Below, piece by piece: positions 1 through 34,803 of a stretch of DNA of 34,803 bases. Below the pieces are notes generated by a model that saw only the letters and a program-made list of their open reading frames with translations, was not told the DNA's origin and did not search any database. A program made the translations under genes and the position numbers. This DNA is from Bacillota bacterium (lineage in GTDB: Bacteria > Bacillota > Bacilli > Alicyclobacillales > SLC66). Numbering within the stretch: position 1 is the stretch's first letter; the number at the start of each line of letters is the position of its first letter. Location of the stretch: the NCBI GenBank assembly GCA_021846285.1, contig JAJZCB010000036.1:1-34803 (forward strand), written 5' to 3'.

Positions 1-645
1 GATCATATATGTCCGGTACTCGGCCGCCTGCTCTCTGTACTCCTCCGGAATCTCCCGCGATTCGGATGTGGTTCCAAGATCGTCGGTGTACACAATCGCG
101 CGATTCTCCACAAGGTCGATCACACCAAGGAAGTGGTCTTCTGCGCCGATCGGGAGCTGAATCGCGACCGGATTAGACTTTAGCCGGTTGCGAATCTGAT
201 CGATGCACATGAAAAAATCGGCGCCGATAATGTCCATCTTGTTGACATACGCAATCCTCGGAACTCCATACTTGTCGGCTTGTCGCCATACCGTCTCCGA
301 TTGGGGCTCCACACCGCCTTTGGCGTCAAAGACGGCGACTGCGCCGTCGAGAACGCGCAGTGAGCGCTCCACCTCAACCGTAAAATCCACGTGACCCGGT
401 GTGTCGATGATGTTGATTCGATGACTCTTCCACTGAGCTGTGGTGGCAGCGGAAGTTATGGTAATGCCGCGTTCCTGCTCCTGCACCATCCAGTCCATTG
501 TCGCTGCGCCTTCGTGGACCTCTCCGATCTTGTGAACGCGCCCTGTATAGAACAAAATCCGCTCTGTGGTGGTCGTCTTCCCCGCATCGATGTGTGCCAT
601 GATGCCTATGTTTCGGGTCCTCTCCAGCGGGAATTGCCTGGCCAT
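1..645 (-). CDS. fusA: Elongation factor G, N-terminal part (cut by window start)
   Basis: EF-G is the GTPase that drives translocation of tRNA and mRNA on the ribosome. The visible 215 codons cover most of the G domain: the P-loop [12 protein letters not shown] near residue 18, the switch I stretch [10 protein letters not shown], the G3 motif DTPGHVDF and the G4 motif NKMD. The ATG at 645 is preceded by AGGAGGAGATCGTTC, a strong Shine-Dalgarno at good spacing. It is the last visible gene of the ybxF-rpsL-rpsG-fusA transcription unit and starts 45 bases after rpsG. The 3' part lies outside the window; in relatives tuf follows. Nothing odd is seen in the visible part. Confidence 0.98.
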
Positions 646-690
646 GAACGATCTCCTCCTTTCCTTCTGTTCTTGAACGAGTCTGGTCAA

Positions 691-1161
691 CTACCAGCGA
701 TAATGGGCAAACGCCTTGTTGGCTTCCGCCATCCGGTGCGTGTCTTCACGTTTTTTCACGGCGCCGCCGGCGTTGTTGGAAGCATCCAGAATCTCATTGG
801 CGAGACGTTCGTCCATGTTCTTTTCGTGCCGATTCTGCGCGTATGTGACAAGCCAGCGAATACCAAGGGTCGTACGGCGTTCAGGCCGAACTTCAATCGG
901 CACCTGATAGTTTGAACCGCCTACGCGACGGGCTTTCACTTCAAGCACCGGCATGATGTTTTTCATGGCGTTGTCAAATACTTCGATCGGGTCTTTGCCA
1001 GCCCGCTCGCGAACTTTATCGAATGCGCTATACACGATGTTTTGTGCGGTTCCGCGTTTGCCGTCGATCATCACTTTGTTGATCAGGCGAGTGACCTGCT
1101 TATTTGCATAAACTGGATCAGGCATGACATCACGACGCGGAACAGGTCCTTTTCTTGGCAA
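691..1161 (-). CDS. rpsG: 30S ribosomal protein S7
   Basis: S7 is a primary assembly protein of the 30S head that binds the 3' major domain of 16S rRNA. The 156-residue product has the family N-terminus [10 protein letters not shown] and the conserved stretches [12 protein letters not shown] and [18 protein letters not shown], and ends in FAHYRW. The start is a TTG at 1161 behind AAGGAGGCGGCACAT, and length matches bacterial S7. It lies between rpsL and fusA in the usual str-operon order. A TTG start for a highly expressed ribosomal gene is somewhat unusual but is fixed by the conserved N-terminus. Confidence 0.98.
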
Positions 1162-1219
1162 ATGTGCCGCCTCCTTTCAACTTGCTGGGAGTTCCAAAGA
1201 TCCACAGATCCCGGGGATG

Positions 1220-1639
1220 TTACTTCTTCTTCTTCGGACGCTTCGCCCCGTACTTGGACCGGGCTTGATGACGATCCTTGACACCGGCAGTATCCAGAGC
1301 GCCACGCACAATGTGATACCGTACACCAGGCAAGTCTTTAACGCGGCCACCGCGCACAAGCACTACTGAGTGCTCCTGCAGGTTGTGCCCGATACCCGGA
1401 ATGTAGGCCGTGACCTCAATCCCATTTGTCAAACGCACCCGCGCATATTTGCGCAGCGCCGAGTTCGGCTTCTTGGGGGTCATGGTTCCTACCCGCGTGC
1501 ACACACCGCGCTTTTGCGGCGACGGCAGGTCAGTCTGTTCCTTGTGATAACTGTTGTACCCCTTTTGCAGGGCAGGTGCGCCAGACTTTTCCTCAATCGC
1601 CATTCGCCCCTTGCGCACAAGCTGGTTTATCGTCGGCAC
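1220..1639 (-). CDS. rpsL: 30S ribosomal protein S12
   Basis: S12 sits at the decoding centre of the 30S subunit and influences accuracy. The 139-residue product starts [12 protein letters not shown] and contains the conserved loops [11 protein letters not shown] and [12 protein letters not shown]. The lysines at the classic streptomycin-resistance positions (the KKPNS loop and RVKDLPG) are present, so it looks streptomycin-sensitive by sequence. The GTG at 1639 is chosen because it matches the family N-terminus and lies behind AAGGAGGTGTGCGAC; an upstream in-frame extension has no homology. The C-terminus is very basic (KRPKKKK). It is followed by rpsG. Confidence 0.98.
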
Positions 1640-1760
1640 GTCGCACACCTCCTTCTTTCCAAATCCGCAAGGCCACTGACCCTGGCGGTTCATTCGTTGT
1701 GCAAATGAAAGAGATCTGGCAGGTCGTCCTCATTCTCAACCCGCGATCTCGATATATCGC

Positions 1761-2012
1761 CTATTCCTCGCGCAAAAAACCCACTGCCGAAGCTCTTACC
1801 CCCAACCCGCACGCGCGCCCCAAGGCCATCTGAGAGTCCACCCAAGTCACTTTGATGGCACGCTCCTTGCAGAGTGTCAATACGGGATTTATCACCCTGC
1901 GATCCGTGTCGCGGGCCAAAACGACTTCGGTCAGGTGCCCCTTTTGCAAAGCCCGTAAAGTGGACGATACACCGACCGTGCGCATCCGCTGTTGTTTCAC
2001 TCGCTGATACAC
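1761..2012 (-). CDS. rplGB: L7Ae-family ribosomal protein (YbxF / RplGB-like)
   Basis: This small protein belongs to the L7Ae/L30e RNA-binding family, which recognises kink-turns. In B. subtilis the paralogue at this position (YbxF) associates with the ribosome, but its role is poorly defined. The 83-residue product aligns along its length with YbxF: YQRVKQQ, ALQKGHLTEVVLARD, then GRACGLGVRASAVGF. I chose the GTG at 2012 because GGGAGG lies seven bases upstream and the resulting N-terminus matches YbxF; longer in-frame starts lack a good site. It is the first gene after the promoter at 2052-2081, leading into rpsL-rpsG-fusA. Confidence 0.93.
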   Translation of the reverse strand: MYQRVKQQRMRTVGVSSTLRALQKGHLTEVVLARDTDRRVINPVLTLCKERAIKVTWVDSQMALGRACGLGVRASAVGFLREE

Positions 2013-2051
2013 AGGTACGCCTCCCACTTTCATGCATAGGCACACTTCGGT

Positions 2052-2081
2052 ATATTATCACCGCTACTCGGACAGTGTCAA
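2052..2081 (-). promoter_or_regulatory. Sigma-A promoter of the ybxF-rpsL-rpsG-fusA unit
   Basis: On the minus strand a perfect -35 TTGACA (2076-2081) is followed after 18 bases by TAATAT (2052-2057), with TG one base before the -10 (extended -10). It lies about 40 bases upstream of the ybxF start. This is seen directly; promoter activity is inferred. Confidence 0.85.
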
Positions 2082-2084
2082 GTG

Positions 2085-2127
2085 GAGGCCGCCCAAATTG
2101 GGCAGAAGCACCCGTTTAAGCGGCCTC
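2085..2127. repeat. GC-rich hairpin between rpoC and ybxF, possible rpoC terminator
   Basis: GAGGCCGC at 2085-2092 is the exact inverse of GCGGCCTC at 2120-2127, and the interior holds a small GCCCAAaTTGGGC-type palindrome. It lies just downstream of rpoC and just upstream of the TTGACA box. No T-run follows on the minus strand, so intrinsic termination would be weak. Confidence 0.4.
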
Positions 2128-2185
2128 AAGGCGTCATGACACGATTGGTCATTATGCCCACTACCATCATGACCTGTGGAACCTG

Positions 2186-5100
2186 TTATTCCGTTGCGTC
2201 GACAGCGATCGGTTCTAAAAGCGCCTCTTCCTCAGAAGAAGTGTCGATGTACGCGGAGCCCGCCTGGTCGTCTTCAGGCGCGGCGGCGTCCACGATCTGA
2301 ATATTGCGGTAGCGCGACATTCCCGTTCCTGCCGGAATGAGTTTCCCGATAATCACGTTCTCTTTCAGGCCTAACAGACGGTCCACTTTGCCCTTGATGG
2401 CAGCCTCCGTCAAGACGCGCGTGGTTTCCTGAAACGACGCCGCAGACAGGAAGGAATCCGTTTCGAGCGATGCTTTCGTAATGCCAAGGAGCGCAGGCCG
2501 CGCGACAGCCGGTTCGCCTCCGGCAAGCAGGACCCGGCGATTTGCGTTCTCATACTCTTGAAGGTCTGCGTATGTCCCCGGCAACAGTTCGGTCGTGCCG
2601 CTGTCCACAATTCGCACCTTGCGCATCATTTGTCTGATCATGACTTCCACGTGCTTGTCATTGATGTCCACACCCTGCATCCGATAGACGCGCTGCACCT
2701 CGCGAAGCAGGTAATTTTGGACGCCGCGCAGGCCTTTTACCCGCAGCATTTCTTTGGGATCGACTGAACCCTCTGTCAGTTCGTCGCCCGCGTCAACCGT
2801 CTGGCCGACGCTGACCCGAATCCGCGAACCAAACGGCACTGCGTATACCTTCGTTTCGCTGTCCCCGGTGATTTCGATCTCACGCTTGTCTTTGACTTCC
2901 CGCACTTCCGTTACAGACCCGGCAAGCTCTGTAATGGTGGCCTGGCCTTTTGGGTTGCGCGCTTCGAACAGTTCCTGAATCCGCGGGAGACCATGGGTAA
3001 TGTCATCGCCGGCAACACCCCCAGTGTGAAACGTCCGCATGGTCAACTGCGTTCCTGGCTCACCGATCGACTGCGCGGCGATAATGCCCACCGCTTCCCC
3101 GATCTCCACCATCTTGCCGGTGGCCAGATTGCGCCCATAACAGCGGATGCACACCCCATGGCGCGCGCGACAGACAAGTACAGAACGAATGGTGAGCGTC
3201 GAGATGCCCGCATCGATGATGTTGCGTGCGATGACCTCGTCAATCAGGTGGTTACGTTCAACGAGCACTTCCCTGGTCTCGGGATGATAGACAGTCTCAA
3301 AGGCAATCCGCCCTGTAATTCGATCATACAGGTCCTCAAGAATCTCTTTGCCGTCGCGCATTTCCTCTACGACGATACCCCTGTCTGTACCGCAGTCTTC
3401 GATGCGCACGATGGTATCCTGAGCCACATCAACCAGTCGGCGTGTGAGATACCCTGAATCTGCGGTGCGAAGCGCTGTATCGGCAAGACCTTTGCGCGCT
3501 CCGTGCGTTGAGATAAAATACTCAAGCACCGACAATCCTTCCCGGAAGTTGGACTTGATCGGCAACTCGATGATTCTCCCTGACGGATTTGCCATCAGAC
3601 CACGCATGCCGGCGAGTTGAGTGATCTGCGATACGGAGCCGCGAGCGCCCGAATTGGCCATCATATAGATCGGGTTAAAGCGATCCAGAGAATCCATCAG
3701 CGTATTGGTCAGATCGTCTTTGGCGTTGCTCCAGATACTGATGAAGCGGTTGTACCGTTCTTCTTCTGTAATCAGGCCGCGACGGAACTGCAGGAGCACC
3801 GTGTCTTCCTTTTTCTCGGCCTCTGTCAGAATGGTTTCCTTTTGTTGCGGCACGTAAATGTCAGCAACAGAAATAGTGATGCCAGCCTTGGTCGAGTATC
3901 GGAAGGCCAGCGTCTTTACCCGATCGAGGATCTCCGCAGTTTCCGTCGTGCCGTATCGACTGAAACACTCGCCGATGATGGCGCCGAGAAACGACTTGAT
4001 GATCGCGCCCTTTGCTGGAAGCGCCTGCACAAACTCCAGCAGATTCGCTCCCTTTTGAAATATAAAGTACTCATTGGGTGTCCCGTACAAGAGATTCTTG
4101 CGATCCGCCACATTGATGTACGGAAATTCTGCCGGGAAAATCTCGTTGAACAGGATTTTGCCCGGTGTCGTTACCAGGAGCGCTTCCTGCTGTTCCGGTG
4201 TAAATGAGATTTTGCCGAGTGTGCGCGCCGGGATCACGATTCTCGTGTGCAGGGTAACCTGATCATACTGATAGGCGAGAAGCGCCTCGTCAGGTGTGGC
4301 AAAAACTCGTCCCTCACCTGCTTCGCCCGCTCTCTCGATTGTCAGATAATACGATCCCAGCACCATGTCCTGAGTCGGCGTCACAACTGGTTTTCCGTCT
4401 TTTGGATTGAGGATATTGTGCGCCGCGAGCATGAGCAGCCGCGCTTCGGCCTGCGCTTCCGCCGACAAGGGCACGTGAACCGCCATTTGGTCGCCGTCAA
4501 AGTCGGCGTTGTACGCCGTACACACCAAGGGATGGAGCTTAATGGCGCGACCGGCAACCAGAATTGGCTCAAAAGCCTGAATACCCAGGCGGTGAAGCGT
4601 CGGCGCGCGGTTGAGCAACACGGGATGCTCCGTAATGACCTGCTCCAGTACATCCCACACCTCAGGCGAGACGCGTTCCACTTTGCGCTTTGCGCTCTTG
4701 ATGTTGTGCGCCAGGCCTTGGGCGACGAGTTCCTTCATCACAAAGGGTTTGAATAGTTCGAGAGCCATTTCCTTTGGCAACCCGCACTGATACATCTTCA
4801 GTTCCGGGCCTACGACAATGACCGATCGACCCGAGTAATCAACACGTTTGCCGAGCAAATTCTGCCTGAAACGCCCCTGTTTCCCTTTTAGCATATGTGA
4901 CAGCGATTTTAGCGGGCGATTGCCGGGACCCGTAACCGGCCTTCCGCGTCGACCATTGTCGATTAACGCATCAACCGCTTCCTGCAGCATGCGCTTTTCG
5001 TTTTGCACAATGATATCCGGCGCACCCAAGTCAAGCAACCGTTTCAGACGGTTGTTGCGATTGATGACGCGACGGTACAGGTCGTTCAGGTCGGACGTCG

Positions 5101-5848
5101 CGAAACGACCGCCGTCGAGTTGCACCATCGGGCGCAAATCAGGAGGAATAACCGGCAATGCATCGAGGATCATCCAACTGGGATCATTGTTGGACTGTCG
5201 GAAGGCATCGAGCACTTCCAGGCGCTTGATAGCGCGATTGCGACGCTGCCCCTGGACAGTTCGCAATTCTTCCCGAAGCGTTTCAATATCGCGGTCGAGG
5301 TCAATGTCAAACAGCAGTTTTTTGATCGCTTCGGCGCCCATGCCCGCTTCAAATGCATATCCGTATTTTTCGCGGTAACTGCGGTATTCCTTTTCCGACA
5401 GCAACTGCTTCTTCTCAAGCGGTGTGTCGCCGGGATCGGTCACAACGTACGAAGCGAAGTAAATGACTTCCTCGAGTGACCGGGGAGACATGTCCAGAAC
5501 CAGACCCATGCGACTCGGGATTCCCTTGAAGTACCAGATGTGCGAGACCGGAGCCGCCAACTCAATGTGCCCCATCCGTTCCCTACGCACCTTGGCGCGT
5601 GTGACTTCTACACCGCAACGATCACAGACCACGCCTTTATAACGAACGCGTTTGTACTTGCCGCAATGACATTCCCAGTCGCGTTGCGGTCCAAATATCT
5701 TCTCGCAGAACAGACCCTCTTTTTCAGGTTTCAATGTGCGATAATTGATCGTCTCGGGTTTCTTGACTTCGCCGTGCGACCAGGAGCGAATCTTATCCGG
5801 TGAGGCTAGACCAATCTTCATATACTCAAAGTTGTTCACATCAAGCAT
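2186..5848 (-). CDS. rpoC: RNA polymerase beta' subunit
   Basis: The largest core subunit of RNA polymerase carries half of the active-site cleft. The 1220-residue product starts [20 protein letters not shown]. It has the N-terminal zinc-binding cysteines (CHCG around residue 60 and CDRCG), the catalytic Mg-binding motif NADFDGDQM at residues 447-455, and the bridge/trigger region around [20 protein letters not shown] with MRTFHTGG. Length is normal for Bacilli (about 1200). The ATG at 5848 follows GGGAGGAACCCC. It starts 37 bases after rpoB and is surely cotranscribed. The acidic C-terminus (rich in D/E) is typical. No frameshift or insertion is seen. Confidence 0.99.
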
Positions 5849-5885
5849 TGGGGTTCCTCCCTCTCATGTCGTCCGCAAGCAAACC

Positions 5886-8800
5886 CTAGTCGTCGCCAAC
5901 CTCGCGCATTTCCAGACTGAAGTTGAGTTTTTCGGTGGTATCGTCATCTTCATCAGTCTCACGCATAGCAATCTCCCGCTCATCCTCAGTCAAAATCTTG
6001 ACGTCAAGCCCCAAACTCTGGAGCTCCTTGATGAGCACTTTGAACGACTCTGGCACTCCCGGTTCGGGAACGTTCTCACCCTTGACAATCGCCTCGTATG
6101 TTTTGACTCGACCGACGACATCGTCGGACTTGACAGTAAGAATTTCCTGAAGGGTATACGCCGCGCCATACGCTTCAAGCGCCCATACCTCCATCTCCCC
6201 GAAACGCTGTCCGCCGAACTGAGCCTTGCCGCCGAGCGGTTGCTGCGTGACGAGAGAATAGGGTCCAGTGGAACGGGCGTGGATCTTGTCGTCGACCAGG
6301 TGAGCAAGTTTTAGCATGTAGACATAGCCGACCGTCACGCGTCCGTCAAACGGTTCCCCAGTCCTGCCGTCATACAGCACGGTCTTGCCGTCACGGGGCA
6401 ATCCAGCCTCTTCGAGAGCGTCAAACACGTCTGATTCGTGGGCCCCGTCAAAGACCGGCGTCGCCACGCGAATGCCCAGCGCCGCGGCAGCCATTCCCAG
6501 ATGGGTTTCCAGCACCTGCCCAATATTCATGCGCGACGGCACGCCAAGCGGATTCAAGACAATCTGGACCGGCGTACCGTCAGGCAGAAACGGCATATCT
6601 TCAACTGGCATAATACGCGCCACGACACCCTTATTGCCATGACGCCCAGCCATTTTATCGCCTTCCGAGATTTTGCGCTTCTGCGCGATGTACACGCGCA
6701 CAAGTTGATTGACCCCTGGCGGAAGTTCGTCCCCGTTTTCTCTGGTGAAGACCTTAACATCTACCACGATGCCGGCGCCGCCATTTGGCACCCGCTGCGA
6801 AGTATCGCGCACCTCACGCGCCTTTTCACCGAAAATGGCGTGCAGCAAACGCTCTTCCGCCGTGAGTTCCGTCACACCTTTCGGAGTGACTTTTCCTACC
6901 AGAATATCGTTGGCTACGATCTCCGCTCCGATGCGAATGATGCCGCGATCGTCAAGGTTACGCAGCGCATCTTCACCGACGTTTGGAATGTCGCGAGTGA
7001 TCTCTTCCGGGCCAAGTTTGGTGTCCCGGGCCTCACACTCATACTCTTCGATGTGAATCGAGGTGTAGATGTCTTCCTTGACCACAAGTTCACTGAGCAG
7101 TATCGCATCTTCGTAGTTATACCCTTCCCACGTCATGAACGCGACCAGGACGTTTCGACCGAGAGCGAGTTCCCCCTGTTCCGTTGCCGGACCATCGGCG
7201 ATGATATCGCCCTTCTCAACCCGATCGCCAAGTCGGACAATCGGCCTTTGGTTGATGCATGTGCCCTGATTGGAACGCATGAATTTTTGCAGTTTGAAAC
7301 GATCCACGTCACCCTGAACCACGCGTCCGTCCACAACCTGCTCCACACGGATCCGGATCTCATTGGCGGTTACGCGCTCTACAGTTCCCGCGTGCTTGGC
7401 CACAATCGTGACACCGGAGTCCTTCGCGGATTTATATTCCATGCCAGTCCCCACAAAAGGCGCTTCCGTCACCAGCAGAGGCACGGCCTGGCGCTGCATG
7501 TTCGACCCCATGAGAGCGCGGTTCGCATCGTCATTTTCGAGGAAGGGGATGAGCGCAGTCGCAACCGATACCACCTGTTTCGGCGATACATCAATATAAT
7601 CGACGCGGTCGGCCGGCATGCTCAGGATCTCTTCCTTGTAACGAACGATCTGCTCGGGTTCCGCAAATCGGCCGTCAGGCGCCAGTTTCGCGCTCGCCTG
7701 TCCGATGATGTAGTTGTCCTCTTCGTCTGCGGTCAGATAGTCGATGTGATTGCTCACGATGCCTGTCTCCGCATCAACGCGGCGATACGGGGTTTCAATG
7801 AAGCCGTGCTCGTTGATTCGCGCATAGGTGGATAGGCTGTTGATCAGTCCAATATTGGGACCTTCGGGTGTTTCGATAGGGCACATCCGACCATAGTGAG
7901 AGTGATGAACGTCGCGCACCTCGAAGCCCGCGCGCTCCCTGGTCAGACCGCCCGGTCCGAGCGCCGACAGGCGACGCTTATGCGTCAATTCGGCGAGTGG
8001 ATTCGTCTGATCCATAAACTGCGACAACTGACTGGATCCAAAAAACTCCTTAATCGCCGCAATGACGGGCCGGATGTTGATCAGCCCCTGCGGCGTGATG
8101 GCGTTCGCATCCTGGATGGACATGCGTTCACGCACGACGCGCTCCATGCGGGACAATCCAATCCGGAACTGATTTTGCAACAGTTCACCCACGGAGCGCA
8201 GTCTTCTGTTCCCCAGATGATCGATGTCGTCTGTCGTTCCCACCCCATGCAGCAAGTTCATAAAGTAACTGATCGATGCGAGAATATCCGATGGCATGAT
8301 GTGTTTGACATGCTTCTCAATACCGCCATTACCGATTACTTTGATCGGTTTCCCGTCTTCCCTTTGACTAAAAATCCGAATTTCCTGAACGCCAGTCAAA
8401 GGTTCTTCAGTCAGACCCGCATTGGAGCGATACGTATAACTGTTCAGGCCGGTTTCCAGATAGCCCAAAAGTCTGTCGAGCAGGCGGCGGTCGACCAACT
8501 GGCCAGCCTCGGCCAACACTTCGCCTGTTTCCTGGTCAATCAGGCTCTCGGCAAGACGCTGGTTGAGGAGGCGATTCTTGAGATGGAGTTTTTTGTTGAT
8601 TTTATAACGGCCCACACCCGCGAGGTCGTAACGCTTCGGGTCAAAGAAGCGCGATGCCAGCAGATTGCGCGCGTTGTCTACGGTGGGCGGTTCCCCCGGT
8701 CGCAGCCGCTCATAGATCTCAATGAGCGCGCGCTCCGTTGAATCCGTGTTGTCTTTTTCCAGGGTGTTGCGCAGAAACTCGTCTTCGCCAAACAGATTGA

Positions 8801-9419
8801 TGATCTCCGCGTCTGTCGAAAAACCGAGCGCACGCAGAAGAACCGTTACTGGAATCTTGCGGGTGCGGTCAATGCGGACGTATATAATGTCCTTGGCGTC
8901 GGTTTCGAGTTCAAGCCACGCGCCCCGATTCGGAATCACCGTGGCGCTGAACGTCTTCTTCCCGTTTTTGTCGATCTTGGCATTGAAATAGACACTTGGC
9001 GACCGCACCAACTGACTGACGATTACCCGTTCGGCGCCATTGATAATGAAGGTGCCCGTTTCGGTCATGAGCGGAAAATCGCCCATGAACACTTCCTGTT
9101 CCTTGACCTCGCCAGTCTCGCGGTTGATGAGCCGCACTTTGACGCGGAGCGGAGCCGCGTATGTGACATCGCGTTCCTTCGACTCGTCGACGCTGTATTT
9201 GGGATCCCCCAAGCTATAGTCGATAAACTCTAACACCAGATTGCCAGTGAAATCCTGAATGGGCGATATATCTGCGAATAGTTCCCTAAGCCCGTCGCGT
9301 AAAAACCACTCATAAGACTTTTGTTGAATCTCAATCAAATTCGGCAGTTCCTGAACTTCCGCAACTCGAGAGTACGTTCTGCGCTCACGGCGTCCGTACT
9401 TCACTACGTGTCCCTGCAA
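5886..9419 (-). CDS. rpoB: RNA polymerase beta subunit
   Basis: The beta subunit forms the other half of the polymerase cleft and is the target of rifampicin. The 1177-residue product has the rifampicin region [20 protein letters not shown] with Asp, His and Ser at the classic resistance positions, so it is wild type there. Further marks are [20 protein letters not shown] and [11 protein letters not shown] chose the TTG at 9419: GAGGGG lies seven bases upstream and the resulting start [10 protein letters not shown] aligns with B. subtilis MTGQLVQYGR. A GTG at 9428 would overlap the ribosome-binding site. A 200-base leader with a long hairpin precedes it, and rpoC follows. Confidence 0.98.
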
Positions 9420-9537
9420 ATCGGTCACCCCTCATACCAAATCGCTGGCTAGCCACAAAAAGAAAAGAAAGACAAACGGGTCAACCTAGACCTCATTTCT
9501 CCTCTGCTAAAGACGCGTAATATACTTCTATTGCCAT

Positions 9538-9596
9538 AAAATGGGCGAAATATTCATTCGCGGAGCAGAAATCCCCAAAATAATATTTCGCATTTT
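9538..9596 (-). promoter_or_regulatory. AT-rich hairpin in the rpoB leader
   Basis: CGAAATATT (9546-9554) pairs with AATATTTCG (9582-9590), and AAAATG (9538-9543) pairs with CATTTT (9591-9596), giving about 15 pairs with a two-base bulge and a loop of 27 bases. It lies in the 200-base space between the methyltransferase gene and rpoB. It may be an attenuator or mRNA-processing structure. Upstream on the minus strand a weak TTGAAA-17-TTAAAA pair (around 9599-9627) could be a promoter, but I do not trust it. Confidence 0.5.
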
Positions 9597-9619
9597 TTAA
9601 CAATAGCACAACGAGTATT

Positions 9620-10267
9620 TCAAGTCAACTCTTCCGACAATATTTTTTCATTGCCGCCACGGAGCGGCATGCGACAGCGCAGCACGCGATACCCAGCGCC
9701 CCGTTCCACCACAGAGACGTCAGCGAACAGAGAGCGGAGATACTCCTCGCTCGAATCAGCACCCTGTTTTTTCTGAATCACCACATACAGTTCTCCACTG
9801 CCAAGCAGGCGGTCGCGGGCCTGTCGATACAGTTTCCATATCTCACTCTTCCCGGCGCGAATCGGCGGATTCAGCGCCACTACGTCAAAATGCAGTTGCG
9901 GATCCAGTCCCGCCGCACCATCGCTTTGCAGGACAACGACCCGATCGCCCACACCCGCAGTCCGGGCGTTAAGTTCCGCCAGCTGAACGGCGCGCGGATT
10001 AATGTCGAGCAACCACACACGGGCGTCCCTGACTGTTAGAGCAACCGCAATGCCGACTGGTCCGTAGCCGCAACCAAGATCAAGAACATGGGCCGCAGGA
10101 GGAACACGCAGCGCCTCGGCCAGCAGCGCTGTGCCATAATCCACACCACGCTTGCTAAAGACGCCGCTGTCCGTGACAAAGATGATCTTCCGTCCGCGCA
10201 TGACGGCGCAAATCTCTCTGGGCGCCGAGGCACTGCCCGGATGCGCGGAAAAGTAGTGATCACCCAT
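9620..10267 (-). CDS. RsmC-like class I SAM methyltransferase (YbxB family)
   Basis: This 215-residue protein belongs to the RsmC/RlmG-type methyltransferases, which methylate guanine N2 in rRNA. It has the SAM-binding motif VLDLGCGYGPVGIA near residues 62-75, an acidic residue closing strand 2 (LLDINPRA), and the catalytic NPPIRAGK motif near residue 135, typical of base-amino methyltransferases. It starts at the ATG at 10267 with the family-like MGDHYFSAHP. Its place between rplL and rpoB is the same as B. subtilis ybxB. The exact rRNA target is not established from sequence. The intergenic hairpin at 10298-10340 may tune its expression relative to rplL. Confidence 0.93.
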   Translation of the reverse strand: MGDHYFSAHPGSASAPREICAVMRGRKIIFVTDSGVFSKRGVDYGTALLAEALRVPPAAHVLDLGCGYGPVGIAVALTVRDARVWLLDINPRAVQLAELNARTAGVGDRVVVLQSDGAAGLDPQLHFDVVALNPPIRAGKSEIWKLYRQARDRLLGSGELYVVIQKKQGADSSEEYLRSLFADVSVVERGAGYRVLRCRMPLRGGNEKILSEELT

Positions 10268-10297
10268 GATGGCACACCCCTTTTTATTGAGGCAGAA

Positions 10298-10340
10298 AGG
10301 TCAGCGTCGACACCCTTTTAGCGGATGGCGTCGCTGACCT
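10298..10340 (-). terminator. Hairpin between rplL and the methyltransferase gene
   Basis: AGGTCAGCG (10298-10306) is the perfect inverse of CGCTGACCT (10332-10340), with a 25-base loop. On the minus strand the stem is followed by TTCTG, only a short T-run. It could attenuate read-through from the abundant rplJL message into rpoBC. Confidence 0.45.
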
Positions 10341-10366
10341 GTTATATGCCGGGGATAAACCGAACT

Positions 10367-10735
10367 TTACTTGACCTCGACAGAACCGCCAGCTTCCTCG
10401 ACTTTCGCCTTGATTGCCGCTGCGTCTTCTTTGCTGATTTTCTCTTTGAGAGCCTTCGGAGCACTGTCCACCAGATCTTTTGCTTCTTTCAGACCAAGAC
10501 CAGTAATCTCGCGTACAATCTTGATGACATTGATTTTAGATTGCCCTGCGCTGGTCAATATGACGTCAAATTCGGTCTGTTCCACTTCCGCTTCGACGCC
10601 TGCGGCAGCGCCGCCTGCAACTGCCATGGGAGCTGCAGCGGTCACGCCAAACTCCTCTTCGATCGCTTTGACCAGGTCGTTAAGTTCAAGAACCGTCATG
10701 GACTTAATGGCTTCAAGAATCTGTTCTTTCGACAT
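10367..10735 (-). CDS. rplL: 50S ribosomal protein L7/L12
   Basis: L7/L12 forms the flexible stalk that recruits translational GTPases. The 122-residue product has the N-terminal dimerisation segment ([20 protein letters not shown]), an Ala/Gly-rich hinge around residues 36-50, and the C-terminal domain with EKTEFDV-like, [20 protein letters not shown] and PKALKE stretches. Length is typical. The ATG at 10735 follows AGGAGG. It is downstream of rplJ by 72 bases, as in all bacteria, and several copies per ribosome imply strong translation. Confidence 0.98.
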
Positions 10736-10807
10736 AAGGAAAACCTCCTAAGTATGGGTTACACTCCACTACACACGATCCGCTTCGGATCTGAGACGGC
10801 ATCTGGG

Positions 10808-11305
10808 TTACGCTTGTGCAGCCTCTTTCTGTTCCGCCACCTGCTTGGTCGCATAGGCCAAGTTCCGCATCGGCGCCTGAAGCACACTGAGCAGCATGGA
10901 CAGCAGTCCGTCGCGCGACGGAAGGCTGGCCAAATCCTTCACGCCTTCCGCATCGATCAGCCTGCCCTCAACGAGCCCGCCCTTAATTTCAAGCGCTTTG
11001 TGTTTGACTGCGAAGTCGTTCAGCACCTTGGCCGGGGCCACAAGATCGCCCAATCCGAAAGCCACCGCCGTTGGGCCCTTCAGATAGACGTCGAGCGCCT
11101 GCGTCTCCGATTGCGCCGTTGCCCGCCGGGTCAGTGTATTTTTCAAGACCCGGAACTCGACGCCGGATTCACGGAGGTTCTTACGAAGTTCTGTTACTTC
11201 AGCCACTGTCAACCCGCGATAGTCAGCGATGATCGTGCTCTTGCTCTGGGAGAGTTTAGAAGCGATCTCATCCACCAATGCCGCCTTTTCCTCGCGAACA
11301 CTCAC
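10808..11305 (-). CDS. rplJ: 50S ribosomal protein L10
   Basis: L10 anchors the L7/L12 dimers to 23S rRNA and, in the L10(L12)n complex, represses its own operon. The 165-residue product starts with the sequence [17 protein letters not shown], has [17 protein letters not shown] and the FRVLKNTL stretch, and ends in an Ala-rich tail that binds L12. I use the GTG at 11305 because AGGAGGTGTGCAGG lies directly before it. Upstream is an L10 leader RNA with a hairpin (see separate entries), so autogenous control is expected. Confidence 0.97.
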
Positions 11306-11333
11306 CCTGCACACCTCCTGTCAAAAACTAAAT

Positions 11334-11355
11334 GGTCTCTGCCGCAGCAGAGACC
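11334..11355 (-). terminator. Terminator-like hairpin before rplJ
   Basis: GGTCTCTGC (11334-11342) and GCAGAGACC (11347-11355) form a perfect nine-pair stem with a four-base loop. On the minus strand it is followed by ATTTAGTTTTTG, so it resembles an intrinsic terminator or attenuator, sitting just before the rplJ ribosome-binding site. Confidence 0.75.
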
Positions 11356-11480
11356 AGTCCGATTCCAGACATAACAAGGTTCCCACATCGTCACCTTATC
11401 GTTCAGGAGTCGTAACCTCGGCAGGCGTTGCATTAAGCCTTTTGGGCGCCTGCTGTCTACAGCCCGACAAACAAATTGCA
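11356..11480 (-). ncRNA. L10 leader (ribosomal protein autoregulatory element)
   Basis: The space between rplA and rplJ is 270 bases. On the minus strand it contains CCTGCCGAGGT (core at 11416-11425), the hallmark of the L10 leader that binds the L10(L12)4 complex, in the expected place and orientation. GC-rich arms CAGCAGGCGCCC...GCCTGC lie around it. The boundaries given are approximate. Function in repressing rplJL is established for the family and inferred here. Confidence 0.75.
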
Positions 11481-11575
11481 GTATATCACGCTTGCCTTAA
11501 GCACGCAAGGTTTTGGGAACAGCGCTGCTACCGTCTCCCTGCCCACCGCAGTCCTGACAGCGTGCGATCCATCAG

Positions 11576-12277
11576 TTATTCAGCGGGCGCTCCCGTGAGA
11601 CGCTGCAGGTTAAGAGTAACTCCAGGTCCCATGGTGCTGCTGATCGTGATGTTGCGAATATACTGGCCTTTCGCCGCCGCAGGCTTTGCTTTTTGAAGCG
11701 CGTCTACGACCGCGTGGAAATTTCCCAGCAGCTGTTCCGGCGAAAATGAGATTTTCCCAAGAACAGCGTGAACATTGGCGCCCTTGTCAAGGCGGTACTC
11801 CACCTTGCCAGCCTTGACTTCCTCAACAGCCCGCTTGACGTCAAACGTGACAGTGCCAGTCTTCGGATTCGGCATAAGGCCCCGCGGCCCCAAAACACGG
11901 CCCAGACGGCCCACACTCGCCATCATGTCCGGTGTCGCGATTGCAGAGTCAAATTCGAGCCAGCCTCCCGCGATGCGGGCAACCAGATCTTCGTCACCGA
12001 CAACGTCTGCGCCCGCAGCTTCCGCCTCTCGCGCTTTATCGCCCTTGGCGAATACAATCAGGCGTACAGTTCGGCCCGTACCATACGGCAACACAACGGC
12101 GCCCCGAATCTGCTGGTCGTTCTTGCGAGGGTCAAGACCCATGCGAATGGCCACCTCTACAGTGGCATCGAACTTGACAACAGAAGTGCGTTTGACGAGG
12201 TCCACAGCTTCCGCTGGTTCATACGTACGGTTCCTGTCGATCAGCTTGAGCGCGTCCGCATATTTCTTCCCTGCCAT
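11576..12277 (-). CDS. rplA: 50S ribosomal protein L1
   Basis: L1 forms the mobile L1 stalk that helps release deacylated tRNA from the E site, and it represses its own message in many bacteria. The 233-residue product starts [14 protein letters not shown], has the conserved [40 protein letters not shown] and the C-terminal TMGPGVTLN. Length is typical (about 230). The ATG at 12277 follows AGAGGAGGATATGAGAT. It lies 140 bases after rplK. Confidence 0.98.
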
Positions 12278-12417
12278 ATCTCATATCCTCCTCTGTGTGG
12301 TCGACGGTCAAACGACCCCTGGCGCGCCATCTCCTGCGCCCCAGCGAGCCAAACCTCCCACCGGGCCCCGCCCTGAAGACGGCGACCTCCATTGCCGAAC
12401 AAAACTGCCATGCGAGT
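12278..12417 (-). other. rplK-rplA intergenic space, GC-rich
   Basis: This 140-base space between L11 and L1 genes has no ORF of note. It is GC-rich and on the minus strand holds GGTGGGAGG and GCAGGAGATGGCG. Such purine motifs are reminiscent of an L1-binding site, but I cannot fold it confidently. Confidence 0.3.
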
Positions 12418-12843
12418 CTAATCGGCAACCACGATGCCCATCGAACGCGCTGTGCCTTCCACCATGCGCATAGCGGCTTCCACATCCGCGGCATTCAAGT
12501 CGACCATTTTGAGTTCGGCGATTTCACGCACCTTGGCGCGAGAAAGTGTGCCCACTTTCTTTTTATTGGGCTCGCCGGAACCAGACGCGATACCGAGAGC
12601 TTTCTTCAGTAACACAGAAGCCGGAGGCGTCTTCAGCTCAAATGTAAAGGACCGATCCTCGTAAACCGTGATGACGACCGGAATAACCATGCCCGGCTGA
12701 TCAGCAGTCTGAGCGTTGAACTCTTTGCAAAACTGCATGATGTTGACACCTGCCTGGCCCAATGCCGGACCAATCGGCGGTGCTGGAGTGGCTTTCCCCG
12801 CAGATACCTGCAGCTTCACGACTTTCATGACGCGCTTGGCCAC
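12418..12843 (-). CDS. rplK: 50S ribosomal protein L11
   Basis: L11 binds the GTPase-associated centre of 23S rRNA and is needed for RelA-type stringent signalling and thiopeptide sensitivity. The 141-residue product begins [16 protein letters not shown] and has the proline-rich [18 protein letters not shown] segment and the C-terminal rRNA-binding domain with [10 protein letters not shown] at the end. I chose the GTG at 12843 behind GAGGTGTGTTAC because it gives the family N-terminus; a longer in-frame start at 12912 has no homology. It follows nusG after a 171-base spacer with no recognisable gene. Confidence 0.97.
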
Positions 12844-13014
12844 GTAACACACCTCACTTTCCCTTACACAATGTGGTATTGACGGGCGCAGGTGCACCCC
12901 ACGACCTCCCACTACGGCTCATATACGCACATAGCAGCATGCCTTAGACAACAGCAAAGTGCCGCAAGCGCCCAGAGAGGGCTCTTACACCACTCCGCGT
13001 TATAGGTCGCCTTA

Positions 13015-13548
13015 TTATAGTTTTTCTACCTGTTCAAAATCAAGCTCCACCGGCGTGTCCCGTCCAAACATGGACACCAGCACACGCACCTTCTGCTTGT
13101 CGAGCTGGATCTCGTCGATGCTGCCGACAAAATTGGCAAACGGCCCCTCGACGATCCGGACAGGTTCCTGCAAGGCAAAGTCAAAGCGGGTCTTCACATC
13201 ATCGACACCCATCTGGCGCAAGATCATGCGAACCTCATTGGACAGCAAAGGAGTCGGTTTCGACCCAGCTCCGCTCGTACCGACAAAACCTGTGACGCCC
13301 GGTGTATTGCGCACCACATACCAAGAGTCGTCCGTCATGATCATTTCCACGAGGACATAGCCAGGAAAGACCTTTCTTTGCACGGTCCGGCGCTTGCCGT
13401 TCTTGATTTCGAGTTCTTCCTCGGTCGGAACCAGCACGCGAAAGATCTTGTCTGCCATATCCATGGATTCCACACGGCGTTCAAGATTGGCTTTCACCTT
13501 GTTTTCATAACCCGAGTACGTATGCACAACATACCATTGTTTTTCCAT
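13015..13548 (-). CDS. nusG: Transcription termination/antitermination protein NusG
   Basis: NusG binds the polymerase clamp and modulates pausing, and links transcription to translation. The product of 177 residues has the NGN domain (WYVVHTYSGYENKVKANLE, then VFPGYVLVEM and WYVVRNTPGVTGFVG) and the C-terminal KOW domain (VRIVEGPFANFVGSIDEI). I start at the ATG at 13548 because MEKQWYVVHTYSG matches B. subtilis MEKNWYVVHTYSG; an ATG at 13560 would add four residues. The only strong AGGAGG (13582-13587) is unusually far upstream and lies in a hairpin. Neighbours secE and rplK are as expected. Confidence 0.97.
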   Translation of the reverse strand: MEKQWYVVHTYSGYENKVKANLERRVESMDMADKIFRVLVPTEEELEIKNGKRRTVQRKVFPGYVLVEMIMTDDSWYVVRNTPGVTGFVGTSGAGSKPTPLLSNEVRMILRQMGVDDVKTRFDFALQEPVRIVEGPFANFVGSIDEIQLDKQKVRVLVSMFGRDTPVELDFEQVEKL

Positions 13549-13564
13549 CTGAATATCCATCAGC

Positions 13565-13587
13565 GAGGGCGGTAGCCCGCACCTCCT
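13565..13587 (-). promoter_or_regulatory. Hairpin covering the AGGAGG upstream of nusG
   Basis: On the minus strand AGGAGG (13582-13587) overlaps a stem in which GAGG-T-GCGG pairs with CCGC-CCTC (13565-13585) around a GCTA tetraloop, with one bulged T. It lies 17-34 bases upstream of the two candidate nusG ATGs. Folding would hide the Shine-Dalgarno. A regulatory role is only inference. Confidence 0.5.
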
Positions 13588-13597
13588 ACACTAGACA

Positions 13598-13822
13598 TCA
13601 TGAATTGCCGATACCGAGCGCCTGAAATCCTTTGGTCACCAACACGTCAAATCCATATGTCAGCAGGAACATGACCAAACAAACCAGCACCACCGTGATC
13701 GTGTAAGACGTCAATTCTTTGCGGTTAGGCCAGCGGACCTTCTTCATTTCGACAATCACTTCGCGGAAATAGGCAACGGCCAAGCCCAACTTTCCGCGTA
13801 CTGAACTGCTGCCGCTCATCAA
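13598..13822 (-). CDS. secE: Preprotein translocase subunit SecE
   Basis: SecE is the small clamp subunit of the SecYEG translocon. The 74-residue product has the amphipathic segment YFREVIVEMKKVRWPNRKEL, the SecE hallmark, followed by one membrane helix (TITVVLVCLVMFLLTYGF, roughly residues 41-60). Length is typical for Gram-positive SecE. The TTG at 13822 is about ten bases from GGAGG; the next codon is an ATG at 13819 that could equally be the start. It lies between rpmG and nusG as in relatives. Confidence 0.96.
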   Translation of the reverse strand: MMSGSSSVRGKLGLAVAYFREVIVEMKKVRWPNRKELTSYTITVVLVCLVMFLLTYGFDVLVTKGFQALGIGNS

Positions 13823-13871
13823 AAAGGTCGCACCTCCATCACTACTGGCAAGCGTAAAACAGTTCCGCCCA

Positions 13872-14021
13872 TTACCGGGTTTCGCGGTGAACGCGATGAC
13901 TGTTGCAAAACTTGCAAAACTTTTTCATTTCCAGGCGATCCGGATTGTTTTTCTTGTTCTTGATCGTCGTATAGTTGCGCTGCTTGCAATCCGTGCAAGC
14001 TAAAGTGACTGTGACGCGCAT
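13872..14021 (-). CDS. rpmG: 50S ribosomal protein L33 (zinc-binding type)
   Basis: This 49-residue protein is found by reading the minus strand between sigH and secE. It starts [17 protein letters not shown] and ends [12 protein letters not shown]. Two CXXC pairs (Cys9/Cys12 and Cys36/Cys39) make it a zinc-binding C+ form of L33. The ATG at 14021 follows AAGGAGGTGCATTAG. It is the first gene after the promoter at 14062-14091 and leads into secE-nusG-rplKA. Zn-dependent exchange with a C- paralogue is known in Bacillus; no paralogue is in this window. Confidence 0.97.
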
Positions 14022-14061
14022 CTAATGCACCTCCTTACATAAAGCCGCAAAATACCCAAAC

Positions 14062-14091
14062 ACTCTATCACAGTGTACTGACAAATGTCAA
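14062..14091 (-). promoter_or_regulatory. Sigma-A promoter of rpmG-secE-nusG
   Basis: A perfect TTGACA (14086-14091) is followed after 18 bases by TAGAGT (14062-14067), with TG one base before the -10. The -35 is part of a TGACATTTGTCA palindrome. It lies about 40 bases upstream of rpmG and just after the sigH terminator. Confidence 0.75.
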
Positions 14092-14122
14092 TATCGCCAA
14101 TCGCACCGCTCACTATAACAGG

Positions 14123-14154
14123 GCGCCGCAAAGTTTGAACTTCGTATGCGGCGC
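14123..14154 (-). terminator. Terminator downstream of sigH
   Basis: GCGCCGCA (14123-14130) pairs with TGCGGCGC (14147-14154), and the interior AAGTT-TG-AACTT extends the stem. On the minus strand it is followed by CCTGTTATAG, a poor T-run. Location right after the sigH stop supports a terminator role. Confidence 0.65.
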
Positions 14155-14169
14155 AATCTGCGATCATAT

Positions 14170-14814
14170 CTATGCGAGACGGTCTTCGAGATACTTTTCA
14201 AGTTTCCTTTTGACGCGCTGAAGAGCGTTGTCGATCGACTTGACATGCCGACTCAGGTCGCCCGCGATCTCCTGATACGATCTCCCATCCAAGTATAGCA
14301 TCAGTACGTTGCGTTCAAGTTCACTAAGAAGCTCAGCCATCTTGTACTCGATGTCCGAAAACTCCTCGCGATTGATGATCAACTCTTCCGGATCGGTAAC
14401 CTTGGCGCCGCCGATAACGTCCATCAACGTACGATCCGAGTCCTCGTCGTATATGGGCTTGTCCAACGATATATAAGAATTGAGGGGCACATGCTTCTGT
14501 CTCGTGGCCGTCTTGATGGCCGTAATAATCTGACGAGTAATGCACAACTCTGCAAACGCTTTAAACGAGGCAAGCTTGTCGTCCCGAAAATCGCGGATGG
14601 CCTTAAATAGACCAATCATGCCCTCCTGCACGATGTCCTCGCGGTCAGCGCCGATCAAAAAGTAGGAACGAGCCTTTCCACGGACGAACGTTTTGTATTT
14701 TTGGATAAGGAACTCAAGCGCAAGAGCATCCCCAACCCGCACACACTCCACTAGCAGTTCGTCCGGGATGTCGTCAAGATTTCGACCAGGATCGACCGAA
14801 AGTTCAACTGCCAC
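14170..14814 (-). CDS. sigH: RNA polymerase sigma-H factor
   Basis: SigH (Spo0H) directs transition-state and early sporulation transcription, and competence in some species. The product of about 214 residues has sigma region 2 (DREDIVQEGMIGLFKAIRDF, then FAELCITRQIITAIKTATRQ) and region 4 with a C-terminal helix-turn-helix (YQEIAGDLSRHVKSIDNAL). The GTG at 14814 is chosen because GGGGGG lies six bases upstream and length then matches B. subtilis SigH (218); the ATG at 14820 abuts the G-run. It has its own promoter and terminator. Its presence suggests an endospore-forming ancestry. Confidence 0.96.
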   Translation of the reverse strand: MAVELSVDPGRNLDDIPDELLVECVRVGDALALEFLIQKYKTFVRGKARSYFLIGADREDIVQEGMIGLFKAIRDFRDDKLASFKAFAELCITRQIITAIKTATRQKHVPLNSYISLDKPIYDEDSDRTLMDVIGGAKVTDPEELIINREEFSDIEYKMAELLSELERNVLMLYLDGRSYQEIAGDLSRHVKSIDNALQRVKRKLEKYLEDRLA

Positions 14815-14853
14815 CGTCATCCCCCCGGCAGAATCTATCAATATAGTAACGCA

Positions 14854-14883
14854 AGTATACATGATGGATTCCCGAAGGGTCAA
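14854..14883 (-). promoter_or_regulatory. Promoter upstream of sigH
   Basis: TTGACC (14878-14883) is followed after 18 bases by TATACT (14854-14859) on the minus strand, some 40 bases upstream of the sigH start. This fits a sigma-A promoter. Confidence 0.75.
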
Positions 14884-14983
14884 TGAAAAACACGAAACAG
14901 CTATTTTTTGATTCCCTGCTTCAGTCGCCATGCAGGCCGGACTCGGTACGCGTTCATGCGCTCTGTCCGTCGGTTACACGGGC

Positions 14984-15049
14984 GCCGCACGTCTGCCGAA
15001 GGAAAGCCGCACCTTGACCGAACGAAAGCCGCACGTCTGCCGAACGGAC
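14984..15049. repeat. Three tandem 22-base units
   Basis: Units at 14984-15005, 15006-15027 and 15028-15049 each begin GCCGCAC and carry a central CCGAA; units 1 and 3 share their first 17 bases and unit 2 is diverged. The array lies in the non-coding gap upstream of sigH. No gene is evident across it. The rest of the 490-base gap between sigH and rlmB (14815-15304) holds only the sigH promoter and the nested inverted repeat. Confidence 0.8.
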
Positions 15050-15115
15050 CGACTGTTGTTCCCGCTCTCAAACACGGCTGCGCCGAACTCGCTCGGGCAC
15101 AACAGTCGATCCGTT

Positions 15116-15241
15116 CTAGGGAACCTGTGAAATTCGATCGGTCCGTCGCCAAATTGTCCACATATAGCGTTTGATTAAAGCCTCAAACGCTATATGTGCC
15201 AAGTTTTCATACCGCTCCGGACTTTTTCACAGGTTCCCTAG
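15116..15241. repeat. Nested inverted-repeat element (MITE-like)
   Basis: The outer arms CTAGGGAACCTGTGAAA (15116-15132) and its exact inverse (15225-15241) are 17 bases, and the inner arms CACATATAGCGTTTGA (15159-15174) and its inverse (15183-15198) are 16 bases around an eight-base loop. Both pairs are perfect. A short GTCCG/CGGAC pairing lies between. CTAG at both edges could be a target duplication or simply the arm ends. No protein is encoded. No T-run follows, so it is not a plain terminator of rlmB. Confidence 0.8.
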
Positions 15242-15304
15242 GCAACTGAGTGCCCTCCGGGTGCAGTCTCTGTATCGCGACTCGCAGCGTGGCTCGCTTG
15301 GCTG

Positions 15305-16441
15305 TTATACTCTGCCTGCCAGGCTGCGTTGGCGAACTGCTTCGTACAACAGAATACCTGCCGCCACACCAGCGTTCAGAGAGTTGATCTGCCCATTCAT
15401 CGGCAAACTGACAAGCGCGTCGCACCTTTCTTTGGTTAGACGGTTCATGCCGGCGCCCTCACCGCCGATTACGAGCACTGTCGGCGCTGTGTAGTCCACA
15501 GTCCAATAAGGCTGCTGCGCATCGGGCGCCGTTCCAATCACCCAAAACCCCGCATCCTTCAGTTTTTGCAGGGTTTGGCTGACATTGACCACGCGAGCGA
15601 CTTCCACGTGCTCCAGAGCACCCGCAGACGCTTTGGCCACCGTTCCGGTAAGCGGAACTGCCCGTCGCTTGGGAATGATCACACCGTGCCCTCCAGCGCC
15701 GTCGACAGATCTCAACACGGATCCGAGATTGTGCGGATCTTCAAGCCCATCCAACAGGACCAGCAGTCCCGGTTTGCGAGCACGCGCCAGTTGAATGAGA
15801 TCGTCAATTTCGACATATGGTTTGGCCGACGTATACGCGATGATTCCCTGGTGACCGCGCTCCGGTGATATCTCATCCAGCTTGGCCTTTGGAACTTGTT
15901 GAATAACCACGCCCGCTTCTCTTGCCACGGCAACGATTTCATTGAGACTGCCGCCCGCAGAACTCTCCTGCAGCAAAATTTTGTTTAGCGTGCGCCCCCC
16001 CTTAAGAGCCTCCAGCACCGCGCGCCGCCCTGCGACAAACTCCTGTTCGCGGTCGCTCCGTTCCTGTTCGGTTACACCTTGCGCGACCCAGCGAACAGGT
16101 CGTCCGGCTGTTCGTCCCGAGTTCGCTGATTGGCGATTTCGTCGACCATTTGGCGTGACCTCCGTACGTCGTCGGTCACGACGCTTGCCAGACTCTGGCG
16201 ACGAGTTGGACGAACGACGCCTGCCAGACTCCGGCGACGAGTCGGAGGAACGACGCTTGCCAAACTCCGGCGACGATTCGAAGGAACGACGCCTGCCAGA
16301 CTCCGGCGACGAGTCGGACGAACGACGCGGACGTCGATCAGTCTCGACGTTTCCTCCTCGCTGTACGGACCGTCTTTGACCAGCCCCACTGCTACGCGCC
16401 GTCGTTCCCTGCTTTCCCATCCTGCTTCTTGTGTTTATCAT
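15305..16441 (-). CDS. rlmB: 23S rRNA 2'-O-ribose methyltransferase (RlmB/TrmH family) with Arg/Ser-rich extension
   Basis: SPOUT methyltransferases of this family methylate ribose of 23S rRNA (Gm2251 in E. coli). The last 245 residues are canonical: an L30e-like substrate-binding domain (EFVAGRRAVLEALKGG), motif 1 DPHNLGSVLRS, motif 2 VIGGEGAGMNRL and motif 3 NAGVAAGILLYEA, which form the knotted SAM site. Unusually, about 130 residues of basic low-complexity sequence precede it, making 378 residues against about 250 in B. subtilis. This part includes four 12-residue repeats (residues 39-86). The ATG at 16441 follows GAGGAG and starts just after the mrnC stop. A shorter start inside the extension cannot be excluded. 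Confidence 0.93.
   Translation of the reverse strand: MINTRSRMGKQGTTARSSGAGQRRSVQRGGNVETDRRPRRSSDSSPESGRRRSFESSPEFGKRRSSDSSPESGRRRSSNSSPESGKRRDRRRTEVTPNGRRNRQSANSGRTAGRPVRWVAQGVTEQERSDREQEFVAGRRAVLEALKGGRTLNKILLQESSAGGSLNEIVAVAREAGVVIQQVPKAKLDEISPERGHQGIIAYTSAKPYVEIDDLIQLARARKPGLLVLLDGLEDPHNLGSVLRSVDGAGGHGVIIPKRRAVPLTGTVAKASAGALEHVEVARVVNVSQTLQKLKDAGFWVIGTAPDAQQPYWTVDYTAPTVLVIGGEGAGMNRLTKERCDALVSLPMNGQINSLNAGVAAGILLYEAVRQRSLAGRV
16184..16327 (-). repeat. Four 36-base tandem repeats inside rlmB
   Basis: Four 36-base units encode 12-residue blocks of the form RRSSDSSPESGR, RRSFESSPEFGK, and two more variants. They cover RlmB residues 39-86. The reading frame is kept and substitutions are mostly conservative. 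Not a CRISPR: there are no spacers. Confidence 0.9.
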
Positions 16442-16443
16442 GT

Positions 16444-16830
16444 CTAATTCTCCTCATCCATAAGCAGTAATTGCACAATCTCCCGCAACCGATCTGTCAA
16501 GCCTGACAGGTAGAGATACCCTAACAGCGCCTCAACACCAGTGCTCGCCCGATAATCCGCCACAGTGGCGCTCCTTGGAACGGACCGCGATTTGGCATTG
16601 CGACCCCTTCTGACGACCGCCCTCTCTCTCTCCGAGAGCGAATCCGCGATGCTGTGCAAGCGATCCGCCTGCGCATTGGCCTTGACCTTTTGCACAGCCA
16701 GCCGATGAAGTTGCTGCGGTCGCCTCTCTCCACAGTCAATGAGCGTCACACGCACTTCCAGTTCCCAAACAGCGTCGCCAACATACGCCAACGCAAGCGG
16801 CGGCATGCGATAGGCTTCCTCCTCCGTCAT
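16444..16830 (-). CDS. mrnC: Mini-ribonuclease 3
   Basis: Mini-III is an RNase III-like enzyme without the dsRNA-binding domain, which matures the ends of 23S rRNA. The 128-residue product has the family motifs LALAYVGDAVWE near residue 9 (with the catalytic Asp), RGRNAKSRSVPRSA and GVEALLGYLYL (with the catalytic Glu). I use the ATG at 16830, which shares one base with the cysS stop, because it leaves the usual short N-terminus. In-frame starts at 16845 and 16863 would add a repeated [10 protein letters not shown] segment. rlmB follows after two bases. Confidence 0.94.
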   Translation of the reverse strand: MTEEEAYRMPPLALAYVGDAVWELEVRVTLIDCGERRPQQLHRLAVQKVKANAQADRLHSIADSLSERERAVVRRGRNAKSRSVPRSATVADYRASTGVEALLGYLYLSGLTDRLREIVQLLLMDEEN

Positions 16831-18233
16831 CACCGTTCTCGCCATGACCGTTCTCGCCACCACCGCACACCCTTGGGAGTATCCTCCAACTGGAAACCCA
16901 TTTCCGACAACTCAGCCCGAATGGCGTCTGCGCGGGCAAAGTCTCGCGCCTTGCGAGCCGCTGTTCGCTCTTCGATCAGTCGAACAACCTGCTCCTCAAG
17001 AAGCGGCTGTTCCACCTGCGCCAGTCCAAACAGGTCAAGCCAGTCACGCAGTTTTCCCAGCCAAGACCGCAGTCCCGCTTTGCTGATCTCCTGTTGATGA
17101 CTGTATACATTTGCGTCTCGCACAAAATCAAATACCACTCCCATGGCGTCGCCCGTGTTGATGTCGTCATCCATGGCCTCCAGGAAGCGATCCTCCCACG
17201 CCTTCAGGTCGATGCTCTCACCTTCAGGCAGGTATGTTTCCCCCAACCGGTCCGCCAACGATTCGTGGCATGCGTCCAGGCGGCGTAAGGCTGATGTCAT
17301 CTGCGCCATGACCTCGGCGGAATAATTGATCGGGCTGCGGTAATGCGCCGACAGTAAAAACAGGCGGAGCGCGCGGGGGTCGTACTGCTGCGCCAGCTCA
17401 CGGACAAACACGCTGTTTCCGAGTGATTTCGACATCTTTTCATTATTGATATTGATGTACCCGTTGTGCATAAAATACTTGGCCAATGGCGCCCCCAACA
17501 CCGATTCGCTTTGGGCGATCTCATTTTCATGGTGTGGAAAGAGAAGGTCATGCCCGCCACCATGAATATCGATATGATCACCCAGATGTTTGTGAATCAT
17601 CGCCGAGCATTCGATGTGCCACCCTGGCCGTCCCTGACCCCAAGGGCTGTTCCACGACGGTTCTCCGGGTTTAACCGCCTTCCACAGGGTAAAATCCGTG
17701 CTATGGCGCTTGCGTTCCGTCATCTCGACGCGGCTTCCCACCTCCAGATCATTCAGCGACTGTTTGGACAGTTTCCCATACGACGAGAATTTTGGGGTGT
17801 CAAACAACACATCTCCATCCGCGACATACGCGTATCCAGAATCGACCAGCGCCTGAATGAACTCGATAATGTCACCCATCGTTTCCGTGACCCTCGGATG
17901 TACGTCCGCTGGTTCGATGCCGAGTTCTCTCGCGTCGTCATAGTATGCCTCGATATAGCTCGTCGCAACATCTTCGACGGTAGTGCCCTGTTCATGCGCG
18001 CGTTTGATGAGTTTGTCATCGACATCGGTAAAGTTCTGCACAAACTTCACACTGTATCCGCGGTATCGCAAGTACCGACGAACTATGTCAAAAACCACAA
18101 ACGCCCGCGCATTGCCGATATGAAAATAGTTGTACACCGTCGGACCACAGGAATACATGCGAACCACGCCGGGCTCAATCGGCGCAAACGTTTCCTTTTG
18201 ACCTGTCAGGCTATTATAAAGCCGAATAGACAT
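16830..18233 (-). CDS. cysS: Cysteinyl-tRNA synthetase
   Basis: This class I synthetase charges tRNA-Cys. The 467-residue product has the zinc and HIGH region [17 protein letters not shown] near residues 28-44, the GWHIECSAM stretch and the KMSKSLGN signature (KMSKS) near residue 268. Length equals the B. subtilis enzyme. I use the ATG at 18233: GGGAGGGA lies nine bases upstream and the start [14 protein letters not shown] matches the family; the longer ORF to 18269 runs back into cysE. It overlaps the cysE 3' end by 20 bases, so translation is coupled. The cysteine T-box upstream of cysE should control both. Confidence 0.98.
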
Positions 18234-18900
18234 TGCCGTCATTCCCTCCCCCACTGGTCTGCGAGACACGATCTCCTATCTCAGCCACCCGCTTCTCCAA
18301 CGCCTCGATGCGTTCCTGCAAAGCCATACAAGTCTCATCCACGACGTCCGGGAGATTGACCTGATCCAGTTCATCCACCCGTCTGCCATCCAGGATCACG
18401 ACTCTCGCGGGAATACCGACTACAGTCGCATTGGGCGGCACCGATCGCAGCACCACCGAACCCGCGCCGATCTTCGCGTAATCGCCGACAGTCAGGGATC
18501 CCAGCACTTTAGCCCCTGTGGCAATCAGGACATGACTCCCGATCGTGGGATGCCGCTTTCCCTTTTCCTTCCCGGTGCCCCCCAGTGTCACACCCTGGTA
18601 CAAGACGACGTAATCACCCACCACAGCCGTTTCGCCGATGACGACACCCATGCCGTGATCGATAAACAATCCGCGTCCGATCACAGCGCCAGGGTGAATC
18701 TCGATCCCCGTCAAAAACCGTCCCAACTGCGAAATGGCGCGCGCGAACGTGAACCACCGGAAGCGATAACATCGATGAGCGATCCTGTACAACCAGACCG
18801 CGTGAAGTCCCGCATAGGTGAGAAACACTTCAAACCGTGAATGGGCGGCTGGATCCATTTTCATGACAACATCGATATCTTCGCGAATACGGGAAAACAT
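18214..18900 (-). CDS. cysE: Serine O-acetyltransferase
   Basis: CysE makes O-acetylserine from serine and acetyl-CoA, the first step of cysteine synthesis. The 228-residue product has the N-terminal helical region ([20 protein letters not shown]) and the left-handed beta-helix hexapeptide repeats with [24 protein letters not shown] and KRHPTIG. The ATG at 18900 follows GGAGGGAGGGGACTGCGGTG. A longer in-frame reading to 19017 lies within the T-box leader and has no homology. The C-terminus is longer than usual and ends in a helical tail ([14 protein letters not shown]). It is followed by an overlapping cysS. Confidence 0.97.
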
Positions 18901-18925
18901 CACCGCAGTCCCCTCCCTCCGCTGC

Positions 18926-18958
18926 AAAAAAACCGCCTCCAGCAAATGCCAGAGACGG
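18926..18958 (-). terminator. T-box intrinsic terminator
   Basis: CCGTCTCTGGCA and TGCTGGAGGCGG (18933-18958) form 12 pairs, some G-U, followed by seven T on the minus strand. It competes with the antiterminator containing the T-box core. Confidence 0.88.
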
Positions 18959-19179
18959 GTTAACCGTGGTTCCACTCTGATTCTGCGCGCCGCCTCGCGA
19001 CAGCTCGCACTCATCATTCGCAGTAACGGGCGAATCCGTCGAGTTTTACTGGGGAAAAAGGTCCCGTTCTCCTCGCTCGCGTCCGGCGCATTCCACTGTC
19101 GTTCACCTGCCCCTTTTCGCAGCTCCCGCCGTAACGGGTGAAGGGGCTCTCTGCAGGCGTCGTTGCAATGTACTCTTCC
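18926..19179 (-). promoter_or_regulatory. Cysteine T-box leader (riboswitch)
   Basis: Between gltX and cysE, the minus strand begins GGAAGAGTA (19171-19179), typical of T-box stem I. It has GGAATGCGCC with the codon TGC (Cys) at 19088-19090 in the specifier-loop context, then the T-box core AGAGTGGAACCACGG (18964-18978). This is followed by a 12-pair hairpin at 18933-18958 and a run of seven T at 18926-18932. Uncharged tRNA-Cys should block the terminator and switch on cysE-cysS. The same position holds a cysteine T-box in B. subtilis. Confidence 0.92.
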
Positions 19180-19214
19180 AGACGATCGATGTATGTGTGG
19201 ATCTGTGTGATTCG

Positions 19215-20687
19215 TTACAGCGCCCGGCGCTCTCCGGAAACGGCGAGCGCCTTTCCCAGCCGATCGAGCACGCGGGTTCGTCCAAGCAAAGCGAGAGAGC
19301 GGTTCAGATCCGGGCCATGCAATCGACCGGTAATCGCCGCGCGCACGGGAAAAAACAGTTCCTTGCCCTTTTTCCCAGTGACGGACTGAACATCTTTCAG
19401 TAGTGACTTCATCCCATCAGGCGTCCAGTCCGTCCATGCTTGCGCCAGTTTGACAAAGGCGTCCAAAACCGTGGACGCGTGTCCATTCTCCAGTGTCTCT
19501 CTGGCGTCCGCTTCCACGGACGCTGAATCGCTCACAAGAACGCTTCCGACAACCGGAAGTTCCGATAAACAGCTGACCTGATCCTTGTAGAGAGCAATAA
19601 ACTCAATCATCCAGGCATCGTCGACCGGAGTCTGCCAACCAGCGACTGCGGGTTCCAAAAAACGCCGCGCTAACGGAAGCAGTTCCTCAGCCGAGCGGTT
19701 CCTCAGGTAATGTCCGTTCATCCAGGCCAGTTTGGCCGCATCGAAAAATGCGCCGCTTCTGTTGACCCTGTTCAAGCCAAAAGCCGTAATGAGCTCATCC
19801 CGGGAAAAGATCTCGCGTTCCCCGCCAGGCGTCCACCCGAGCAAAGCGAGAAAGTTGAAGATCGCTTCCGGCAGATACCCGTATTCACGATATTGATCGA
19901 TAAACTGAATAATCGATTCATCCCGTTTACTCAGTTTCTTGCCGTCTGCTCCAAGAATCAGCGGTACATGACCAAACACAGGAGCCGTCCAGCCAAATGC
20001 CTTGAACAGCAGCAGTTGTCTTGGGGTGTTGGAGATGTGTTCTTCCCCGCGCACCACATGGGTGATGTTCATCAGGTGATCGTCGACAACCACGGCAAAA
20101 TTGTAAACCGGGATGCCGTTCGATTTCACGACGACGAAGTCGCCGCCGATCCCTTGTGGTTCAAATATCATATCACCACGAATCAAATCCGTAAACGCCA
20201 CTGGTTCATCGTCCATAACCCTGAAGCGCACAGTGGGTTTCCGGCCCTCGCGAATGTGCGCCTCGCGCTCCTCTTTCGACAGGTGACGACAGCGTCCAGA
20301 GTAGCGGACCATCTCTCCACGAGCGAGCAGTTCCTCCCGCTGTACAGCCAACTCTTCTTCAGAGCAATAGCACTCGTAAACCATGCCCTTGTCACGCAGT
20401 TCGTCGACATGGCGCAGGTAGATGTCAAGACGCTCGGTCGATACATACGGTCCGTAGTCGCCGCCCAAAAACGCCCCTTCATCCCACTCGATGCCCAGCC
20501 AGCGCAAGTTGTCGGCGAATTCTTGCGCGGCGCTTTCCACATTGCGATCCAAATCTGTATCTTCAATACGCAAAATAAAAGCCCCGCCATGGTGTTTGGC
20601 AAACAGATAATTGAACAAAGCCGTGCGCGCGCCGCCGATGTGCAAATGCCCCGTGGGACTCGGCGCATAACGCAGACGTACACTCAT
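19215..20687 (-). CDS. gltX: Glutamyl-tRNA synthetase
   Basis: This class I synthetase charges tRNA-Glu and, in most Bacilli, also mischarges tRNA-Gln for the amidotransferase pathway. The 490-residue product has the HIGH-type motif [19 protein letters not shown] at the N-terminus and the KMSKS-type motif KLSKRDES near residue 250. Length is typical. I use the ATG at 20687, which gives [13 protein letters not shown]; the ORF also opens at 20705 but has no conserved residues there. It begins after ispF with an 11-base overlap-free gap and is followed by the cysteine T-box. Confidence 0.98.
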
Positions 20688-20697
20688 ACTCTCACCC

Positions 20698-21177
20698 TCA
20701 TCCATCGCGGCTGTCTATAAGCGCCACAGCCTGTACCGCAATACCCTCTTCTCTGCCGATAAAGCCCATACGCTCCATCGTCGTGGCCTTGATGCTCACG
20801 TCGGCTTCGGTCACCTGCAATTCTCGTGCTAACAAGTGTACCATGCGGCTCTTGAACGGGGCAAGTTTCGGCTTCTCGGCCAGCACCATGATATCGACGT
20901 TGACCACGCGATACCCACGATCCGAGAGCAACCGACACACGCGCCGGAGCAGTTGGACGCTTGAAATCCCCTCATACTTCGGATCGTTGTCCGGAAAATG
21001 ATCGCCGATGTCGCCGAGCGCGGCCGCGCCGAGAAGCGCATCCATCAGCGCGTGAACCAGCACATCCGCATCGGAATGACCGTCCAGCCCTACGTGATGG
21101 GCGACCTCAATACCACCGAGGATCAGCGGTCTCCCGGGAACGAAACGATGCACGTCAAAACCCAATCCTACTCGCAA
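20698..21177 (-). CDS. ispF: 2-C-methyl-D-erythritol 2,4-cyclodiphosphate synthase
   Basis: IspF closes the cyclic diphosphate in the MEP route to isoprenoids. The 159-residue product has the zinc-binding GFDVHRF near residue 6, the conserved GHSDADVLVHALMDALLGA, GDIGDHFPD and KATTMERMGFIGREEGI. The TTG at 21177 is chosen because GGGAGG lies seven bases upstream and length matches (158 in B. subtilis). It overlaps the ispD end by ten bases, so the two are coupled. Confidence 0.96.
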   Translation of the reverse strand: MRVGLGFDVHRFVPGRPLILGGIEVAHHVGLDGHSDADVLVHALMDALLGAAALGDIGDHFPDNDPKYEGISSVQLLRRVCRLLSDRGYRVVNVDIMVLAEKPKLAPFKSRMVHLLARELQVTEADVSIKATTMERMGFIGREEGIAVQAVALIDSRDG

Positions 21178-21869
21178 TGGACCGCCTCCCACTGGCGCAT
21201 AAATTCGAGATCATCCGGATCTGTCAGTTTCACGTTCCATTTTGACCCCTGAACGATGCGCACAGGGATTCCCAGACGCTCAATAAGGGCGGCGTCATCC
21301 GTCACAGAAATACCCGCCTGCTCCGCGTCGCGATGTGCGCCTGTCAGCAGACGGCGCTCAAACACCTGGGGAGTTTGCACGGCCCAGACACCGCTGCGAT
21401 CGACATTGGCGCCGACATTCCCCGCATCGTCAAGGCGCTTTAAAGTATCTCTCACGGGGTGACCCAGCGTGGCCGCGTCGTAATCGGCGCCCGCCTTAAG
21501 AACAGCCATAAAGTCGGCGAGAGAAAGGAATGGCCGCGCAGCGTCGTGGACCGCCACCAGCGGCAGTGTACACGCTGAGAGCCCTCGCATGACAGAAGCT
21601 TGCCGATCCGGGCCCCCTGCCATCACAACGCAGTCCTTCAATCCGTGCAGCAACAGTTGATCGCGGGAACGTTTGACGTCCTCGGGATGGACCACGAGTA
21701 TACAGGACGTGACGCCGAAGCTGATCAATCGTCTCAACACATACACAAAGACAGGACATCCACAGAGCGTCAGCCATTGCTTTCGCTCTGTGACGCCCAT
21801 CCGGCTTCCCGTTCCAGCCGCCATGACCAGCACGTCAACCTGTTCTGTCAAGGTTTCTTCGCAATGCAC
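21168..21869 (-). CDS. ispD: 2-C-methyl-D-erythritol 4-phosphate cytidylyltransferase
   Basis: IspD joins CTP to methylerythritol phosphate. The product has the nucleotidyltransferase loop VLVMAAGTGSRMG, the VAVHDAARPF motif and WAVQTPQVF. The start is a GTG at 21869 behind GGAGAGGGCCGGGTATA, giving 233 residues; an in-frame ATG at 21890 has no visible binding site. Downstream it overlaps ispF. Upstream lies the palindromic element at 21920-22065. Confidence 0.95.
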   Translation of the reverse strand: MHCEETLTEQVDVLVMAAGTGSRMGVTERKQWLTLCGCPVFVYVLRRLISFGVTSCILVVHPEDVKRSRDQLLLHGLKDCVVMAGGPDRQASVMRGLSACTLPLVAVHDAARPFLSLADFMAVLKAGADYDAATLGHPVRDTLKRLDDAGNVGANVDRSGVWAVQTPQVFERRLLTGAHRDAEQAGISVTDDAALIERLGIPVRIVQGSKWNVKLTDPDDLEFMRQWEAVHCE

Positions 21870-21919
21870 TATACCCGGCCCTCTCCACATCCATCACGAC
21901 AGCAGCAACTTATAGAGGT

Positions 21920-22065
21920 TGTTCAAAAAGGGGTCAGAACTCCCCGGCGCACTGCCGCGTCAGCGCCAAGAATGCTCCCTCACGTACCCAAAACGTACGC
22001 TCGGTCCGCATTCTTGGCTCGCTTCCTTGCACTGCGCGGGTCTTACCTGACCCCCTTTTTGAACA
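21920..22065. repeat. 146-base imperfect palindromic element
   Basis: The edges TGTTCAAAAAGGGGTCAG (from 21920) and its near-exact inverse (to 22065, one extra base) bracket inner arms GCCAAGAATGC (21965-21975) and GCATTCTTGGC (22008-22018) and a tip CGTAC...GTACG (21983-21999). It lies right after the yacL stop. It could act in termination or be a mobile repeat. Confidence 0.7.
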
Positions 22066-22070
22066 GGATC

Positions 22071-23162
22071 TTATAATGCCTTCTCCAGCATCTTTGGCTT
22101 GGCGAAGATCATGCGACCTGCAGATGTCTGCAATACACTGGTGACCAGCACATCCAGCCGATGCCCAATAAACTCCCGACCGCCCTCAATGACGATCATG
22201 GTGCCGTCATCCAGATACCCGATCCCCTGACCGTACTCTTTTCCGTCTTTGATCACCTGCACCGCAATCTCCTCGCCGGGCAGAACCACCGGTTTGACGG
22301 CGTTGGCCAGATCATTGATGTTAAGGACGTCTACCCCTTGCAATTCACAAACCTTGTTCAGGTTGAAATCATTCGTGACCACTTTGCCGTTTAACTGTTT
22401 GGCCAGTTTGACCAGTTTGCTGTCGACCTCAGACAACTCCTCAAAGTCGATCTCAAGCACCTGAACCTTGACCTTGAGCTCCTTCTGAACACGGTTCAAA
22501 ATGTCCAGACCGCGCCGCCCGCGGTTTCGTTTGAGCACATCAGAACTGTCGGCGATGTGTTGAAGTTCCTCCAGCACAAACGACGGAATAATCAGGATGC
22601 CATCGAGAAAGCCCGTCTGAACGATGTCCGCGATACGCCCATCTATAATCACGCTGGTGTCAAGGAGTTTGGCCTCGCCAGCGCGAGGAGCGGGCGCGGC
22701 TGTCCGCGCCGCCTTGTCCCGATCTCTGGAAGACTTGGCGAGCAGCGACGGCAACAGGGAAAAAATCTCCTCCCGTCGCGAAAAGAAGATACGGAAACCG
22801 AGATAGCCCAGAACAATAGACACAAAAAACTGGATAAACAACCCGACCACAGGGATTTCCCCAGCGGCGGGCGTCACCACATACGCAATGACAAGGCCAA
22901 TAACCAACCCAATGACTCCCGACAACAGGTCGACGAGCGGAGTATGGATGAGCCTGTCTTCCAGCCAGCGAAACCAATTCACAAGGGGATCCACCACAAA
23001 CGTACCGAGAAAAAGAGCGATGACTCCACCCAAAACAGCGGTCGCCACGGACTCCCACGGGAAAATATGAACATGAATAAGTGCGAACACGCGATCTCCG
23101 TAGGCTCCACCGAGGGCTAACCCGATAATGAAGAAGAATAGCTGAATCAATTTGCGTACCAA
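22071..23162 (-). CDS. PIN/TRAM domain membrane protein (YacL family)
   Basis: This 363-residue protein has four membrane helices (residues about 8-130), a PIN nuclease-like domain ([15 protein letters not shown] with the acidic Asp near residue 170, then [14 protein letters not shown]) and a C-terminal TRAM domain ([20 protein letters not shown]). B. subtilis YacL is thought to be an RNA-binding or cleaving membrane protein; its target is not established here. The TTG at 23162 follows AGGAGGTGACATACG. It has its own promoter and leads the yacL-ispD-ispF-gltX group. Confidence 0.93.
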
Positions 23163-23224
23163 CGTATGTCACCTCCTGTACCCCAGTATAGTCAAAACTG
23201 AATCTTTTAAACGCAATCATCTTA

Positions 23225-23253
23225 AGATTATCACGGGTACACGGAGGGGTCAA
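23225..23253 (-). promoter_or_regulatory. Sigma-A promoter upstream of yacL
   Basis: TTGACC (23248-23253) and TAATCT (23225-23230) are spaced by 17 bases on the minus strand, with an extended TG before the -10. It lies in the space between pssA and yacL. Confidence 0.8.
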
Positions 23254-23299
23254 ACGGGAAACATTAAGCGCATTGAGTAATCCTCCGCATCACACGGAT

Positions 23300-24016
23300 C
23301 TATTGTGTAGAGCGATAGCGGTCCGTTTCCTCCTTGCGCGGTTTCTTGCGCAAGATTGAACGAATATCATACCATATCCCGTATCCTCCATACACCGCCA
23401 AAATAAGGAAAATAAAGCGAACCACCACATCGCGATGGTTGATCATAACCATCGCTACAACAACCGCCAATATGGGTATGGCAATATACGCCTTGCGGGG
23501 AATCCCCAACTTTTTAAAGTTCGGATATCTGGTCTTGCTGACCATCAGGTAACTCAAGGCAACGGTCAACACGGGTAGCCAGAGAGTGGGAATGAGTCCG
23601 TGATACAGGGCAAAGGTGGCCAGAATGCCTCCTGCGGCCGTGATTGGCAATCCCACAAAGTAGTTTGTCCGACCCGGATGCACATTGAAACGAGCCAGTC
23701 TAAGCGCTCCGGCCACTGGAAACAGCACCGCGATCACACTGCCGGCGACGCCCACGTCCTTGAGCACTGCGACATACATGATCACAGCGGGGGCGACGCC
23801 AAACGTCACAATGTCAGACAGCGAATCGAGTTCCTTTCCAAAGTCGCTCTGTATGTGTAAAGCCCTCGCCAGACGACCATCCAGGCCATCACAAACCATC
23901 CCGGCAATCACAAACAGCGCCGCGATCTGAAAATCGCCCTGGATGGCCAGCATAACGGCCGTCATTCCCAATATCAGGTTCAGAATGGTTAAGGCGTTAG
24001 CCAGTGAACTGCGCAT
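23300..24016 (-). CDS. pssA: CDP-diacylglycerol-serine O-phosphatidyltransferase
   Basis: PssA makes phosphatidylserine from CDP-diacylglycerol and serine. The 238-residue membrane protein carries the CDP-alcohol phosphatidyltransferase signature at residues 43-68 (DGLDGRLARAL and GKELDSLSD, matching D-x2-D-G-x2-A-R-x8-G-x3-D-x3-D) and about six hydrophobic helices. The ATG at 24016 follows GAGGAGGGTTCCA. Unlike B. subtilis, it lies between disA and yacL. The serine (rather than glycerol) specificity is inferred from the FNVHPGR and GLP regions. Confidence 0.93.
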   Translation of the reverse strand: MRSSLANALTILNLILGMTAVMLAIQGDFQIAALFVIAGMVCDGLDGRLARALHIQSDFGKELDSLSDIVTFGVAPAVIMYVAVLKDVGVAGSVIAVLFPVAGALRLARFNVHPGRTNYFVGLPITAAGGILATFALYHGLIPTLWLPVLTVALSYLMVSKTRYPNFKKLGIPRKAYIAIPILAVVVAMVMINHRDVVVRFIFLILAVYGGYGIWYDIRSILRKKPRKEETDRYRSTQ

Positions 24017-24050
24017 TGGAACCCTCCTCTATATGTGAAACAGGATACCC

Positions 24051-25145
24051 TCAAAGGTTGCGTTCCAAAAGAGCGAGTTCCTGCATCCGCTTGAGCCCCT
24101 CCTTGATTGTGCGAGCGCGCACGGCGCCAATACCCTCTACATCGTCCAACTCCTCCACCGAAGCGGACACGATGCGTCCCAGTGTTGCAAATTCACCCGT
24201 CAGATTGTCGATGACTGGTTGCGGCAACCGCGGAATTTTGTGTAACAGGCGATACCCACGCGATGCGATAACGGTTTCCGCCAGATTGGCGGCTTCGACA
24301 TAGCCAAGCGCTCGGGCAATCACCTGCCCACTTAGCAGTTCTTCAGAATCCAGGGCGTGAATTTGCGTCAGGATCTGATGTGGCGTAAGTTCATATCCGG
24401 ATGCCGAGTAATCCTTGACGAGCAGGTACGCCTCCTCGTCAATTTTTGACACCAATTCATCCATTTGCATCGAAACTAACCGACCTTCTGTTCCGAGTTC
24501 AGTAATATAGCGCTTAATTTCACTCTTAATGCGCAAAACCATTTCGAACCGTTGCAATACGCCTGCTACATCGGCGAGTGTAACCATCTCCTCCATTTCA
24601 AGCGCAGAGAGGTTGGTGAGAGTGGCGTCAAGAACGGATTTGTAACGTTCGAGTGTCTGCACCGCCTGATTCGCCTTTGTAATGATCACGCTTAAATCCT
24701 TCAATAAATAACGAATATTCCCTTGATACAGCGTGATTACATTGCGGCGCTGGGAGACGCAGATCACCAGACGCCCTGTCTGCTTTGCCACTCGTTCCGC
24801 CGTGCGATGGCGAGTTCCTGTCTCGTTGGAGTAAATCGTTGGATCGGGATTGACCTGGGCGTTCGCATATAGAATTCGCTTCAGATCCTCACTCAGGATA
24901 ATGGCGCCATCCATTTTGGCCAACTCATAGAGCCCAGCTGGCGTCAGTTCACAATCAATCGAAAATCCTCCGTCCAGCAATGAGTGCATGAGCGCATCAT
25001 GTCCCACGATAATCAACCCGCCCGTATTGGCGCGCAACACGTTGTCGACACCTTCTCGAATGGGCGTACCCGGCGCCACCATTCTAAGTGTCCGCATCAT
25101 AAAATTATCGCGTCTGCCGTCGTCCCGCTTCCCGTCCTCCCGCAT
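24051..25145 (-). CDS. disA: Diadenylate cyclase DisA
   Basis: DisA synthesises c-di-AMP and scans DNA for branched damage. The 364-residue product has the cyclase motifs DGAIILSE at residues 79-81 onward and RHRTAERVAK near residue 110, a helical linker (residues about 150-280) and a C-terminal helix-hairpin-helix DNA-binding domain (DVEGIGAVRARTIKEGL). I use the ATG at 25145 behind GGGAGGGTGACCGCA; the ORF opens at a GTG at 25154 overlapping radA. The N-terminus is longer and more charged (EDGKRDDGRRD) than usual. It follows radA directly. Confidence 0.97.
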   Translation of the reverse strand: MREDGKRDDGRRDNFMMRTLRMVAPGTPIREGVDNVLRANTGGLIIVGHDALMHSLLDGGFSIDCELTPAGLYELAKMDGAIILSEDLKRILYANAQVNPDPTIYSNETGTRHRTAERVAKQTGRLVICVSQRRNVITLYQGNIRYLLKDLSVIITKANQAVQTLERYKSVLDATLTNLSALEMEEMVTLADVAGVLQRFEMVLRIKSEIKRYITELGTEGRLVSMQMDELVSKIDEEAYLLVKDYSASGYELTPHQILTQIHALDSEELLSGQVIARALGYVEAANLAETVIASRGYRLLHKIPRLPQPVIDNLTGEFATLGRIVSASVEELDDVEGIGAVRARTIKEGLKRMQELALLERNL

Positions 25146-25150
25146 TGCGG

Positions 25151-26527
25151 TCACCCTCCCAACGCAATTCGCAAGGCCTCCTGCACAGTGCTCACACCGA
25201 TAACTTCAATGCCGGCAGTCGAAGGCGAAGTCAATCGCCCCACATTCAACGCTGGCGCCACAACGCGGGAGAAACCCAGTTTCTCCGCTTCCTGAACGCG
25301 CTGATCCAGCCGGGTCACAGCGCGCACTTCGCCTGTTAACCCAACTTCCCCAATCAGGACGATTCCCGGCGCGATAGCTGTTTCCCTAAAGCTCGACACA
25401 ATACACAGCGCAACGCCGAGGTCGATCGCAGGTTCTTCCATGCGCATACCACCCGCTACATTCACATATGCATCCTGGCTCTGCAGATATAACCCAAGAC
25501 GTTTTTCCAGAACTGCCATGAGCAGCGATACCCGATTGTAGTCGAGTCCTGACGCCATGCGACGTGGAGTGCCGAATGCAGTAGGGGTGACCAAAGCCTG
25601 CACCTCGGCCAGAACAGGCCTTGTTCCTTCCAAACTGGCAACCACCGCAGATCCGGCAGACCCTGCCGTGCGTTCTGCCAAAAAAAGTTCCGACGGGCTC
25701 AACACATCAATTAAGCCCGAAGACTGCATATCAAAGACGCCGATTTCATTGGTCGACCCAAAGCGGTTCTTTACGCCGCGCAAGATTCGGAAACGGTGGT
25801 GCCGATCCCCCTCAAAATAGAGTACAGCGTCAACCATGTGCTCCATCAGGCGCGGACCGGCAATCGTTCCGTCCTTGGTCACATGTCCCACGATGCATGT
25901 CGCCAAACGCCGCTCCTTAGCCATACGCAGGAAGGACAGCGTACATTCCCGCACTTGTTGCGGCGACCCTGGAGCAGACGGCAAATGACCGCGTGCCATG
26001 GTCTGGATGGAATCGATGACGAGAAAATGAGGGTCAACGGCAGCTACCTGTCTCTCAATGCGCTCCAGGTCAGTCTCGGCCAGCACGTATAACCTGTCTG
26101 TAAACGAACCGATTCGCTCCGCACGGAGTCGTACCTGCTGCGGCGACTCCTCTCCGGTTACATAAAGAACAGAAACCCCCGCTCGCGCGACCGCATGCGC
26201 AGTCTGCAACAGGAGTGTCGATTTTCCGATGCCAGGATCTCCGCCCACGAGAAAAAGGGAACCAGGAATCACACCGCCGCCCAGTACGCGGTCAAATTCA
26301 TTGCTGCCCGTAGAGAAACGCGACACCTCAACCATGTCGATGTCTTGCATGAGAAGCGGTTCAGAAGCCTCGCCAGCCCTACTCGACCCTTGACCATACG
26401 CCTGCACTGGGGCAACCGTCTCTTCCATCATGGTGCTCCAGGCTCCGCATCCTGGACATCGCCCAAGCCATTTGGGACTTTCTGATCCACAATCAGTACA
26501 CACAAATCTAGTCTTGGCCTTTTTCAT
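25151..26527 (-). CDS. radA: DNA repair protein RadA
   Basis: RadA (Sms) is a RecA-like branch migration ATPase in recombinational repair. The 458-residue product has an N-terminal zinc finger CTDCGSESPKWLGRCPGCG, a Walker A GGDPGIGKSTLLLQTAHA near residue 85, the family motif KNRFG and a Lon-like C-terminal domain without a clear protease dyad. The ATG at 26527 is chosen as MKKAKTRFVCTDCG matches RadA; the longer ORF to 26572 has no homology. Its Shine-Dalgarno is weak. It follows clpC after a terminator-like hairpin and precedes disA. Confidence 0.97.
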   Translation of the reverse strand: MKKAKTRFVCTDCGSESPKWLGRCPGCGAWSTMMEETVAPVQAYGQGSSRAGEASEPLLMQDIDMVEVSRFSTGSNEFDRVLGGGVIPGSLFLVGGDPGIGKSTLLLQTAHAVARAGVSVLYVTGEESPQQVRLRAERIGSFTDRLYVLAETDLERIERQVAAVDPHFLVIDSIQTMARGHLPSAPGSPQQVRECTLSFLRMAKERRLATCIVGHVTKDGTIAGPRLMEHMVDAVLYFEGDRHHRFRILRGVKNRFGSTNEIGVFDMQSSGLIDVLSPSELFLAERTAGSAGSAVVASLEGTRPVLAEVQALVTPTAFGTPRRMASGLDYNRVSLLMAVLEKRLGLYLQSQDAYVNVAGGMRMEEPAIDLGVALCIVSSFRETAIAPGIVLIGEVGLTGEVRAVTRLDQRVQEAEKLGFSRVVAPALNVGRLTSPSTAGIEVIGVSTVQEALRIALGG

Positions 26528-26587
26528 GACGCTTTCACTATACATCAGAGAAATGCAAATAACCAGCGTCAAAAGGATGAAAATACC

Positions 26588-26622
26588 AAGGCCAGTAAAG
26601 CGCGAACGGCTTTACTGGCCTT
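26588..26622 (-). terminator. Terminator-like hairpin between clpC and radA
   Basis: AAGGCCAGTAAAGC (26588-26601) and GCTTTACTGGCCTT (26609-26622) are perfect inverses of 14 bases around a seven-base loop. On the minus strand GGTATTTTC follows. Placed just after clpC, it likely separates the ctsR operon from radA. Confidence 0.8.
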
Positions 26623-26652
26623 CTGGCCGCCGCAACTTCTGCGCAGCGCAGG

Positions 26653-29088
26653 TTACGCCTGAACAGTCTGGCCCACGCGTCGCGCCAGAAGTCCGCCATT
26701 GGGATCGACATCGATCTCGACACGATCGCCGCGTTCGATTTCGCCCCCAAGCAGTGACTCGGACAGTCTATCCTCGATGTGCCGTTGCATCGCTCGCTTT
26801 AGAGGACGGGCTCCATATTGTGGATCGTATCCCTCTTTCGCCAGAAAGGCTTTGGCCGCTTCTGTCAGAGTCAAATGCAGGCCATACTCCTCTAACCGTT
26901 TGCCAAGTTCACCGGCCAACAGCGACACAATCCTGGCGATATCCTCCTGCCCAAGTTCATGAAAGACAATCAGTTCATCGACCCTGTTCAGAAACTCTGG
27001 CCGAAAGGTCTTTTTCAAGTCCTCCATCACACGGTCTTTCATGTCATGATAGGCACTGTCTGATCCGCTCTTAAAGCCGAGCGGTCCCCCGCGTTTGATC
27101 ATCTGCGCTCCCACGTTGGACGTCATGATGATCACCGTGTTGCGAAAGTCCACCGTGCGACCTTTTCCATCCGTCAGACGCCCATCGTCCAATGCCTGCA
27201 AAAGTACGTTGAACACTTCCGGATGCGCCTTTTCCACCTCATCGAGAAGTACTACAGAATACGGTTTGCGACGCACTTTTTCCGTCAGTTGGCCACCTTC
27301 TTCGTAACCGACGTATCCGGGAGGCGCTCCCACCAGGCGAGCGGTCGTGTGACGTTCCATATACTCGGACATGTCGATCCTGATCATGGCGTCTTCATCG
27401 CCAAACATCGCCTCAGCGAGGGCCCGCGCCAATTCGGTTTTACCGACACCTGTCGGCCCCAGGAAAATGAACGATCCGATTGGCCGCTTCGGATCTTTAA
27501 GCCCGGCCCGCGCCCGCCGAATGGCCCTTGAAACTGCCGCTACCGCCTCGTCCTGGCCTATCACGCGTTCGTGCAGCAACTGTTCCATGTTGAGCAGTCT
27601 CGACGATTCGGCTTCGGCAAGCTTCTTCACGGGGATTCCCGTCCAGCTCGACACGATTTCAGCAATATCTTCGTCTGTGACGGCTACATCGTGAGAATCC
27701 TGCCGCTGTTGCCATTGCATGCGGCGCTGTTCCAAGTCATCGCGCAAGTGCTGCTCCTGGTCCCGCAGAGACGCTGCCAGCTCGAATTCCTGGCCCTGAA
27801 TGGCCGAATCTTTCTCCGAGCGAATCTCTTCAAGCTTCACCTCCAGTTCCTTCAGATTCGGCGGCGCCGTATACGTGCGCAACCGTACGCGCGAAGCAGC
27901 CTCATCAATCAGGTCGATGGCCTTGTCGGGCAGAAAACGATCGGTAATATACCGATCGGACAAGCGCACTGCCGCCTCCACCGCCTGGTCTGTGATCTGC
28001 ACACGGTGGTGAGCTTCATAACGATCACGCAAACCGTGCAGGATCTGAATCGCTTCGTCAGCGGTCGGTTCATCAACTTTGATGGGTTGAAAACGACGCT
28101 CCAGCGCTGCGTCCTTTTCGATGTGCTTACGATATTCATCCAGAGTCGTAGCTCCGATGCACTGCAGTTCTCCACGGGCGAGCGCAGGCTTTAAAATGTT
28201 GGAGGCGTCAATCGCGCCTTCCGCGCCGCCGGCGCCAATCAGCGTGTGCAACTCGTCAATAAACAGAATCACGTTGCCCGCTCCGCGAATTTCGTCCATA
28301 ATTTTCTTGAGACGATCTTCGAATTCTCCGCGATACTTCGTTCCAGCTACAACCGTACCCATATCAAGAACCATCACACGCTTGTTGCGCAGCGTCTCCG
28401 GAATTTCGTTGGACACTATACGCTGCGCCAGTCCCTCCGCCACCGCCGTCTTGCCAACGCCTGGCTCACCAATCAGAACGGGATTGTTTTTCGTGCGCCG
28501 GGATAACACCTGAATCACACGTTCAATCTCGGCTGCGCGTCCGATGACTGGATCGAGCTTAGAATCACGCGCGAGCGCGGTCAAGTCGCGAGCCAATCCA
28601 TCGAGCGTGGGCGTACTGGCAGTCTGGTTGCTGTCTGAAGTGTTCTCCGGCGTGTCGCTGCCGAGGAGCTGCAACACCTGTTGACGCGCCTTGGTCAGAT
28701 TGACGCCCAGGTTGCTCAGAACACGCGCCGCGATGCCTTCCCCCTCGCGGATCAGGCCGAGCAGGATGTGCTCCGTTCCGATGTAGTTATGATTGAGTTT
28801 ACGCGCTTCGTCCATGGACAGCTCGATGACCTTCTTCGCCCGTGGCGTGTATGTCGTGCCTGTGGAATTGCCGGGGCCGCGTCCAATAATTTTCTCGACC
28901 TCCCGCTGAATCTTGTCGCTCGTGAGGCCAAGACTGATCAGAGCCTTCGCCGCAATGCCTTCGCCTTCCCGCACGAGCCCGAGCAGGATATGTTCCGTGC
29001 CTACGCCTGGATGACCCAACCGAACGGCTTCCTCATGGGCCAGGGTCAACACTTTCTGCGCCCTCTCCGTGAAGCGATTGAACAACAT
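26653..29088 (-). CDS. clpC: ATP-dependent protease ATPase subunit ClpC
   Basis: ClpC is an AAA+ unfoldase that feeds ClpP and, with McsB as adaptor, degrades arginine-phosphorylated proteins. The 811-residue product has two N-terminal repeats ([16 protein letters not shown] and [15 protein letters not shown]), Walker [14 protein letters not shown] and Walker [14 protein letters not shown] in D1, a UVR/middle domain around residues 420-465, and D2 Walker [17 protein letters not shown] with [15 protein letters not shown] use the ATG at 29088 behind GGGGGATCGTC. Length equals B. subtilis ClpC. Confidence 0.98.
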
Positions 29089-29133
29089 GACGATCCCCCA
29101 TTTCATTTAAATATCCCAATGTCGATAACCAGG

Positions 29134-30201
29134 TCACTCGCCGTCGTTCATGCGCAACCGTTCCCGCATCAGCGATGCGCGCTTGACATCGCGCATCGCC
29201 GGACTCATCTCGTGACCATAGTACTTTTGCAGAAATCCAGGCTGAGTAGCTACCATCAGTTCCTTTAAAATGTTCGCCGATACGCCTTTGATAATACCAA
29301 GGTCGATTCCCAGCCGCACATCAGAAAGTCTTTGCATCGCCTCTTTGGAATCGATCTGCCGGGCATACGCCAAGATGCCAAACGAGCGGCAGACACGATC
29401 TTCGATCTGTTCCTTGCCGTCGCGAAGCAAATACTGTCGGGCGCCGCGCTCGTGATCCACAATCTGTCTCGCGACCCCGTGCAGATTGCCAATGATCTCC
29501 TCTTCGCTTTGCCCGAGTGTGATCTGATTGGAGATCTGAAACAGATTGCCCAAGGCATCTGTGCCTTCGCCATATATTCCTCTGACGGCCAGGCCCACAT
29601 GCGTTACCGCCGAAAGGATGCGACCAATCTGACCAGTTAACACCAGAGCCGGAAGATGCATCATGACCGACGCGCGCATTCCGGTTCCGACATTGGTCGG
29701 ACACGCCGTCAAATATCCCTTCGTTTCATCGAAGGAGAAATCCAGGGTTTCCTCCAGCGCATCATCCAGCCGATCGACCATCTGATAGGCGCCATCCAAT
29801 TGATACCCGGGGAGCAGACATTGCAAACGCAAATGATCTTCTTCATTCACCATAACGCTGATCTCTTCATCGTTCCGCAGAATCACCGCCCCGCCGGGCG
29901 ATTCCAACAGGGCGGGACTGATCAGATGTTTTTCCACCAACACCTGCTTCTCGACGTCAGTGAGGTCTCCCATCTTCAGCAGTTCGAAGCTCCCCAGTTC
30001 CTGAATGCCCGCGTGTTTGACTGCCGCCGCCACTTCATCAAGCAAAGTTTGCCTGTCACGTTCTGTCGCCAACATCGGAAATGCGCGATTCGTCAAATTA
30101 CGCGCGATGCGGACACGACTGCTGATAACGATGTCTGAATCAGGTCCGTCATCACGCAGCCACTTGCTTGTAGCATTGGACAAAAAATCACTCAATGACA
30201 C
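29134..30201 (-). CDS. mcsB: Protein arginine kinase McsB
   Basis: McsB phosphorylates arginines of CtsR and misfolded proteins to mark them for ClpCP. The 355-residue product has the phosphagen-kinase-like motifs SSRVRIARNL, NEEDHLRLQ and CPTNVGTGMRASVMMHLP. The phospho-arginine pocket RDVKRA (RDxxRA) is present at residues 337-342, which suggests the allosteric activation seen in B. subtilis. The GTG at 30201 follows GGGGAGGTGAGCAGC. It sits 15 bases after mcsA. Confidence 0.97.
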   Translation of the reverse strand: MSLSDFLSNATSKWLRDDGPDSDIVISSRVRIARNLTNRAFPMLATERDRQTLLDEVAAAVKHAGIQELGSFELLKMGDLTDVEKQVLVEKHLISPALLESPGGAVILRNDEEISVMVNEEDHLRLQCLLPGYQLDGAYQMVDRLDDALEETLDFSFDETKGYLTACPTNVGTGMRASVMMHLPALVLTGQIGRILSAVTHVGLAVRGIYGEGTDALGNLFQISNQITLGQSEEEIIGNLHGVARQIVDHERGARQYLLRDGKEQIEDRVCRSFGILAYARQIDSKEAMQRLSDVRLGIDLGIIKGVSANILKELMVATQPGFLQKYYGHEMSPAMRDVKRASLMRERLRMNDGE

Positions 30202-30216
30202 CGCTGCTCACCTCCC

Positions 30217-30735
30217 CTACGCCTGCGATTCGATCTGTTGTTCGAGATAGCGAATCCGGTCCCGCAACTGCGCAGCGTCTTCAAACCGCTCTTCGACCAC
30301 CCGCATGTGCATCTCCTGCCGCAACCGATTCAGTTCCCGTCGAGCCCCGATAACACCGCCGCGCCGTCTCGGGATTTTTCCCGTATGCTGATCGGAACTC
30401 TGCACTCGCTTGAGCAGGGTTCCCAATTCGCGGGAAAACGCCTGGTAGCAGTCCGGGCACCCGAATCGCCCGACTTGAGCAAATTGCTGAAATGTGAGCC
30501 CACAGCTTTCACATCGCGGAGCAGGTGTATCGGACCGCGGCGTGGCGGTTGGATCAAGATGAAGCAGACCGGACAGCAACTGATTGACCGAAAATGCTCC
30601 AATCATCGCTTCATACGCTGCCTGCCCCTTCTCGCGGGCACATGCTTCACACAGGTGATACTCACTTTTTTGCCCTTGCACAATTTCCGTGAAATGCACG
30701 GTAGCCGGGCGCTCACCGCATTGTTCGCAGAGCAT
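30217..30735 (-). CDS. mcsA: McsA, activator of McsB
   Basis: McsA is a small zinc protein that binds McsB and CtsR and is needed for arginine kinase activity. The 172-residue product has four CXXC-type pairs (CEQCGERP, CEAC, CESC and CPDC) and a UVR domain in the last 45 residues (EERFEDAAQLRDRIRYLEQQ). I chose the ATG at 30735 (MLCEQCGERPATVHF) behind AGGAGGGAGTTGCCC; the ORF to 30768 includes the binding site itself. It lies between ctsR and mcsB. Confidence 0.96.
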   Translation of the reverse strand: MLCEQCGERPATVHFTEIVQGQKSEYHLCEACAREKGQAAYEAMIGAFSVNQLLSGLLHLDPTATPRSDTPAPRCESCGLTFQQFAQVGRFGCPDCYQAFSRELGTLLKRVQSSDQHTGKIPRRRGGVIGARRELNRLRQEMHMRVVEERFEDAAQLRDRIRYLEQQIESQA

Positions 30736-30812
30736 GGGCAACTCCCTCCTCATAGGTCTTTGGTTCACATCCAGACCATGTGCAACAATACGCCGCTAAT
30801 GGGTATTGAATC

Positions 30813-31286
30813 TTACGAATCGTTGCTGCGATACCCATACACGGTCGCCAACATCAAGCTCAGCAGACGGGCTCTCAAGATGTCCCGCTCCGGCAACGGG
30901 AGCAGCAACGTCTCCCTGGAAACCGCCACGCGCAGGAGCGACGCTTCGCGTTGCGATAGAACTCCGTCACTCTCCAGTCGCCAGATGATCCCCTCAGCCT
31001 CTTTTTGTGGAATGCTGTCGCCGACGGCCCGAAGCAATTGACTGATCTCGTTGATATGCTGTGATGCAATCCGCTTAATGCGAATATATCCGCCGCCGCC
31101 TCGCTTTGATTCCACAAGATACCCACGCGGCGGTGTAAAGCGCGTCGCGATGACGTAGTTGATCTGCGACGGCACGCAGGAGAACAGTTCCGACAGTTCG
31201 CTGCGCTGAACTTCAATCATGCCGTCATCGCTGCGTGATAACAGTTCACAGAGATACATTTCAATGACATCCGATATAGTTTTCAC
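30813..31286 (-). CDS. ctsR: Transcriptional repressor CtsR
   Basis: CtsR represses class III heat-shock genes, including its own operon, clpE and clpP. The 157-residue product starts MKTISDVIEMYL, has a winged helix-turn-helix with the glycine-rich wing RGGGGYIRI at residues 62-70 (the heat-sensing wing) and a helical C-terminal domain. The start is a GTG at 31286 with GAGG upstream. A CtsR-type operator overlaps its own promoter, so autoregulation is expected. Confidence 0.97.
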   Translation of the reverse strand: MKTISDVIEMYLCELLSRSDDGMIEVQRSELSELFSCVPSQINYVIATRFTPPRGYLVESKRGGGGYIRIKRIASQHINEISQLLRAVGDSIPQKEAEGIIWRLESDGVLSQREASLLRVAVSRETLLLPLPERDILRARLLSLMLATVYGYRSNDS

Positions 31287-31309
31287 GTTCCCAACGCCTC
31301 ACTCCTGAC

Positions 31310-31326
31310 TTTGACTAATCTTGACC
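31310..31326 (-). promoter_or_regulatory. CtsR operator
   Basis: On the minus strand GGTCAAG-ATT-AGTCAAA is a tandem heptad repeat that matches the CtsR consensus RGTCAAA-NAN-RGTCAAA at all but one base. It lies 10-27 bases downstream of the -10 and before the ctsR start. Confidence 0.85.
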
Positions 31327-31336
31327 TTATGAGTTC

Positions 31337-31365
31337 AGTATAATCAGTCACCGCGGAAAAGTAAA
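31337..31365 (-). promoter_or_regulatory. Sigma-A promoter of ctsR operon
   Basis: TTTACT (31360-31365) and TATACT (31337-31342) are 17 bases apart on the minus strand. The CtsR operator starts just downstream, consistent with repression at this promoter. Confidence 0.8.
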
Positions 31366-31368
31366 CGC

Positions 31369-31392
31369 CAGTCAGCAATATTTTTATGACTG
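31369..31392. terminator. Weak hairpin between the phosphatase gene and ctsR
   Basis: CAGTCA (31369-31374) and TGACTG (31387-31392) form a six-pair stem with an AT-rich loop just after the phosphatase stop. There is no real T-run after it on the minus strand, so this is a tentative call. Confidence 0.3.
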
Positions 31393-31394
31393 CC

Positions 31395-32078
31395 TCATCC
31401 GCCGAACGCCTTCACACCGCTTCCAAACGATAGGATTTCCGAAAAGCAAGAGACAATACATGTGGCGCCACTGAGTTCCGGGCCATTTGCGAAACCGAAT
31501 GCGCACCCGATGACCGGCAAGCCATTCTTGACGCCCGCCTCCACATCGGAGGAACGGTCGCCAACCATGACGGCATGTTGATGGGGGATGTCCTGAAGCA
31601 CTCTGGCCACCAGGCGTACTTTAGAGTCTACTCTGTAGCCGCTTGCGCTGTACAAACCCGCAAAATAACTGTGTAAACCAAATACGTTCACAATCGTCTC
31701 AATATAACGCTGCTGGCCGTTGCTCGCCACAGCGAGTGTCGCCCCTTCTTCACGCAACTGACGCACCGTCTCAGCTACCTCATCATATAAGGCGCCTGCT
31801 CCCTGCAAAAGCAGAGCGATCTCCTCTTCGAGAAGCCAGGCGTCGGCGAGATCTTGCTCAGGCCGAGATAACGGGCGACCCAGCAGCCGCTTCCATATAA
31901 TCTCGTGGGTCTGTCCAAATGTATCGGTGATCTGAACGTCCGTGACGCTCTGGGGCACCTTAATGCCATGCGCCGCAAGGCGCGAGAACACTCTCCGAAA
32001 CGCCTCAACCGCGACGAGTTCTGTTTTGAGCAATGTGCCATCCATATCGAAAATCCACAATTCGCCTGCCCGATTCAT
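31395..32078 (-). CDS. HAD-superfamily hydrolase, phosphoglycolate phosphatase-like
   Basis: A 227-residue HAD phosphatase with a cap domain. Motif I is FDMDGTLLKTE (catalytic Asp11 and Asp13), motif II is VASNGQ, a conserved Lys follows (KVRLV), and motif IV is VGDRSSDVEAG. This fits the Gph/PpaX group; the substrate cannot be told from sequence. The ATG at 32078 follows AGGAGGACTTGGTTG; the ORF to 32099 would place the start on the binding site. It is transcribed away from the TetR gene toward ctsR, which has its own promoter. Confidence 0.9.
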   Translation of the reverse strand: MNRAGELWIFDMDGTLLKTELVAVEAFRRVFSRLAAHGIKVPQSVTDVQITDTFGQTHEIIWKRLLGRPLSRPEQDLADAWLLEEEIALLLQGAGALYDEVAETVRQLREEGATLAVASNGQQRYIETIVNVFGLHSYFAGLYSASGYRVDSKVRLVARVLQDIPHQHAVMVGDRSSDVEAGVKNGLPVIGCAFGFANGPELSGATCIVSCFSEILSFGSGVKAFGG

Positions 32079-32112
32079 CAACCAAGTCCTCCTGTACAAT
32101 GCAATTAATTCA

Positions 32113-32130
32113 TTGACGGACGTCCGACAA
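32113..32130 (+). promoter_or_regulatory. 18-base palindrome, candidate TetR operator
   Basis: TTGACGGACGTCCGACAA matches its own reverse complement at 16 of 18 positions. It covers the TTGACG -35 of the TetR gene and lies in the divergent space with the phosphatase gene. Autoregulation by the adjacent regulator is inferred. Confidence 0.6.
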
Positions 32131-32142
32131 ACCTGCTAAACT
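32113..32142 (+). promoter_or_regulatory. Promoter of the TetR gene
   Basis: TTGACG (32113-32118) is followed after 18 bases by TAAACT (32137-32142). The leader to the GTG start is about 100 bases and contains repeated CAGCAGCCCTG-like sequence of unknown role. Confidence 0.6.
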
Positions 32143-32248
32143 AGCGTAAACTTGTAGTAGGCGTACGCTTGCAACAGCCCTGTGCAGCAGCCCTGCAGCA
32201 GCGGCCAGCATACACCACATACCATCCAATGTATAAGGGGGCGCGACC

Positions 32249-32818
32249 GTGGCAACGAACAAATACGAAGAGATTGCCCGCGCCGCCATCCAGTTGTTTG
32301 ACGAGAAAGGCTATCACGCAACCTCAGTTCAGGACATCGCAGACGCGGTCGGTCTGCAAAAAGGAAGTTTATACCATTACATCGAGAACAAAGAGGAATT
32401 ATTGCTGCGGATCGCCAGCCAGTCGATCAATGGCTTTAACCACGAACTGGAGATCATCCGAAACCGCACGACACCGGCAAGGGATCGTCTCATACAGGCA
32501 ATCCACCATCACTTTAACATTGTGACCGGAGACATACAAATGACCACGGTTCTGTTGCGGGAGGCGTTTTTGCTCAGCGACGAGCAGCACGGCATCATCA
32601 AAGAGGCAACCGATCGATATCTCGATCTCTGGGTCGACATTATTAAGGAAGGGATGGACAATGGCGAATTTGTTCCCGGCGACGCGCGTCTGACGGCGCT
32701 GTCCATCCTTGGCTCGTGCAACTGGGTGTATCGGTGGTACGATAAAGACGGCGCCAAAACTCCCCAGCAGATCGCTGATTATTTTTGCCATCTGTCGCTG
32801 AAAGGCATTTTGGTTTGA
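32249..32818 (+). CDS. TetR/AcrR-family transcriptional regulator
   Basis: This 189-residue regulator has a TetR-type N-terminal helix-turn-helix (AIQLFDEKGYHATSVQDIAD, then VGLQKGSLYHYIENKEELL, residues 12-52) and a helical ligand domain. The C-terminal half resembles the regulators of lipid or fatty-acid genes (KstR2/FadR-like TetR group), but the ligand cannot be told. The start is a GTG at 32249 behind AAGGGGG. It diverges from the HAD gene and is the only plus-strand gene before the debris region. No target operon is adjacent. The palindrome at its promoter suggests autoregulation. Confidence 0.92.
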   Translation: MATNKYEEIARAAIQLFDEKGYHATSVQDIADAVGLQKGSLYHYIENKEELLLRIASQSINGFNHELEIIRNRTTPARDRLIQAIHHHFNIVTGDIQMTTVLLREAFLLSDEQHGIIKEATDRYLDLWVDIIKEGMDNGEFVPGDARLTALSILGSCNWVYRWYDKDGAKTPQQIADYFCHLSLKGILV

Positions 32819-32874
32819 TGAGAACACCATGATCAGCACAATTATTTTCTGTATAGCAACCAGAAGGGATGAGG

Positions 32875-33160
32875 CTATTTTGCCGCCTTGACGAGATACT
32901 GGTAGGGCATGAATTGTTCGCTGGTGGGCATTCTAGACAATTTCCGAGGGATATCCACCCACTGTTCGTCCTGTGCAGTCAGGACAATCTCAGTTGCCGC
33001 AATATTCACGCTTCGAATAATCCTCATTCTGGAGCATATCGTCGATCTCTTTCAAGGTCAAGAAGCGTACATGGGTTCTATCCAGAATCCCGGCATCTTC
33101 ATAAGTCCACCGTTCCTGTATTACGTTCCTCAAATTACTGATATGCATCACATTTGCGAT
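32875..33160 (-). pseudogene. 3' fragment of a SAM-dependent methyltransferase, frameshifted
   Basis: On the minus strand ANVMHISNLRNVI, ERWTYEDAGILDRTHVRF and LTLKEIDDML match the C-terminal third of the class I methyltransferases found with glycan-biosynthesis genes. The reading frame ends at a TGA at 32990. In another frame the homologous tail continues (DEQWVDIPRKL ... FMPYQYLVKAAK) to a TAG at 32875. So a frameshift of one base lies near 33000-33020. The N-terminal SAM-binding part is missing, and an ISL3-like fragment overlaps the 5' end. The boundary with that fragment is approximate. Confidence 0.75.
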
Positions 33161-33308
33161 TTGGTATGCTTGGACGGTGCGGCTCCAAATTCCGGATCTG
33201 GCAAAGGCAGTGAGAACGATCGGTAAGCATGCGGTCGGGATCCCGCGTTGGTTCGAAACCAAGACGACAAACGGTCTGATCGAAGCAATCAATAGTCTTA
33301 TCCAGGGC
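33160..33308 (+). pseudogene. C-terminal fragment of an ISL3-family transposase
   Basis: The plus-strand frame reads WYAW, PDLAKAVRTIGKH and then GIPRWFETKTTNGLIEAINS followed by LIQ. The pattern TNGL-E-INSLIQ is the conserved C-terminal signature of ISL3-type transposases. Homology stops after LIQ. No catalytic part, no terminal repeats and no start are present, so this is a dead scrap. It abuts the methyltransferase fragment on one side and the promoter of the glycosyltransferase on the other. Confidence 0.7.
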
Positions 33309-33328
33309 GAAAGATGGGGAAGAAGAAG

Positions 33329-33337
33329 TGATATAAT
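33329..33337 (+). promoter_or_regulatory. Extended -10 promoter of the glycosyltransferase
   Basis: TGATATAAT contains a perfect TATAAT (33332-33337) with TG one base before it. No credible -35 is seen, which extended -10 promoters can lack. It lies 31 bases upstream of the start and just after the transposase scrap. Confidence 0.55.
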
Positions 33338-33368
33338 ATATGTATCACTAGCTTGGAGGAGATTATAC

Positions 33369-34202
33369 TTGGAGTTCCGTCAGAGACGAGTTCTTATTGG
33401 TAGTCCAATCCATCAGAAACCGGAAAAATTAAAATATTTCTTGAGTTCCATCACTGAACTCAACAAGGAGCTGGCTACTCATGATTACGTTTTCGTTGAT
33501 GACAATGATATGCCTGAGTCGTCACTGATTTTAAGTCAATTTGTTCAGGAGAATCCCAATACGACGTTATTTAAGAGCTCGGGCTCCGGTACCACTCCAT
33601 ACACATGCGACGAGGTGACCCACAATTGGAATGAGGGGTTGATTTGGAAAGTAGCGCTCTTCAAGAACTATATGATTGAACAGGCGTTTAGACAACAGTA
33701 TGATTACTTGTTTTTGGTAGATTCCGATTTGGTTTTGCGCCCAATTACATTGGACTGGCTGATTCGGATGGACAAGGAAATCATATCGGAAGTTTTTTGG
33801 ACGCGCTGGAGGCCGGACGCCCCCCTTCTCCCACAGGTTTGGTTAGGTGACCAGTATAATCAATTCGTTCGAAGTAGGGGTGAAAACTTAACCCAAGAGG
33901 AACTCTTAGTAAGGCATCAACGGTTTATTAGTCAATTAAAGATACCGGGAGTGTATGAAGTTGGTGGTTTGGGCGCATGTACTTTAATTAGTCGTAACGC
34001 GATTATAAAGGGGGTCTCTTTCGCAGAAATAAGAAATCTCTCCTTTTGGGGAGAAGATCGCCATTTCTGTATTAGAGCATCGGCGTTGGGGTTTACATTG
34101 CATGTGGATACTCACTTTCCGGCATATCATATATATAGGGATACTGATTTGGTTGGTGTTGAAGCATATAAGAAAATGCAAAGTACCAACGGCGCATGGT
34201 AG
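33369..34202 (+). CDS. Glycosyltransferase, GT-A fold (family 2-like)
   Basis: The 277-residue product begins MEFRQRRVLIGSPIHQKPEKL and has a GT-A pattern: a VFVDDNDMPESS stretch near residue 41, the metal-binding DSD at residues 118-120 (YLFLVDSDLVLRP), VGGLGACTLISR near residue 198 and WGEDRHFCIRA at residues 227-237, which looks like the acceptor/catalytic site. No signal peptide or membrane helix is seen, so it is likely cytoplasmic. The TTG at 33369 follows GGAGGAG at good spacing; a longer in-frame reading to 33177 enters the transposase scrap. The gene is clearly AT-richer than the rest of the window. The acceptor is unknown; a surface glycan or glycopeptide is possible. Confidence 0.85.
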   Translation: MEFRQRRVLIGSPIHQKPEKLKYFLSSITELNKELATHDYVFVDDNDMPESSLILSQFVQENPNTTLFKSSGSGTTPYTCDEVTHNWNEGLIWKVALFKNYMIEQAFRQQYDYLFLVDSDLVLRPITLDWLIRMDKEIISEVFWTRWRPDAPLLPQVWLGDQYNQFVRSRGENLTQEELLVRHQRFISQLKIPGVYEVGGLGACTLISRNAIIKGVSFAEIRNLSFWGEDRHFCIRASALGFTLHVDTHFPAYHIYRDTDLVGVEAYKKMQSTNGAW

Positions 34203-34337
34203 AGCATCGCTGCAGTTTTACAGGACAGTGTTCCGGCCCGTCCGGACTGACGCCATGACGAAGTGGGTGCAATTGATTCCTATGTTCCGTAAAAATACAT
34301 TCACAGACTGCACAACCAAGCGGCCATTAATTAGAAT
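34203..34337. other. Intergenic sequence after the glycosyltransferase
   Basis: About 135 bases with no recognisable gene, terminator or repeat. Confidence 0.5.
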
Positions 34338-34496
34338 GTGATTGTCATCCAGGATGTGCTGGGCATGGCGCTTCATGGTGAGACCGCCCGCCTGATGGGA
34401 GAGACCGGCTACCGGATTACCGGGGAACGGCTGGAGTTCTACGGCCTATATTGCCGTTTACAGGCTTCTGCCGAGATACCTGCGCCCACCAGCTGA
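34338..34496 (+). pseudogene. Remnant of a Fur-family regulator C-terminus
   Basis: A 52-codon reading ends ETGYRITGERLEFYGLYCRL before a short tail and a TGA at 34496. The ETGYRIT-x-x-RLEFYG pattern is the conserved C-terminus of Fur/Zur/PerR-type metal regulators, where a CPxCQ pair usually follows; here it is corrupted to YCRLQ. A stop precedes the fragment at 34332. The DNA-binding domain is absent. The sequence is GC-rich against its AT-rich neighbour, which suggests foreign origin. Confidence 0.6.
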
Positions 34497-34545
34497 AGAT
34501 GCCATTCCGAGAGGATCCCCCGCGTCAGCAGGGCACCGATCCAAG

Positions 34546-34565
34546 CCAGGCCGGAACCGGCCTGG
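34546..34565. repeat. GC-rich perfect inverted repeat
   Basis: CCAGGCCGG (34546-34554) and CCGGCCTGG (34557-34565) are exact inverses separated by AA. It lies about 50 bases after the Fur remnant. It may be a former terminator, but no T-run follows. Confidence 0.6.
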
Positions 34566-34803
34566 CCCGCCCCCGTTCCCGGACAGGCAGTTCGTTCCGG
34601 ACCAGGAGTTGCGTAGCCGCAGTCATTGTCCATTTGATGGGGTATTATACCACAAATTTGCGATCTCTCTCCCACATGTTGCTGCTTGCATTGTCTGTCG
34701 GCGTTTTTCCCACTGACATTGTCACCTGGAATTCATGACTCATTCTTGCGAAAATGACGGGAAAGGAGCCCGCCTACATTCAGACAGACTCCATGGGTCA
34801 TCC
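34566..34803. other. Unassigned sequence to the window end
   Basis: About 240 bases without a supported gene. A minus-strand TGGTATAAT (34644-34652) resembles an extended -10, but no gene follows it. The short ORFs here show no family features. Confidence 0.4.

Follow-up and report, generated by a model that had tools for sequence, protein, structure and literature searches.

The window analysed here, a stretch of 34,803 nucleotides (contig JAJZCB010000036.1 of assembly GCA_021846285.1, the genome that we call G000), carries rlmB and sigH with only non-coding DNA between them. The usual gene order places yacP in this slot, and the sequence-only reading had described a fold-back element sitting in its place. 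While it is correct that the two genes are separated by nothing but non-coding DNA, the element did not replace yacP, since the rlmB-sigH stretch of the sister genome G001 aligns throughout except for the element, which is missing there, leaving a gap that is shorter still. The element is a repeat of 126 bp (15116-15241, no strand assigned) that has four other copies in its own genome, an empty site in G001 and a match to a covariance model. Its surroundings are themselves repetitive. A second, unrelated palindromic repeat (15042-15116), with 23-nt arms that are 91% complementary, abuts it; the 15037-15112 stretch of this neighbour has dozens of matches in G001, where it is present at the window locus as well. 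Dozens of matches, in this case in both G000 and G001, were likewise seen for the left flank of one G001 copy of the element (L062). Close to where sigH begins, three direct repeats of the GCCGCACGTCTGCCGAA type lie at 22-bp spacing (14984-15044), and the number of units appears to be different in G001. On the other side, the rlmB-like ORF (15305-16441) encodes a predicted protein with a repetitive, Arg/Ser-rich N-terminus made of RRSSDSSPESGRRR units.

The element consists of two nested inverted repeats, with outer arms of 17 nt (15116-15132 and 15225-15241) and inner arms of 16 nt (15159-15174 and 15183-15198), which both match at 100% and share the exact centre 15178.5. The sequence-only reading was thus accurate on the perfect nested arms and their nearly shared centre, on the CTAG present at each edge, and on the improbability of such arms arising at random. 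Indeed, perfect 16-nt arms spaced by up to 100 start at three positions in the window, the yield expected from these two repeats themselves, and at none in each of 10 mononucleotide shuffles. The folding z-score of the 126 bp is -10.95 on the plus strand and -10.39 on the minus strand, and none of 200 shuffles was as good on either strand. An Rfam scan of 14800-15500 returned nothing at E values up to 1, and hence no known structured RNA family. There is no T-run either, and the earlier argument drawn from this against a simple terminator still holds.

From left to right, the element begins with an edge tetranucleotide CTAG (15116-15119, no strand), which we place on the target side on the basis of edge counts, of the rarity of CTAG in the background and of three events at non-CTAG targets. 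It is followed by the left terminal inverted repeat GGAACCTGTGAAA (15120-15132, plus strand), which forms the 17-nt arm when CTAG is included; the only exact occurrences of this 13-mer in G000 are those in the five copies and in a solo end. The left side of a middle stem, GGTCCG (15140-15145, plus strand), corresponds to helix 2 of our alignment A2, with 97.9% of cells paired and zero double changes. The perfect left arm of the inner stem, CACATATAGCGTTTGA (15159-15174, plus strand), corresponds to helix 3 of the same alignment, in which 6 pairs are altered on both sides. The hairpin loop TTAAAGCC (15175-15182, plus strand) has the family consensus YTRAAGCC and is strongly conserved across 44 copies of type B and 17 of type A, the two subfamilies described below. 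The right half comprises the perfect 16-nt right arm of the inner stem (15183-15198, plus strand), the right side of the middle stem, CGGACT (15218-15223, plus strand), which lies within a CGGACTTT block common to both subfamilies, and the right terminal inverted repeat (15225-15237, minus strand), that is, the 17-nt arm minus CTAG. The right edge CTAG (15238-15241, no strand) is probably borne by the element, as suggested by the edge asymmetry of closely knit copies. In the absence of target duplication, 15116-15119 would represent the target tetranucleotide and the element proper would be limited to 15120-15241.

The genome of origin (164 contigs) contains five full copies that are 97-99% identical. 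The four others (C17, C80, C83 and C114) agree with the window copy at 125, 122, 123 and 122 of 126 positions, respectively, and have unrelated flanks. A pattern search with the ends gave 11 exact matches, accounted for by the five paired copies and by one solo right end, found where a pilB-like gene has its stop codon. When the second subfamily was used to build a covariance model, this model retrieved the window copy together with at least 8 diverged full copies, so that G000 holds at least 13 in total. DNA searches gave matches in four of 61 genomes, own genome included: G000, G001 and G002, which belong to one genus, and G010, of the same family. When 398 genomes of the class were searched with the covariance model, four had matches (G000, G001, G078 and G042). 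The single copy in G078, from another family of the class, has type A ends (E 5e-9), and neither a second copy nor a partner was found in the 400 kb examined. The matches in G042, from another genus of the order, were set aside as probably belonging to another family, for their ends are quite different and their E values were about 1e-4 in the 398-genome search. There, palindromic repeats of about 124 bp (L328, L331, L334 and L337) have ends TGAGCGTTTTGCAGAATT and an inner stem of a similar ATATAGTGT type, and probably form a separate family. No match to the element was found in viral contigs, plasmids or phages.

Copies were gathered in a list of 104, keyed on 24-base flanks and requiring paired ends (of 108 candidates, 4 were removed because their pairing was attributed to chance). 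Among the carriers, G002 showed the largest number of copies. An earlier list of 92 (96 candidates, 4 dropped) had merged the C17 copy with that of the window, and L042 with L040; the fold and covariation, mismatch, orientation, open-frame and tetranucleotide-background tests are based on this earlier list. By a crude reading-frame test, long open frames enclose 9 of the 92 copies. A neighbouring ORF apparently owes its last codons (LGNL) and its stop to the end of the C17 copy (L033:2957-3082).

Comparison of orthologous sites (sets of 9 and 12 plus others; L059, L092, L136 and L124 were aligned from the set of 12) identified 11 sites that are empty in a sister genome, with the flanks joined. 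The window site reads CGTT-CTTG-GTAACTG in G001 and CGTT-CTAG[element]CTAG-GCAACTG in the window. Also empty in G001 are the sites of the G000 copies C80, C114, C17 and C79; conversely, G000 is empty at the sites of the G001 copies L039, L042, L153, L062 and L102 and of the G002 copy L100. Each empty site contains one tetranucleotide, either CTAG or one mismatch away from it, where the filled site has two. The left flanks align poorly at two of the 11 sites (L153 and L042), and the empty L100 site might be a deletion scar because it holds TCCTCTAG, the last 8 bases of the element. Elsewhere, remnants of the element persist in G001 at the C83 site and at that of the C41 copy (L092), the element is absent with a junction blurred in the alignment at L052, L156, L136 and L124, and L111/L122 is filled in both species. 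A single CTAG at the L039 site, unoccupied in G000, has been used twice, by a type A element in G001 and by an element of type B2 in G002. In G002, one copy interrupts the tnpB gene of an IS605 element and a group of copies borders another palindromic repeat, which represents a third repeat family. This family, with end TCCGAAAAGGGTCGAG (L118:5960-6240; also L182, L196, L273 and L275), occurs in G000, G001 and G002, and three of its copies in G002 have the element inserted at their edge.

Taken at the level of genome sequences, the copies at unrelated places and the precise empty sites in sister species show that the 126-bp repeat is a non-coding mobile element. The search of the host genome and its relatives thus yielded what had been put forward as support for a MITE, namely many copies with matching ends together with empty sites. 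This part of the MITE-like proposal holds; in contrast, target duplication is doubtful, and neither G000 nor the relatives, the latter searched in part, yielded an autonomous element sharing these ends.

The family comprises two main types. Type A, to which the window copy belongs, has GGAACCTGTGAAA ends, and type B has GGGACATGTGATAAACC ends and a GCAGGCG/CGCCTGC middle stem; the inner hairpin with its YTRAAGCC loop and a GGACTTT block are common to both. Where an end shows a variant sequence, such as GGGAGCAGTGA or GGGAACTGTGA, the opposite end usually carries its match. We also found an A/B hybrid (L054), deletion forms of roughly 40-60 bp that have lost the hairpin, abutting elements with one common CTAG (L105), and copies with tandem loops of two to four 25-bp units (L040, L042, L044, L051, L143 and L202). 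Where the hairpin loop is multiplied together with its stem in such units in L202, L219 and L051, CTAG is found at the joints; in G010 the joints are CTGG/CCGG variants.

Within each type, the fold is conserved. In type B (44 copies, 43 distinct), 96.5% of cells are paired and 46 cells show a double change, versus 8.7 in shuffled alignments; in type A (18 copies), the corresponding values are 96.0% and 39 versus 14.5. For either type, 0 of 500 shuffles reached these counts, kinship among copies being ignored, and stem partners that were slid along the alignment gave 1-11 double-change cells. The number of further pair types was less striking (reached by 81 and 12 of 500 shuffles). These alignments show stems preserved through double changes across the copies. 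The level at which pairing matters is less clear-cut. Mismatches of the two types together comprise 31 G.T and 25 A.C; the excess of wobble pairs is missing in type B (15 versus 17) and there is some in type A (16 versus 8), which weakly favours pairing at the DNA level. Symmetric ends also follow from one protein binding both of them, so that covariation of the outer stem is no proof of a folded intermediate; that of the inner stem is harder to ascribe to such binding. Template-switch repair of palindromes is another source of double changes.

A strong hairpin, covarying stems, a conserved loop and the G.T excess of type A could also be expected of an RNA or regulatory DNA kept by the host, and the sequence-only reading had listed a small RNA, a sigH leader and an rlmB trailer among its options, to which a two-way terminator can be added. 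We consider this very improbable. The window locus is empty in the sister species, other copies lie beside unrelated genes, inside the tnpB gene or in other open frames, type B has no wobble excess, and there is neither an Rfam match nor a T-run. Because the repeat is mobile, with copies elsewhere and empty sites, it is not a leader or RNA belonging to sigH or rlmB, and these options found no support.

The edges of the copies give access to the target. Among the 256 tetranucleotides, CTAG is the rarest in 80 kb sampled from G000 (30 seen versus 119 expected from dinucleotides; frequency 0.00037), and yet it is the edge consensus of the 104 copies: the left edge is CTAG in 48 of them and one mismatch away in 35 more. 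These counts, made on assembled sequences, show a strong preference for target sites that are CTAG or differ from it by one mismatch.

Whether the target is duplicated upon insertion is less certain. A classical MITE, whose terminal inverted repeats would be read by a DDE transposase acting in trans with duplication of a short CTAG-like (or TA) target, would account for inverted ends, absence of coding capacity, high copy number and the occurrence of CTAG twice, as flanks of the element, at many filled sites and once at the empty one. In three events, the left edge equals the target but the right edge is CTAG, which makes duplication doubtful: the empty site and left edge are CGAG at C80 and CCAG at L062, and for L108/L118/L138, a group that we treat as a single event, CGAG is read both at the left edge and in the host repeat where it is uninterrupted (from which the empty state of L118 was read). 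The same trend is seen in the two closest-knit lineages (n = 38), where 14 copies deviate at the left edge only, none at the right only and 3 at both; this subset was chosen after the pattern had been seen, and the 14 become 12 events when L108/L118/L138 is counted once. Over all 104 copies (35 with CTAG at both edges, 31 deviant at both), the asymmetry is weak, with 25 left-only and 13 right-only deviants (p 0.07). Conversely, L102 points to duplication, its target and its right edge both being CGAG, and 5 of the 31 copies deviant at both edges have equal non-CTAG edges (permutation p 0.011 on the 104-copy list; 3 of 28, p 0.11, on the earlier 92-copy list). Such equal edges might also mean that recognition demands matching of the two tetranucleotides. 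Finally, the window copy, L042 and L153 have CTAG at both edges and sister sites CTTG, CTTG and CTAT, which could be explained by later divergence. Altogether, it is likely, if not settled, that the element inserts 3′ of a CTAG-like site, that the target is usually not duplicated, and that the right CTAG is the element's own. Given these three events, the 14 versus 0 asymmetry and the fact that an autonomous element with these ends was not seen in the stretches searched, we regard the classical MITE as possible and rather unlikely.

Another route would be recombination of the CTAG junction of an excised circle with CTAG-like sites, by a tyrosine, serine or IS110-type recombinase. The target does resemble the element's own end, one CTAG was used twice independently, the abutting elements of L105 have a single CTAG in common, and segregation of heteroduplex cores could produce the mixed outcomes seen at the edges. 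Exchange through a heteroduplex predicts right-only deviants too, though, and the close-knit set has 0 of them against 14; this route accordingly strikes us as unlikely.

The enzyme that moves the element was sought in several ways, in relatives covered in part and in assemblies made of many contigs. In G000, no gene bounded by element ends was seen at up to one mismatch to the type A end, and one-mismatch end matches were as numerous as control matches (7 versus 7). No autonomous partner with type B ends appeared among the matches listed in four genomes. In 40 stretches of G001, G002 and G010, mostly round unpaired ends, no convincing pair lay at IS distance; the end pairs were 38-194 bp apart and accompanied by solo ends. 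L221 has an end pair at 2.2 kb, one end of which has 3 mismatches. Genes for Y1 (HUH) transposases are present in all 4 carriers tested and also in 9 of 14 relatives with no DNA match to the element, and their presence was thus rejected as a pointer to the mover because it does not discriminate. Among 40 Y1 loci (7 places being represented twice) searched with the model, the element occurred in one, inside its tnpB, and no Y1 gene was flanked by it. The ends of the best represented IS605 group, which finishes in GATCAA, are unlike those of the element, and the compared IS605 ends were discarded as their source. For IS608, lagging-strand targeting has been described (PMC6006769). Close-knit copies are opposed to the local coding direction in 27 of 36 cases (p 0.004, crude ORF test), a weak bias and the reverse of what would be predicted for an element that targets the lagging-strand template with this strand active, so a simple IS608 model is not favoured.

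On balance, the explanation that we hold to be somewhat probable is that of a small palindromic non-coding mobile repeat, probably devoid of target duplication, which would be moved in trans by a recombinase, most likely of the HUH type, and whose copy between rlmB and sigH would be an inserted bystander. Its unit would be a palindrome of about 122 bp plus the flanking CTAG; the element would enter 3′ of a CTAG-like tetranucleotide and contribute the right-hand CTAG itself, and a recombinase acting in trans would recognise the ends, the folded strand or both. An HUH enzyme (Y1-type, IS200/IS605- or RAYT-like) best fits the geometry and the hairpin and is our first guess, a tentative one that we would not call probable; a DDE transposase is one alternative, and a site-specific recombinase that forms circles is another. 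We can further speculate, with considerable doubt, that these repeats form a distinct class that moves as a folded single strand, picks the rarest tetranucleotide of its host, provides its own right CTAG without any duplication and is served by a recombinase reading shape as much as sequence, the TTAAAGCC loop, multiplying in 25-bp units, being the recognition head. Reading of shape is suggested by the presence, within one genome, of several different end sequences that have the same dyad symmetry and covary.

The nearest description that we found is that of the SMR-A/B repeats of Haloquadratum walsbyi, which are reported to be about 110 bp long with prominent inverted terminal repeats and up to 54 copies, to produce no target duplication, and to have ends unlike those of resident transposons, their mobilisation being called "enigmatic" (PMC3119063). 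According to the same source, SMR-A prefer the palindromes of PATEs and IS605 elements, and one copy of the present family also sits in an IS605 element (tnpB). Size, inverted ends, copy number and the existence of a target preference are similar as far as that account goes, as is the lack of a matching transposon among the resident transposons sampled, and lack of target duplication is a likely, not settled, likeness. SMRs are archaeal, whereas the present family is bacterial with a CTAG site, and the two are set side by side by description and not by sequence.

Other systems share fewer traits in the descriptions consulted. REPINs, or REP doublets, are linked to RAYTs, form a long single-strand hairpin and show compensatory changes (PMC3116915, PMC3733652), and REPs have GTAG or CGTC tags and short stems (PMC3733652). 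The present family resembles them in its inverted conserved ends, its end tetranucleotide, ends able to supply stop codons and compensatory changes; it differs in having CTAG on both sides, an outer stem of 14-17 bp and no element-flanked Y1 gene in the loci examined. TIRYTs are described as Y1 genes flanked by long inverted repeats with a common GGGGWSAS motif (PMC3733652), and type B ends, GGGGACAT, fit 7 of its 8 positions, which we take as a lead only. With the bacterial MITEs listed in PMC3733652 (RUP, NEMIS, bcr1, ERIC and others), the family has in common a size within 70-300 bp, inverted ends, absence of coding capacity and a strong fold; it differs from them by its doubtful target duplication and because no autonomous partner was found in the stretches searched. 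IS200/IS605 elements are described as devoid of terminal inverted repeats (PMC7290912), and PATEs and ends-only IS200/IS605 derivatives as hairpin DNA inserting 3′ of a tetranucleotide without target duplication (PMC7290912, PMC3119063). The hairpin and, likely, this mode of insertion are found here as well, but PATEs, as described, have no inverted ends and are akin to IS605 ends, whereas the present family is inverted and differs from the IS605 ends compared.

In the open-licence literature, to which our search was confined (subscription papers lay outside it), we found no paper on this family, and our best reading is that it is a new variant of small mobile repeat. At the locus itself, it would be wrong to regard the rlmB-sigH hairpin as a regulatory leader. 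If the right CTAG is indeed borne by the element, this would separate these repeats from ordinary MITEs. The family supplies data with which SMR-like mobilisation can be tested: sites filled in one close sister species and empty in another, a clear target rule, and variants that include a hybrid, deletion forms and symmetric changes at the ends.
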